Source of the DNA: an uncultured Pelagibacteraceae bacterium
Lineage (GTDB): Bacteria > Pseudomonadota > Alphaproteobacteria > Pelagibacterales > Pelagibacteraceae
Reading direction: 5' to 3'
Length of the DNA stretch: 64,000 bases
Assembly: GCA_902632445.1 (NCBI GenBank)
Contig: CACPCL010000001.1
Location: forward strand, 1 to 64,000
The notes below the pieces were generated by a model. That model was not told the origin of the DNA. It ran no database searches and saw only the letters and a list, made by a program, of their open reading frames with translations. Shown one piece after another: positions 1 through 64,000 of this stretch (position 1 is the stretch's first letter; every line of letters starts with the position of its first letter). A program made the position numbers and the translations under genes.

Positions 1-320
1 TTATCTAAAAAAACTTTTTTCTTAGGTTTAAATCCGTATATGTCTTTAAATGTTGGAATATATAAGTAATTAATTTTCAATTTTTTCAGACGTTTTATGT
101 CTTTTTTTGTGTTTCTCGGATAAGATTTAAAATCACTTTTTTTATTAAATTGTTTAGGATTTACAAAAATTGAGACTAAGGTTTTTAACTTAGTTTTTTT
201 AGATTGTTTGATCAATGAAATATGCCCTTCATGTAACCCACCCATAGTAGGAACAAATGATATCCCTTTCGTTTTTAAAATCTCTTTCTGCAGTGTATGT
301 TTGTCTTTAAATATTTTCAT
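1..320 (-). CDS. panC: Pantoate--beta-alanine ligase (pantothenate synthetase), N-terminal part; runs off window start
   Basis: Reverse translation from ATG at 320: MKIFKDKHTLQKEILKTKGISFVPTMGGLHEGHISLIKQSKK...; PTMG-LHEGH motif of PanC. Confidence 0.9.
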   Translation of the reverse strand, partial: MKIFKDKHTLQKEILKTKGISFVPTMGGLHEGHISLIKQSKKTKLKTLVSIFVNPKQFNKKSDFKSYPRNTKKDIKRLKKLKINYLYIPTFKDIYGFKPKKKVFLD

Positions 321-358
321 TTCTATAAAGCAATGGTAATAACTAATATAAGAATCAT

Positions 359-1174
359 ATGATAAAACAAGCCATTATTCCATTAGCAGGATTAGGGACC
401 AGGATGCTTCCTTTGACAAGTGTAATGCCAAAAGAGCTTATGCCTATTAATGGTAAACCTAATTTACAATATATATTAGATGAATGTATTGATGCAGGCG
501 TAAAAGAATTCGTATTTATAATTTCAAAAAAAAAACTATCAATAAAAAAATATTTTTTTAACGATAATTTTTATAAAAAAATAATAAAAAAGAAAAAAGA
601 TAAAAGACTTATTGAAGAGTTCAAAAAAATAAAAAAATATCAAAAAATGATAAAATTTGTTTATCAGAATAAACCAAAAGGTACAGGCGATGCAGTTTTA
701 AGATGTCAGAAATATATAAAAAATAAATACTTTTTAGTTCTTTTACCTGATGACTTAATCATAAAAAATAATTGTTCTAAAGAGATGATACGATTACATA
801 AAAAAACTAATGGATCTATAATTGCCACAAAAAGAGTAGAAAGAAAAACAGTATCAAGATGGGGAATTTTATCGATTAAAAATAAAAAAAAAAGATATTT
901 TCAAATTAAAGACGTCGTAGAGAAACCTAGCATCAAAAAAGCGCCATCAAATTTTGCAATTATAGGCAGATATATATTGCCTACAAAAATTTTTAGTGAA
1001 ATTAAAAAATTAAAACCTGGTCAAGGAGGAGAGATACATATTACTGACGCAATTAGAAGTTTAATTAAGAAAGAAAATAAATTTTACGGAAATATTTTTA
1101 CAGGTAAATATTTAGATTGTGGAACTTTAAGTGGATATATTAATTCAGGAATTCAAATATCTAAAGGAAGATAA
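359..1174 (+). CDS. galU: UTP--glucose-1-phosphate uridylyltransferase
   Basis: N-terminal IIPLAGLGTRMLPLT and KELMPINGKPNLQYILDE nucleotidyltransferase motifs; followed by ugd. Confidence 0.9.
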   Translation: MIKQAIIPLAGLGTRMLPLTSVMPKELMPINGKPNLQYILDECIDAGVKEFVFIISKKKLSIKKYFFNDNFYKKIIKKKKDKRLIEEFKKIKKYQKMIKFVYQNKPKGTGDAVLRCQKYIKNKYFLVLLPDDLIIKNNCSKEMIRLHKKTNGSIIATKRVERKTVSRWGILSIKNKKKRYFQIKDVVEKPSIKKAPSNFAIIGRYILPTKIFSEIKKLKPGQGGEIHITDAIRSLIKKENKFYGNIFTGKYLDCGTLSGYINSGIQISKGR

Positions 1175-2479
1175 ATGAAATTATGCATGATAGGAACTGG
1201 TTATGTTGGATTAGTTAGTGGTGTCTGCTTTGCAGACATAGGTAACCAAGTTGTTTGCGTTGATAAAGATAAAAACAAAATAGATAAACTTAACTCTGGA
1301 ATTTCACCAATCTACGAACCAGGATTAGATGAATTAATAAAAAAAAATTTTGCAGCTAAACGTCTTTCATTCACAACAGATATTGAAAAAGCTATTAGCT
1401 TATCAGACATAATTTTTATATGTGTAGGAACGCCTACAAAAAAAGGATCAATAAAAGTTGATTTATCTTTTGTTTATAAATGTACAAAAGAAATATTAAA
1501 ATATTCAAAAAGGAAAAAAATTATTGTAACAAAGTCTACTGTACCAGTGGGAACAGGCGATGAGATTGAAAAAATTTTAAAAAGAAAGAAAAAACTTTTT
1601 ACAGTAATCTCTAATCCTGAATTTTTACGAGAAGGTGAAGCAATACGAGATTTCAGATACCCAGATAGAATTGTAATAGGATCTAACGAAAAAAAAGCCT
1701 TTAATATTATGAAAAAAATCTATGTACCATTGACCAACAAGGGCTCAAAATTTTTTACTACTTCAAGAAGAGGAGCAGAATTAATAAAGTATGCATCGAA
1801 TGCTTTTCTTGCAACTAAAATTACTTTTATTAACGAACTTGCTAACTTATGTGAAAAGTCTGGAGTAAATATAGAAGATATTTCATTAGGTATGGGCTCC
1901 GATAGTAGAATAGGCGGTAGATTTTTACGTGCCGGCCCAGCTTATGGTGGATCATGTTTTCCAAAGGATACTAAGGGTCTAGTAGCAGCTGCAGAGAAAT
2001 ATAAGATAAATTTATCAGTTGTAAAATCAGTAATAAAATCTAATCAAGAAAGAGTAAATTTACTCACAAAAAGAGTTCATAAAATTTTAGGATCAAATCT
2101 AAAAAATAAAAAGATTTCTTTTTTAGGCGTTACATTTAAACCAAATACTGATGATATGAGAGATTCTACTAGCCTTAAAATGATACCTTATCTATGCAAA
2201 AAAGGAGCTAAAGTTAATTACTATGATCCCTCTGGAGAAAAAAAAGAATTTATAAAAATCAAAAACTGCAATTACAAAAACAATATAAGATCTAATTGTA
2301 ATGGGGCAGATTTAATAGTACTACTCACTGAATGGGATGAATTTAAATCAATAGATTTCAAAAAGATTGTAAAAAATAATAAATTTAAAGTGTACGACCT
2401 AAGAAATCTTTATTCTGCTGAAGAAATGAAAAAAAATAAAATCAAATATTACTCTGTTGGCAGACCTAACTCAATTTAA
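1175..2479 (+). CDS. ugd: UDP-glucose 6-dehydrogenase
   Basis: MKLCMIGTGYVGLVSGVCFADIGN Rossmann start; GPAYGGSCFPKDTKGL catalytic Cys motif. Confidence 0.95.
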   Translation: MKLCMIGTGYVGLVSGVCFADIGNQVVCVDKDKNKIDKLNSGISPIYEPGLDELIKKNFAAKRLSFTTDIEKAISLSDIIFICVGTPTKKGSIKVDLSFVYKCTKEILKYSKRKKIIVTKSTVPVGTGDEIEKILKRKKKLFTVISNPEFLREGEAIRDFRYPDRIVIGSNEKKAFNIMKKIYVPLTNKGSKFFTTSRRGAELIKYASNAFLATKITFINELANLCEKSGVNIEDISLGMGSDSRIGGRFLRAGPAYGGSCFPKDTKGLVAAAEKYKINLSVVKSVIKSNQERVNLLTKRVHKILGSNLKNKKISFLGVTFKPNTDDMRDSTSLKMIPYLCKKGAKVNYYDPSGEKKEFIKIKNCNYKNNIRSNCNGADLIVLLTEWDEFKSIDFKKIVKNNKFKVYDLRNLYSAEEMKKNKIKYYSVGRPNSI

Positions 2480-3742
2480 ATGAATAAATTAAAAAAAATA
2501 TTTTTTTTATTTGTAATAATCTTTTCAACAGAAGCTTACGCAAATAAAAATGATATTGTTATTCCTAAATATTTCTTTGCAAACGAACTTACAAAAGAAA
2601 CTTGCTCACTTAAGGGAGTGCATGGTTATGGAAGTTGGGGTAAAACGAATTGGGAAATGGATCTTGCTATAACACACGTGAGCAAGAAAAAAAATCCTGA
2701 ACTACAAGGAAATAATTACGATCATCTGATGGAACTTACTAAGTATGACTGGAATAAAGATCATGAAGAAAGATCAAACAGCATATATGTTAATCACGAA
2801 GAACATTCTAATAGGTTAGCTCTATTACACGGAACTATTGTTTATGCAATCGTAAATAACAAAATGGACGAACATGGTCCAATTATTGTTGAAGTTATGA
2901 CGGCCTGGGCTGAGGCAGGTGTAATGTTAAGTACATTAACCTCTAAAGAAATTAGTAAACTTAAAGAGCAAGGCAAAGTTGATAGAATGTGTTATGGTGG
3001 TGGCAAAGCTAAAGGAAACAGTCCTTGTATATCTCACAGACCACATGAAGCTCAAATATATGGTGCCACTTATATTCAACAAGCATATTTAATGAGGGAT
3101 CAATTTACTAAAGGACAATTTCAAATTGTAGATAAGTATATTGATACTTTATACAAAAAGTATATTGAACCGTGGGCTTTATCAGAACTAGGCGGCCCAA
3201 GAGGCTTTATACAAATGGCTGACGGAACTATTTCTGTATTATCATATTTAGCTTGGAAAGATAAACCGGAAGAAGTAGCAAAATGGATTAAAAAAGGAAT
3301 TGGTAAAGCAGACAGAGTTATTTACGATGATGGATACATTCATAATAATAGTTTCAGAGGTGTTAGGGATGTTTGGTATCATTCACAAGGTGTAAACAAT
3401 TTACTAGGTCTTTATGCTATAGCAGAACTATGGGGTTATAAGAAGTTTCCTGCAGAATTAAAACAAAGAATAGATAAAACTGTTGACGTACTAAACTTGG
3501 GTCTTACAGACGTTAAAAAATATAGAGAGCGTAAAGATCCGTCAGGATTACAGAATTTTACAAAAGATCAAAAACATGCAACACATCACGTACATCAGAT
3601 GGCTATATCACTAGACTGGTTAATTGATAAGTATACAGATAAAGACAACACCATAGTTGTAAATGATAGGATGTGGAAATCTAAAAAATCAGCTTATTTT
3701 GTAGACAGGAACTTCGGATTTGAGCCAAAGTGTATGAATTAA
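2480..3742 (+). CDS. Secreted alginate-lyase-like (alpha/alpha toroid) protein
   Basis: Signal peptide (FFLFVIIFSTEAYA); C-terminal DDGYIHNNSFRGVRDVWYHSQGVNNLLGLYAIAELWG resembles the AlgL-type R-x-AL-x-YHNYALPPL region. Confidence 0.55.
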   Translation: MNKLKKIFFLFVIIFSTEAYANKNDIVIPKYFFANELTKETCSLKGVHGYGSWGKTNWEMDLAITHVSKKKNPELQGNNYDHLMELTKYDWNKDHEERSNSIYVNHEEHSNRLALLHGTIVYAIVNNKMDEHGPIIVEVMTAWAEAGVMLSTLTSKEISKLKEQGKVDRMCYGGGKAKGNSPCISHRPHEAQIYGATYIQQAYLMRDQFTKGQFQIVDKYIDTLYKKYIEPWALSELGGPRGFIQMADGTISVLSYLAWKDKPEEVAKWIKKGIGKADRVIYDDGYIHNNSFRGVRDVWYHSQGVNNLLGLYAIAELWGYKKFPAELKQRIDKTVDVLNLGLTDVKKYRERKDPSGLQNFTKDQKHATHHVHQMAISLDWLIDKYTDKDNTIVVNDRMWKSKKSAYFVDRNFGFEPKCMN

Positions 3743-3751
3743 TTTTAAAAA

Positions 3752-4213
3752 TTAATTAAGTTCAAAAATAGCATCGACTTCAACCGCAACACCTAAAGGT
3801 AAACTATTCACACTCACAGCAGCACGCGTGTGTTCACCTTTTTTATCAAAAATTTTAGCTATAATATCTGAAGCGCCGTTTATAATTTTCGGCTGATCTT
3901 TGAAATCATCTGTCGAATTAACATAACCTGTTAATTTTACACAAGATTTAACTTTATCTAAATCTCCTCCACAAGCATTTTTTACATGGGCAACAATGCT
4001 TAAACCACATCTTTCGGCAGCTTTATAACCTTGATCTAAATTCAAATCTTTACCAATTTTACCTGTAATAAGTTTTGCATCTTCACCAAAAGATACTTGT
4101 CCAGAAATAAATAATAATTTACCAACAATTTTTGTTGCCACATACGCTCCGACTGGGCCCTTAGCCTCTGGAAGTATAATCTTCAAATCTTTAAGTCTTT
4201 TTTCAACGGACAT
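3752..4213 (-). CDS. RidA / YjgF-YER057c-UK114 family protein
   Basis: GPVGAYVATKIVGKLLFISGQVSF and AAVSVNSLPLGVAVEVDAIFEL family signatures. Confidence 0.85.
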   Translation of the reverse strand: MSVEKRLKDLKIILPEAKGPVGAYVATKIVGKLLFISGQVSFGEDAKLITGKIGKDLNLDQGYKAAERCGLSIVAHVKNACGGDLDKVKSCVKLTGYVNSTDDFKDQPKIINGASDIIAKIFDKKGEHTRAAVSVNSLPLGVAVEVDAIFELN

Positions 4214-4214
4214 A

Positions 4215-4457
4215 TTAATTAATTGGCAATACTTTTTTAAGAGTTTTTTTACTTTTGTTATATCTATCCTTTACTTCACCTAGTTTTTCCTTCTGAAACT
4301 CCTTTGTCTCATTTACCCATTTTTTACTTTTACATTTTAAATCTAACTTATTACAATTTATTTGATCAGCATTTAAATATGAGAAACTTAATAAAATAAT
4401 TAAGAAATATAAAAAAAATATAATTAAATTATTTTTTCTTTTTTTTTGACTTATCAT
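4215..4457 (-). CDS. Small secreted/membrane-anchored hypothetical protein
   Basis: 80-aa ORF with N-terminal hydrophobic segment; start lies inside the topA 3' end. Confidence 0.5.
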   Translation of the reverse strand: MISQKKRKNNLIIFFLYFLIILLSFSYLNADQINCNKLDLKCKSKKWVNETKEFQKEKLGEVKDRYNKSKKTLKKVLPIN

Positions 4458-6990
4458 ACTCTTTCCTCTTTTCTATTAATATTAAAGCTTCTTCCATTGT
4501 TAATTCATTTGGATCTTTCTCTTCAGGTATTGTTGCATTCAGAGATTTATATTTTATATATGGTCCATATTGACCTTTCATAATTCTCACTGGCTTTTTA
4601 TCTTCTGGATGTTCACCTAAATCTTTTATAAGAGAAGAAGATATTCTACCAGGCTTAGCTTCGGCGATCATAGTTATAGCTCTATTTAAACCAATGGAAA
4701 ATAGATCTTCTACATTTTCAAGTCTTGCAGATTTATTCTCACATTTTAAATAAGGTCCAAATCTTCCAGAATTTAAAGTTATATCTTGCCCATTTTCTGG
4801 ATGCTGACCTAATATTTTCGGAAGTGAGCATAAATATTTTGCTTTATCTAGGTCAACACTGTCAATGTTAATGCCTTTTGGAATTGATACATTTCTGAGA
4901 TGTTCATTCTCATTTTTTTTCTTTCTACCTTTTTTCTTTTTTGTTTCTAATTCTTCTTTTTCTTTTTCATATTGTAAGTAGGGGCCAAATCTACCGTTCT
5001 TTAAATAAATATCTTTACCTTTTTCGTTTTGACCCAGTAATTTTGGCTCTGCTAAGTTATATTGTGCTGCAGCTTTAGCTTTAGATAGAGGTCGAGTAAA
5101 TTTACATTCTGGATAATTTGAACATCCTATAAAAGCCCCGCCTCTGAAACTATTTTTAAGACTTAGCTCTCCATTTGAACATAACTTACACTTTCGATCG
5201 ATAGCATCTTTATCATCTCTTTCAAAAATTAATGCTCCTAAACTTTCATTTAATAAGTCTAATACTTCTCTCGTTCTCTTTTCTTTAACTTTTCCAACAT
5301 TTTCGTAAAAATCTTTCCAGAAATTATCTAAAACTTGAACCCATTCAATTTTACCACTAGTGATTTCATCTAGCTGATTTTCTAAGTCTGCAGTGAAATT
5401 ATAATCAACGTATTTAGAGAATAATTTTTCTAAAAAAGCTGAAATTAGCTTACCTCTGTCAGTCGGATTAAACCTTTTATTTATTAATTCGACATAATTT
5501 CTCGTTGATAATACTGAGATAATGCTAGCATAAGTAGAGGGTCTCCCTATGCCTAATTCCTCCATCTTTTTAACTAAACTAGCCTCAGAGTATCGTGGTG
5601 GTGGATCTGTGAAGTGTTGTTCATCATTAAGCTTAAGTATACTAATTTCCTCTCCAACTTTGACTTCAGGCAAAATATTCTTTGCATCTTCGTCAGTTTC
5701 TTGAACTTGATACACTTTAAGAAATCCATCAAATTTTACGACTGAGCCGCTAGCTCTAAAATTAATCTTATTATCATTTGAAGAAATAATTATCGTATTT
5801 CTATCAAACTCTGCTGGAGTCATTTGAGATGATAAAGCTCTACTCCAAATTAATTCATAGAGTTTAAATTGATCTGCATTTACATATTTTTTGATATCAG
5901 AAGGTTTCCTACTTATATTAGTAGGTCTAATTGCTTCATGAGCTTCTTGAGCGTTCTTTGCTTTTTTCCCCGTATAACTATTTGGTGCCTCTGGTAAATA
6001 TTTATCACTATAATCATCAGTAATGAATTTTCTAAAGTCATCAATTGCTTCTTTTGAAATATTAGTTCCATCAGTTCTCATATAAGTAATTAATCCGGTT
6101 GTTTCACCCTCGATATCTACACCTTGATAAAGTCGTTGTGCAATTTGCATTGTTCTGGAAGCTCCAAAACCAAATCGTCCCGAAGCAGTCTGCTGTAAGG
6201 TTGAAGTTGTAAAAGGGGCTAAGGGGTTTCGTCTAAATACTTTTGTGTTAACATCAGCTATTTTAAATTTTGTTTTATTGATAATATCAACCGCTTTTTG
6301 TATATCTCCTTTATTCTTGAAAGAAAATTTTTCAATTTTTTCTCCATTAAATAAACTTAATTTTGAGAAAATATTTTTATTATCCTTGTTCGTAAAGTCT
6401 GATGTAAGTGTCCAGTATTCTTCTGGTTTAAATAATTCTATTTCCTTTTCTCTTTCAGTAATAAGTTTTAAGGCTACTGATTGAACTCTTCCTGCTGATT
6501 TAGATCCAGGTAATTTTGTCCAAAGTATTGGTGAGATATTAAATCCTACAAGATAGTCCAAAGCTCTTCGTGCTAGATAAGCTTCAACTAAAGGCAAGTG
6601 AATTTCTCTTGGATTTTTAATAGCATCTAGGATTGCTTTTTTTGTAATCTCGTTAAAAACAACACGCTCAAGATGCTTATCTTTTAATAATTTTTTTTTA
6701 TCTAAGACCTCTTTAACATGCCATGCAATAGCTTCACCTTCACGATCAGGGTCCGTAGCTAAAATAATTTTATCAGAGTCTTCAGCAGCATTTGTAATTT
6801 CTTTTAAATATTTTTTTGAAAAAGAATCTATTTCCCATTCCATTTGAAATTTATTCTCAGGATCTACAGATCCATTTTTTGAAGGAAGATCTCTTATGTG
6901 TCCATAGCTAGCTAAAACTAAATAATCTTTACCTAAATATTTATTTATAGTCTTTGCTTTTGCAGGACTTTCAACAATAACTAAATTCAT
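4429..6990 (-). CDS. topA: DNA topoisomerase I (start likely at internal Met, MNLVIVESPAKAKTI, rather than ORF start 7026)
   Basis: TOPRIM MNLVIVESPAKAKTINKYLG, ATDPDREGEAIAWH, active site GLITYMRTDG, C-terminal zinc-ribbon repeats. Confidence 0.95.
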   Translation of the reverse strand: MNLVIVESPAKAKTINKYLGKDYLVLASYGHIRDLPSKNGSVDPENKFQMEWEIDSFSKKYLKEITNAAEDSDKIILATDPDREGEAIAWHVKEVLDKKKLLKDKHLERVVFNEITKKAILDAIKNPREIHLPLVEAYLARRALDYLVGFNISPILWTKLPGSKSAGRVQSVALKLITEREKEIELFKPEEYWTLTSDFTNKDNKNIFSKLSLFNGEKIEKFSFKNKGDIQKAVDIINKTKFKIADVNTKVFRRNPLAPFTTSTLQQTASGRFGFGASRTMQIAQRLYQGVDIEGETTGLITYMRTDGTNISKEAIDDFRKFITDDYSDKYLPEAPNSYTGKKAKNAQEAHEAIRPTNISRKPSDIKKYVNADQFKLYELIWSRALSSQMTPAEFDRNTIIISSNDNKINFRASGSVVKFDGFLKVYQVQETDEDAKNILPEVKVGEEISILKLNDEQHFTDPPPRYSEASLVKKMEELGIGRPSTYASIISVLSTRNYVELINKRFNPTDRGKLISAFLEKLFSKYVDYNFTADLENQLDEITSGKIEWVQVLDNFWKDFYENVGKVKEKRTREVLDLLNESLGALIFERDDKDAIDRKCKLCSNGELSLKNSFRGGAFIGCSNYPECKFTRPLSKAKAAAQYNLAEPKLLGQNEKGKDIYLKNGRFGPYLQYEKEKEELETKKKKGRKKKNENEHLRNVSIPKGINIDSVDLDKAKYLCSLPKILGQHPENGQDITLNSGRFGPYLKCENKSARLENVEDLFSIGLNRAITMIAEAKPGRISSSLIKDLGEHPEDKKPVRIMKGQYGPYIKYKSLNATIPEEKDPNELTMEEALILIEKRKEYDKSKKKKK

Positions 6991-7058
6991 TATTTGTTTA
7001 TTTTCAAAATTAAACGAGTTTGTCAAATTTATTATTGAAAAACTAGAAAAGACAGTAC

Positions 7059-7640
7059 TTATAACTTAATTTTATTTTCTGTAGAACTTTTAAGTCTAAC
7101 GATATTTTCTTTGTGAGTAAAAAGAATCAATATGAAAAAAATGAAAAGTATTAAAATTTCGTTATTCATTTCAAAAAAGTACGCATAAATAAAAACTATT
7201 AACGAAGAAATTATCGAAGATAATGATGCGTACCTAAATAAAAATGATAATGAAATCCAAGTGATACCAAAAATTAAAAAAAGTTTATACGATAAAGCTA
7301 AGACTACGCCAAGGTATGTTGCTACACCTTTACCTCCTTTAAACTTCAACCAAATAGGAAAAACATGTCCAACAAAACAAATTAAAGCTGAAAAAGAAAT
7401 TAAACTATTGAAATATAAAATTGTTATATAAACAGTGGCATATCCTTTTAGTAAATCAAGAACTAATGTTGCTACTGCAAGATATTTATTTCCAGTTCTA
7501 AGCACATTTGTAGTTCCAATATTTCCAGATCCAATTGTTCTAATATCTTTTTTGAGAAATAATCTTGTTAGTAGTAGTCCGAAGGGTAGCGAACCTAAAA
7601 GGTATGAATAAATTGATACTATGATTAAATTTATATCCAT
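7059..7640 (-). CDS. plsY: Glycerol-3-phosphate acyltransferase
   Basis: YLLGSLPFGLLL, IGSGNIGTTNVLRT, KFKGGKGVATYLG motifs. Confidence 0.93.
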   Translation of the reverse strand: MDINLIIVSIYSYLLGSLPFGLLLTRLFLKKDIRTIGSGNIGTTNVLRTGNKYLAVATLVLDLLKGYATVYITILYFNSLISFSALICFVGHVFPIWLKFKGGKGVATYLGVVLALSYKLFLIFGITWISLSFLFRYASLSSIISSLIVFIYAYFFEMNNEILILFIFFILILFTHKENIVRLKSSTENKIKL

Positions 7641-8920
7641 TAGTCTGAATACACAACTTCACCTTTGAGCAAAGTCATTTTTACTTTTCCTTGTAGTTTT
7701 CTATTTTCTATTGCAGTATTTTTTGATTTTGATTTTAGATCTTCAGCTTTTACCATCCATGGCTTTTCCAAATCAAATATACAAATATCTGCATCAGATC
7801 CTTTTTTTAAAGTACCTTTATCTATTTTTAATATTTTGGCTGGATTGAATGTTAAACACTTAATTATTTTCTCCAACGGCAAAGAGTCATTGTGGTAGAG
7901 TTCTAGAGAGAGTGATAATAATGTTTCTATTCCAATTGAGCCTGTTGCAGCTTGAGCGAAGGGAAGCCTCTTACTTTCTTCATCTTCTGGTATATGATCG
8001 GATACAATTACATCAATGAGATCGTTTTTTATTCCCTCAATTAACGAAAGTCTATCTTCTTCACTTCTCAAGGGCGGAGAGAGTTTTAAAAAAGTTCTAA
8101 ATTCTCCAATATCATTTTGATTTAATGACAAATTATTTATCGATACCCCCGTACTAAATTTGACACCGTTAGATTTATTTTTTTTTATAACATCTAAGGA
8201 ATTTTTTGAGGAAATTTGATTTATATGATATCTACAAGGGAATTTACTTAATAAAGATAAATCTCTTTCAATAATAATTTTCTCGGCAATATCTGAAACT
8301 CCTTGTAAACCTAATCTTGTCGCAACTTCCCCTTCATTGATGCAAGAATTTTTAGATAATTCATAGTCCTCTGCATGTTGCATAATAAGAACATCTATGT
8401 CTGATGCATAATTCATAATTCTAGACATTAACTCTGTATTTTGAATAGTTTTATTTACATCACTAAATCCTATAATACCTCTTGCTTTTAATAGTCCAAA
8501 CTCGGTCATTTGCTTACCCTCTACCTGTCTTGTAATAGATGCGCATGGAAAAAGATTTACCTTGGCTTTGTCCCTTCCTCTCCTAATTATAAAGTCTACC
8601 ATAGAGACATTATCTATAATTGGCTTAGTGTTTGGCATTGTTACAATAGACGTTACTCCACCTGCCAATGCGGCTTGGCTTAGTGTTCTAAAATTTTCTT
8701 TATATTCAAAACCAGGTTCTCCAACAAAAGCCTTCATGTCAACTATTCCCGGAATAGCTATAAGGCCTTTCAAATTAATTTTTTCTACTGATTTTGAAGT
8801 TTCAGATCCTTTTCCTATGGATTTTATTTTTCCCGTTTCATCAATTACTATATTTCCTATTTCATCAATCTCTTGAGAGGGGTCAACAATTCTTAGATTT
8901 GTTAAAATTTTTTCTTTCAT
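7640..8920 (-). CDS. pyrC: Dihydroorotase (class I)
   Basis: Amidohydrolase family, GVTSIVTMPNTKP, VSDHIPED; adjacent to pyrB. Confidence 0.88.
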   Translation of the reverse strand: MKEKILTNLRIVDPSQEIDEIGNIVIDETGKIKSIGKGSETSKSVEKINLKGLIAIPGIVDMKAFVGEPGFEYKENFRTLSQAALAGGVTSIVTMPNTKPIIDNVSMVDFIIRRGRDKAKVNLFPCASITRQVEGKQMTEFGLLKARGIIGFSDVNKTIQNTELMSRIMNYASDIDVLIMQHAEDYELSKNSCINEGEVATRLGLQGVSDIAEKIIIERDLSLLSKFPCRYHINQISSKNSLDVIKKNKSNGVKFSTGVSINNLSLNQNDIGEFRTFLKLSPPLRSEEDRLSLIEGIKNDLIDVIVSDHIPEDEESKRLPFAQAATGSIGIETLLSLSLELYHNDSLPLEKIIKCLTFNPAKILKIDKGTLKKGSDADICIFDLEKPWMVKAEDLKSKSKNTAIENRKLQGKVKMTLLKGEVVYSD

Positions 8921-9874
8921 TTATTTACAGTATAGTTTTAAACATGCCATTCTTACAGCAACACCTAATTCAACTTGTTCTTTCACAAGACTAACGTTAA
9001 TGTCATCTGCTAATTTAGTATCGATCTCAACACCTCTATTCATTGGACCAGGATGCATTAGTAAAGCATCTTTTTTTGCAAATTTTAGTTTTTCTGGAGT
9101 TAGACCAAAAAATTCATAATATTCTCTTTTTGATGGAAGAAAGGATCCTTGCATTCTCTCATTTTGTAATCTTAGCATCATTACAATATCACAACCGTCT
9201 AACCCTTTTTTCATATCGGTATATGATTTAACTCCCAAATTATCAATTCCTTTTGGCATTAACGTTTTTGGAGCAATGACGTTTACTTCTGCACCTAACA
9301 TATTCATTAAATAAATATTTGATCTAGCTACTCTTGAGTGAAGAATGTCACCGCAAATTGCAATTTTTAATCCCTCAATGTTTCCTTTTCTATTAATAAT
9401 TGTTAAAGCATCTAGTAAGGCTTGAGTTGGATGTTCTCTTCTTCCATCGCCTGCGTTTATTACAGTACAATTAACTTTTTGTGAAAGAAGATTTGGTGCA
9501 CCTGAGTCTTGATGTCTTATAACTATTATATCTGGATGCATGGCATTTAGTGTCATGGCTGTATCAATTAATGTTTCACCTTTTTTTAATGCTGAGTTAC
9601 TCATATTCATCGTCATTACGTCTGCACCTAATCTTTTTCCAGCTAAATCAAAGGAACTTTGTGTTCTTGTAGAGGGTTCAAAGAATAAATTAATTTGAGT
9701 TTTTCCTCTTAGGACATCGAGCTTTTTAGAGCTACCTCTGTTTAATTTAATGAAAGATTTTGCTTCGGTTAAAATCTCTTTAGCTTCAAGAACTGATAAA
9801 TTTTGAATACCTAATAGATGTTTGGGGGTGTTTTTAATAGCTGAAACTTTTTTTACAGTTGCCATTAAAATCAA
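8921..9874 (-). CDS. pyrB: Aspartate carbamoyltransferase catalytic subunit
   Basis: [45 protein letters not shown]. Confidence 0.95.
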
Positions 9875-9900
9875 CTCTATAGGCCTTTTACTATATTATA

Positions 9901-10365
9901 TCAAGTATTTTTTTTATGATAATAATCAAGCACACCTTGAAGGATGAATTGAGCTGAATTTTCATCTAATTTCTTTACCTTTTTTGACGAATTTATTGCT
10001 AAATCATTAAATAGATTAAAAGCTCCTTGGCTAGATAATCTCTCATCCCATAAAGTGATATTTTCTGTAATATCTTTTGAAAGGTTTTTGGCTAAGTCTT
10101 TTGCTGATTGAGAAGATGGCCCCTCGGTCCCATCCATATTAATTGGGTTACCTATAACTATACCGTCTATCTTATATTCGTTTACAATCTTTTTAATTTG
10201 CGAAACTAAATCTCTGTAATTTTCTTTAACAATTGTAGTGTAAGGGGTTGCTACAATTTTATTTTCGTCTGAAATAGCTATTCCTATTCTCTTCCCACCT
10301 GGATCAATACCTATTAATCTTGATTTTTTATTAGTTTTCTTAATAAATACGTCAATATCGAGCAT
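9901..10365 (-). CDS. ruvX: Holliday junction resolvase-like YqgF/RuvX
   Basis: RLIGIDPGGKRIGIAISDENKIVATP; LWDERLSSQGA. Confidence 0.9.
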   Translation of the reverse strand: MLDIDVFIKKTNKKSRLIGIDPGGKRIGIAISDENKIVATPYTTIVKENYRDLVSQIKKIVNEYKIDGIVIGNPINMDGTEGPSSQSAKDLAKNLSKDITENITLWDERLSSQGAFNLFNDLAINSSKKVKKLDENSAQFILQGVLDYYHKKNT

Positions 10366-10416
10366 GAAATTTACCTAATTTGTGATAAAACACATTTTAA
10401 CTAACTTATTTCACAA

Positions 10417-10704
10417 ATGTCATTAGATAAAGAAAAAATTAAACATGTTGCTAAATTGGCTCGAATTTCGGTTGATGAAGCCAAAGTTGATAGTCTAACT
10501 AAAGATTTGAACTCAATTTTCAAATTTATTGAGCAATTGAATGAACTAAATACAGACAAAGTTGAACCATTAACTTCTATACTTAATCAGTCATTAAGAT
10601 CGAGAAAAGATGAAATCAGAGACGGTAAAATAAGAGAAAAGATTCTGAAAAATTCCCCCAAAGAAAATGAAGAGTTTTTTGTAGTACCTAAGGTGGTTGA
10701 ATAA
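10417..10704 (+). CDS. gatC: Asp-tRNA(Asn)/Glu-tRNA(Gln) amidotransferase subunit C
   Basis: [17 protein letters not shown]... ; directly upstream of gatA. Confidence 0.92.
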
Positions 10705-12161
10705 TGGTTGATATTACAAATCAAAGTTTAAATGACATTATAGAAAATATTAAAACAAAAAAAATTTCATCTACTGATTTAACTAAAGCGTACATAAACA
10801 ATATTCAAAGTGCAAAAAAGTTAAATGCATTCGTTACTACTACATTTGATCATGCTTTAGATAAGGCTAAACAATTTGATAACAAACCAAATTTTGATCA
10901 ATTACTTCCAGGAATACCTTTGGCTGTAAAAGATTTATTTTGTACAGAAAATATAAAAACAACAGCTGGAAGCAATATTTTAAATAACTTTATTCCTTCT
11001 TATGAGTCTACTGTTACAAAAAATTTGTGGAACAATGGATCATTTCTTTTAGGAAAACTAAATTGTGACGAGTTTGCTATGGGCTCTTCTAATGAAACAA
11101 GTTATTATGGAAATGTTATTAATCCTGTAGGAGATCAACTAGTACCCGGTGGTTCATCAGGAGGATCATCATCTGCTTTAGCTGCTGACTTAACCCCCGC
11201 TACAATTGGAACAGATACAGGTGGATCAATAAGGCAACCAGCTTCTTTTACCGGCACTGTCGGTTTAAAACCAACTTATGGATTATGCTCTAGATGGGGA
11301 ATAGTCGCTTTCGCATCTTCTTTAGATCAAGCTGGTCCAATGACAAAAACAATTAAAGATTGTGCAATTATGTTGGAGTCAATGTCTGGGTTTGATGAAA
11401 AAGACTCTACTTCAATAAATAAAAAGAAAGAACAATATTCAAAAAATTTAAAAGATAATATTAAAGGTTTAAAAATTGGAATTCCAAAAGAATATCGTGT
11501 TGACAATATGCCTAAAGAAATTGATGAGCTGTGGGAAAAAGGTAAAAAGATATTAAAAGATCTAGGAGCTCAATTAATTGATATTTCATTGCCTCATACA
11601 AAGTATGCTCTACCTACTTATTATATAGTTGCTCCAGCTGAAGCTTCATCTAATTTAGCCAGATATGATGGTGTTAGGTATGGTTATAGATCAAAACAAG
11701 GAAAAGATTTAATTGAGATGTATGAAAAAACTCGGTCTGAAGGTTTTGGAGATGAGGTCAAACGTAGAATATTAATTGGAACTTACGTTCTTTCATCAGG
11801 TTATTATGATGCTTATTATCTCAAGGCACAGAAAGTGAGACAACTAATTAAAAAAGATTTTGATGATAGCTTTACTAAAATAGACGCAATTCTAACACCA
11901 TCAACACCAAGTTCTGCTTTTAAAATAGGTGAAAAAACCAATGATCCTGTTTCTATGTATTTAAATGATATTTTTACTGTGCCTGTAAATTTAGCAGGTA
12001 TACCAGCTTTATCATTGCCCGCTGGTGTTGATAAACAAGGCTATCCTTTAGGTTTGCAACTTATTGGTAAAGCATTAGATGAGCAAAAAATTCTTAATAT
12101 TGGTTATGCGATTGAAAAAAATTGTCGTTTTAAAAATAAAATTAAAAGGTGGTGGTTATGA
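10704..12161 (+). CDS. gatA: Asp-tRNA(Asn)/Glu-tRNA(Gln) amidotransferase subunit A
   Basis: Amidase signature [34 protein letters not shown]. Confidence 0.97.
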
Positions 12162-13627
12162 GTAAAGAAAAATTTGATTATTTTATAAAGGGAGATAAAG
12201 GCAAATATGAAGTTGTTATAGGACTTGAAGTCCATGCTCAAGTTTTATCTAAATCTAAACTTTTCTCTGGTTCATCAACTAAATTTGGCGCTGATCCAAA
12301 TAATCAAGTAAGCTTAATTGACTCTGCTTTTCCAGGAATGCTACCGGTTATCAATGAAGAATGCATTAAGCAGGCAGTAAGAACTGGTCTTGGTTTAAAT
12401 GCTAAAATAAATAATTACTCAGTTTTTGATAGAAAAAATTATTTCTATGCAGATTTACCTCAAGGTTACCAAATATCCCAGTATAAACACCCCATCGTAG
12501 GAGAAGGCAAAGTTTTATTAGATATGCCTTATGGGTCAAAAGAGATCGGCATAGAGAGACTTCATCTCGAGCAAGATGCAGGTAAAAGCATTCATGATAT
12601 GGATCCAACCAATACTTACGTTGATTTAAATCGTTCAGGAATAGCTTTAATGGAAATAGTTAGTAAACCAGATCTTAGATCACCAGATGAGGTTAATGCT
12701 TACATAAAAAAATTAAGATCTATTATGAGATATTTGGGGACCTGTGATGGAAATATGCAAGAGGGGTCTCTTAGAGCTGATGTAAATGTATCTGTGAGAA
12801 AAGAAGGAGATAAAAATTTTGGAACACGTTGCGAAATCAAAAATGTAAATTCTATAAAATTTATGCAGATGGCAATAGAATATGAAGCTACAAGACAAGT
12901 TGAATTAATTGAAAACGGCAAGGAAATAGATCAAGAAACAAGGCTTTTTGACACCAAAAAAAATGAGACAAGATCGATGAGATCTAAAGAAGATGCACAT
13001 GATTATAGATATTTTCCTGATCCAGATCTTCTACCTTTAAAGTTAGAACAAAAATTAATTGATGAGTTAAAAAAATCTCTTCCAGAACTTCCTGATAAAA
13101 AAAAGGAAAGATTTATGAAAGAATATGGACTAAATGCATATGAAGCAAATGTTTTAGTTTCAGAAAAAGAAATTTCGGACTATTACGAAGAAGTTGCTAA
13201 ATTATCTGACAAAAAACTTGCAGCTACTTGGATGATGGGGGATTTGTTTGCAATGTTAAATGATAAGGGACTTGATATATCTAAATCTCCAATATCAACA
13301 AAACATTTTGCAGAACTTGTTCAATCTATTAAATCTGGAGAAATTTCAGGAAGAATAGCGAAAGAAGTTTTTGAAATAATGCTTGAAACAGGTGACAATC
13401 CTAAAAAAATAATTGAATCAAAGGGTTTGAAACAACAAAGTGACCCTAAAGAATTAGAAAAAATGATTAATGAAATTTTATCTAAAAACAAAGATAAAGT
13501 TGATCAATATAAATCTGGAAAAGATAAATTATTTGGTTTTTTTGTTGGTCAAGTTATGAAATCCTCAGGAGGAAAAGCAAATCCACAACTAACAAATGAG
13601 ATTTTAAAAAAACTTTTAAAAGGCTAA
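12149..13627 (+). CDS. gatB: Asp-tRNA(Asn)/Glu-tRNA(Gln) amidotransferase subunit B (start possibly at 12158)
   Basis: [52 protein letters not shown]. Confidence 0.97.
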
Positions 13628-13629
13628 CT

Positions 13630-14283
13630 ATGCCTAAAACATTAGATTTAACTGATAATCTTGAAAAGTATATCATTGACCATTCTGATGATCTAACTGA
13701 CATTCAAAAAGAAATCCTAGATTACAACTCTAGTCTTGGAGAACAAAAGAAATTACAAATATCTATTTCACAAGCACAATTTCTTCAAACATTAATTAAG
13801 ATATCTAACATCAAAAAAGTTTTAGAAATTGGAAGTTTTACAGGTTTTAGCGCCCTATCAATGGCTTTGGCCTTACCTAAAGATGGGTCTTTAATTAGCT
13901 TAGATAAGAATTCTGAATTTAGCAAAAAAGCAAAAACTTTTTACGATAAGGCTAATGAAAATAAGATTATACAAATTATAAAGCCTGCACTTGAGAGTCT
14001 AAAGATATTAGAAAATTCTAAACAAAAATTTGATCTAATATTTATCGATGCAGATAAAGAAAATTACCTAAATTATTATGAAAAATGCATTAAGATGATT
14101 GATCAAAATGGAATAATTATAGTTGATAATGTTTTATGGCATGGAGAAGTAGTTGATAAATCAAAAAATGATAAATTTACAAATATTATTAGAGACTTTA
14201 ACAATCACATAAAAAAAGATGAAAGAGTGAAAAAAAATATCATTCCTATAGGTGATGGATTAACAATCTGTATTAAAAAATAA
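13630..14283 (+). CDS. Class I SAM-dependent O-methyltransferase (CCoAOMT/COMT-like)
   Basis: KVLEIGSFTGFSALSMALALP; LIFIDADKENYLNYYE; IIVDNVLWHGEV. Confidence 0.88.
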   Translation: MPKTLDLTDNLEKYIIDHSDDLTDIQKEILDYNSSLGEQKKLQISISQAQFLQTLIKISNIKKVLEIGSFTGFSALSMALALPKDGSLISLDKNSEFSKKAKTFYDKANENKIIQIIKPALESLKILENSKQKFDLIFIDADKENYLNYYEKCIKMIDQNGIIIVDNVLWHGEVVDKSKNDKFTNIIRDFNNHIKKDERVKKNIIPIGDGLTICIKK

Positions 14284-15194
14284 TGTTTGCTGTTTTTGGA
14301 TTTTATAAGTTTAAAAAGATTAAATCTTTGAAGAAATTTAGATCTTTATTTCAATCAGAGCTGTTTGATAATAAAGTCAGAGGAACTTTAATTCTTTCTT
14401 CAGAAGGTATTAATGGAACACTTGCAGGTCAAAAAAAATCAATTTTAAAAATAAAAAACTTATTAAAAAAAAAATTAAAGTTTATTAATTTTGATAGCAG
14501 CAACCATTCTACAAGTAAGTTTCAACCATTTCATCAAGGAAAAGTTAAGATAAAAAAAGAGGTAGTACCCATCGGTTTAAAAATTAATAAAAAAAATAAA
14601 AAACAAAATAAATATCTATCAGGTAAATCTTGGAACAGATTAATATCTAAAAAAGAAACTTTAGTTGTTGATGTAAGAAAGTCATTTGAATTTAAGGTAG
14701 GTACTTTTAAAAAAGCTATTAATCCAAATATTACTAACTTTAGGGATTTTCCAAAATATTTAAAAAAGATAAATAAAAAAAAACCAGTTGCTATGTTTTG
14801 CACAGGTGGTATTAGATGTGAAAAAGCATCTGTTTATCTAAAACAAAAAGGTTTTAAAAACGTTTTTCAATTAAAAGGTGGCATCCTCAATTATTTAGAT
14901 AAAGTTGATAAGAAAAATAGCTTGTGGAAAGGAGAATGTTTCGTTTTTGATAATAGAGTTTCAGTTAAACATGGACTAAAGCACGGTTCATTCTCTGTAT
15001 GCGGCGGTTGTAGAACACCAATCTCATCTCTGGATAAGAAATCAAATATGTATGAAAAAGGTGTTTCTTGTCATAATTGTTATAAAAATCTCACAGAAAG
15101 TCAAAAAACTAGATTTAGAATGAGACAGAAACAAATTAATATTGCTAAAAGCAAAGGCTCCAAGCATATGTTTCAGAAAGAGTATACTGTATGA
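14283..15194 (+). CDS. trhO: Rhodanese-domain tRNA uridine(34) hydroxylase TrhO (YceA)
   Basis: N-terminal acylphosphatase-like domain, rhodanese MFCTGGIRCEKAS, C-terminal Cys motifs. Confidence 0.85.
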   Translation: MFAVFGFYKFKKIKSLKKFRSLFQSELFDNKVRGTLILSSEGINGTLAGQKKSILKIKNLLKKKLKFINFDSSNHSTSKFQPFHQGKVKIKKEVVPIGLKINKKNKKQNKYLSGKSWNRLISKKETLVVDVRKSFEFKVGTFKKAINPNITNFRDFPKYLKKINKKKPVAMFCTGGIRCEKASVYLKQKGFKNVFQLKGGILNYLDKVDKKNSLWKGECFVFDNRVSVKHGLKHGSFSVCGGCRTPISSLDKKSNMYEKGVSCHNCYKNLTESQKTRFRMRQKQINIAKSKGSKHMFQKEYTV

Positions 15195-16549
15195 AATCAA
15201 TAAATTTAATTGGTGAACCGATTATAGATTTGCTTAAAAAAATCGCAATACCTGCGAGCACAGGTACACTTTTTCAAACTCTTTATAATATTGTAGATAC
15301 TTTTTTTGCAGGAAAGATATCTGCAAATGCATTAGCAGCTATAGCTAAATCTTTTCCTTTATATTTTATAATTATTGCTACAGGGGTAGGAATTGTTTCA
15401 GCTTCAAATGCTTTAATAAGTAATTCACTTGGTGCAAAAGATGACCGTACTGCTTCTCTTTATGTGGCTCAATCGCTTCTTTATTCTGTTATTGTTTCAA
15501 TTTTAGTAACTATAGTTGGCTTATCATTTTCAGATGATCTTTTGAAATTTATGGGTTCAGATCAAGAAACAATTAGATTAGCTACAGATTATTTGGACAT
15601 TATTTTTTTTGCTACTTTTATTTTTTTAATTCAGATTTCTTTAAATGGCGCTCTAAATGCTCAAGGTGATACTAAAAGTTATAGAAATGTTTTAATAGTT
15701 AGTTTTTTCTTAAATATTGGACTTAACCCCTTATTTATATTCGGTTTAGGACCTATTCCTGCTTTTGGAATTGCAGGTTTAGCAATAGCAACAGTTATTG
15801 CTCAGTTTTTAGGATTAATTTATTTGGCACATAAAGTTTACTGCTGTGAACTTAAACAATATTTAAGCCCTCAATGTTTTCTCCCAAAGATTAATTTAAT
15901 CAAAAATCTTACAAATCAATCAGTCCCAATGATGATGAATATGTTTATGATTGGCCTAGGAATTTATAATATTCTATTTTTTGTTAGTAAATTTGGATAC
16001 CTTGCTGCAGCCGGCTATGGTTCTGCTCTTAGAATAGAACAAATTCTTTTATTACCAGTAATTGGTCTTAATACAGCCGTTCTAACCATTGCAGGCCAAA
16101 ATTTTGGGGCTAAACTTTTTGATAGAGTAGATGAGTCTTACACTAAAGCAATTATGGTTGGCTCATCATTTATGATTTTAGCAGGTGTTATTGTTTTTTT
16201 ATTAGCTGATAATATCGTTTCAATCTTCACTGATAATCAGGAAGTGATAGATTTTGGCGCTGATTACTTAAAAGTTGCAGCTTTTATTGGGCCTGTGTAT
16301 CCGGTTTTTTTTATTACAAATGCTTTATTTCAAGCAATTAAAAAGCCGATTTATACAGTAATAATAACTTTCTCAAGATTAGTATTACTGCCGTTTTCCA
16401 CAATGTCAGTTGTGGTATTTGTATTAAATGGAAGTTTCAAAGATTTATTTTTAGGTTTATTTTTCATAAATTGGACATTTGGAATTCTGGTATTCTTATT
16501 TTCTAAGTATTATATGAAAAAACTATTTAGTAAGACTGCTAAAGTTTAA
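15191..16549 (+). CDS. MATE family efflux transporter
   Basis: About 12 TM segments; IPASTGTLFQTLYNIVDTFFAGKIS and family pattern. Confidence 0.88.
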   Translation: MKSINLIGEPIIDLLKKIAIPASTGTLFQTLYNIVDTFFAGKISANALAAIAKSFPLYFIIIATGVGIVSASNALISNSLGAKDDRTASLYVAQSLLYSVIVSILVTIVGLSFSDDLLKFMGSDQETIRLATDYLDIIFFATFIFLIQISLNGALNAQGDTKSYRNVLIVSFFLNIGLNPLFIFGLGPIPAFGIAGLAIATVIAQFLGLIYLAHKVYCCELKQYLSPQCFLPKINLIKNLTNQSVPMMMNMFMIGLGIYNILFFVSKFGYLAAAGYGSALRIEQILLLPVIGLNTAVLTIAGQNFGAKLFDRVDESYTKAIMVGSSFMILAGVIVFLLADNIVSIFTDNQEVIDFGADYLKVAAFIGPVYPVFFITNALFQAIKKPIYTVIITFSRLVLLPFSTMSVVVFVLNGSFKDLFLGLFFINWTFGILVFLFSKYYMKKLFSKTAKV

Positions 16550-16551
16550 AA

Positions 16552-17286
16552 TTATTTATACTTTAATCTATTTTCTAATTTTCTAACGAAATATGAGACG
16601 ACTAGAATTAGTATTAAGTACTCTAATATTAAAAAAGTGTAGATTTCTAAAGGCCGGTAAGTTGTTGTTACAAGTTCATTTGCTTTTCTTGTTAAGTCAC
16701 CTATTCCAATAATTGATACCAAAGATGACATCTTCAAAACATATACAAATTGATTCCCCATTGCTGGCAATACAACTTTTATGGCCTGAGGTAAGATCAC
16801 TAATCTCATTTTTCTCCAAAAATCCATCCCAAGAGACTCAGACACTTCGTGCTGCCCTTTTGAAATTGAATTTATGCCAGCTCTAAAGATTTCTGCTTGA
16901 AAAGCACTTTCGCTTATAGTTAAAGCAATAATACCCGATACAAAAGGGGAGAAACTAATACCTAACATGATAGGCAAACCGTAATAAATCCATAGAATTA
17001 AAACTAATAAAGGTATTGCTCTAATAATCTCCACATATGTTATATTAAAATAACTCAAGAACTTGTTATTTGAAAGGGAAGGAAGAGCAACTACCAAACC
17101 AATAATCATTGCTAATATAATTGATACTATTGAAATGTAAATTGTAGTAGTTATACCACTAATTAAGAATTTAAGATTAGTAAGGCCTTCAATATTCTCT
17201 GGACTTAGAATATACCATCCCCATTCGTAGTTTGAACTACATCCTGAAAGTAAAAAAAATAAAGATATTAATTTTAAAATCTTCAC
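16552..17286 (-). CDS. Polar amino-acid-type ABC transporter permease with N-terminal lipobox-like segment
   Basis: HisMQ-type EAA motif ESLGMDFWRKMRLVILPQA; N-terminus LISLFFLLSGCSSN. Confidence 0.87.
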   Translation of the reverse strand: MKILKLISLFFLLSGCSSNYEWGWYILSPENIEGLTNLKFLISGITTTIYISIVSIILAMIIGLVVALPSLSNNKFLSYFNITYVEIIRAIPLLVLILWIYYGLPIMLGISFSPFVSGIIALTISESAFQAEIFRAGINSISKGQHEVSESLGMDFWRKMRLVILPQAIKVVLPAMGNQFVYVLKMSSLVSIIGIGDLTRKANELVTTTYRPLEIYTFLILEYLILILVVSYFVRKLENRLKYK

Positions 17287-17327
17287 TTGTTAACTATATT
17301 TGTAAAAAGGTATTATTTAAACTTAAA

Positions 17328-18098
17328 TTATAAGCTTTTAAGATTATATTTAGCTTCTAAAGTCATGAAAAACCCTGAAGATTGCTTCCGCTTTATCCAT
17401 TTGCTCACGTAATCATTCCAAGTTTTATCACCTTTAGGAACCATCATTGCAAGAAATGCGGGATTTTTTCCACCATCTGGAACGATTGCAAGCTGAGGAT
17501 ATTTAACAACTAGTTTGTTAGCCTCAAGTGAACTTGTTATATTTCCATCTGCTCTACCAGCTAAAACTTCTTGAAAATCCCTAGCTGGAGCTTCAATTGA
17601 TCTTAATTTTGATTTTGGAAAAAATTCTTTTGCTTTTTCCTCTTGGGAAGTACCTAATGTAGTAGCTATAATTACTTTTTTATTATTTAATGATTGCCAT
17701 GTTGGAAATTTTTTTAAATTTTTCTTTAGAACTAATGGGACTGTACCGTATTTATAATAAGTTGAAGTAAAACCTGCTACTTCCGCTCTTTTAGGGGTTT
17801 TAGTAACACTAGTTGATATATCATATCTGTCAGCTGTTATTCCTGCTACAATTGTTTTCCATTCGGCAGGAACAAATTTTACTTTTACACCTAAATCTTT
17901 TGCTAGTTCATTCATCACATCAATATCAAATCCTTTATACTTATTAGTTGCTGGGTCTTTCATTGACATTGGATCCCAGTCACCTGTAGTTCCAACTCTT
18001 AATTCACCGTTTTTTTTGATTGTGTCTAATTTAGACTCAGCTTGAGCGCTTGTGGTAATAAACAATATTAATAAAGTTGAAAATATTTTCTTAATCAC
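17328..18098 (-). CDS. Periplasmic solute-binding protein, family 3 (PheC/cyclohexadienyl-dehydratase-like clade)
   Basis: Signal peptide; [46 protein letters not shown]; adjacent to ABC permease. Confidence 0.85.
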
Positions 18099-18174
18099 AT
18101 TATGTTAATAGCCAATCCTTCCTTTTTTTTCGAATTGCAATTTGACCCACTTTAACAATTTATCCAAAAAGGGG

Positions 18175-18204
18175 TTGACTGACAGGTGTTTTATCAGCTA
18201 TAAA
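18175..18204 (+). promoter_or_regulatory. Sigma70-like promoter for umuDC: TTGACT-N18-TATAAA
   Basis: -35 TTGACT 18175-18180, -10 TATAAA 18199-18204. Confidence 0.6.
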
Positions 18205-18219
18205 GAACAAAACAAGAAC
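18205..18219 (+). promoter_or_regulatory. Alphaproteobacterial-type SOS (LexA) box GAAC-N7-GAAC
   Basis: GAACAAAACAAGAAC directly after the -10 and 4 bp before the umuD ATG. Confidence 0.75.
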
Positions 18220-18223
18220 ATTT

Positions 18224-18619
18224 ATGAAGCTAACAATACCTTATTATTTGCATAAAGTAGGAGCTGGTTTTCCATCACCAGCAACAGATTATATTGAAGA
18301 TGATATAGATTTAAACTCTCATCTCATAACAAATGCACCAGCCACTTTTATTATAAGAGTGCAGGGAAAGTCCATGACTAACGTCGGTATATATGACGGA
18401 GACCTATTGATAGTAGACAAAAGTCTAAATCCAAAAAATTTTTCTACAGTAATAGCAAATATTAATGAGGAACTTGTTGTTAAAACTTTAGTGAAAAGCA
18501 AAGGAGATAACTACTTAACATCAGGTTCAAGAAATACATCAGATAAAATTAACTTAACAGATAATCCAGAAATAATAATTTGGGGAGTAGTAACATATGT
18601 CATCCATAAACAGCAGTAA
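18224..18619 (+). CDS. umuD: UmuD-like S24 self-cleaving peptidase
   Basis: [20 protein letters not shown] cleavage region; Ser in VQGKSM; Lys in VVKTL; overlaps umuC. Confidence 0.93.
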
Positions 18620-19874
18620 AAAAAAAGTTGCACTAATAGACTGTAATTCATTTTATGTTTCATGCGAAAGATTATTCAATCCAAAAATACAAAATGTACC
18701 AGTTGTTGTACTATCCAATAATGATGGTTGTGTAATATCAAGATCTACTGAAGCAAAAAAACTTGGAATAAGAATGGGAGAACCATATTTTAAAGTTAAA
18801 GATTTAGTTAAAAAGAACAATGTTCAAATATTTTCTTCAAACTATGCATTATATGGAGATCTTTCAAGACGAGTGATGAAAGTTTTGAAAGGTTTTACTG
18901 ATAAAATTGAAATCTATTCTATAGATGAAGCATTTTTAGATTTATCACATATTAAAGATGAAAAAGTTGAAGAATACGGAAAACAAATAAGAGAAAGAAT
19001 TTTAAAATGGACAGGAATACCAACAAGTGTAGGTATTTCAAACACAAAAACTTTAAGTAAAGTCGCAAATCATATAGCTAAAAAAAATAAAGCAGGAGTA
19101 ATATTTCTAAAAGAAAATATTGACGATATATTAAAAAATTTTGATATTGCAGATGTATGGGGAGTAGGAAGACAGTTATCAAAATTGTATATTAAAAATG
19201 GGATAGATAATGCTTACAAATTAAAGAATATCTCAAACACGTGGGTTAAGAAGAGCACAAATGTTTTAGGTGCGAAAACAGTAATGGAATTAAGAGGTAT
19301 CTCTTGTATAGATTTAGAAACCGAGGAAACTAGAAGAAAAAGCTGTTGTGTATCAAGATCATTTGGAAAAAAAGTAGAAAGTTTGGATAAATTAAAAGAG
19401 TCTATAACTACTCATTGCTTAAATGCAGCAGAAAAAATAAGAACAGATAAACAAACTACAAGAGCCGTTACGGTATTTATAAGAACAAGCCCATTTGATA
19501 AAAATAGAAAATATTATTCGAATTCCATTACTATCGAACTACCGGTGGCAACTAATAATAGTATAGAACTTGTAAAAACAGCTATTAACGGACTTAAAAA
19601 AATTTACAAATATGGTTACTTCTACCAAAAAGCTGGGATTATCTTGTCGAAACTAAGAGATGCCTCTGAAAAAGAATTAAATTTATTAGCGCCAGTTTTA
19701 GAAAACAAATCCAAACCATTAATGAGGGCAATCGATTTTGCTAATGCAAAATATGGTCGAAACGCAATTAGTATAGCCCAAGCCGGTATAAGCAATGACT
19801 GGAAAATGAGAAGAGAACATTCATCCAGAATAGATACAGCTTCATTTGACTTCTTACCTAAAATAAATGTATAA
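18597..19874 (+). CDS. umuC: DNA polymerase V catalytic subunit, Y-family
   Basis: [44 protein letters not shown]. Confidence 0.96.
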
Positions 19875-19878
19875 GTTG

Positions 19879-19945
19879 AATACGGGGTGTCTAAAAGACT
19901 GAGATCATACCCAAAGAACCTGACCGGTAATTCAGTGAGGGAATT
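19879..19945 (+). ncRNA. TPP (THI-box) riboswitch
   Basis: GGGGTGTCTAAAAGACTGAGATCATACCCAAAGAACCTGACCGGTAATTCAGTGAGGGAATT: conserved CTGAGA, ACCC, GAACCTGA and GAGGGA blocks, immediately upstream of a transporter ATG. Confidence 0.93.
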
Positions 19946-21394
19946 ATGGAAAAAATATATTTATCTGTAGAGTCGTCATTACTAGTAATTATTTTAGTTG
20001 GTTTCTTTTTCATTGGATTGGGATATGTAAACTCGAAGAAAACTCAAAATAATAACAGCTATATAATTGGTAATAGGGATGAGAGCACGTTTTCCTTAAC
20101 AACTAGTTTAGCTGCTTCAGCGCTAGGGGCTTGGATATTATTTGGCCCTGCTTCAGCTGCAACCTGGGGAGGTTTAGGAGCTGTAATAGGATATGCATTA
20201 GGTACAGCAACACCAATGTTGTTATTGTATAATTTTGGACCAAAAATTAGAAAAGAGTTTCCAAAGGGATTAACATTAACTGAATTTATTAAAAAACGCT
20301 TTGGTGATAGCATACTTAAAATAAGTTTATTTTTAATTTTATTTTATCTAATCATATTTTTAATAGCTGAAGTTACAGCAATAGCCTTTCTACTAAATTT
20401 TATCTCTAAAACACCTTTATGGATTACGGCAGGTATAACCTTAATAATTTGTTTGCTTTATATTTTAAGAGGTGGCTTTAAACTTTCAGTAATTACTGAC
20501 AAATACCAATTTTCTATAATAGTGGTTTTAATATTAGCTTCTGTAATTTTGATTTTAGGAAGCTTAGAATTAAATAGTTTTGAATTGATAAAAAAAAATT
20601 CACCAAACCTTATAAATAAAAAATATATACCAAATTATACTGCAGGTTTAACTTTTTTTATTGCCGTAGCCGCGACAAACTTATTCCACCAAGGTAATTG
20701 GCAAAGAGTATTTTCTGCGAAAAATAATTTAATATTAAAGAAAAGTTTAATCTATTCATCTATAATTGTTTTCTTGATAGTTTTTTGGATGGGATACACG
20801 GGATTAATTTCTTTTTCATTAAATCCAAAAGTAATACCTGATTTAGCTTTTTTTGATTTGCTTTTGTCAAATAATTATTTATTGATAATATCAATCCTAG
20901 TTCTAGCTTTAGCGCTTACTTTGAGCACAATTGATACATTAATAAATGCAATTTCAAGTATACTCATTGTCAATGGCAAACAAATTAATAAATCATTTTA
21001 TGGAAAGTCTGTGAAAAATAAAACTAATTATATAATTATACTAATAAGTATCTTAGTTTTTATTTTAGCATCTAAAGGTTATAGTATTTTATATTTATTC
21101 TTATTAGCAGATCTATTTTGTTGCGCGGCCGTTGTAATAATCTTTTATGGCTTTTTTAATAAGAAAATTAATTCTAAATTGTCTTATTTGTCCATCATAA
21201 GTGCATTAATTTTAGGATTATTGTTTTTTCCAAGCACAGATTTTCAATCAAGTATATTAGTTGGTAATTTATTGCCATTAGAACTTTTTAGTTCAATAAT
21301 TACAACAAATTTGCTTTTCATTTCTTTTGCAGTGGCAATAATTATTCAATTAGCGCTTATAATATTTTACTCTTTGCGTAATTCATTAAGATAA
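19946..21394 (+). CDS. Sodium:solute symporter (SSS) family, putative thiamin-precursor (HMP) transporter ThiV-like
   Basis: SSS topology; TPP riboswitch directly upstream. Confidence 0.82.
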   Translation: MEKIYLSVESSLLVIILVGFFFIGLGYVNSKKTQNNNSYIIGNRDESTFSLTTSLAASALGAWILFGPASAATWGGLGAVIGYALGTATPMLLLYNFGPKIRKEFPKGLTLTEFIKKRFGDSILKISLFLILFYLIIFLIAEVTAIAFLLNFISKTPLWITAGITLIICLLYILRGGFKLSVITDKYQFSIIVVLILASVILILGSLELNSFELIKKNSPNLINKKYIPNYTAGLTFFIAVAATNLFHQGNWQRVFSAKNNLILKKSLIYSSIIVFLIVFWMGYTGLISFSLNPKVIPDLAFFDLLLSNNYLLIISILVLALALTLSTIDTLINAISSILIVNGKQINKSFYGKSVKNKTNYIIILISILVFILASKGYSILYLFLLADLFCCAAVVIIFYGFFNKKINSKLSYLSIISALILGLLFFPSTDFQSSILVGNLLPLELFSSIITTNLLFISFAVAIIIQLALIIFYSLRNSLR

Positions 21395-22239
21395 ATGGAT
21401 ACAGCTATCCAAATTATAACAAAACCAAAAAACTTTTCTAAAGTTAATATTTCATCAAAATAAGTTATGCCTAAAAGGAATTGTGAGGTTGGCGTTAAAA
21501 ATAAAATCATGCTCGCAGGACCAATACCAATAATTTTAAAACCTAATGTATATAAAAAAAGAGGCACTAAAGTCATAAAGCCAGACCAAAACAAATAAAA
21601 AGATAAAAGCGGTTCTTTGTAAGAAAAAATATTCATATTTAAATTCATCAAGTAAATGAATAGCGCTATTGCTATGGGGGAGATGAGCAATGTTTCTATT
21701 AAAAGGCCAATATCTGATGAAACTTTTATTTTTTTTCTTATTAATCCATAAATACTAAAAGTTATTGCAACAGTTAAACCAATCCAAGGCAATTCACCGA
21801 GTTTAATTAAAAAGTAGAATAAAGATATAACAACTAGTATTACGGCAATGAATTGGTTTTTATTAAGTTTTTCTTTTAAAAAAACTCTACCTAAGAAAAC
21901 ACTTATAATTGGATATATATAATAGCCTAAACTAGAGTCCAATAATCTATTAGCACTTACCGCATAGAGCCAGGTGCCCCAATTTATACTTACTAATAAT
22001 CCTGATAAAAAAAGTAATAATTGATTTTTTCTATTTGTGAATATTTTAATAAATTCAGGCCATTTTTTATATAAACTTGTTGTAAAGACCAAAAGAACAG
22101 CAGTCCAAATAGTTCTATGAACAGTCAATTCAATAAATGATGCAAAAGAAACAAATTTGAAAAAAATTGTACCTACAACACCCCACCAAAGAGATGCAAA
22201 AGCAGCATAAAAAATTCCTGATAACTGTTTTTGTTGCAT
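21367..22239 (-). CDS. rarD: EamA/RarD family transporter
   Basis: GIFYAAFASLWWGVVGTIFFKFV, HRTIWTAV, NWGTWLYAVSANRLLDSSLGYYIYPI. Confidence 0.87.
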   Translation of the reverse strand: MQQKQLSGIFYAAFASLWWGVVGTIFFKFVSFASFIELTVHRTIWTAVLLVFTTSLYKKWPEFIKIFTNRKNQLLLFLSGLLVSINWGTWLYAVSANRLLDSSLGYYIYPIISVFLGRVFLKEKLNKNQFIAVILVVISLFYFLIKLGELPWIGLTVAITFSIYGLIRKKIKVSSDIGLLIETLLISPIAIALFIYLMNLNMNIFSYKEPLLSFYLFWSGFMTLVPLFLYTLGFKIIGIGPASMILFLTPTSQFLLGITYFDEILTLEKFFGFVIIWIAVSIYLNELRKE

Positions 22240-22294
22240 TACAAAGTGAGTGCAATATAAGTTAATTTTCTTTATAAAGATACGTAAAGCTTGT

Positions 22295-22389
22295 GGTGAG
22301 ATGGGTGAGTTGGTTTAAACCAGGAGTTTGCTAAACTTCCGTAGTATTTAACTATGCTACCGAGGGTTCGAATCCCTCTCTCACCGCCA
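22295..22389 (+). tRNA. tRNA-Ser (anticodon GCT), CCA encoded
   Basis: Acceptor GGTGAGA/TCTCACC, discriminator G plus CCA, long variable arm, loop TTGCTAA, TTCGAAT T-loop. Confidence 0.92.
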
Positions 22390-22390
22390 A

Positions 22391-24640
22391 TTAATTAAAA
22401 TAGCTATCTATTTGGACTGGCTCTTTTCTTAAAATATATTTATAAACATTAATATTTTCTAAAACTCTTTGAACATAATTTCTAGTTTCTTCAAATCTTA
22501 TTTGTTCAATCCAATTAATATACGAAATTTGACCTTTTGAAGGGTCACCATTTACTCTTCTCCAAGTTTTAACTCTATTTGGACCTGCGTTGTATGCAGC
22601 AATAGCAAATGGAAATACACCATTATAATCATTAATCAATCCATTAAAGTAATATGAGCCAAGTTTTATGTTGTACTCGGGATCTGTTGTTAACCTACTT
22701 ATGCTGTATGGAAGTTTTGCTTGTTTAGCTACAATCTTAGCTGTGTACTTCATTAATTGCATCATACCTCTAGCTCCAGCCCAACTATTTGCTTTTCGAT
22801 CAAATTCACTCTCCTGTCTGATTATTGCAAGAATTATTTCCTGTTTAGGCATCTGTTTATTGTTTACAATTTTTGGCGTGGATATAATTGGGTAGTTATA
22901 TTTATTTAAAAATCTTTTTTCATAGGAAGCTTTTTTTGATATTTGTATTGCAAAATCATATCTCTCTACAGATGTAGATAATTCCGCAGCTAAAACTTCA
23001 CTTCCTTTTTCGATATTTAAATCAGCTAAATGTTTTAAAATATCTTTAGCATACTGACTTGCATCAAGCTCGTGTAACAAAATAACATGCTTTATAAGTT
23101 TATTCTTTTTAAATTCCTTTTCATAATCCTTATCAAAGTTACTTTCATCCCTAAGTTCGAAATTCCCACCAGGATTAATTTTATTAAAAGCGAGTTGACC
23201 ATAATAAGTCATTGGAAATTTTGCTGCTTCTGAAAAAAATTTATTTGCAATTTCTTTTTCATTTAATTGATCATAAGACTCTCCTAACCAATAGGCTCCT
23301 CTAGCTAAACTTATTGGATAACTAACATTATTATAAAAATTTTGAAAATGATTTATCGCATACTCTGGTGATTTTAAAAAAGTTAGAGCTATCCAACCTG
23401 ATAACCACTCAGCTTCAGCGAATGAAGAACCTGCAGATAACGAATGTTCGCTAGCAACTTTATAAGCTGTTTTATATCTTTTTTTGTAAATTAAACTCCT
23501 AGTAACACTTTCTCTTTGTTCCCACCATTTATCCGGTCTTACCATTTGTGAATCAGTTTTATTAGCGTTTTGATATAAAATTTCTAAAGATCCCTCTAAT
23601 CTTCCTCTTCGATTCCTCCATCTTAATCTATCATATTCTAAACCAGGATCTTTTTTTAAATATTGAGGAACTTTTGATATTGCATTGTCCACACCATAAG
23701 AGTTGCTCATTAAAATTTGTCTAGCATTATAAAGTGCTCTTTGGTCAGATGGTAAATACTTAAGCATCCTTTTTAAATCCCAATATTTTCTTTCCCATGC
23801 TAAATGATCTGCTCTTCTTATATGATCATCAGAATTTAAAAATTTTTTAAACTTAGCTCTATAATATCCAAGGTCATTTTTTCTTATATCAGCAGTTATC
23901 CATCCATCTTTAATTAAATCACTAACCTTATCTATTTTACCTTGCTCTAAAAAAGCCTCTGCTAATTTTATTTTTCCTAATCCACCAAGAGGAGGATATC
24001 TTTCAAACCAATTAATTACAGAAGTTGGTGAATTATTTCTTAGATATATTTTCTCTTCCGCTAAATATCTAATTCTATTTATTCGTGGATAGTAATCATT
24101 TTGCTCAATAAATTTTTTATATTCATTAAAGGATGCTCCATTTCTAGTAGTTTTTAAATGCATCCATGTAATTAATTTTCTAAATTCACTATCTTTTACT
24201 TTTTGAGCACTTTTAAGAGCACTATTCCATTTCTTTTGCTTAATAAAATTAATAGTTTCTTTTGCTTTCTCAAAATCTTTTTTATTAAGCACTTTAGATG
24301 ATTTAATTTCTTTAGAAGATACTTTATAGGTTATTGGCTTTTTTTTCGGAAAGATAAATAATGTTGAAATTTTATTTTCTTTATTTCTATTTTCTGTAGT
24401 AACTTCTGATCTTAATGTCTCTTCTTTTTTAACTATTTTACTAGGTTCTTTATCTTTTTCTTTTTCAAGTCTCGGTTTTGGTACTGGTAGATTTTTGCTT
24501 ATATCTGCTTGAATCTGGTTCTGGCTTTTTTTAAAAATTGAAGGTTTTTTTTGAGGTAATAAGAAATTTGTTTCTGAATAAACATCATCAATATTTAAAA
24601 TTGATAATAAAAATACTAGACTAATTAATCTATTAAGCAT
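22391..24640 (-). CDS. slt: Lytic murein transglycosylase (Slt-type)
   Basis: ILAIIRQESEFDRKANSWAGARGMMQLM; IAAYNAGPNRVKTW SLT motifs. Confidence 0.9.
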   Translation of the reverse strand: MLNRLISLVFLLSILNIDDVYSETNFLLPQKKPSIFKKSQNQIQADISKNLPVPKPRLEKEKDKEPSKIVKKEETLRSEVTTENRNKENKISTLFIFPKKKPITYKVSSKEIKSSKVLNKKDFEKAKETINFIKQKKWNSALKSAQKVKDSEFRKLITWMHLKTTRNGASFNEYKKFIEQNDYYPRINRIRYLAEEKIYLRNNSPTSVINWFERYPPLGGLGKIKLAEAFLEQGKIDKVSDLIKDGWITADIRKNDLGYYRAKFKKFLNSDDHIRRADHLAWERKYWDLKRMLKYLPSDQRALYNARQILMSNSYGVDNAISKVPQYLKKDPGLEYDRLRWRNRRGRLEGSLEILYQNANKTDSQMVRPDKWWEQRESVTRSLIYKKRYKTAYKVASEHSLSAGSSFAEAEWLSGWIALTFLKSPEYAINHFQNFYNNVSYPISLARGAYWLGESYDQLNEKEIANKFFSEAAKFPMTYYGQLAFNKINPGGNFELRDESNFDKDYEKEFKKNKLIKHVILLHELDASQYAKDILKHLADLNIEKGSEVLAAELSTSVERYDFAIQISKKASYEKRFLNKYNYPIISTPKIVNNKQMPKQEIILAIIRQESEFDRKANSWAGARGMMQLMKYTAKIVAKQAKLPYSISRLTTDPEYNIKLGSYYFNGLINDYNGVFPFAIAAYNAGPNRVKTWRRVNGDPSKGQISYINWIEQIRFEETRNYVQRVLENINVYKYILRKEPVQIDSYFN

Positions 24641-24671
24641 AAGTTCAAGGATATCTACCTTATATTGTTTT

Positions 24672-25541
24672 ATGCTAAAAGGATCAATTGTTGCAATAAT
24701 AACCCCCTTTAAAGATGATATTCTTGACGAGGAGAACTATAGAAAATTAATAAATTATCACTTGAAAAATGGTACCAATGGCGTAGTTCCAGGAGGAACC
24801 ACTGGTGAGTCTCCAACTTTATCTCATACTGAACACAAAAAAATTATAGAATCAGCTGTCGCCGAATGTAAAGGAAAAATACCTGTGATAGCAGGAACAG
24901 GCTCTAACTCAACAGATGAAGCCGTAGATTTATCAAGGTATGCTGAAAAAGCTGGTTCAGATGCTTTGCTTGTAGTAACTCCTTATTATAATAAACCAAC
25001 ACAAGAGGGTTTATACCAACACTACAAAAAAATTAATGATAGTGTGGGCATACCAATAATTATTTATAATATACCATCCAGGTCTGTAATCGATATGTCT
25101 GTTGACACGATGGCAAAATTATATGAACTTAAAAATATCGTTGGTGTAAAAGATGCAACAGGTGATTTAAATAGAGTAGATCAGCAATTAAAAGCTATGG
25201 GAAAAGATTTTATTCAATTGACTGGGAATGACGATAATGCTTTAGAATTTAACAAAAGAGGTGGCATTGGATCTATTAGTGTCACAGCAAATGTTGCAGC
25301 AAAACTAACTTCCGATTTTCAAAAAGCATGTGTTGATGATTTAAAGAAAGCTAAAGAAATAGATAATTTATTACAACCTTTACACTCCTCGTTATTTATA
25401 GAAAGCAATCCATCACCCGTTAAGTATGCAGCTTCATTATTGGGATTATGCAATCCATCAGTAAGATTACCTTTGGTTGAAATAAGAGATGAAACAAAAA
25501 AAAAGGTTTCTGAAGCACTTAAAGTAGCAAAATTACTTTAA
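24672..25541 (+). CDS. dapA: 4-hydroxy-tetrahydrodipicolinate synthase
   Basis: [38 protein letters not shown]. Confidence 0.95.
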
Positions 25542-26014
25542 TGAAAACAAATATAGGTCCTGGTCAAAAAATAATTTGTTTAAATAGAAAAGCTAGCTTC
25601 AATTATTTTTTTATTGAAATCTTAGAAGCTGGTATATCTCTAAGAGGATCTGAAGTAAAATCACTTAGAGATGGCAAAGGGAGTATTGCAGATTCATATG
25701 CCGTAGATAACAATGGAGAATTATTTTTGATAAATTCTCACATACCTCTGTATAGACAATCCTCATATAACAATCATAACCCAAAAGGTGATAGAAAATT
25801 ACTTCTTAAAAGAAAAGAAATAAATAAACTCATAGGAAGAATTAACCAAGAAGGATTAACATTAATACCAACAAAGATGTATTTTGTTAAAGGAAAAGTA
25901 AAAGTTGAAATAGCGGTAGCTAAAGGTAAAAAACTTTATGATAAAAGACAAACAAAAAAAACAAGAGATTGGAATAGAGAAAAAGCCAGATTGTTAAGTA
26001 AAAATAACAAATGA
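25541..26014 (+). CDS. smpB: SsrA-binding protein
   Basis: [47 protein letters not shown]. Confidence 0.95.
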
Positions 26015-26526
26015 TACATATTAATATTGGCTCTAATCTTAATTCAAATTTTGGATCAAGAATTGATAATATCACTATAGCTTTAAATTTATTGATTGAA
26101 GAAAAAGTAAAAATTTTAAAAATTTCAAATTTTTATGAGACTCCATCATATCCAAATAATAATTTTCCTAAGTTTTTAAATATTGGAATTCTAGCTAATT
26201 TTGAAAATAATTATGATCATCTCTTTAAAACCATAAATTTTGTTGAAAAAAAAATTGGTAGGACTAAAAGTAAAAAAAATTATCCTAGAGTGATAGACAT
26301 AGATATAATTGATTTTAAAGGGTTGATTCTAGACATCAATAATTTAAAACTCCCTCATCCAAGGTCACATTTAAGAAATTTTGTTCTATATCCTATAATG
26401 GAAATTGATCCAAAATGGTCACATCCAATACTTAAGAAAAATGCCCAATTTTTAATAAATAAATTAAGTCAAAAATCTAGGATTGAGATTACAAGATTAA
26501 AGAAAAATGTTAATATCGAATTATGA
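26011..26526 (+). CDS. folK: HPPK (2-amino-4-hydroxy-6-hydroxymethyldihydropteridine diphosphokinase)
   Basis: [50 protein letters not shown]. Confidence 0.9.
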
Positions 26527-28271
26527 TTAACAATAATGAATTAATTGATCAAATAAAGTCTTACAACAGATTTTTAAATCAAGAGTCATTAAATAAAGCA
26601 TATAGTTTTGCTGTAGAGGCACACCAAAATCAAAAAAGAGATGAGGGCGTTCCATACATAATTCACCCTGTAGCTGTAGCTAAAATATTGACTGAGTTAA
26701 AACTTGATAGCGCAACTATTACTACTGGTTTATTACATGATACTATAGAGGATACAAATGTAACTTATGAAACAGTAAAAAAAGAATTTGGAGAAGAAGT
26801 TGCAAATTTAGTTGAGGGAGTAACAAAAATATCTGCATTGGAGGACAAAGCATCTGGTGACTCAAAAGCTGAAAATTTTAGAAAACTTATTCTAGCAACA
26901 TCAAAAGATATAAGAGTTCTTCTTGTAAAACTTGCAGATAGATTACATAATATGAGAACTATTCAGTTCGTTAAGGATAAAGAAAAAATCATTAGAAAAG
27001 CCAAAGAGACAATGGAGATTTATGCACCATTAGCAGATCGTATGGGGATGAATCGAATTAGAGATGAATTAGAAGATTTATCATTTTCAGTTTTAAATAA
27101 ACCTGCAAGGGATTTAATTTTAGAGAGATTAAATTTTATAAAAAGCAACACAGAGGACACATTTAAAATTATATCGAATGAATTAATTGAATTGCTAAAA
27201 AGTAACGGCATTACAGCAACAATTACTGGTAGAGAAAAAACTCCATTTTCTATTTGGCGAAAAATTCAAAATAAAAAAGTATCATTGGAACAATTAACTG
27301 ACATTATAGGTTTTAGAGTAATAGTAAAAACTGTAGAGGATTGTTATAAAACTTTAGGAATTTTTCATAGTAGATTTCCAACAATACCTGGTAAATTTAA
27401 AGACTATATTTCTACTCCAAAAATTAATAAATACAAATCAATTCACACCGCGGTAATAGGACCTAAAAAAAATAGGATTGAAATTCAAATAAGAACTCAT
27501 GATATGCATGAATTTGCTCAAAGAGGAATAGCCTCACATTGGAAATATAAATCTTCTGAAAAATTTTCTGAACTTTCTTGGAAAGAATATGATTGGCTAA
27601 GAGATTTAGTTGAAATAATAGAAGCTGGCACAAGCCCAGAACATTATTATGAATTTACCAAACTCCAAATGTTTCAAGAAAATGTATTTTGCTTTACACC
27701 TAAAGGAGCTGTAATTAAATTACCAAAAAAAGCAACACCAATAGATTTTGCCTACGCTGTTCATACAAAAATTGGTAATAGTGCAATTGGATGCACTGTA
27801 AATGGAAATCATGCAACACTACAAACAATTTTAAAAAATGGAGATTTAGTAAATATTGAAACTTCAAAAAATGCTTCACCATCACTCCATTGGTTATCTT
27901 CGTCAACAACAGGAAAAGCTAGGTCTGCAATTAGAAGGTATTGGCAAGATAAATCTACAGAAAGCTTTAAAGAAGCTGATAAAAACTATTCAAGTACAAT
28001 AGAAGTAGATTTACCACATAAACCTGGAGTTTTAGGTCATATAACTTCACTTATTGGTTTAAATAAAGGAAATATAGTAAATTTAGAAATTATTAATAGA
28101 AAAAAAGAACACTTAACATTTTCTTTTGATTTGCAAATTAAAGATTTGAAAAATTTTACAAACTTGATAAGTCAAATAAAGCAAAGTAATTTAAGATTTA
28201 AAATAATTCGACATAAACAAAAAAAAAATGCTTTCATTAAAAGAATCTTTGACAATTTTAAAAAAGACTAA
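26523..28271 (+). CDS. RelA/SpoT-family (p)ppGpp synthetase/hydrolase, compact
   Basis: HD (LLHDTIEDT), synthetase (GREKTPFSIWRKIQ...YKSIHTAVIGP), TGS and ACT domains. Confidence 0.92.
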   Translation: MINNNELIDQIKSYNRFLNQESLNKAYSFAVEAHQNQKRDEGVPYIIHPVAVAKILTELKLDSATITTGLLHDTIEDTNVTYETVKKEFGEEVANLVEGVTKISALEDKASGDSKAENFRKLILATSKDIRVLLVKLADRLHNMRTIQFVKDKEKIIRKAKETMEIYAPLADRMGMNRIRDELEDLSFSVLNKPARDLILERLNFIKSNTEDTFKIISNELIELLKSNGITATITGREKTPFSIWRKIQNKKVSLEQLTDIIGFRVIVKTVEDCYKTLGIFHSRFPTIPGKFKDYISTPKINKYKSIHTAVIGPKKNRIEIQIRTHDMHEFAQRGIASHWKYKSSEKFSELSWKEYDWLRDLVEIIEAGTSPEHYYEFTKLQMFQENVFCFTPKGAVIKLPKKATPIDFAYAVHTKIGNSAIGCTVNGNHATLQTILKNGDLVNIETSKNASPSLHWLSSSTTGKARSAIRRYWQDKSTESFKEADKNYSSTIEVDLPHKPGVLGHITSLIGLNKGNIVNLEIINRKKEHLTFSFDLQIKDLKNFTNLISQIKQSNLRFKIIRHKQKKNAFIKRIFDNFKKD

Positions 28272-28809
28272 CGCACTTTTAGAGGGACATTTTATATTAT
28301 CATCTGGATTGCATAGCCCTCAATATGTTCAATGTGCTCAATTAATGAGTAAACCAATTGAAGCAAACAAAATTTGTTCCTCACTTTCAAAAAAAATTAG
28401 CAACACATTTAAAGACTTCGATCTTATTTTATCACCGGCTATGGGAGGCATTTTAGTTGGTTATGAAATAGGCAGGCTATTAAAAAAAAAGGCTATTTTT
28501 TCTGAGAGAGTAAATGGTGAATTTAAGTTAAGGAGAGATTTTTCTATTAGTAAAAATCAAAAGGTATTAATAGTTGAAGATGTAATTACTACAGGTAAAT
28601 CTAGTTTAGAATGCTCCAAATTAGTTAAAGATTTAGGAGGTCTAGTTGTTGGATTTGCTTGTATAATTGATAGAAGTAATGGAAAGTCTCAAATAAAAGA
28701 TATCATAGTATCTCAGCTTGAATTAAATATACCAACTTATACAAAAGAAAATTTACCCGAACATCTATCCTCTTTAAAAGCTGTAAAACCTGGAAGTAGA
28801 AATCTTTAA
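28228..28809 (+). CDS. pyrE: Orotate phosphoribosyltransferase
   Basis: LLEGHFILSSGLHSPQYVQCA; VLIVEDVITTGKSSLE PRPP loop. Confidence 0.94.
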   Translation: MLSLKESLTILKKTNALLEGHFILSSGLHSPQYVQCAQLMSKPIEANKICSSLSKKISNTFKDFDLILSPAMGGILVGYEIGRLLKKKAIFSERVNGEFKLRRDFSISKNQKVLIVEDVITTGKSSLECSKLVKDLGGLVVGFACIIDRSNGKSQIKDIIVSQLELNIPTYTKENLPEHLSSLKAVKPGSRNL

Positions 28810-29534
28810 TGAGTAAAATTAGACTTGGTGTAAATATTGACCATGTAGCTACAGTCAGAAATGCCAGAGGTGAAATCTATCCAAGCCCTTTAAGAGCATC
28901 AATATTAGCACAAAATAGTGGCGCAGATTCCGTCACTATACATTTGAGAGAAGACAGACGTCACATAAATGAATTAGACCTTCAACAAATAAAATCTAAA
29001 TTAAAAATTCCTTTAAATCTCGAAATTGCAGCAACTTCAGAAATGTTAAATATTGCAATGAAAAATAAACCTGATTTTGTCTGCATTGTTCCAGAAAAAA
29101 GACAAGAAATCACAACCGAAGGTGGTTTAAATTTAAGATATAAAAGAAATTTTTTAAAAAAAATTATTAATAAGTTAAAAAAGAAAAATTTAAGAGTAAG
29201 TCTTTTTATTGAACCAAGTCTAAAAGACATTAAAGATTCTAAATATCTTAATGCAGATTGTATAGAAATACATACTGGAAGAATTTGTAATTTAATTAAT
29301 AAAAATAAAAACTATAATTACGAATTAAAACGAATTAAAAAAGCTGTTTATTTAGGAAATAAACTTGGTTTAGAAGTTCATGCTGGCCATGGTTTAACAT
29401 ATAAATCTGCTAATATATTATCAAGAATTTCAGGAATTAAAGAATTTAATATAGGTCACTTTTTAATTGGAGAGTCAATTTTTGTAGGTTTAAGTAAAGC
29501 AATTAAAAAATTTAGAAAAATAATTAGAAAATGA
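28809..29534 (+). CDS. pdxJ: Pyridoxine 5'-phosphate synthase
   Basis: RLGVNIDHVATVRNARGEIYPSP; VHAGHGL. Confidence 0.95.
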   Translation: MSKIRLGVNIDHVATVRNARGEIYPSPLRASILAQNSGADSVTIHLREDRRHINELDLQQIKSKLKIPLNLEIAATSEMLNIAMKNKPDFVCIVPEKRQEITTEGGLNLRYKRNFLKKIINKLKKKNLRVSLFIEPSLKDIKDSKYLNADCIEIHTGRICNLINKNKNYNYELKRIKKAVYLGNKLGLEVHAGHGLTYKSANILSRISGIKEFNIGHFLIGESIFVGLSKAIKKFRKIIRK

Positions 29535-29914
29535 AAATATTTGGAATTGGCACAGATATTGTTAAGATTAGTAGAATTCAAAAATCAATTAAAAGTAAAT
29601 CATTTACAAAAAGATTATTTAATAAAAATGAGATAATAAGGTGCAAAAAAAAGAAAAATTCTTCAAATTGTTTTGCCAAGCGTTTTGCAGCTAAAGAGGC
29701 TTTTTCTAAAGCTCTTGGAACAGGTATAGCAAAGGGAATAAACTTTAATGAAATTGTCATACTCAACGAAAAAAATGGAAAACCATTTATTAGATTAATA
29801 GATAAAACAAAAAAAAATGTTGAAAACCTTTTAAAAAAAAAAAAATATAAAATTTCTTTATCGTTAAGCGATGAGGACAATTATGCAGTAGCATTTGTGA
29901 CGATTTCTGTATGA
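29531..29914 (+). CDS. acpS: Holo-[acyl-carrier-protein] synthase
   Basis: GIGTDIVKISRI; FAKRFAAKEAFSKALGTGI; SLSLSDEDNYAVAFV. Confidence 0.93.
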   Translation: MKIFGIGTDIVKISRIQKSIKSKSFTKRLFNKNEIIRCKKKKNSSNCFAKRFAAKEAFSKALGTGIAKGINFNEIVILNEKNGKPFIRLIDKTKKNVENLLKKKKYKISLSLSDEDNYAVAFVTISV

Positions 29915-30651
29915 AAAAAAATAAAATAATAAATATATTCTTTGATAATTTAAAAACTTTAATCGGAGCTTTATTAATAGCAATTTTGATAAGATCTTTA
30001 ATAATTCAACCTTTTTATATTCCTTCATCTTCTATGGAACCTACTCTATTAGTAGGAGATAGAATTTTTGTTTCTAAATATTCTTATGGTTACAGCAAAC
30101 ATTCTTTTCCTTTTAGCCCTAATTTTTCTAATAATCGTTTTTTTTCAGAAGATCCTAATCAAGGAGACCTTGTAGTTTTTAAAACCCCTGCAGATAACAG
30201 GACTGATTATATAAAGAGATTAATTGGTTTACCTGGCGATGAAATTCAATTTATAAATGGAGATCTTTTTATTAATGGAAAACAAATTCAAAGGCAAAAA
30301 ACAAAAATTACAGAGCCTATTAGATGTGGAAATTATATCTTAAATACTAATATATTCATAGAAACTCTTCCCAACGGAACAAAACATCTAGTTGCTTACA
30401 ATTCAAAAGGCACTTTAAAGAATACTAAAAAATACAAAGTTCCCAACAACCATTATTTTTTAATGGGAGACAATCGTGATTGCTCTAAAGATAGCAGATT
30501 TCTTGAAGAAGTTGGATATGTTAAAAATTTAAATTTGGTTGGAAAAGCAAAAATAATTTTTTTTTCAAATGATACAAAAAAAGGGAGTTTATTCAAATTG
30601 TGGAATTTACACAATTCATTTAGATTTGAGAGAACTTTTCAGGGATTATGA
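29911..30651 (+). CDS. lepB: Signal peptidase I
   Basis: IPSSSMEPTLLVGDRIFVSKYSYG; DYIKRLIGLPGDEI; FLMGDNRDCSKDSR. Confidence 0.95.
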   Translation: MKKNKIINIFFDNLKTLIGALLIAILIRSLIIQPFYIPSSSMEPTLLVGDRIFVSKYSYGYSKHSFPFSPNFSNNRFFSEDPNQGDLVVFKTPADNRTDYIKRLIGLPGDEIQFINGDLFINGKQIQRQKTKITEPIRCGNYILNTNIFIETLPNGTKHLVAYNSKGTLKNTKKYKVPNNHYFLMGDNRDCSKDSRFLEEVGYVKNLNLVGKAKIIFFSNDTKKGSLFKLWNLHNSFRFERTFQGL

Positions 30652-31316
30652 TAAATAAAATGAGTAAAGAACTAGAGGAAATTCTAAAATATACTTTTAA
30701 AGAAAAGAATTTATTACATAAAGCTTTAACTCATAAAAGTTATAGTAATGATATTAACAATGAAAAATTAGAATTTCTCGGAGATAGAGTTTTAGGTTTA
30801 ATTATCTCTAAAGAACTTTTAGATAGATATCCAAATGAAAAAGAGGGAATTATTGATAAAAAATTTGCCAATCTTGTTAATAAGAAAACATGCGCAAATA
30901 TAGCAAAGAAATTAAACCTAAAAAAATTTCTTTATTTGGGTTCGTCACATAAAAATTTAGAGAGATCTACTGATAAAATTATAAGTGATTGTTTAGAAGC
31001 TTTAGTAGGCGCAATATATTTAGACGGTGGACTTAAATCTTCAGAAAAGTTTATTTTGAATTGCTGGGGCTCTTATATTGATAAATCAATAATAACACTT
31101 ATAGATTCAAAAACTAAACTTCAAGAATATAGCTTAAAAAAATTCAAAAAATTACCTAAGTATACTTTTTTTAAAAAAACCGGTCCTCAACATAAGCCAT
31201 TATTTAAAACAGAAGTAGAAATACAGGACTCAAAAAAAATAATTGGTATTGGGACATCAAAAAAGAATGCACAACAAAATGCAGCTGCAAAACTAATCAA
31301 AATCTTAAATATATGA
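30648..31316 (+). CDS. rnc: Ribonuclease III (start possibly at 30660)
   Basis: NEKLEFLGDRVLGLII signature; C-terminal dsRBD. Confidence 0.95.
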   Translation: MINKMSKELEEILKYTFKEKNLLHKALTHKSYSNDINNEKLEFLGDRVLGLIISKELLDRYPNEKEGIIDKKFANLVNKKTCANIAKKLNLKKFLYLGSSHKNLERSTDKIISDCLEALVGAIYLDGGLKSSEKFILNCWGSYIDKSIITLIDSKTKLQEYSLKKFKKLPKYTFFKKTGPQHKPLFKTEVEIQDSKKIIGIGTSKKNAQQNAAAKLIKILNI

Positions 31317-31993
31317 ACTGGGAAGACGAATGTTATTTATTATCAAAAAAAAAATTTAGGGAAAATGCAAATATCATAAGTGTTTTTTCACAAACAAAAG
31401 GGAAAGTTTCAGGAGTAGTTTATGGAGGCAATTCTAGAAAAATTAGAAATTACTTACAATTATCTAACAAATTATTTATTGTACATACTTCTAAAAATGA
31501 AAATAAATTTGGCTATTTTAAAACAGAATTAATGAAGCCAATTTCGCCATTATATTTCAATGACAAAACAAGAACTTCAGCACTAATTTCTTTATGCTCA
31601 ATTTTAAATACTCTTTTACCAGAATCCCAACCTAACAAAAAAATATATCATTCTTTTGAAGAATTTTTAAATTTATTGAATTTGGACAACTGGATTTTTC
31701 TCTTTATTTTTTTTGAATTAAATTTAATTAAAGATTTAGGATTTGATCCAAATTTAAATAAATTTAAAGAACAGACAAATGATTTGTCTAAGTTTAGAAA
31801 AGTTAAAATTGATACTTTTACTTACGAAGTTCCGGAGTATCTTATTTTGAATAAACTACCAGAAAATTTTTCAAATATTTTGATTAAAAAATCATTATAC
31901 TTTACTAGAAATATTATCCAGAATAGATTTTTTATACCTTTCAATTTACCTTTTCCTAAGTCAAGGATTTTATTAGAAAATTATTTTAAATAA
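31313..31993 (+). CDS. recO: DNA repair protein RecO
   Basis: MNWEDECYLLSKKKFRENANIISVFSQTKGKVSGVVYGG; position downstream of rnc. Confidence 0.85.
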   Translation: MNWEDECYLLSKKKFRENANIISVFSQTKGKVSGVVYGGNSRKIRNYLQLSNKLFIVHTSKNENKFGYFKTELMKPISPLYFNDKTRTSALISLCSILNTLLPESQPNKKIYHSFEEFLNLLNLDNWIFLFIFFELNLIKDLGFDPNLNKFKEQTNDLSKFRKVKIDTFTYEVPEYLILNKLPENFSNILIKKSLYFTRNIIQNRFFIPFNLPFPKSRILLENYFK

Positions 31994-31994
31994 T

Positions 31995-32984
31995 TTATTT
32001 AATTTTCTTCGCAATATCTAAAGCAAAATATGTAATTATTGCTGACGCGCCGGCTCTTTTAAAAGAAACAATACTTTCTATAATTGACTCGTCATTCAAA
32101 AGTTTTTTATTAATACCGTTTTTAATTAAAGCATATTCACCGGATACCTGGTAAGCTAACACCGGTATTTTAAAATTATCTTTTATTTGTTTTATAATAT
32201 CTAAATAAATCATTCCAGGTTTCACTAAAACCATATCTGCTCCTTCTTTAATATCCAAGCCAACTTCTCTAAAGGACTCAAAGGAATTTCTGTAATCCAT
32301 TTGATAAGTTTTTTTATCTTTTTTTAATCTTGATTTACTTCCCACAGCGTCTCTAAAGGGTCCATAAAAACTTGAAGCATATTTAACAGCATAAGAAAGA
32401 ATACTTACATTTGAAAATTTATTTTTATCAAGTGCTTTTCTTATAGCTCCAACTCTACCATCCATCATATCTGAAGGTGCTATCACATCACATCCCATTT
32501 TTGCTTGTAGTAATGATTGCTTAATTAATATTTTTATTGTTTCATCATTATCAACTTTATTATTAATTATAATTCCATCGTGACCGTGTGAAGTGTAAGG
32601 GTCTAAGGCCACATCACACATAATTCCAACATTGGGAAATTTTTTTTTAATAAACTTTAAACTTTTACAAATTAAATTATTTGGATTTATTGCTTCTGTA
32701 CCAAAATTATTTTTCTTATGACTAGGTGTAAATGGAAATAATGCGATCATTGGAATTTTCAAACGTTTTACTTCATTTAAGATAACTGGTAATTTATCTA
32801 CTGAATATCTTTTTACACCCGGTAAAGATTTTATAGGTTCAACCTTATTTTTTCCTTCTCTTACAAAGATTGGTAGCACTAGATCATTATGCGAAATATT
32901 AGACTCAGAAATCAGATTTCTAAGCCATTTTGATTTTCTTAACCTTCTTAGCCTAGTTTTTGGAAAAGATCCTAAAATTTTCAT
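31995..32984 (-). CDS. hemB: Delta-aminolevulinic acid dehydratase (porphobilinogen synthase)
   Basis: RRLRKSKWLRNL; CDVALDPYTSHGHDG; VIAPSDMMDGRVGAIR; DMVLVKPG. Confidence 0.96.
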   Translation of the reverse strand: MKILGSFPKTRLRRLRKSKWLRNLISESNISHNDLVLPIFVREGKNKVEPIKSLPGVKRYSVDKLPVILNEVKRLKIPMIALFPFTPSHKKNNFGTEAINPNNLICKSLKFIKKKFPNVGIMCDVALDPYTSHGHDGIIINNKVDNDETIKILIKQSLLQAKMGCDVIAPSDMMDGRVGAIRKALDKNKFSNVSILSYAVKYASSFYGPFRDAVGSKSRLKKDKKTYQMDYRNSFESFREVGLDIKEGADMVLVKPGMIYLDIIKQIKDNFKIPVLAYQVSGEYALIKNGINKKLLNDESIIESIVSFKRAGASAIITYFALDIAKKIK

Positions 32985-33061
32985 GTAAAGTCCGATTATT
33001 TATAATGTAATGCGACAAATATAATATTATAATTAGTATAAGTGTAATTTAATTAGTAATT

Positions 33062-33514
33062 ATGAGCAATATAAAACTAAATAAAATCTTTAAAACTGTA
33101 TGTATTGCCTCAGACCATGCAGGGTTTAATTTAAAGGAGTCCATAAAAGATTATTTAATAAACAAAGATATTTCAGTTTTTGATTTAGGGCCTTTCAATA
33201 ATCAATCAGTCGACTACCCTGATTATGCAAAAAAATTGGCCCTTAGAATTAAAGGAAAAAAGAGTGATGTTGGGATTTTAGTGTGTGGTTCTGGTACTGG
33301 TATGTCTATAACTGCCAATAAATTCAAATCAATTAGAGCAGCAGTGTGCTATAATTTAAGTTCTACAAGATTGTCTAGACAACATAATGATGCTAATATA
33401 ATAGCTTTAGGTTCAAGGCTTACAAAAAAAAGTTTATCCTTGAAATTAGTTGAAGTTTTTTTAAAAACGAAATTTGAGGGTGGCAGACATTTAAAAAGGG
33501 TAAAAAAAATATAA
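33062..33514 (+). CDS. rpiB: Ribose 5-phosphate isomerase B
   Basis: [43 protein letters not shown]. Confidence 0.94.
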
Positions 33515-33516
33515 GT

Positions 33517-34818
33517 ATGTCAATAGCAATAAAGTTAAATAAATATCTTAATAGCTTTTTCAAACTAAATTTGAAAGAGGCTGATAAAGAATTATATGAC
33601 TCAATAGAGAGTGAATTTAGTAGACAACAAAATCATATTGAACTAATAGCATCTGAAAATATTGTTTCTAAAGCTGTTCTAGAAGCTCAAGGATCAGTTT
33701 TGACAAATAAATATGCCGAAGGATATCCTGGTAAAAGATATTACGGTGGATGTGAACATGTTGACGTTTCAGAAAATTTAGCAATTGAAAGGGCCAAAAA
33801 ATTATTTAATTGTAAGTTTGCAAATGTTCAACCTCATTCAGGTGCGCAAGCGAATGGTGCAGTTTATTTGGCATTATTAAAACCTGGCGATACAACTCTT
33901 GCCATGAGTTTAAATTCTGGAGGTCACTTGACTCATGGAGCTAAACCTGCACAGTCAGGGAAATGGTTTAACGCTCTTCATTATGAAGTAGATAAAAAAA
34001 CAGGTCTAATAGATTATGAAAGTGTTGAAAAGCTTGCTGTTGAAAATAAACCAAAACTTATTATTGCAGGTGGCAGCGCATATTCTAGAGTTATTGATTT
34101 CAAAAGATTTAGGGAAATTTGTGACAAAGTAGGAGCATATCTGCTTGTGGACATGGCTCACTTTTCTGGATTAGTTGCAGGAGGTGCTTATCCAAATCCT
34201 ACTAAATACGCTGATGTAGTCACTTCTACAACTCACAAAGTTTTAAGAGGACCACGTGGAGGAATAATATTAACGAATAAAGAAGATTTAATAAAAAAAT
34301 TTAACAGTGCAATTTTTCCGGGTCTACAAGGAGGCCCACTAATGCATGTTATAGCAGCTAAAGCAGTTTGTTTTAAAGAAGCTCTGTCACCTGAATTTAA
34401 AGAGTATACGAAAAATGTTATTTCTAACGCGAAAGTTTTATCTAATAGATTATCTGAAAAAGGATTTAAAATATTTTCTGGTGGCACTGATACTCACTTG
34501 ATGTTAATTGATCTAAGATCTTTCGGTGTAACAGGAAAAGATGCTCAAGCTTCGTTAGGAAGAGCAAATATAACCTGCAACAAAAATGGTATTCCTTTTG
34601 ACAGTGAAAGCCCTATGATAACATCTGGTATTAGATTAGGCACACCTGCGTGCACGACAAGAGGTTTTGGTTCTAATGAATTTAAATTAATTGCAGATCT
34701 AATTTTTAAAGTGATTGAGGGCTTAAGCAAAAATAAAGAAGATAACTCAAAAATAGAAAAAGAAGTTCAAAAAGAAATAATTGAACTTTGTTCAGCTTTT
34801 CCTATATATAGTAGTTAA
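33517..34818 (+). CDS. glyA: Serine hydroxymethyltransferase
   Basis: [54 protein letters not shown]. Confidence 0.97.
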
Positions 34819-34825
34819 AAAATTT

Positions 34826-35287
34826 ATGCTTTGTCCATTTTGTAGAGAGAAAGATACCTCAGTGGTAGATTCACGGCCCGCTGAAGAAGGTAGGGCGGTA
34901 AGAAGACGGAGACTTTGTACTTGTCACGGAGGCATGAGATTTACAACTTTTGAAAGAGTACAATTTCAAGAACTAACAGTGATTAAAAGTAATAGTAAAA
35001 GAGAACCTTTTGATAGAGATAAAGTTTCAAAGTCAATAAGGATAGCAACCAGAAAAAGACCGATAGATATTGATGCAATAGATAATTTTGTTTCTAAAAT
35101 AATTATGAAGATTGAAGGATTGGGTGAGAGCGAAGTGCCAACTTCAACTATCGGCAAATTCATAATGGAAGGTTTGCAATATTTAGATACGGTTGCCTAT
35201 GTTCGTTACGCTTCTGTTTACAAAAACTTTAAAGAAGCAAAAGATTTTGAACAATTTGTAGGCAATATTGATGAAAATAAATCATAA
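34826..35287 (+). CDS. nrdR: Transcriptional repressor NrdR (ORF track start 34781 likely too early)
   Basis: MLCPFCREKDTSVVDSRPAEEGRAVRRRR...RFTTFERVQ; ATP-cone. Confidence 0.92.
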   Translation: MLCPFCREKDTSVVDSRPAEEGRAVRRRRLCTCHGGMRFTTFERVQFQELTVIKSNSKREPFDRDKVSKSIRIATRKRPIDIDAIDNFVSKIIMKIEGLGESEVPTSTIGKFIMEGLQYLDTVAYVRYASVYKNFKEAKDFEQFVGNIDENKS

Positions 35288-36338
35288 TTTTTATTCTAAC
35301 TTAGCATTTAAATTAGCTGAAAAAAATTTGGGAAAAACCAAAAAAAATCCATCTGTAGGATGTGTAGTCGTAAAAAATAACTCTATAATTAGTTCAGCAG
35401 TCACCTCAGTTGGTGGTAGACCTCATGCAGAATTTAATGCTTTAAATAAAAAAGTAAATTTTAAAAACTCAATATTGTATGTAACCTTAGAACCATGTGC
35501 ACATTATGGGCTTACACCTCCTTGCACAAACATAATCAAAAAAAAAAGAATTAATAAAGTATTTTATTCATCTGATGATCCTGATCAGAGAACTTATGGA
35601 AAAGCCAAAAAAATATTAGCAAAAAATAAAATTAATTATAAAAAGATAAATACTAAACATAACGATTTTTACAAAAGCTATTATTTAAATTTAAATAAGA
35701 AATTACCATTAATAGATGCAAAGCTAGCTATATCTAAAGATTACTTCACGATTAATAGAAAATCAAAATGGATTTCAAACAATAAATCTAGAAAAGTTGG
35801 AAATTTTTTAAGATCTAAATATGATTGTATTGTTTCAACATCTTCATCTATTAACAAAGATAATTCATTATTGAATTGTAGGATTGATGGACTTAAAAAT
35901 CATCAACCAGATTTAATAATCATTGACAGAAATCTAATAATTAAAAAAAATTTGAAAATATTTAAGCAGTTCAAAAAAAGAAATATATACATTTTTACTT
36001 GTAAAAATATTAGAAATAAACCAAATTATTTAAGAAAAACTAATATCAAGATTTTAAAAATACCACACTTAGAATCAAAAAAAGATTTTATTTTTCTGAT
36101 TAAAAAACTATTCAAAATAGGCAAGAGAAGAATATTTGTTGAAGCTGGTCTAACTTTTATAAGTAAGCTGATAAAATTTAAATTAATTAATGATTTGTAT
36201 CTATTCAAAACAAATAAAAAACTTAAAAAAAATGGTTTTAATAATTGTAAAATAAATTATTTGAAAAAATTAAGTATAAAAAAAAAGATTAATGTTAATT
36301 TGGATGAGGACGCACTATATAAATTGAGGCTTAATTAA
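35268..36338 (+). CDS. ribD: Riboflavin biosynthesis deaminase/reductase
   Basis: NPSVGCVVVKN; GGRPHAEFNAL; LEPCAHYGLTPPCTNII. Confidence 0.92.
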   Translation: MMKINHNFYSNLAFKLAEKNLGKTKKNPSVGCVVVKNNSIISSAVTSVGGRPHAEFNALNKKVNFKNSILYVTLEPCAHYGLTPPCTNIIKKKRINKVFYSSDDPDQRTYGKAKKILAKNKINYKKINTKHNDFYKSYYLNLNKKLPLIDAKLAISKDYFTINRKSKWISNNKSRKVGNFLRSKYDCIVSTSSSINKDNSLLNCRIDGLKNHQPDLIIIDRNLIIKKNLKIFKQFKKRNIYIFTCKNIRNKPNYLRKTNIKILKIPHLESKKDFIFLIKKLFKIGKRRIFVEAGLTFISKLIKFKLINDLYLFKTNKKLKKNGFNNCKINYLKKLSIKKKINVNLDEDALYKLRLN

Positions 36339-36925
36339 TGTTTAATGGGATTATTTATAATACTGGTATTGTTAAACTAATGAAAAAATATAAACAAAGT
36401 ATATTAATTGGCATACAATCTAATTTAAAATTTTCAAATAAAGACGTTGGATCTTCGATATGTTGTAATGGTGTTTGTTTAACGCTTGAAAGAAAAAAAA
36501 ATAGATTAATTTTTTTTTATATTTCAAATGAAACTATTCAAAGATCTAATTTAAAATATCTTAAAACTGGCCATTTAGTTAATTTGGAAAAATCTATAAA
36601 ATTTGGCACAAATATATCTGGTCACTTTACTCAAGGACATGTTGATAGTATCGCAAAAATTAAAAAAATTAAAATTATAGATAAGTCATGGTCTATTTTG
36701 TTATTATTAAAAAATAAAAACCTTTCAAAATTTTTGGTGGAAAAAGCATCAATTTCAATTAACGGAGTATCATTAACTATTTCTAAGGTTTATAAAAATG
36801 ATTTTGAATTAAATATAATACCTCATACTTTGAAATTAACAAATTTAAGATTCTTAAAAAAAAATGACTTTGTTAATGTTGAATTAGATATATTTGGAAA
36901 ATATATATATAAGTACACATTATAA
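36338..36925 (+). CDS. ribE: Riboflavin synthase alpha chain
   Basis: Duplicated lumazine-binding domain; MFNGIIYNTGIV; SISINGVSLTISKV; position between ribD and ribB. Confidence 0.9.
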   Translation: MFNGIIYNTGIVKLMKKYKQSILIGIQSNLKFSNKDVGSSICCNGVCLTLERKKNRLIFFYISNETIQRSNLKYLKTGHLVNLEKSIKFGTNISGHFTQGHVDSIAKIKKIKIIDKSWSILLLLKNKNLSKFLVEKASISINGVSLTISKVYKNDFELNIIPHTLKLTNLRFLKKNDFVNVELDIFGKYIYKYTL

Positions 36926-36929
36926 AATA

Positions 36930-37985
36930 ATGTCTAAATTAAAATTCTCCCCAATACCTCTGATAATTAAAGACGCTAAAAAAGGAAAAATGTTTATTTT
37001 AGTTGACGATAAAAATAGAGAAAATGAAGGCGATCTTGTAGTACCGGGTTCTAAGTGTAATTCAAAAATTATTAATTTTATGGCTAAACACGGTAGGGGA
37101 TTAATTTGTTTGGCTTTAACAAAAAAACAAATAGATAGACTAAAGCTTCCTTTAATGTCACAAATTAATAAGTCTAGAATGCAAACAGCATTCACAGTTT
37201 CAATTGAGGCAAAACACGGTGTATCAACTGGGATTTCCGCTTTTGATAGAGCTAAAACTATTAAAGTTGCTATAAATCCAAAGTCAAAAAAAAAACATAT
37301 TGTTTCTCCAGGCCATGTTTTTCCAATTTTGGCTAGAAATGGAGGTGTATTAGAAAGAGCAGGACATACTGAAGCTTCTATAGATATTTCTATATTATCA
37401 AAGTTAAACCCTAGCTCTGTTATTTGTGAAGTAATGAATGAAGATGGAAGAATGGCGCGACTAAACGATTTGTTTAAATTTTCAAAGAAACATAATATTA
37501 AGATTGCATCTATAGCTGATTTAATAGCTCACAGACTTAAAACTGAAAAACTTGTATATAGAACATCCAATAAAAGTATAAACTTGCTAAATGGTAAAAA
37601 AATACAACTAAGTATTTATAAGAATAAACTTAACAACCACGAAAGCTATGTTTTTTCTAAGGGGAAATTTAAAAAAAATAAATCTGTAACGATAAGAGTT
37701 TTATCAAAAAGAATTAATAAAAATAATCTACTTTCTAATAATGATCTAAAGTGGAATATTAAGAGATTGTCAAAATACAAAACTTTCTTATTAGTTATTA
37801 TAAATAACAAAATTAATAACGAAAAAAAGGATACAAACATTACATTAAGATACTATGGTATAGGAGCTCAAATTATTAAAGACTATAAAGTTAAAAATAT
37901 GATACTACTTTCAAGAAGTAAGAAAAAAATAATAGGTTTAGAGGGATTTGGTTTAAAAATTAAAAAACAAATAATTATAAAATGA
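36930..37985 (+). CDS. ribB: 3,4-dihydroxy-2-butanone-4-phosphate synthase fused to a degenerate GTP-cyclohydrolase-II-like domain
   Basis: RibB: ILVDDKNRENEGDLVVPG, GHTEASIDI; C-terminal part keeps YYGIGAQIIKDYKVKNMILLS but not the Cys zinc motif. Confidence 0.9.
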   Translation: MSKLKFSPIPLIIKDAKKGKMFILVDDKNRENEGDLVVPGSKCNSKIINFMAKHGRGLICLALTKKQIDRLKLPLMSQINKSRMQTAFTVSIEAKHGVSTGISAFDRAKTIKVAINPKSKKKHIVSPGHVFPILARNGGVLERAGHTEASIDISILSKLNPSSVICEVMNEDGRMARLNDLFKFSKKHNIKIASIADLIAHRLKTEKLVYRTSNKSINLLNGKKIQLSIYKNKLNNHESYVFSKGKFKKNKSVTIRVLSKRINKNNLLSNNDLKWNIKRLSKYKTFLLVIINNKINNEKKDTNITLRYYGIGAQIIKDYKVKNMILLSRSKKKIIGLEGFGLKIKKQIIIK

Positions 37986-38407
37986 AAAAAATTTTAATTG
38001 TAAATGCAAATTATTATAAAGATATTACTAATAGGCTTGTTGTTACTGCTAAAAAAAAACTCAAGCAAAATAAAGTAAAGATTAAATTACTCGAAGTACC
38101 AGGTGTTTTTGAAGTGCCTATTGCTATCAGGAAAAATATTAAAAAATTTGATGGATTTGTCGCAATAGGCTGTGTGATAAAAGGTAAAACACCGCATTTT
38201 GATTTAATTTGTAGAGCAACCTTTGATGCTATTATGCACATCTCAATTTGTTATAACAAGCCTATCGGGAATGGAATTATTACCGCATTTAACAAGAAGC
38301 AAGCTCACCAAAGAAGTGGCAAAACAAATTCAACTAAAATAAATAAAGGATTAGAGGCTGCAAAAGCAGTTTTGTCCATTTTAAAAAATGGACAAAAACA
38401 AATTTAA
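37982..38407 (+). CDS. ribH: 6,7-dimethyl-8-ribityllumazine synthase
   Basis: EVPGVFEVPIAIRKN; DGFVAIGCVIKGKTPHFD. Confidence 0.95.
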   Translation: MKKILIVNANYYKDITNRLVVTAKKKLKQNKVKIKLLEVPGVFEVPIAIRKNIKKFDGFVAIGCVIKGKTPHFDLICRATFDAIMHISICYNKPIGNGIITAFNKKQAHQRSGKTNSTKINKGLEAAKAVLSILKNGQKQI

Positions 38408-38789
38408 GAATCCCTCACCAAGAATAAAGATAATTCAAAAAATCTATAATTCTTTAATGAATCCTGATACAGAAATTTTATATCCAAAGAATCAATATAA
38501 AAAATTTATTAAGGATGTAGTTACAGGCACGCTTGAAAGAACCGAATTGATAGAAAGTACAATTAATCAACACCTAATTAATGACATTGATTTAAAAAAA
38601 ACTGACAAACTTTTGAAGATAATTTTGTTTGCAGCTGTTTTTGAGCTATTATTTAAACACAACAATCCTAAAAAGGTCATTATTAGTGAGTATTTGCTTG
38701 CCTCTGAGTTTTTTTTAGAAAAAGTTCAGATAGGTTATTTGAATGCCATTTTGGATAAGATTTCTAAATTAATAAGAAAAGATGAGTAA
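38388..38789 (+). CDS. nusB: Transcription antitermination factor NusB
   Basis: Position after ribH; RTELIESTINQHL, LLKIILFAAVFELLF...KKVIISEYLLASEFF. Confidence 0.85.
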   Translation: MDKNKFKNPSPRIKIIQKIYNSLMNPDTEILYPKNQYKKFIKDVVTGTLERTELIESTINQHLINDIDLKKTDKLLKIILFAAVFELLFKHNNPKKVIISEYLLASEFFLEKVQIGYLNAILDKISKLIRKDE

Positions 38790-38857
38790 AAATGTTTAAA
38801 AACAGTCAACTTTAGCTTGCGTTTTCAATACTTTTTTGGCATTTATCCGGTAAATAA

Positions 38858-40963
38858 ATGACAAACTATTTAGAATTATTATACCTTATTTCTTTTACGG
38901 GTGTCCTCGCTGTAGCTTATAGCTATTTATTATCAGGTCAGATTATTTCCTCTAGCGCAGGAAATGCACGAATGCAAGAAATTGCTGAAGCAATTCAAAT
39001 TGGAGCAAAAGCTTATTTAAATAGACAATATAAAACGATAGCAGTTGTTGGTGTCATTGTTTTAGCTATTGTCACTTATTTTTTTAATTATTTAGTTGGA
39101 TTAGGTTACTTTATTGGAGCTTTTTTATCTGGTGTGGCCGGCTATGTTGGTATGCTTATTTCTGTTAAAGCAAATGTACGAACTGCTGAGGCTGCTAGAA
39201 AAAATCTGCAATCTGGTCTTACAATTGCATTTAAATCAGGAGCAATAACTGGTTTATTGGTTGCTGGTTTAGCTTTATTATCAATAACTATTTATTATAT
39301 TATTTTAATCAATCTTAATGTCGATAACAGGCAAATTATTAATGCCTTAGTCGCGCTAGGTTTTGGAGCCTCATTAATTTCTATATTCGCGAGGCTTGGG
39401 GGTGGAATTTTTACTAAAGGTGCAGACGTAGGGGCCGATTTGGTTGGAAAAGTTGAGGCAGGTATTCCAGAAGATGATCCACGGAACCCTGCGGTGATAG
39501 CCGATAACGTTGGAGATAATGTAGGTGATTGCGCTGGAATGGCTGCAGATTTATTTGAAACTTATGCAGTTACTATAGTCGCTACTATGGTTTTAGCCTC
39601 TATATTTTCACCACAGGACTATAACTTAATGGTATATCCTTTAGCTATTGGTGGAGCTTGTATAATCACATCAATAATTGGCACATGGTTTGTAAAACTT
39701 GGAAAAAATAAAAGTATCATGGGAGCCTTGTATAAAGGTTTTATAGTAACTGCAGTAACATCTCTTTTAATAATGTATCCAGTTACAAATTCTATTGTTG
39801 GTTTAAACAGTACATACAACAATAGTGCTGGAACAATTTTCTCTGGTTTAGATTTATATATTTGTGGTGTTGTAGGATTCGTAATCACAGGTTTGTTAAT
39901 TTGGATAACTGAATACTACACTGGTACAAATTATAGGCCAGTTAAGTCTGTAGCAAAATCTTCTACAACTGGTCATGGAACAAATGTGATTCAAGGTTTA
40001 GCAGTATCAATGGAGGCTACAGCTATTCCTGCTTTAATAATTGTAGCAGGAATTCTTTATACAAACAGTCTTGCAGGACTATATGGAATAGCTATTGCGG
40101 TTACAGCAATGCTTGCGTTAACTGGAATGGTTGTTGCATTAGACGCTTACGGTCCTGTTACAGATAATGCAGGCGGGATTGCAGAAATGTCGAAATTGCC
40201 AAAGAATGTTCGAAAAACAACAGATGCTCTAGATGCAGTAGGAAATACTACAAAAGCTGTTACTAAAGGATATGCTATCGGATCTGCCGGTCTAGGTGCA
40301 TTAGTTCTATTTGCTGCTTATACAGAGGACATTAATTATTTTTCAAATGTAAAAGGATCTGCTCTCGAAGGAGTAAATGTAACTTTTGATTTATCAAATC
40401 CATTTGTCGTTGCTGGATTATTGATTGGAGGAATGCTTCCTTATTTATTTGGATCCATGGGTATGCAGGCGGTTGGTAGAGCTGGTGGATCTGTAGTAAT
40501 TGAAGTTAGAAGACAATTTAAAAAAATACCTGGAATTATGAAAGGTAAAAGAAAACCTGATTATGGGCGACTAGTTGATTTATTAACTAAAGCAGCAATC
40601 AAAGAAATGATAATTCCATCTTTACTACCCGTGTTATCACCTATAATTCTCTACTTTGTAATTTTACAAATAGGAGGATTAGAGGCTGCCTTATCATCAT
40701 TAGGCGCTATGTTATTAGGAGTTATAATTACAGGTTTGTTCGTTGCAGTTTCTATGACCGCGGGCGGTGGAGCTTGGGATAATGCAAAAAAATACATCGA
40801 AGATGGTAATTATGGTGGAAAAGGATCTGAAGCTCATAAGTCGGCAGTTACTGGAGACACTGTAGGTGATCCTTACAAAGACACAGCTGGCCCTGCTGTA
40901 AATCCCATGATAAAAATTACCAACATAGTTGCTCTATTACTTTTAGCTGTAATTGCACATTAG
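38858..40963 (+). CDS. hppA: Membrane-bound proton-translocating pyrophosphatase
   Basis: [54 protein letters not shown]. Confidence 0.98.
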
Positions 40964-41425
40964 TTAGTTTCTCCTATACATTTTTGCTTTCAAACTATAG
41001 AAAAATTTTTGAATAAAACTTCTTTGCGAAAGTTCATTTTCTGTAACCTTCTCAGAAAACAAAATTTTTTCTTTAGAATTTTTATCGAGAAATGTTTTTT
41101 TCTTTAAAACACCATATTTATCAAAATTTAATATTAGAATATTATTAGTTTTAAGAATATTTTGTCCTAATTTTAAATATTCCCCTTTAGTTAACACCCT
41201 TTCCATGTACATCCATTCATCTTCATTTGAAATTGATTTTGAATGGGGGTAACCTATAGAATTGATAATATCGTTTTTATTTGTTTTATTGACCACAAGC
41301 TGATCTGATCTATTTTTTAAGAATAAAATTCCATGATTATTTGATGGTTCTTTTAATTGACAGCCGAATAAAAAAATAGAAACTAAAAATATTGAAAAAA
41401 AATGATTTTTTTTAAAAATAAACAT
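40964..41425 (-). CDS. SmpA/BamE-like outer-membrane lipoprotein
   Basis: Lipobox FLFGCQ; VNKTNKNDIINSIGYPHSKSISNEDEWMYMERVLTK. Confidence 0.75.
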   Translation of the reverse strand: MFIFKKNHFFSIFLVSIFLFGCQLKEPSNNHGILFLKNRSDQLVVNKTNKNDIINSIGYPHSKSISNEDEWMYMERVLTKGEYLKLGQNILKTNNILILNFDKYGVLKKKTFLDKNSKEKILFSEKVTENELSQRSFIQKFFYSLKAKMYRRN

Positions 41426-41962
41426 AATTCTAATTTGTATAATACATTACTTAATTTATCTAGAAACATTTTTTTTTATAGAGAACTTAAACTTTTAGAT
41501 AATTTTGAAACACGTATATACCTTATGTTTATGCATTTCTCTATAATTTTAATAATTTTTAAAAAAAATAATGTAAAATTTAATCAGGACTTATACGATG
41601 GTTTATTTCACAATATCGAGAATAATCTAAGAGAATCAGGTTTAGGAGATGTTTCAGTTAATAAGAAAATGAAAGATTTTAATAAACTCCTTTATGATAT
41701 TTTACTTAAAATTAACGAGAGCAATGATGATAAATTTAAAATTAGCAGAAAGTTAATTATGAGGTATTTTTTAGAACTAAATGATGGAAAATTTGCTAAA
41801 TTAAGTCATTTTGAAACGTATTTTACAAAATTTTATGAATTTTGTTTTGAATTATCATTGGATAATGTGTTAAGAGATGCAATAAACTTTAAAAACAAAT
41901 ATGGCAGTACCCAAAAGAAAAACATCAGTTTCGAAGAAAAGAATGAGAAGATCTCATCATAA
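41402..41962 (+). CDS. Ubiquinol-cytochrome c chaperone family protein
   Basis: [27 protein letters not shown] family signature. Confidence 0.75.
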
Positions 41963-42074
41963 GATATCTTCAGTAAATATAGTGGAAGATAAAAAAAGTG
42001 GAGAATACAAGCTATCTCACCATGTAGATCTTAAATCCGGTTATTATAACGGTAAAAAAATCCTAGATATTTAA
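41901..42074 (+). CDS. rpmF: 50S ribosomal protein L32 (absent from supplied ORF track)
   Basis: [57 protein letters not shown] read directly; upstream of plsX. Confidence 0.95.
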
Positions 42075-42080
42075 TTTAAA

Positions 42081-43112
42081 ATGAAAAAAATTACTGTTGC
42101 AATCGATGCAATGGGTGGAGACAACTCGCCCGAGAAGACTGTAAATGGAGTAAATTTATTTATTGAAAAAAATAAATCTAACAATGATTTTTTAATTAAT
42201 TTGTTTGGAGATGAAATTAGGATTAATAACGAGGTAAAAAAATATAATATTCCAAAAGAATTAATTAAAATTACTCACACAAAGTCTATTATTTCGGATG
42301 ACGAAACCCCACTCACAGCAATAAAAAATTCAAAAAATACAAGTATGTGGAACTGTATTAAATCACAAATTGATGGGGATGCTGATATCAGTTTATCTGC
42401 TGGTAATACAGGTGTTCTTTTAGTTATTTCTAGAATGATTCTGAAAATGATGAAACAAGTTAATAAACCTGCATTAGCTGGTCTTTGGCCAAATAAAAAA
42501 GGAATGAATGTAGTTTTAGACTTGGGTGCAAATATTGAATGTAATGAGGATAATTTAGTAGATTTTGCTGAATTAGGCTCAGCTTTATATAAATCGATAT
42601 TTCCCAATGAAAAACCTTTAGTTTCATTGTTAAATATTGGTTCAGAAGAAATAAAAGGAACCGAAATATTAAAAAAAACACATAAAAAATTAAATTTTTT
42701 AAGTAACGAAAATAATTTTCTTTTTAAAGGCTATATAGAAGGTAACAAAATTATGAACGGCGAAACAAATGTTATTGTAACTGATGGTTTTACTGGCAAT
42801 ATTGCTCTAAAAACTGCTGAAGGTACAGCAAAATTTATTACAGATGATTTAAAAAAAACTTTAACAGAAAATCTTTACACAAAAATTTCTTTAATTTTCT
42901 CATATTTCTCACTTAAAAAATTCAAGGATCGATTAGATCCAAGAAAATATAACGGGGCAATTCTTTTAGGATTAAATGGTCCGGTTGTAAAAAGCCATGG
43001 CGGCACTGATGCCTTAGGTTTTTGTTATTCAATTGATTTATGTTATAAAATAATTAAAGGAAATTTAATGCAGCAAATCAGAAATAATTTAAATCATTTA
43101 AAAAATGAATAA
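42081..43112 (+). CDS. plsX: Phosphate acyltransferase PlsX
   Basis: TVAIDAMGGDNSPEKTVNG; DGFTGNIALKTAEG; SHGGTDALGF. Confidence 0.95.
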   Translation: MKKITVAIDAMGGDNSPEKTVNGVNLFIEKNKSNNDFLINLFGDEIRINNEVKKYNIPKELIKITHTKSIISDDETPLTAIKNSKNTSMWNCIKSQIDGDADISLSAGNTGVLLVISRMILKMMKQVNKPALAGLWPNKKGMNVVLDLGANIECNEDNLVDFAELGSALYKSIFPNEKPLVSLLNIGSEEIKGTEILKKTHKKLNFLSNENNFLFKGYIEGNKIMNGETNVIVTDGFTGNIALKTAEGTAKFITDDLKKTLTENLYTKISLIFSYFSLKKFKDRLDPRKYNGAILLGLNGPVVKSHGGTDALGFCYSIDLCYKIIKGNLMQQIRNNLNHLKNE

Positions 43113-43398
43113 AAGCAATCTTACAAAACAAGAACTTTCATTAGAATTGAGTAGAAAGTTAGGTTTCCCCTTATCCTTTTCTAGAAAGCTAATCAATGAT
43201 CTGGTTAACATTTTTATTTCAAATATTAGGAAAGGGAACTTAAAAATTAAAAATATAGGATCTTTTAAAATTTTGAAAAAAAATCAAAGATTAGGAAGAA
43301 ATCCAAAAACTAAAGAACAATATATAATAAGCAGTAGAAACTCTTTAAGTTTTAGTTCATCAAAAAATTTAATAGCTTCTCTTGATCAAAATGAGTAA
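43105..43398 (+). CDS. ihfA: Integration host factor alpha-like DNA-binding protein
   Basis: HU/IHF fold; IGSFKILKKNQRLGRNPKTKEQYIISSRNSLSFSSSKNL; precedes merR. Confidence 0.88.
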   Translation: MNKSNLTKQELSLELSRKLGFPLSFSRKLINDLVNIFISNIRKGNLKIKNIGSFKILKKNQRLGRNPKTKEQYIISSRNSLSFSSSKNLIASLDQNE

Positions 43399-43771
43399 AT
43401 TTTTATCTATTGGTCAACTTTCTAAAATGTTAAATTTAATAGATCAAAATAACAATAAGCCTCTTAATCATACGTTAAGGTACTGGGAAAAAGAGTTTAA
43501 GCAAATTAAGCCAAAAATAATTAATAAAAGAAGATATTATTCTTCAGATCAAATAGAAATCATAAAGTTAATTCAGTTTTTACTCAAAAAAAGAGGTTTA
43601 ACTATAAATGGTGTTAAAAATGTTTTAAACTCAAATATTAATAAACTTGACGATTATAATTCAGATGGTTTAAAAGCAGATTATTATAAAGAGAAAATAA
43701 AAGTTAAAAGTAAAAAAGTTCTTGAAAGAATAAAAGGATTAAAAAAATATGGCAAAAAAAACACATATTAA
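43382..43771 (+). CDS. MerR family transcriptional regulator
   Basis: LSIGQLSKML...HTLRYWEKEFKQIKPKIINKRRYYSSDQIEIIKLI. Confidence 0.9.
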   Translation: MIKMSKFLSIGQLSKMLNLIDQNNNKPLNHTLRYWEKEFKQIKPKIINKRRYYSSDQIEIIKLIQFLLKKRGLTINGVKNVLNSNINKLDDYNSDGLKADYYKEKIKVKSKKVLERIKGLKKYGKKNTY

Positions 43772-43940
43772 AGTAAGAATGGTACCCGAAAGTAATCCAG
43801 ACAGTAAATTTATTTACTATGCAAAAAAACCTACTAAAGGTGAAAAAGCAAAAGATAAATTAAAATTAAAAAAATATAATCCTAATACAAGAAAGCATGA
43901 GTTTTTTGTAGAAAAAAAATTACCACCTCATAGTAAGTAA
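43749..43940 (+). CDS. rpmG: 50S ribosomal protein L33
   Basis: MAKKTHIKVRMVPESN...FIYYAKKP...LKLKKYNPNTRKHEFFVEKKL. Confidence 0.9.
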   Translation: MAKKTHIKVRMVPESNPDSKFIYYAKKPTKGEKAKDKLKLKKYNPNTRKHEFFVEKKLPPHSK

Positions 43941-43944
43941 TTTT

Positions 43945-44226
43945 TTAATTTTTTTTAAAATTTCGATATTCATAATCAATATAAGCATTAATCATAGACT
44001 TCCATACTCGATTGGTAATTTTTGGATCAATTTTCATTCTCTTAGATTTTGAAGATACAGTTCTTAAAATAATTTTTATTCTTTTCCTATCCACTATATC
44101 TTTTTTATATTTTTTGTTTTGTAAAACTTTATCAACTAAAAAGGTTCTTCTTTTTAGTATCTTCAAGAATTGATTGTCTAACTTATCTAATTTTTTCCTG
44201 ATTTTAAGTATATTCTTATTAACCAT
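43945..44226 (-). CDS. Chorismate mutase type II (AroQ-like), monofunctional
   Basis: IRKKLDKLDNQFLKILKRRTFLVDKV...DRKRIKIILRTV helical pattern. Confidence 0.75.
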   Translation of the reverse strand: MVNKNILKIRKKLDKLDNQFLKILKRRTFLVDKVLQNKKYKKDIVDRKRIKIILRTVSSKSKRMKIDPKITNRVWKSMINAYIDYEYRNFKKN

Positions 44227-44277
44227 AGCGACATTATAAAATTATTAATTATTAAAAATACATATATATTAAAAATT

Positions 44278-45303
44278 ATGCTCGTTCACGATAAAAAAAA
44301 TAAAAATTTATTTTTAAATTGGTTAACTTCAACTCTAATTCTAGTATTTTTGATGATTATTGTTGGTGGTCTAACAAGATTAACTAATTCTGGATTATCA
44401 ATTACTGAATGGGAATTATTTAGTGGAATTTTACCACCATTTAAAGAAGAAGCATGGATTAAATATTTTGAATTATATAAACAAATTCCACAATATAAAA
44501 TTGTTAATCCTCTGATGAACTTACAAGAATTTAAAGTTATTTTTTATTGGGAATATGCTCATCGTATGCTTGGTAGAATAATTGGATTATTTTTCTTAAT
44601 CCCTCTTATATATTTTTACTTAATTAGAAAAATAAATATTAAAACTTTAATTCCTTTTTTTATTATCTTATTTTTAATTATTACACAGGGTTTTATAGGG
44701 TGGTATATGGTTTCTAGCGGCTTAGTTAATAATGTAACAGTAAGTCACTACAGACTTTCACTTCATTTGGTTTTGGCCATTATAATATTATCAATTATTT
44801 TTTGGCAAATATTAAACCTAAAAAATGAATCTTCCAAAAATTTTTTTAATATATCAAAAAAAGAATTCCCCTTTTTTTTTCTAGTTTTATTAATATTTGC
44901 CCAATTAATTTTAGGAGCATTTGTTTCAGGTTTAGATGCGGGGAAAATTTATCAAACCTGGCCTTTAATGGGAAATAATTATTTTCCAGACGATATTAAC
45001 ATAAAAAATTCTATTAATTTCTTAAATTTTGACAATCATTCACTCGTTCAATTTTATCATAGAAATTTAGCTTACTTAATCACCTTGTATATTTTGGTTT
45101 TGTCTTTTTACATTTTTAAAAATGAAGATCGTAAAGCCTATAGACCTATTTTTATTTTATTATTAGTTTTATTTGCGCAAGTTATTTTAGGGATTTTCAC
45201 TTTATTAACAAATTTACATATTTTTTTTGCATCGCTACATCAAATTTTTAGTGTAATTTTAGTATTAAGTTCAATAAATTTATATTTTTATATGATAAAA
45301 TAA
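44278..45303 (+). CDS. ctaA: Heme A synthase (COX15/CtaA)
   Basis: GGLTRLTNSGLSITEWELFSGILPP; WEYAHRMLGRIIG; AGKIYQTWPLMG. Confidence 0.94.
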   Translation: MLVHDKKNKNLFLNWLTSTLILVFLMIIVGGLTRLTNSGLSITEWELFSGILPPFKEEAWIKYFELYKQIPQYKIVNPLMNLQEFKVIFYWEYAHRMLGRIIGLFFLIPLIYFYLIRKINIKTLIPFFIILFLIITQGFIGWYMVSSGLVNNVTVSHYRLSLHLVLAIIILSIIFWQILNLKNESSKNFFNISKKEFPFFFLVLLIFAQLILGAFVSGLDAGKIYQTWPLMGNNYFPDDINIKNSINFLNFDNHSLVQFYHRNLAYLITLYILVLSFYIFKNEDRKAYRPIFILLLVLFAQVILGIFTLLTNLHIFFASLHQIFSVILVLSSINLYFYMIK

Positions 45304-45304
45304 A

Positions 45305-45333
45305 TTGACTTTATATATTAATCTCTGTATCTA
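45305..45333 (+). promoter_or_regulatory. Putative sigma70 promoter of rplM-rpsI: TTGACT-N17-TATCTA
   Basis: -35 45305-45310, -10 45328-45333; ATG only 12 bp downstream of the -10. Confidence 0.45.
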
Positions 45334-45345
45334 TCGCCAATCAAG

Positions 45346-45804
45346 ATGACACCTTTTATTAAAAAGAAAGAAGTAAAAAAAGAATGGTATTTAATAGATG
45401 CCCAAAACATTGCTGTTGGTAGATTAGCAGCTTATATATCAAAAGTTTTGAGAGGAAAAAATAAATCAACTTTCAATCCCCACATAGATAATGGAGATTT
45501 TGTTGTTGTTACAAATATTGATAAAATTAAATTTACTGGTAAAAAATTTAAAGACAAAAAATACTACAGACACACTGGTCATCCCGGTGGTATAAAAGTA
45601 ACATCACCATTATCTTTAAAAGAAAATAACAAAACAGAACAAATATTAAAGTTGGCAGTAAAAAGAATGCTTCCTGGTGGTCCATTAGCAAAGAAGCAAC
45701 TTACAAAACTAAAAATTTATAATGGTGAAAAGCACCCTCATGAAATACAAAAACCAAAAATAATTAATTTTGACAAACTAAATAAAAGAAACCTGGTGAG
45801 TTAA
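45346..45804 (+). CDS. rplM: 50S ribosomal protein L13
   Basis: [60 protein letters not shown]. Confidence 0.97.
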
Positions 45805-46244
45805 TGGAAAATACAGAAACTTCATTTAAAAAAGTGAAAAAAATAAAACTTGATTTTAAAGACAGTAAATATGCTACCGGTAGACGAAAGAGATCTGTAG
45901 CAAAAGTTTGGGTTAAAAAAGGATCAGGAAATATTCATGTTAATGGCTTGAAAATGAATGAATATTTCAAACGTCCAGTTCATCAAATAATCGTTACAAG
46001 ACCTTTACAAATTTCAGAAGTTTCATCAAATTATGATGTTAAGTGTTCTGTGAAGGGCGGAGGTTTATCTGGACAAGCAGGCGCAATAATATTAGGTATT
46101 TCAAAAGCTCTTATTGCTCATGATGCAAATCTTAAAGCAAACTTAAAAAAAGATAAACTTACCACAAGAGACTCTAGAGTCGTAGAAAGAAAAAAATACG
46201 GCCACAGAAAAGCTAGAAGAAGCTTCCAATTCTCTAAACGATAA
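45804..46244 (+). CDS. rpsI: 30S ribosomal protein S9
   Basis: [21 protein letters not shown]-terminal [17 protein letters not shown]. Confidence 0.98.
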
Positions 46245-46287
46245 TCATTTAAATTTAATTTCTGTGAGGACAATGATATAAAGTATC

Positions 46288-47325
46288 ATGTCAATGACGA
46301 ATAAATTAAAAATAGCTGTAATTGGAGCCACAGGTTATACTGGTCTTGATTTGGTATATTTTTTATCAAATCATCCTAAGGTAGAAATAAAAAACTTATG
46401 TGCTACAAAAAATTTGGGCAAGAAAATTTCTTTTTTTGACAAAAGAATTAAAAAAAAACTTCCAAGAATCTCCTCAATAAATAAAATAGAGTGGGATAAA
46501 ATAGATTTAGTTTTTTTATCACTTCCAAATGGTGAAGCTCAAAAAATAGTAAATAAGATATATTTTAGATATAAAAATTTGAAATTTATAGACTTATCAG
46601 CAGATTTTAGAATTACAAACCCAAAAATCTACTTTAAAAATTATAAGATTAAACATAAGGCTACCAAATTAATTAAACATTCACTTTATTCAATAACAGA
46701 ATTTAATAAAAGAAAAATTCACAATTATAGAATAATTGCTAATCCAGGATGTTATCCAACATCAATTCAAATTCCTTTAGTTCCACTCATTATTAAAAAA
46801 ATTATTAAAATTAACAATTTAATAATAGACTCTAAATCAGGTTACTCAGGAGCTGGAAAAAACTTTGAGAAGAAATTTACTCACAAAAATTTGTATAAAT
46901 CAACTTTTGCATACAGTACGAAAAATCATAGACACATTTGCGAAATTGATCAAGAAATAATTAAATTGACAAACAAGAAAGTAAGCTTTTCGTTTAACCC
47001 TCATTTAATACCAACATTCAGAGGGATATTAACATCGATATACATGGAACCAATAAAATCTATCAGCCCTATTAGAATAAGAAATGAATTAAAAAAATTT
47101 TATAAAAAATCAAAATTTATAAAGATTCTTAAATTAAATAGTCAGTTGGGATCAGGTAATGTTCTTAACACAAACAATTGTGAAATATCTGTCTGCGAAA
47201 CAAATGTAAAAAACAAAATTTTAATATTATCTGCAATAGACAATTTAGTTAAAGGTGCTGCAGGTCAAGCCATTCAAAATATGAATATATTATACAAACT
47301 ACCTGAAGACTTAGGTTTAAAATGA
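46288..47325 (+). CDS. argC: N-acetyl-gamma-glutamyl-phosphate reductase
   Basis: IGATGYTGLDLVYFLSNHPKVEI; NPGCYPTSIQIPLVPL; GAAGQAIQNMN. Confidence 0.95.
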   Translation: MSMTNKLKIAVIGATGYTGLDLVYFLSNHPKVEIKNLCATKNLGKKISFFDKRIKKKLPRISSINKIEWDKIDLVFLSLPNGEAQKIVNKIYFRYKNLKFIDLSADFRITNPKIYFKNYKIKHKATKLIKHSLYSITEFNKRKIHNYRIIANPGCYPTSIQIPLVPLIIKKIIKINNLIIDSKSGYSGAGKNFEKKFTHKNLYKSTFAYSTKNHRHICEIDQEIIKLTNKKVSFSFNPHLIPTFRGILTSIYMEPIKSISPIRIRNELKKFYKKSKFIKILKLNSQLGSGNVLNTNNCEISVCETNVKNKILILSAIDNLVKGAAGQAIQNMNILYKLPEDLGLK

Positions 47326-47867
47326 AAATATTTTTTATATTATTTATTATTTTAGCTCTTAACTCTTGCACAAAACCTAAAAGTGTTTTTATTTGTGGCG
47401 ATCATGTCTGTGTAAATAATCAGGAAGCTGAGCTGTATTTTGAGGAAAATTTATCAATTGAAGTTAAAATTTTAAATAACAAAAAAGTCAAAGATATAGA
47501 TCTTGTCCAATTGAATTTAGAAAAAATTGATAACAATAGAAGTATAAATATAAAAACAAAGGATAGTACAGCACAGAAAGTAAAAATTTTAAATACTGAA
47601 GAAATTAATAAAATAAAATCAAAAATTAAAAAAAATAAAAAAGTAAAAGAAATTGCTAAAAAAACTCCAAAAAAAAAATCAAATCTAAAAAAAATTAGTA
47701 AAAATAATAATCAGGGCATGAGAATAAAAAAGAATGTTAATAAGAATATTGAAAAAGTAACTGATATTTGTACAATTGTTAAAAAATGTAGTATTGAAGA
47801 AATATCAAAATATTTAATAAAAGAAGGTAAATATAAAAATTTTCCAGATATAACTATTAGACAATAA
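47322..47867 (+). CDS. Lys-rich putative lipoprotein, hypothetical
   Basis: Lipobox FIILALNSCTKP; FICGDHVCVNN; Lys-rich tail. Confidence 0.65.
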   Translation: MKIFFILFIILALNSCTKPKSVFICGDHVCVNNQEAELYFEENLSIEVKILNNKKVKDIDLVQLNLEKIDNNRSINIKTKDSTAQKVKILNTEEINKIKSKIKKNKKVKEIAKKTPKKKSNLKKISKNNNQGMRIKKNVNKNIEKVTDICTIVKKCSIEEISKYLIKEGKYKNFPDITIRQ

Positions 47868-47878
47868 AAATTTCATTT

Positions 47879-49165
47879 ATGAAAAAATTAAATATAGCAA
47901 TTGTTGGACTAGGAAATATTGGAAGTTATTTATTTCAATATCTTAATTTGAATAAAAAAATATTATCAAAAAAAAACAACTGTATTCCTAATGTGAAATA
48001 TGTCAGCGCTAAAAGAAAAAACAAAAAAAGAAAATTTAAGATTAAAAAAGATCAATGGCTCACAAATTATATTGATGCAACAATTAAAAAGGATGTTGAT
48101 TTAATAGTTGAATTAATAGGTGGAGCAGAAGGCCCTGCAAAAAAACTTGTGTTTAATGCTTTAAAAAATAAAAAACATGTTGTTACAGCGAATAAGGCTT
48201 TAATTGCAAAATATGGTGATCAACTATCAAAAATAGCAGAAAGTAATAACGTAAATTTAGAATTTGAGGCTTCTGTATGTGGTGGTGTTCCGATTATTAG
48301 ATCTCTAAAAGAGGGTTTAATTGCTAATAAAATTAGAAAAGTTTACGGAATATTTAATGGAACATCTAATTATATTTTATCGTCCATGGATAAACAAAAT
48401 AAAAATTTTAAAGATGTTTTGATGGACGCGCAAAAGTTAGGCTACGCTGAAAGTAATCCTACAGCCGATCTTAATGGAGATGATGTATCTTCAAAATTAA
48501 AGATTTTATCATCACTTTGTTTTAATTCTTTTTTAAACAGCAATATTCACGTTGAAGGAATAAAAGACATAGACAAGGAAGATATAGATTATGCAAATAG
48601 TTTAGGCTACAAAATAAAATTGTTAGGATTTTCTGAACAAATTAAAAATAATATTTACCAAAGAGTTCACCCTACGTTAGTTAAAAATAATTCTCATGTG
48701 GCTACTATAGATGGAGTTTTGAATGCTGTTATTGTTGAGGGTTCTCCAGTTGGACAAAGCATAATACAAGGTGCTGGCGCAGGTGCTGAAGCAACAACAT
48801 CAGCATTAATTTCTGATATATCGTCAATTCTTAGAGGAAACGTTAAGTTTCCGTTTTCTATATCTAGTAAAGAAAGAAAAAAATTAAAATTTAATAATAT
48901 TTCAGAAAGGAATTTTTCTGCTTATTTGAGATTTGAAGTTAAGGATATATCTGGAGTTTTATCAAATATAACAAATATTTTTTCGAGAAATAAAGTCTCG
49001 ATAAAAAGACTTATTCAAAATCCAAAGAAAAATAAAGGTACTTCTTCAATTATAATAATTACACATAGTTCTAAAGACAAAGCTTTAAATAAGATAATTA
49101 AAATTGTAAGTAAAAAAAAATTTATAGTTAGTAAGCCTAAATTAATTAGAATTGATGATTATTAA
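47879..49165 (+). CDS. hom: Homoserine dehydrogenase
   Basis: VVTANKALIAKYGD; YGIFNGTSNYILSSM; LGYAESNPTADLNGDD; C-terminal ACT. Confidence 0.96.
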   Translation: MKKLNIAIVGLGNIGSYLFQYLNLNKKILSKKNNCIPNVKYVSAKRKNKKRKFKIKKDQWLTNYIDATIKKDVDLIVELIGGAEGPAKKLVFNALKNKKHVVTANKALIAKYGDQLSKIAESNNVNLEFEASVCGGVPIIRSLKEGLIANKIRKVYGIFNGTSNYILSSMDKQNKNFKDVLMDAQKLGYAESNPTADLNGDDVSSKLKILSSLCFNSFLNSNIHVEGIKDIDKEDIDYANSLGYKIKLLGFSEQIKNNIYQRVHPTLVKNNSHVATIDGVLNAVIVEGSPVGQSIIQGAGAGAEATTSALISDISSILRGNVKFPFSISSKERKKLKFNNISERNFSAYLRFEVKDISGVLSNITNIFSRNKVSIKRLIQNPKKNKGTSSIIIITHSSKDKALNKIIKIVSKKKFIVSKPKLIRIDDY

Positions 49166-50106
49166 TGTCAATAGACGCAAAATTTTTAAATCTTTTTATT
49201 AAAGCGACAGAGAAAGCTGCCATCGGCGCATCTAAATTTATAGGAAAAAATGATAAAATCGGTGCAGATAAAGGTGCCGTAGATCCAATGAGGAGAGAAT
49301 TAAATAAAATTAACATGGAAGGAACAATCGTAATAGGTGAGGGTGAAATGGATGAAGCGCCTATGCTTTATATAGGAGAAAGGTTAGGTACTTTAAATGG
49401 ACCAAAATTTGATATCGCTGTTGATCCACTTGAGGGAACTAAGTTTACAGCTAACAATCAACCGAATGCGTTTTCTGTTTTAGCTGTAGCTAATAAAGGA
49501 GATTTATTATCTGCCCCTGATACTTATATGGAAAAAATTGCTATTGGATCAGGAATGCCAAAAAATTTATTAGATTTAGATTACGGTATTGAAAAAAATA
49601 TGAAATTATTAGCAGACGCCAAAAATGTTGATGTTTCAGAACTTACAGCTTGTGTTTTAAAAAGACCAAGACATAAAGAAGTTATTAATATACTTGAGCA
49701 AATGAAGGTCAAAATAAATTTTATCACTGATGGTGATATTGCAGGAGTGTTAAGTGTAATAGGAAAAAATCCTAAAAATGATATTTATTATAGTACTGGG
49801 GGCGGGCCAGAGGGTGTTTTAGCGGCAGCTGCACTCTCATGTTACGGTGGGCAAATACAAGGTCGATTAGTTCTTGATGAAGAAGAAAAAACTAGAGCTA
49901 AAAAACTTGGTATAAAAGATTTCAGAAAGAAATATAATATAGAAGATATGATTAAAGGAGACGTAATTTTTTGTGCAACAGGTGTCACTTCTGGAGATTT
50001 AGCAAAAGGAGTTAAAGACTTAGGTAATGAGTATGAAGTTACGACATTTGCTCTTCATAAAAGTAAAAAAATTAATAAAATTTTTACAAATATTTATAAT
50101 AAATGA
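49165..50106 (+). CDS. glpX: Fructose-1,6-bisphosphatase class II
   Basis: GIGEGEMDEAPMLYIGE-type motif; AVDPLEGTKF; GGGPEGVLAAAAL. Confidence 0.96.
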   Translation: MSIDAKFLNLFIKATEKAAIGASKFIGKNDKIGADKGAVDPMRRELNKINMEGTIVIGEGEMDEAPMLYIGERLGTLNGPKFDIAVDPLEGTKFTANNQPNAFSVLAVANKGDLLSAPDTYMEKIAIGSGMPKNLLDLDYGIEKNMKLLADAKNVDVSELTACVLKRPRHKEVINILEQMKVKINFITDGDIAGVLSVIGKNPKNDIYYSTGGGPEGVLAAAALSCYGGQIQGRLVLDEEEKTRAKKLGIKDFRKKYNIEDMIKGDVIFCATGVTSGDLAKGVKDLGNEYEVTTFALHKSKKINKIFTNIYNK

Positions 50107-51887
50107 ATTCACTTTCCGTAAGTAATAAAAGTTGGATTTTAAAAGGATATGATCGGGACGATGTTACATTTTTTAAAGATAGCTTTTCTTTAGACGAAAT
50201 AACTTCAAAACTTTTATCAATAAGAAAGATAAAAAAAGATGAAGTTAAGGGTTTTCTCAATCCTTTAATTAAAAATTATCTACCTGATCCTAACATATTG
50301 GTTGATATGGAAAAATCTTCCAAAAAAACTTCTGAAGCAATTAAAAAAAATTTTAAAATAGGAATTTTTGGTGATTATGATGTCGACGGAGCTTCATCAA
50401 CTGCTTTACTTGGAAATTATTTTAATTCTCTAGGTTTAGATTACAAAACTTACATTCCTGATAGGAAAAAAGAAGGATATGGCCCTTCTATAAATGCCTT
50501 CAAATATTTTATAGAAAGTGATGTAAAACTAATTTTTACAGTTGATTGTGGTACTTTATCATTCGAAGCTATGAATTTTGCTTGTGAAAATAATATTGAT
50601 GTGATTGTTCTTGATCATCACCAATCTGAAATTAAATTACCAAGAGCTTATTCAATTGTTAACCCAAATAGAATAGATGATAAGTCAAATTTAAATTATT
50701 TATGTGCTGCGGGCGTTACTTTTATGTTTTTAGTTTCTTTGAATAAAGAATTAAGATTAATTGATTGGTTTAAGAAAAAAAATATAAAAGAACCTAATTT
50801 GATAGAATTTTTAGATTTAGTAACATTAGGGACAATATGTGATGTTGTTCCGTTAATTGGTCTGAATAGAGCGATTGTATCTCAAGGTCTTAAAATACTA
50901 AGAAATAAAAAAAATCTAGGTCTAAAAACTCTATTAGATATTTGCGGTATTGAAAGTCATCCAAATATTTATCATGTAGGGTATATTTTGGGACCAAGGA
51001 TTAACGCGGGTGGAAGAGTTGGAAAATCTTCTCATGGAGCAAACTTATTACTTAATAATAACCCCAGGGATGTTTTTAAATTAGCAACAGAATTAGATCA
51101 TTTCAATAAAGAAAGACAATTTCTAGAAAGAGATGTTTTAGATAAAATTGAAAAAGAAATTGAAATAAATTACTCAGATCCTGTAATTATTATCAGCGGA
51201 GAAAATTGGCATGAAGGTGTTATAGGTATAGTAGCATCTAGAATCAAAGAAAAAACAAATAAACCTGTAATTATTATCTCAATAGATGAAAACATTGGTA
51301 AAGCTTCAGCTAGATCTGTAGCCGGTTTTGATATCGGATCTCTAATTATTGCTGCTACTCAAGAAAAAATTCTGATTAAAGGTGGAGGACATAAAATGGC
51401 CGGAGGATTTTCAATAAACATAAACAATATTGATAAATTTAAAAAATTTATTTTTAAAAAATTTAATAACATTAACAAAGATTTATCAAAAAAGAAGATA
51501 TTATATTTCGATAGTATAATTGCTCCTTCAGCGATTAATCTTGATTTTTACAAAAAAATAAATTGTTTAGCTCCTTTTGGATCTGGCAATCCTGAGCCAA
51601 AATTTGTTATTGAAAATTTAAAAGCGGTAAATAATAAAATTATAAAAGATAAACATATTAAATCTGTTTTAATAGGCGCAGAAGGCTCAATTATTAAAAC
51701 TATTGCATTTAATTCTACTGAAAATGAAATAGGCGCATATTTGCTTAAAAAAGATCCAAAACCATTTAATATTGCTGGAAAATTATCCCTAAATGAATGG
51801 CGGGGGCAATCAAATGTAGAGTTTATTATCGATGATATTTCTGTTAATAAGACTTTCAAAAATATGGTCCCATCGTCTATCGGTTAG
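50103..51887 (+). CDS. recJ: Single-stranded-DNA-specific exonuclease RecJ
   Basis: IGIFGDYDVDGASSTALL; VLDHHQSE; GPRINAGGRVGKSSHG; KGGGHKMAGGFS. Confidence 0.96.
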   Translation: MNSLSVSNKSWILKGYDRDDVTFFKDSFSLDEITSKLLSIRKIKKDEVKGFLNPLIKNYLPDPNILVDMEKSSKKTSEAIKKNFKIGIFGDYDVDGASSTALLGNYFNSLGLDYKTYIPDRKKEGYGPSINAFKYFIESDVKLIFTVDCGTLSFEAMNFACENNIDVIVLDHHQSEIKLPRAYSIVNPNRIDDKSNLNYLCAAGVTFMFLVSLNKELRLIDWFKKKNIKEPNLIEFLDLVTLGTICDVVPLIGLNRAIVSQGLKILRNKKNLGLKTLLDICGIESHPNIYHVGYILGPRINAGGRVGKSSHGANLLLNNNPRDVFKLATELDHFNKERQFLERDVLDKIEKEIEINYSDPVIIISGENWHEGVIGIVASRIKEKTNKPVIIISIDENIGKASARSVAGFDIGSLIIAATQEKILIKGGGHKMAGGFSININNIDKFKKFIFKKFNNINKDLSKKKILYFDSIIAPSAINLDFYKKINCLAPFGSGNPEPKFVIENLKAVNNKIIKDKHIKSVLIGAEGSIIKTIAFNSTENEIGAYLLKKDPKPFNIAGKLSLNEWRGQSNVEFIIDDISVNKTFKNMVPSSIG

Positions 51888-51940
51888 GACAGTTGGTTTT
51901 CATCCAACAAAGAGGGGTTCGATTCCCCTTGGGACCGCCA
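51866..51940 (+). tRNA. tRNA-Glu (anticodon TTC), CCA encoded
   Basis: GGTCCCATCGTCTATCGGTTAGGACAGTTGGTTTTCATCCAACAAAGAGGGGTTCGATTCCCCTTGGGACCGCCA. Confidence 0.97.
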
Positions 51941-51947
51941 AAAATTT

Positions 51948-52904
51948 ATGAAAAAAATTGCTGTTATTGAAAATATTCATAAAGATGGTTTGGATTTATT
52001 AAATACTAATAAAGATTTTAAGTATGAATTAATTACAGACGTATCAGAGGAAAATCTAATAAAAAAACTACCAGAATTCGATGCTTGCACATTAAGAGTT
52101 TCAAAGCTCGGCGAAAATATTCTTAAACACTGTTCTAAATTAAAAGTTATTTCAAGGCATGGAGTAGGTTATGATAATGTAGATTTAGCCTATATTAAAA
52201 AAAAAAATATCACGCTTTTAATTACAGCTACCGCTAATGCAGTAGCTGTTGCTGAGCATGTTATCTGTATGATGCTTGCCTTATCTAAAGGCTTAAGTTC
52301 GTATGATTATGAAGTAAGATCTGGAAATTTTAAGCAAAATGCATCTAATATTGAAACTTTAGAATTATACAATAAAGAAATATTGATTGTAGGTTTCGGA
52401 CGAATAGGAAAAAGTTTAATTAAGAGGTGTTTAGGCTTTGAAATGAAGGTAAATATTTTTGATCCTTATGTTTCAACTGAAGTAATAAAAAGCTTTGGAG
52501 GGAATAAGATTGAAAATTTAGATAATGGAATTCAAAGCTGTGATTATTTATCGTTACACACACCTCTAAATGACAAAACAAAAAATATGATAAATTATTC
52601 AAAGCTTAAAACAATGAAAAAAAATGCTGTTATAATAAATACTTCAAGAGGAGGTATAATTAATGAAATTGATTTAAATAAAGCATTGAATGAAAATATT
52701 ATATTTGGTGCAGGGTTAGACGTATTTGAAAGAGAACCTATAGATGAAAATAATCCATTGAAAAAAAATAAAAAAGTTTTGCTGAGTCCGCATTCAGCTA
52801 CTTTTACAAATGAATGTAAGTCTAGAATGTCTATTGAAACTACAAAAAATATTATTGATTTTTTTGAAAATAAATTGGATAAGTCTATGATTGTAAGACT
52901 ATGA
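51948..52904 (+). CDS. D-isomer-specific 2-hydroxyacid dehydrogenase (phosphoglycerate-dehydrogenase-like)
   Basis: ILIVGFGRIGKSLIKRCLGF; NTSRGGIINEIDL; SPHSATFTNE. Confidence 0.88.
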   Translation: MKKIAVIENIHKDGLDLLNTNKDFKYELITDVSEENLIKKLPEFDACTLRVSKLGENILKHCSKLKVISRHGVGYDNVDLAYIKKKNITLLITATANAVAVAEHVICMMLALSKGLSSYDYEVRSGNFKQNASNIETLELYNKEILIVGFGRIGKSLIKRCLGFEMKVNIFDPYVSTEVIKSFGGNKIENLDNGIQSCDYLSLHTPLNDKTKNMINYSKLKTMKKNAVIINTSRGGIINEIDLNKALNENIIFGAGLDVFEREPIDENNPLKKNKKVLLSPHSATFTNECKSRMSIETTKNIIDFFENKLDKSMIVRL

Positions 52905-53410
52905 TTGATTTAAAAAGAAGTTTAAAAAATTTTGGTCCTCTTGAAGCTTTAGTTTTCAGTTCACTTGCTTATGTTGTTATAATGTTAATTTGGACCGCGT
53001 CCACACGATCGGCAGTTGTACAAAAAGCTAATGATATAAAAGCTAATCATAAACTAGTTGTAGAGTTTATTAATAATCAAATTAATGAATGTAGTTCTAA
53101 TGAAGAAGGTACTACTTTATGGGGTGACAATTGTAATTCAGTTTGGATATCTTCAAAAATTGTAAATCATATTTTAAATAACATAAAACTTAATAATCCT
53201 TACAATATTGATAAGCCTTTAATTCAAACTTCACAAGATCCTAGAATTCAAGCAGAAGGGAAAGCCGGTCAATCCACAGATAAAGGTATTATCTTTGTCT
53301 CAGAAAGCAATTTTGAGTCAGAAGCAGGATCTGAGTGGGTAATAGGCACATGTGTTAAGTCACCGTGTGTGGCTGCTGGAAATAACGAACTTATGTCTGC
53401 TTATCGTTAA
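52901..53410 (+). CDS. Hypothetical N-terminally anchored secreted protein, possibly pilin-like
   Basis: Single N-terminal TM helix (LEALVFSSLAYVVIMLIW), exported C-terminal domain with Cys residues (CVKSPC). Confidence 0.55.
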   Translation: MIDLKRSLKNFGPLEALVFSSLAYVVIMLIWTASTRSAVVQKANDIKANHKLVVEFINNQINECSSNEEGTTLWGDNCNSVWISSKIVNHILNNIKLNNPYNIDKPLIQTSQDPRIQAEGKAGQSTDKGIIFVSESNFESEAGSEWVIGTCVKSPCVAAGNNELMSAYR

Positions 53411-54306
53411 CTAATTATATTAAACCCACATTCTTTAGCAGTTTTACTTAAATAGTTATAACCAATTTTTGCATATTCAAATGGATTAGCTTTTGCTGGA
53501 TCTTGCTCTGCTTCAACTACAAGCCAACCTTCATAATTTCTATTTTTTAAAACTGTTAAGAAAGGTTTATAATCAATGCATCCATCCCCTGGAACTGTGA
53601 AAGCTCCATCAAGAAAAGCTTGTCGGAAAGTGCTATCATTTTTTAATGATTTTTCTAAAATATTTTTACGAATATCTTTACAATGAACGTGGATTATTCT
53701 CTCCATAAAATCCTCGGTTAGTTTAATCGAGTTACCTCCAGCAAATAACATGTGACCAGTATCAATTAATAATTTTACGCTATCACTTGTGCTTTCTATT
53801 AGTCTCCTTGTTTCATTTTCTGTTTCAATAACTGTTCCCATATGATGATGATAAGCAAGAGGCATATTTTCATCTATCATCATTTTACTTATTTCATTGA
53901 TTCTAGATAAAAGCAATTTCCAATCATCTTCTGAAAGTTTAGGTTTTTTGGATAATGGTGTTTTTGGATCACCTTGCACAGAATTTGTTATTTCTGCAAA
54001 AACCATGCATGGAGATTTACAATCTTTGAATAAATCCATCTGTTCACGCATTAATTTAAATTCTTCTTTTGGAGTATTCTTTAAGAGTGTTGCTCCGTAC
54101 CATCCAGAACAAAGTTGTAAATTTTCTTTTTCTAATTTTGGTATTAATTCTTTTGAATTTTTAGGAAATTTACCACCTGACTCTATTCCGGTAAAACCAG
54201 CTTTGCTTGCTTCAGATAGACATTGCTCTAATGTAGTTTCACCACCTAATTCCGGCATATCATCATTGCTCCATGCTATGGGAGCTATACCTAATTTTAT
54301 AGACAT
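53407..54306 (-). CDS. iolE: IolE-like inosose dehydratase / sugar phosphate isomerase TIM-barrel
   Basis: KLGIAPIAWSNDDMPELGGETTLEQCLSEASKAGFTGIESG; LAYHHHMGTVIET; LIDTGHMLFAGG. Confidence 0.85.
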   Translation of the reverse strand: MSIKLGIAPIAWSNDDMPELGGETTLEQCLSEASKAGFTGIESGGKFPKNSKELIPKLEKENLQLCSGWYGATLLKNTPKEEFKLMREQMDLFKDCKSPCMVFAEITNSVQGDPKTPLSKKPKLSEDDWKLLLSRINEISKMMIDENMPLAYHHHMGTVIETENETRRLIESTSDSVKLLIDTGHMLFAGGNSIKLTEDFMERIIHVHCKDIRKNILEKSLKNDSTFRQAFLDGAFTVPGDGCIDYKPFLTVLKNRNYEGWLVVEAEQDPAKANPFEYAKIGYNYLSKTAKECGFNIIS

Positions 54307-54360
54307 AATTTCAATAAAGTACTAAGTTTATATTACAAATATCAACTTAATACAAAAAAT

Positions 54361-55353
54361 ATGATCAATGTAGCCTTATTTGGATTTGGACGTATAGGTC
54401 AAATGCATGCTGAAAATCTAAATAAAAACAAAGAAATAAAATTACTATATGTTTACGAAAAAATTGATCAATTGAGCAACAAAGCAAAAAAGCTTTACGG
54501 ATGCAAAATTGAAAAAAATTATAATAAAATTTTTAATGATAAAAAAGTTGATATAGTTTTTATTTCTAGCTCTACAAATACTCACATAAAATTTATTGAG
54601 GAAGGAATAAAAAGAAAAAAAACAATTTTTTGTGAAAAGCCTTTAGATCTTAATATCAATAAAATTATTAAAACTTTAAAAAAAGTAAAAAAACTTAAAC
54701 CTAAAATCCAATTAGGATTTAATAGGAGGTATGATCCTGGGCATTTTTCATTAAAAAAAGATTTAGACAAAAATAAAATAGGAAAATTAGAAAAAATTAT
54801 TATTACAAGTAGGGATCCTGCTCCACCAACAACATCTTACCTAAAGTCCTCAGGTGGAATTTTCAGGGATATGATGATCCATGACTTTGATTTATGTAGA
54901 TTGTATTTAGGTAAAGATGAAATTATGGAGATTCATGCATTTACTTCGTCATTCACACCTTTTTATAAGAAAATAAAAGATCATGAATTAGCAGTAGTTA
55001 CTATGAAATCTAAAAGAGGTGTAATATGCGTTATCACTAACTCAAGACATTGCTCTTTTGGTTATGATCAGAGAGTTGAATTATTTGGCAAAAAAGGAAT
55101 GTTAATTTCTGGGAATAAGAAAGAAAACTCAACAGAGTTATTTAATTCTAACCAGACTAATTCTCAAAAACCTTTCTTAAATTTTTTTATTGAGCGTTAT
55201 AATGATGCATACAATATTCAGCTTAAAGAATTAATCTCTCTCCATAAAAATAAAATTAAATCTAGATCAACTTTTGAAGATGGTTACTTTGCCTTAAAAT
55301 TAGCTAATGCAGCTAATAAATCTTTAAAATTAAAAAAAACAATTAAAATTTAA
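54361..55353 (+). CDS. iolG: Inositol 2-dehydrogenase-like Gfo/Idh/MocA oxidoreductase
   Basis: VALFGFGRIGQMHAENL; IFCEKPLDLNI; GFNRRYDPGH; GGIFRDMMIHDFDLCR. Confidence 0.85.
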   Translation: MINVALFGFGRIGQMHAENLNKNKEIKLLYVYEKIDQLSNKAKKLYGCKIEKNYNKIFNDKKVDIVFISSSTNTHIKFIEEGIKRKKTIFCEKPLDLNINKIIKTLKKVKKLKPKIQLGFNRRYDPGHFSLKKDLDKNKIGKLEKIIITSRDPAPPTTSYLKSSGGIFRDMMIHDFDLCRLYLGKDEIMEIHAFTSSFTPFYKKIKDHELAVVTMKSKRGVICVITNSRHCSFGYDQRVELFGKKGMLISGNKKENSTELFNSNQTNSQKPFLNFFIERYNDAYNIQLKELISLHKNKIKSRSTFEDGYFALKLANAANKSLKLKKTIKI

Positions 55354-55404
55354 TATATACAACACTTTCTTTACATACTGCAGGTTGTAAAAAAATATTT
55401 TTTT

Positions 55405-55433
55405 TTGAAATTAATCTTTTTTTTTGTTTTAAT
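55405..55433 (+). promoter_or_regulatory. Putative promoter of ABC importer operon: TTGAAA-N17-TTTAAT
   Basis: -35 55405-55410, -10 55428-55433; SD AGAGGG shortly before the ATG at 55472. Confidence 0.5.
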
Positions 55434-55471
55434 GCCCCAACTTTTAATAACAATTAAAGAGGGAAATAATA

Positions 55472-56395
55472 ATGAAAAAAGTATACTTAACGATTGCTGC
55501 TCTTTTAACATGGGCGATGACATCAGTAGCTGCTTTAGCAGTTGATATTATCGTTGTGTCACACGGGCAAGCTAATGACCCTTTCTGGTCAGTTGCAAAA
55601 AATGGTGTAGATAAAGCTTGTAAAGATATGAAAGTATCTTGCAAATATACTGCTCCAGCAACATTCGACATGGTTGAAATGGCAAAATTAATCGATAATG
55701 CTGTTTCTCAAAAACCAAAAGGTATTGTAATAACTTTACCAGATGCTGCCGCTTTAGGTAAATCTGTTAAAGCTGCAATATCTGCAGGTATTCCAGTAAT
55801 ATCTATGAACTCTGGTTCAGATGACTACATGAAACTAGGAATTAGTGCTCACGTAGGTCAAACTGAATTTGAAGCTGGAGTAGGTGGCGGACAAAAAATG
55901 AAGGCTGCTGGTGGTAAAAAAGCTCTATGTGTGAACCACGAAGTAGGTAACGTCGCTTTAGATAGAAGATGTGCTGGTTTCAAAAAAGGTTTTGGTGGAT
56001 CTGTAGATATATTAGGTACATCAAACGACCCGACTGAAATTCAAAAAGCTGTAGCTGCTAAATTAGGTGGTGGATATGACACCATTCTTACTTTAGGAGC
56101 TGGTCTTGCAGGTGAAGCTGCTCTAAAAGCTTTAGAGTCAGCTGGTAAAGTAGGAAGTGTTAAACTTGGTACATTCGATATGTCACCAGGAATGCTGAAA
56201 GCTGCCGCTGCAGGAAAAGTTGAGTTCTTGATTGACCAACAACAGTACTTACAAGGTTACTTACCTATAGCTATCTTTTCTCAATATATGAGATACGGAA
56301 CTATGCCAGCTGGTGTAGTTATGACAGGACCTGGTTTTGTTACACCTAAAAACGCTAAGAGTGTAATTAAATGGGCTGCTCAAGGTTATAGATAA
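55472..56395 (+). CDS. Sugar/polyol ABC transporter periplasmic binding protein (Peripl_BP_4 type)
   Basis: Signal peptide; VSHGQANDPFWSVAKNGVDKACKDM ...; followed by permease and ATPase. Confidence 0.92.
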   Translation: MKKVYLTIAALLTWAMTSVAALAVDIIVVSHGQANDPFWSVAKNGVDKACKDMKVSCKYTAPATFDMVEMAKLIDNAVSQKPKGIVITLPDAAALGKSVKAAISAGIPVISMNSGSDDYMKLGISAHVGQTEFEAGVGGGQKMKAAGGKKALCVNHEVGNVALDRRCAGFKKGFGGSVDILGTSNDPTEIQKAVAAKLGGGYDTILTLGAGLAGEAALKALESAGKVGSVKLGTFDMSPGMLKAAAAGKVEFLIDQQQYLQGYLPIAIFSQYMRYGTMPAGVVMTGPGFVTPKNAKSVIKWAAQGYR

Positions 56396-56405
56396 AAAAT
56401 ATATC

Positions 56406-56445
56406 AAAAAGGCCTAGTGAAAATTCACTAGGCCTTTTTTTTTAA
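56406..56445 (+). terminator. Rho-independent terminator/attenuator in intercistronic gap
   Basis: GGCCTAGTGAA-AA-TTCACTAGGCC perfect stem (56411-56434), A-tract 5' and T-tract 3'. Confidence 0.9.
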
Positions 56446-56456
56446 GTTTTTTTATT

Positions 56457-57584
56457 ATGTCTACAAAGTCAAAAAGTATAGAAAGTAAAACTGATTTTAA
56501 TCAGGACGAAAGACTTAAAAAAGTTTCAAATTTAAAGGTTTTATTAAATAGACCTGAGTTAGGAGCTCTAGGCGGAGCAATTTTAGTTTTTATTTTTTTT
56601 GGTATTGTTGCTGGTGATACCGGTATGTTTAGTGCTTACGGAATTTTAAATTTTTTAGACGTATCAGCTAATCTTGGAATAATTGCCATCGCAGCAGCAA
56701 TGTTAATGATTGGTGGAGAATTTGACTTATCAATCGGTTCAATGATTGGTTTTGCAGGAATCTGTATAGCTATTCCAGCTATCTATTGGGGGTGGCCTTT
56801 ATGGATGAGTATTATATTTGCTTTTTCAATGGCAGTATTAGTTGGTTATTTTAATGGAATACTCGTAGTCAGAACTGGCTTACCATCTTTTATAGTTACG
56901 CTGGCAATGTTATTTATCTTAAGAGGAGCAACTTTAGCTTTAACAAGATTAATCACAGGACGTACACAAGTACCAGGTTTAAGAGTTTTAATTGAAAACG
57001 ATCCTATAGCTTGGATATTTGCAACGGACTCATTCAAATGGGTTTTTACATGGCTAGGTTCAATGAATTTAATTGCTTTAAGAACAGATGGTAGCCCCTT
57101 AGCTACAGGCATTCCTCCTTCAGTTATTTGGTTTATAGCATTAGCAATTTTAACTACCTGGATATTAATGAAAACTAGATACGGAAATTGGATATTTGCA
57201 TCTGGTGGAGATAAAAATGGGGCAAACAATGTTGGAGTTCCAGTAGGTAGGGTAAAAATTAGTTTATTTATAGGTACTGCAGTAGCAGCAACTATTTTTG
57301 CCACTATTCAAGTCTTGGACGCGGGTTCAGCTGACACAATGCGTGGAACTTTAAAAGAATTAGAAGCTATTGCAGCTGCGGTTGTCGGAGGATGTTTGTT
57401 AACAGGTGGATATGGTTCAGCTATAGGCGCAGCATTTGGAGCTTTAATTTTTGGTACAGTATCAATGGGAATATTTTATACTGATGTTGACACGGATTGG
57501 TTTAAAGTTTTTTTAGGAGCCATGATGTTAATAGCGGTAATATTTAATAATTATATAAGAAGAAAGGTAACGGAGAGTAAATAA
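56457..57584 (+). CDS. Sugar/polyol ABC transporter permease (RbsC/FrcC family)
   Basis: [52 protein letters not shown]. Confidence 0.93.
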
Positions 57585-58378
57585 TGTCAGATTATTTAGT
57601 TCAATTTAATAATATTAGTAAATTTTTCGGAAAAGTTATTGCTTTAAAAGATGTGACCATGAAATTGAGAAAAGGTGAAATTATGTGTCTTCTAGGTGAT
57701 AATGGTGCTGGTAAATCAACTTTAATAAAAACATTAGCTGGTGTCCACAAACCTGATGAGGGAGAAATTATAGTCGAAGGAAAAAAAACAATATTTGATA
57801 GCCCTAAAGATGCATTAGATATGGGAATAGCAACTGTTTACCAAGATTTAGCTTTAGTATCTTTAATGAGTGTAACAAGAAACTTTTTTATGGGAAGAGA
57901 GCCTATGAAAGGACCTCCTTTTCTAAAAACATTTGATATAGAAAAAGCGAATAAGATTGCTGCAGAAAGAATGGGACAGATAGGAATCGATGTTAGAGAT
58001 CCTTCACAAGCAGTAGGAACTATGTCTGGTGGAGAAAGACAGTGTCTAGCTATTAGTAGAGCAATATATTTTGGAGCAAAAGTTCTTGTTTTAGATGAAC
58101 CAACGTCTGCGCTTGGAGTGCATCAAGCATCAGTTGTTTTAAAATATATAGTAAAAGCAGCTTCACAAGGTTTGGCGGTTATCTTAATTACACATAACGT
58201 TCATCATGCTTATCCAGTTGGAAATAGTTTTACTGTTTTAAACAGAGGAAAAAGCTTAGGGACTTATGCAAAAAAAGATATTACAAGAGAAAAACTTTTA
58301 AGCATGATGGCAGGCGGGGAAGAGCTTAACAAGTTAGAAGTTGAACTTAAAGAAATGAATAGGTCCTCAGTTAATTAA
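57584..58378 (+). CDS. Sugar ABC transporter ATP-binding protein, single-domain (FrcA-like)
   Basis: Walker [15 protein letters not shown]; signature [14 protein letters not shown]; Walker [13 protein letters not shown]. Confidence 0.95.
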
Positions 58379-59277
58379 TGCAAATAGGAATTGACTTAGG
58401 TGCAACTAAAATTGAATATGTTCTTCTTGACAACAACAATAAAGAAATAAAAAGAAATAGACTTTCGACACCTAAAAATTACGAAAATACCATTTTAACA
58501 TTAGTTGATATAGTAAAAAAACTTGATCAAAATAATGAAAAATTTAATATTGGAATATGTCATCCAGGAGCAGTTGACAAAACAACAGGTCTAATAAAAA
58601 ATGCTCATAATTCTCAGTGGCTAAATAATAAAAATCTAATAAAAGATTTAAAAAAAACAATTAATAATAATATTTTAACAGAAAATGATGCTAATTGTTT
58701 TTGCTTATCAGAAGCCTTCGATGGATCAGCAAGTCATTATGAAAGTGTATTTGGAATAATATTAGGATCAGGTTGTGGTGGTGGACTTGTAATTAATAAG
58801 AAAATAATTACAGGAGCTAATGGTTTAGGTGGGGAATGGAGTCTAAATCAAATACCAATTGAAAATATAAAAAGTTTGAAATCAAGCAAAGTTCTAGATT
58901 TCTCAAATAGAATTGAAGGTTATTTATCAGGTAAATCAATTGAAAAAAGATTTTACGAAAAATATAAGAATAAAATTTCAGCAAGAGAAATATTTTCTCT
59001 TTATAGAGATAAGGATAAAGATGCACGATTATTTGTTAATTACTATAAAGAAATTCTTTCAAGAAGCTTGATCATAATTATTACGTCAATTGATCCTGAT
59101 GCAATTGTATTCGGTGGAGGTATTTCAGGTGAAATAGATTTTCTTGACGAAATCAAAAGTAAAGCTTCAGAATATATTAATGAACCAAACTTAAAAACTG
59201 TATTTCTAAAACCTAAATATGGAGATGCGAGTGGTGTACGTGGAGCCGCAATTTTGAGTAGGCAAAATTCTATTTAA
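58378..59277 (+). CDS. ROK-family sugar kinase-like protein (no CxCGxxGC zinc motif)
   Basis: [52 protein letters not shown]. Confidence 0.87.
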   Translation: MQIGIDLGATKIEYVLLDNNNKEIKRNRLSTPKNYENTILTLVDIVKKLDQNNEKFNIGICHPGAVDKTTGLIKNAHNSQWLNNKNLIKDLKKTINNNILTENDANCFCLSEAFDGSASHYESVFGIILGSGCGGGLVINKKIITGANGLGGEWSLNQIPIENIKSLKSSKVLDFSNRIEGYLSGKSIEKRFYEKYKNKISAREIFSLYRDKDKDARLFVNYYKEILSRSLIIIITSIDPDAIVFGGGISGEIDFLDEIKSKASEYINEPNLKTVFLKPKYGDASGVRGAAILSRQNSI

Positions 59278-60427
59278 TAATCGATTTTATTTCTTTATTT
59301 GTAAAAAATTTAGGTTTTTCACAAGTAGTTCTAATTAGGAATCTTTTCCCATTTTCTGCTGACTTATGAATTCCATCAATAATATTAAGAACATGTAATG
59401 ATAAATTGCCGTTACATCTATGTTTTTTTTTATTTTGAATAGAATAAATCATTTCCGCAAGCCCTACGCCTCTATAATTAGCATTGGTTGGAGATTCATT
59501 TGCCCTTGAACTTTGTGTTCTAATATTAATTTTTCCTAAAACCATTCGATTTGTTTTATAATTTTTCCATTTATTTCCTATTTTTGTACTTAATAAAACG
59601 GAACCACCAAACATATTTGGATCTGGCACTATCATAGATCCTTTTTCTCCATATAATTCTAGATGATTTCTTAAATGAGATATTACATCAAATGACAAAG
59701 TTAATCTGATTGTGGTTCCATTTTTGAATTTTATAGTAGAAAAATAGGTAGTAGGACATTCTACCTTAATTTTTTTTCCTTTTTTCGGACCAATTCCAAT
59801 AATTCTTTTTTTTGTATTATTATTACTTAAGCTTGTTACAAATTTAGCGGGACCTAATAAATTTACTAAAGCTGTTAAATAATAAGGACCCATATCAATA
59901 ACTGGACCACCTCCTTTTTTTTTAAACCAAGGTTCTGGATTTGGATGGTATGATTGGATACCTGGAAAAGCAAATATTGCATTTCCAAATTTTATTTTTC
60001 CTATTATTTTTTTATCTAAAAGTTGTCTAGCTTTTTGATTGCCTCCACCTAAAAACGTATCAGGTGCATTTCCAATAAAAAGTTTTTTTCTTCTTGCAAT
60101 TTTAACTAGTTCTAATCCATCTTTGAAATCTACCGCTAAAGGTTTCTCAGAATATACATGTTTTCCGTTCAATAATGATTTTTTTGCCACTGAGTAGTGC
60201 GCTGTTGGAATAGTAAGATTTAAAATTATCTTAATTTTTTTATCTTTAAGAATCTTATTAACTGATGTAGCTTCAATTTTGTAAGTTTTAGCACACTTTT
60301 CAGCAGCTTTTTTATTTATATCTGCACACTTAATTATTTTGAAATTATTAAAATATTTATGAGCTCTAAAATATGTTTCGGCTATATGACCGCAACCAAT
60401 TAATCCAACATTAGCAATTTTTGGCAT
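59270..60427 (-). CDS. Gfo/Idh/MocA family oxidoreductase
   Basis: NVGLIGCGHIAETYFRAH; HVYSEKPLAVDFKDG; GGGPVIDMGPYYLTALVNLLGP. Confidence 0.9.
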   Translation of the reverse strand: MPKIANVGLIGCGHIAETYFRAHKYFNNFKIIKCADINKKAAEKCAKTYKIEATSVNKILKDKKIKIILNLTIPTAHYSVAKKSLLNGKHVYSEKPLAVDFKDGLELVKIARRKKLFIGNAPDTFLGGGNQKARQLLDKKIIGKIKFGNAIFAFPGIQSYHPNPEPWFKKKGGGPVIDMGPYYLTALVNLLGPAKFVTSLSNNNTKKRIIGIGPKKGKKIKVECPTTYFSTIKFKNGTTIRLTLSFDVISHLRNHLELYGEKGSMIVPDPNMFGGSVLLSTKIGNKWKNYKTNRMVLGKINIRTQSSRANESPTNANYRGVGLAEMIYSIQNKKKHRCNGNLSLHVLNIIDGIHKSAENGKRFLIRTTCEKPKFFTNKEIKSIIK

Positions 60428-60435
60428 TTTAAAGG

Positions 60436-62280
60436 TTATACACCTTTTCTTTGTTTTTTCTTTCCTTCTAAGTGTTCTTTTAGGGCTTTTTTATTTTCTT
60501 CAGATGATGCAATGCCTAGAGTCGGACTTTCCCAATAGGCTGAGCCCTCTAGCCATTGATATCCATCTGTATGAATTGAAATTACATAAGTTTTTTTTGA
60601 TTTTTTTGCCCTTTTGAAAGCCTCCTCTAATTCAGCGATCGAGTTAACGTGTTCACCATCTGCTCCCATACTTTTAGCATGACTTGCAAAGTCAACAGGT
60701 ACAAGGTTTGGAGTTTTAGAACTCTTAAGTAAGCAATTAAATTCTTTACCACCTTTGTATAACTGTAATCTATTTATTACAGCGTGGCCGCCATTATCAC
60801 ATACTATAAGTATTAATTTGTTGTTTGTAATGACTGAACTATATATATCAGAATTGTAAAGTAGGTAAGATCCGTCTCCTACAAATGAGACTACCTCTTT
60901 ATCAGGGTTAGCCATTTTAATTCCTAGCGCTCCAGAAATCTCATAACTCATGCAACTAAAACCCCATTCTGTTTCATGAGTATTTAATTCTCTGGGCTTC
61001 CAAACCTGTATCACTTCACCAACTAATCCTCCAGCTGCTGTAACAGCTATGTCAGAAGGGTCTGAGTTTCTATAACAAGCACCTATAACTTGGGCGTAGC
61101 TTGGTAATTTTTGATTAGTTGGTCCACTTTCTTTTTCAACGTATGCTTCCCAATTTTTTAACTCCACTCTTGATTTTTTATACCAATTGTCACTTGCTTT
61201 CCAATTTCCTAATGCTTGTGATAGTTCTATCAAAGATACTTTAGCATCTCCGACTACAGCTTGAGCCATATGTTTATTTGCATCAAATCTTGCTGCGTTA
61301 ATAGAAACTAATTTAAAATCTGGATTTTCAAAATTAGACCAAGATCCGGTTGTAAAATCTGCAAGCTTAGTTCCAATAGCGATCGCTGTATCAGTTTCTT
61401 TACTTAAATTGTTTGCAGCTTTCCCACCTAAACCGCCAATAGTTCCTAAATAATGAGTATGATCTTTTTTTATAGATGAGTAGCCCATTACGGTTTGTGT
61501 TACAGGAATATTATGTTTTTTTGCGAAATCGCTTAATTCATCTGTAGCATCTGAATAAAATACTCCGCCACCAGCAATGATAATTGGTTTCTTAGATTTC
61601 TTAATAAGTTCAGCTGCCTCTTTGATTTGAAAATCGTCTGGTCTAGATCTTCTAATCGTATGAACTCTTTCTTTAAAGAATTCAGCTGGATAATCATAAA
61701 CTTCACCTTGAACATCTTGACTTAATGAAATACATGCTGGGCCACAATCTGCTGGATCTAGCATTATCTGTATAGCTTGTTGTAAACTTGAAATAATTTG
61801 CTCTGGTCTAGTAATTCTATCAAAATATCTTACAACAGATTTAAACCCATCATTCTGAGTTATCCCTGGGTTATTAAAATGCTCAACTTGTTGCAATACT
61901 GGATCGGGCATTCTATTTGCAAAAGTATCACCGGGTAAAAAAAGTATTGGGAGTCTATTACTCATTGCTACAGCAGCTGCTGTAATCATATTTGTTGATC
62001 CGGGACCAACTGAAGAAGTTGCAACAAAAATCTGTTTTCTTCTTTTAGCTCTCGAGTAAGCAATTCCTGTTAGAGCCATATTTTGCTCATGATGTCCTCG
62101 CCAAGTAGGAAGGTTTTTTTGGTTTTCTTGAAGCGCCTGACCTAAGCAAGCAACATTACCATGACCAAAAATTCCAAACACACCAGGAAATAAAGGCTCT
62201 TTTTTTCCATCTATAAGAGTTTTCTGAGCAATCAAGAATTTAACTAAAGCGTGAGCACAAGTAAGTTGAATGTTTTTCAT
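60436..62280 (-). CDS. iolD: 3D-(3,5/4)-trihydroxycyclohexane-1,2-dione hydrolase (ThDP-dependent)
   Basis: PGVFGIFGHGNVACLGQALQE; ThDP-binding GDGSYLLYNSDIYSSVITN; CDNGGHAVINRLQ. Confidence 0.92.
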   Translation of the reverse strand: MKNIQLTCAHALVKFLIAQKTLIDGKKEPLFPGVFGIFGHGNVACLGQALQENQKNLPTWRGHHEQNMALTGIAYSRAKRRKQIFVATSSVGPGSTNMITAAAVAMSNRLPILFLPGDTFANRMPDPVLQQVEHFNNPGITQNDGFKSVVRYFDRITRPEQIISSLQQAIQIMLDPADCGPACISLSQDVQGEVYDYPAEFFKERVHTIRRSRPDDFQIKEAAELIKKSKKPIIIAGGGVFYSDATDELSDFAKKHNIPVTQTVMGYSSIKKDHTHYLGTIGGLGGKAANNLSKETDTAIAIGTKLADFTTGSWSNFENPDFKLVSINAARFDANKHMAQAVVGDAKVSLIELSQALGNWKASDNWYKKSRVELKNWEAYVEKESGPTNQKLPSYAQVIGACYRNSDPSDIAVTAAGGLVGEVIQVWKPRELNTHETEWGFSCMSYEISGALGIKMANPDKEVVSFVGDGSYLLYNSDIYSSVITNNKLILIVCDNGGHAVINRLQLYKGGKEFNCLLKSSKTPNLVPVDFASHAKSMGADGEHVNSIAELEEAFKRAKKSKKTYVISIHTDGYQWLEGSAYWESPTLGIASSEENKKALKEHLEGKKKQRKGV

Positions 62281-62329
62281 AAATTCAATATAAACTATTT
62301 AATTAATATTCTTTATTCAACAATAATAT

Positions 62330-63775
62330 ATGTACGATAAATACGGACAGTTCATTGATGGAAAGTGGCAAAAGTCTGCAAGTGGTGAAAGTTATGATGT
62401 CATTAATCCTGCGACTGAAGAAGTAATAGGGAAGGCATCAAAAGCAAATAGTTCAGATGTTCAAAAAGCTCTTAAATCAGCTGAAAAAGGTTTACAAATT
62501 TGGAAAAATACATCTCCTTGGGAAAGATCTAAAATTATAAGAAAGATATCTGATTTAATAAGAAAAAGAGTTAATGTTCTTTCAAAATGGTTGACGCTTG
62601 AAGTAGGAAAGCCATTAACAGAGGGTCCAGGAGAAATAGGTGGTGCGGCTGACATATTTGAGTGGAATTCAGAGGAAACTAAAAGAATTTTTGGAGAAAT
62701 AAATCAAAGTAGATTTCCTAATACTCAAATCCACGTTATGTATCAACCAGTTGGTGTTGTAGCAGCCTTGGTTCCATGGAATTTTCCAGTTATTCTTGCT
62801 TCAAGAAAGATTTCAACTGCTTTAGCGGCAGGATGTTCAGTAATAGTCAAGCCAGATGTAATAACACCGGGCAGTGTGATGGAGATAGTTGATATTTGTA
62901 GAGAGGCAGGTGTTCCTCCAGGAGTAGTTAATTTATTATCAGGCGATCCAGCTGGTATTTCTGAAGAATTGATAAAGTCAGATATAATAAAAAAAATTTC
63001 AATAACTGGATCAACAAGAGTTGGTAAATTGATTTTAAAGCAAGCTGCAGACAAAGTTCAAAGAGTAACTATGGAGTTAAGTGGTCACTCACCTTTTATA
63101 GTTTTTGATGATGTTGATTTAAATAAAGTCACTGATATGGCAATAACTTCAAAATTTAGAAATAACGGGCAAGTGTGTATTTCACCTAATAGATTTTATA
63201 TTCACGAAAAGAAGAAAGATGAATTTGCAAATTTGATGGTTGAAAAAACAAAAAAACTTAAAATTGGAAACGGTATGGATAAGGATACATTGCTTGGTCC
63301 TTTATGTACTAAACAACGATTAGAAGGTGTTGAAAAATTAGTAGAGACTACAAAAAAAGAAGGTGGCAAAGTTTTACTTGGTGGAAAGAGAGCTGCAAAT
63401 TTTAATAAAGGATATTTTTATGAACCGACAATATTCGATAATATAAAAGATAATTTTACTGTTATGAAAGAAGAACCATTCGGCCCAATAGTTCCTATTT
63501 TAACTTTTAAAGATTTTGATGAAGTGATGGAAAGAGCAAACAATAATGATCTAGGTTTATGTAGTTATGTTTATACAACTGATTTAAAAAAGGCTAATAA
63601 AGCATCTGAACAACTAGAAACCGGTTGTGTAGCTGTGAATACTCCTGTTGTTGCAGTAGCAGAGGCACCTTTTGGTGGAATTAAACAAACTGGGTATGGT
63701 AGAGAAGGTGGTTCAATGGCGATTAAAGATTATTTAAATATAAAATACACTCATTTTGGTATCTCATACGAATGA
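62330..63775 (+). CDS. NAD(P)-dependent aldehyde dehydrogenase (SSADH/BADH-like)
   Basis: VPWNFPVILASRKISTALAAGCSVIVKPD; MELSGHSPFIVFDD; NNGQVCISPNRF catalytic Cys. Confidence 0.92.
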   Translation: MYDKYGQFIDGKWQKSASGESYDVINPATEEVIGKASKANSSDVQKALKSAEKGLQIWKNTSPWERSKIIRKISDLIRKRVNVLSKWLTLEVGKPLTEGPGEIGGAADIFEWNSEETKRIFGEINQSRFPNTQIHVMYQPVGVVAALVPWNFPVILASRKISTALAAGCSVIVKPDVITPGSVMEIVDICREAGVPPGVVNLLSGDPAGISEELIKSDIIKKISITGSTRVGKLILKQAADKVQRVTMELSGHSPFIVFDDVDLNKVTDMAITSKFRNNGQVCISPNRFYIHEKKKDEFANLMVEKTKKLKIGNGMDKDTLLGPLCTKQRLEGVEKLVETTKKEGGKVLLGGKRAANFNKGYFYEPTIFDNIKDNFTVMKEEPFGPIVPILTFKDFDEVMERANNNDLGLCSYVYTTDLKKANKASEQLETGCVAVNTPVVAVAEAPFGGIKQTGYGREGGSMAIKDYLNIKYTHFGISYE

Positions 63776-64000
63776 GAAAAAATAAACTTAAAGAACTTTT
63801 TAAAACAGGCAAACCAATTATTAATAGTTGGTTATCTATACCAAGTTCTTTTTCTGCAGAGTCTATGGCTCAACAAAGTTGGGACTCACTTACAATTGAT
63901 ATGCAGCATGGCCTTATAGATTACTCTAGTGCGGTAAATATGTTGCAAGCAATTTCTACAACAGACATTACTCCAATGGCTAGAGTTAACTGGAATGAAC
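63772..64000 (+). CDS. HpcH/HpaI aldolase family protein, N-terminal fragment (runs off window)
   Basis: MRKNKLKELFKTGKPIINSWLSIPSSFSAESMAQQSWDSLTIDMQHGLIDYSSAVNMLQAISTTDITPMARVNWNE; ATGA overlap with ALDH stop. Confidence 0.85.
   Translation, partial: MRKNKLKELFKTGKPIINSWLSIPSSFSAESMAQQSWDSLTIDMQHGLIDYSSAVNMLQAISTTDITPMARVNWNE

Follow-up and report, generated by a model that had tools for sequence, protein, structure and literature searches.

A recJ reading frame that ends inside tRNA-Glu in two genera of the Pelagibacterales, with a putative tRNA promoter in the 3′ codons of recJ

The window (the whole stretch of 64,000 nt that was analysed) carries on its forward strand recJ, a gene of DNA repair, followed in close succession by a tRNA-Glu gene and a further protein-coding gene; the first two of these share sequence. 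The recJ CDS (50103–51887) encodes 594 amino acids, and its reading frame can be taken as real because the DHH, DHHA1 and RecJ_OB domains are all matched in it by Pfam, the last of these ending at residue 578. It closes with a TAG (51885–51887) that occupies positions 20–22, in the D-arm, of the tRNA-Glu gene (TTC anticodon, CCA encoded; 51866–51940), which was recognised by ARAGORN and by Rfam (RF00005, 59 bits, E 3.3e-10). The CDS stop is therefore found past the mature 5′ end of a tRNA on the same strand, and the sequence, the list of open reading frames, ARAGORN and Rfam all concur in an overlap of 22 nt (51866–51887), as the initial annotation of this DNA had proposed. What lies within the tRNA is the stop preceded by six sense codons (VPSSIG) and, at the 5′ edge, the third base of a Met codon, rather than the last seven codons counted in that annotation; similarly the next CDS (51948–52904, forward strand), which encodes a protein of the D-isomer specific 2-hydroxyacid dehydrogenase family, begins at an ATG 7 nt past the CCA and not 8 nt. 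With recJ overlapping it upstream, this CDS close downstream and no terminator-like site found on the forward strand of the chain, the tRNA is indeed embedded in a CDS–tRNA–CDS arrangement. No second tRNA-Glu was found in the source genome (835 kb, 80% complete). As a separate observation, a CDS starts 3–10 nt past the CCA at seven of the 23 tRNAs of this genome (at the tRNA-Glu adjoining recJ, the stretch 51941–51948), so that 3′ processing of these tRNAs would yield mRNAs almost without a leader.

Every recJ mRNA that extends as far as its stop codon includes part of the tRNA, and a cut by RNase P would thus turn it into a non-stop mRNA. Rescue of such an mRNA requires tmRNA together with its partner SmpB, and both are encoded in the source genome: smpB lies within the window at 25574–25996 (forward strand), where its presence had already been pointed out, and tmRNA at G000:C17:6855-7153. 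It had been suggested on these grounds that recJ and tRNA-Glu are made as one transcript on which RecJ output competes with tRNA maturation, the non-stop product of RNase P being cleared by tmRNA–SmpB. The geometry of the locus demands such a conflict for any transcript that the two genes share, and the rescue components are in place.

The age and spread of the overlap were assessed by locating RecJ homologues across genomes of the order and reading their 3′ junctions, an alignment that the initial annotation had named as a check. In genus g1 and its sister genus g9 there were 64 readable junctions (two pairs of rows being identical in recJ), and the exact 22-nt overlap is present in 55 of them. 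In the remaining nine the recJ stop is in the leader or at the tRNA boundary: in five the stop immediately precedes the tRNA (overlap 0), in three the overlap is 1 nt, the TAG being divided across the boundary as TA and G, and in one the stop lies 9 nt upstream. In the outgroups the recJ stop is found 11–78 nt upstream of tRNA-Glu (11 nt in g12, 14 nt in g11 and 35–78 nt in g5–g8 and family f2), with the exception of two broken g6 loci, of which one has a long recJ–tRNA gap (L129) and the other no tRNA nearby (L118). Since the outgroup junctions stop upstream, the overlap is, on the junction sequences, the derived state. A recJ tree from which the last 30 codons were omitted places approximately seven changes between overlap and upstream stop inside g1 and g9, although this count is soft, as the tree came from a quick search without bootstrap. 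Parsimony alone gives these changes no direction, and it is the outgroup state that favours, as the simplest account, one origin of the overlap with several later reversals.

The source assembly is fragmented and of draft quality, and an assembly artefact or purely local drift might be thought to lie behind the overlap. Against this, the same 22 nt recur in junctions from many assemblies, including named single-cell genomes, which leaves such an origin exceedingly improbable; local drift and assembly error were rejected because many genomes show an overlap of precisely 22 nt. An upstream stop in relatives had been named as the mark of a local drift artefact. Such stops do occur in the nine g1 and g9 junctions as well as in the outgroups, but the overlap itself extends through the clade and is no local artefact.

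The 3′ codons of recJ contain two short blocks that are more strongly conserved than the rest of the gene. In a codon alignment of the 64 recJ genes of g1 and g9 (median amino-acid identity 68%), codons 573–575 (GAG TTT ATT) are identical in 64/64 rows and codons 580–583 (TCT GTT AAT AAG) are nearly invariant; upstream in recJ, merely 3 of 356 codons for conserved residues are invariant. Synonymous constraint reaches 1.0 and 0.85 in the two blocks, against 0.57 in the four codons between them and a gene mean of 0.12, and no upstream window matches the constraint of either the first (0/354) or the second block (0/353). The codons kept include otherwise uncommon ones, GAG accounting for 22.5% of Glu codons and AAG for 13.8% of Lys codons. 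The amino acids at these positions are also fully conserved, and the codon conservation might partly have another cause. The first block, GAGTTTATT (51819–51827, forward strand), holds the −35-like hexamer TTTATT (51822–51827), and the second, TCTGTTAATAAG (51840–51851, forward strand), resembles an extended −10 element, in that a TG (51842–51843) stands one base 5′ of the hexamer TAATAA (51845–51850). The two hexamers are separated by 17 nt, and from this spacing transcription of the tRNA is predicted to start at an A at −8 (51858, forward strand; invariant in the 64 rows), which would give an 8-nt leader. What is found, then, is a pair of blocks constrained beyond coding need and set at promoter spacing, as in an intragenic promoter, and they are very probably the promoter of tRNA-Glu, placed within recJ. 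With such a promoter of its own, the supply of the tRNA would not have to depend on recJ transcripts. When the recJ ends of the outgroups were tested in this way, no comparable constrained block was detected; in these genomes the spacers before tRNA-Glu often contain TTGATA or TTGATT together with an AT-rich −10; TTTATT differs from the outgroup TTGATT by one base. A scan with consensus promoters did not list the site, TTTATT and TAATAA being poor fits to the E. coli consensus, and in a genome as AT-rich as this one the scan was uninformative.

One genome (G021) separates the constraint from the coding sequence. Its recJ gene, matched over residues 1–581, now terminates 938 nt 5′ of tRNA-Glu, and of the former recJ 3′ end just a remnant still adjoins the tRNA; ∼0.94 kb of different sequence, which appears to be coding in part, lies between recJ and the tRNA (L146). 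From −50 to −21 the remnant matches its relatives at 97–98%, whereas from −120 to −61 the match falls to 33–65%, relatives among themselves agreeing there at 68–87%. At this single locus it is the constrained block, by its sequence match, that is retained with the tRNA, and not the RecJ coding sequence. A block that stays with the tRNA, is AT-rich, lies near the tRNA 5′ end and matches the consensus promoter poorly could also be an element acting at the RNA level, for instance an entry point for RNase E or a structure in the leader that assists tRNA maturation. Two blocks at −35/−10 spacing with a more relaxed spacer suit a promoter better, a promoter-like pair precedes the same tRNA in the outgroups, and the tRNA would otherwise be without a promoter of its own; an RNA-level element is thus considered quite unlikely.

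The extension of RecJ into the tRNA does not appear to be under strong constraint. The tail lies beyond the RecJ_OB domain, and the leader-encoded residues 584, 585 and 588 are widely variable. Among the 43 distinct leaders of g1 and g9, a stop is present in the recJ frame in nine and in the other two frames in seven and 11, and as the recJ frame is not poorer in leader stops than the others, the position of the recJ stop looks near-neutral. These roughly equal frequencies, together with the repeated moves to an upstream stop, mean that neither the frame-wise stop counts nor the tree give any sign of selection keeping the overlap or the conflict that it entails. A limit on the stop position is nevertheless suggested by small numbers. 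Frames 1 and 3 of the tRNA-Glu in the window are open over its whole length, so that most frameshifting indels in the leader (65–76%) would carry the RecJ frame on through all of the tRNA; in all six genomes with shifted leaders, which probably represent at least three events, the leader contains a stop, where ∼22% would be expected per single-base insertion. Whole-tRNA run-through may be what bounds the stop.

These observations bear on the proposed competition within a single transcript. The geometry and the presence of tmRNA and smpB stand, and the overlap is old and common; the indications of a separate tRNA promoter, a near-neutral stop whose state changes about seven times on the tree, and recJ-frame stops that are not depleted all weigh against it, and as an explanation of the overlap it appears unlikely. 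As there is no sign of selection keeping the overlap, a regulatory role is disfavoured, and conserved genome compaction, rather than a regulatory switch, is the likely nature of the arrangement. It is likewise unlikely that in g1 and g9 SAR11 bacteria RNase P routinely makes full-length recJ mRNAs non-stop and that trans-translation thereby sets the RecJ level according to tRNA processing; were this true, one tRNA gene would provide both a stop codon and the means of its removal.

The explanation that we consider probable is that tRNA-Glu has its own promoter inside recJ and that recJ, whose stop was lost as the genome was compacted, makes use of the UAG of the D-arm. In the ancestor of g1 and g9 the spacer between recJ and tRNA-Glu would have been compressed from the 35–78 nt seen in most other genera, where it apparently houses the tRNA promoter, and recJ would have lost its own stop in the process. 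The recJ frame would now cross the relocated promoter (TTTATT-17-TAATAA, with a start ∼8 nt 5′ of the tRNA) and continue 22 nt into the tRNA, the fixed UAG of the D-arm serving as a borrowed stop. Most tRNA-Glu would be transcribed from within recJ, and the RecJ tail would be a by-product close to neutral. Transcripts that span the whole of recJ probably make up only a small fraction; on each of them translation and RNase P processing would be mutually exclusive, and tmRNA–SmpB could rescue ribosomes from those that RNase P has cut.

CDS–tRNA adjacency, mitochondrial tRNA punctuation and intragenic promoters are already known as kinds, and the locus resembles each in part. In animal mitochondria, CDSs and tRNAs abut or overlap, excision of a tRNA can remove the end of an mRNA stop codon, and stops of the common transcript are completed by polyadenylation. 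The likeness lies in the abutment or overlap and in the loss of the stop end on excision; at recJ, by contrast, the stop lies wholly within a tRNA that is probably transcribed from a promoter of its own. Bacterial intragenic promoters occupy the 3′-terminal part of the preceding gene and are marked by synonymous constraint, both of which hold for the putative promoter in recJ, but this one would serve a tRNA and has apparently moved from an intergenic to an intragenic position between related genera. In gene pairs of the secG-leuU type the stop of the protein gene is, as far as is known, upstream of the tRNA, and the mRNA therefore stays whole after cleavage, whereas the recJ stop is inside the tRNA. 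Such E. coli mRNA–tRNA operons (Mohanty and Kushner 2008, listed in PMC3985628) are alike in that a protein gene and a tRNA are adjacent on one strand and are separated by processing. Compression of spacers to the point where neighbours share between a few and some tens of nucleotides is also a feature of compact bacterial genomes such as that of Ca. P. ubique, in which the median intergenic length is 3 nt and CDS overlaps of several nucleotides are frequent (PMC2704228). The difference from these same-strand overlaps is that the second gene is a tRNA, and because RNase P cuts at its mature 5′ end, both products cannot come from one processed recJ–tRNA transcript. In the parts of a limited open-access literature that could be searched, which are not proof of absence, neither a precedent for a bacterial CDS stop inside a tRNA gene nor a SAR11 start-site map providing one was recognised; as far as that literature shows, the clade-wide combination of a tRNA-borrowed stop and a relocated tRNA promoter would be new. 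It would represent a case of the extreme of streamlining that extends through a large clade of small-genome marine bacteria (SAR11), in which the 3′ codons of recJ apparently hold a tRNA promoter and the body of the tRNA supplies the stop. As some close relatives have a stop immediately 5′ of the tRNA and others lack it, the locus also offers a natural system for the contest between ribosome and RNase P on one RNA.

Some further observations concern other tRNA genes and the 3′ side of tRNA-Glu. In 20 of the 23 tRNAs of the source genome (L001–L009 and L064–L077) frame 2 contains a stop that starts at or before position 22, usually the UAG at U8-A9-G10, where ∼6 would be expected from shuffled sequences, and on this basis tRNA genes can provide a fallback stop to the gene upstream. 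At a second locus of this genome (L073; G000:C9:1000-4700), an ORF of 340 aa overlaps tRNA-Ser(GGA) by 1 nt, with its stop divided as TA and G across the boundary. An exact scan for the tRNA-Glu 3′ end in viral contigs found none. In four genomes the 3′ part of tRNA-Glu (∼36 nt) is repeated 1.2–3.1 kb downstream (L141 in G017, L142 in G023, L143 in G007 and L144 in G012), and these repeats bound small cassettes without a recognised integrase, two of them in tandem in L143. The proteins of the other cassettes tested are without a Pfam match, and the cassette of L142 encodes a Z1-domain/ResIII-like protein.
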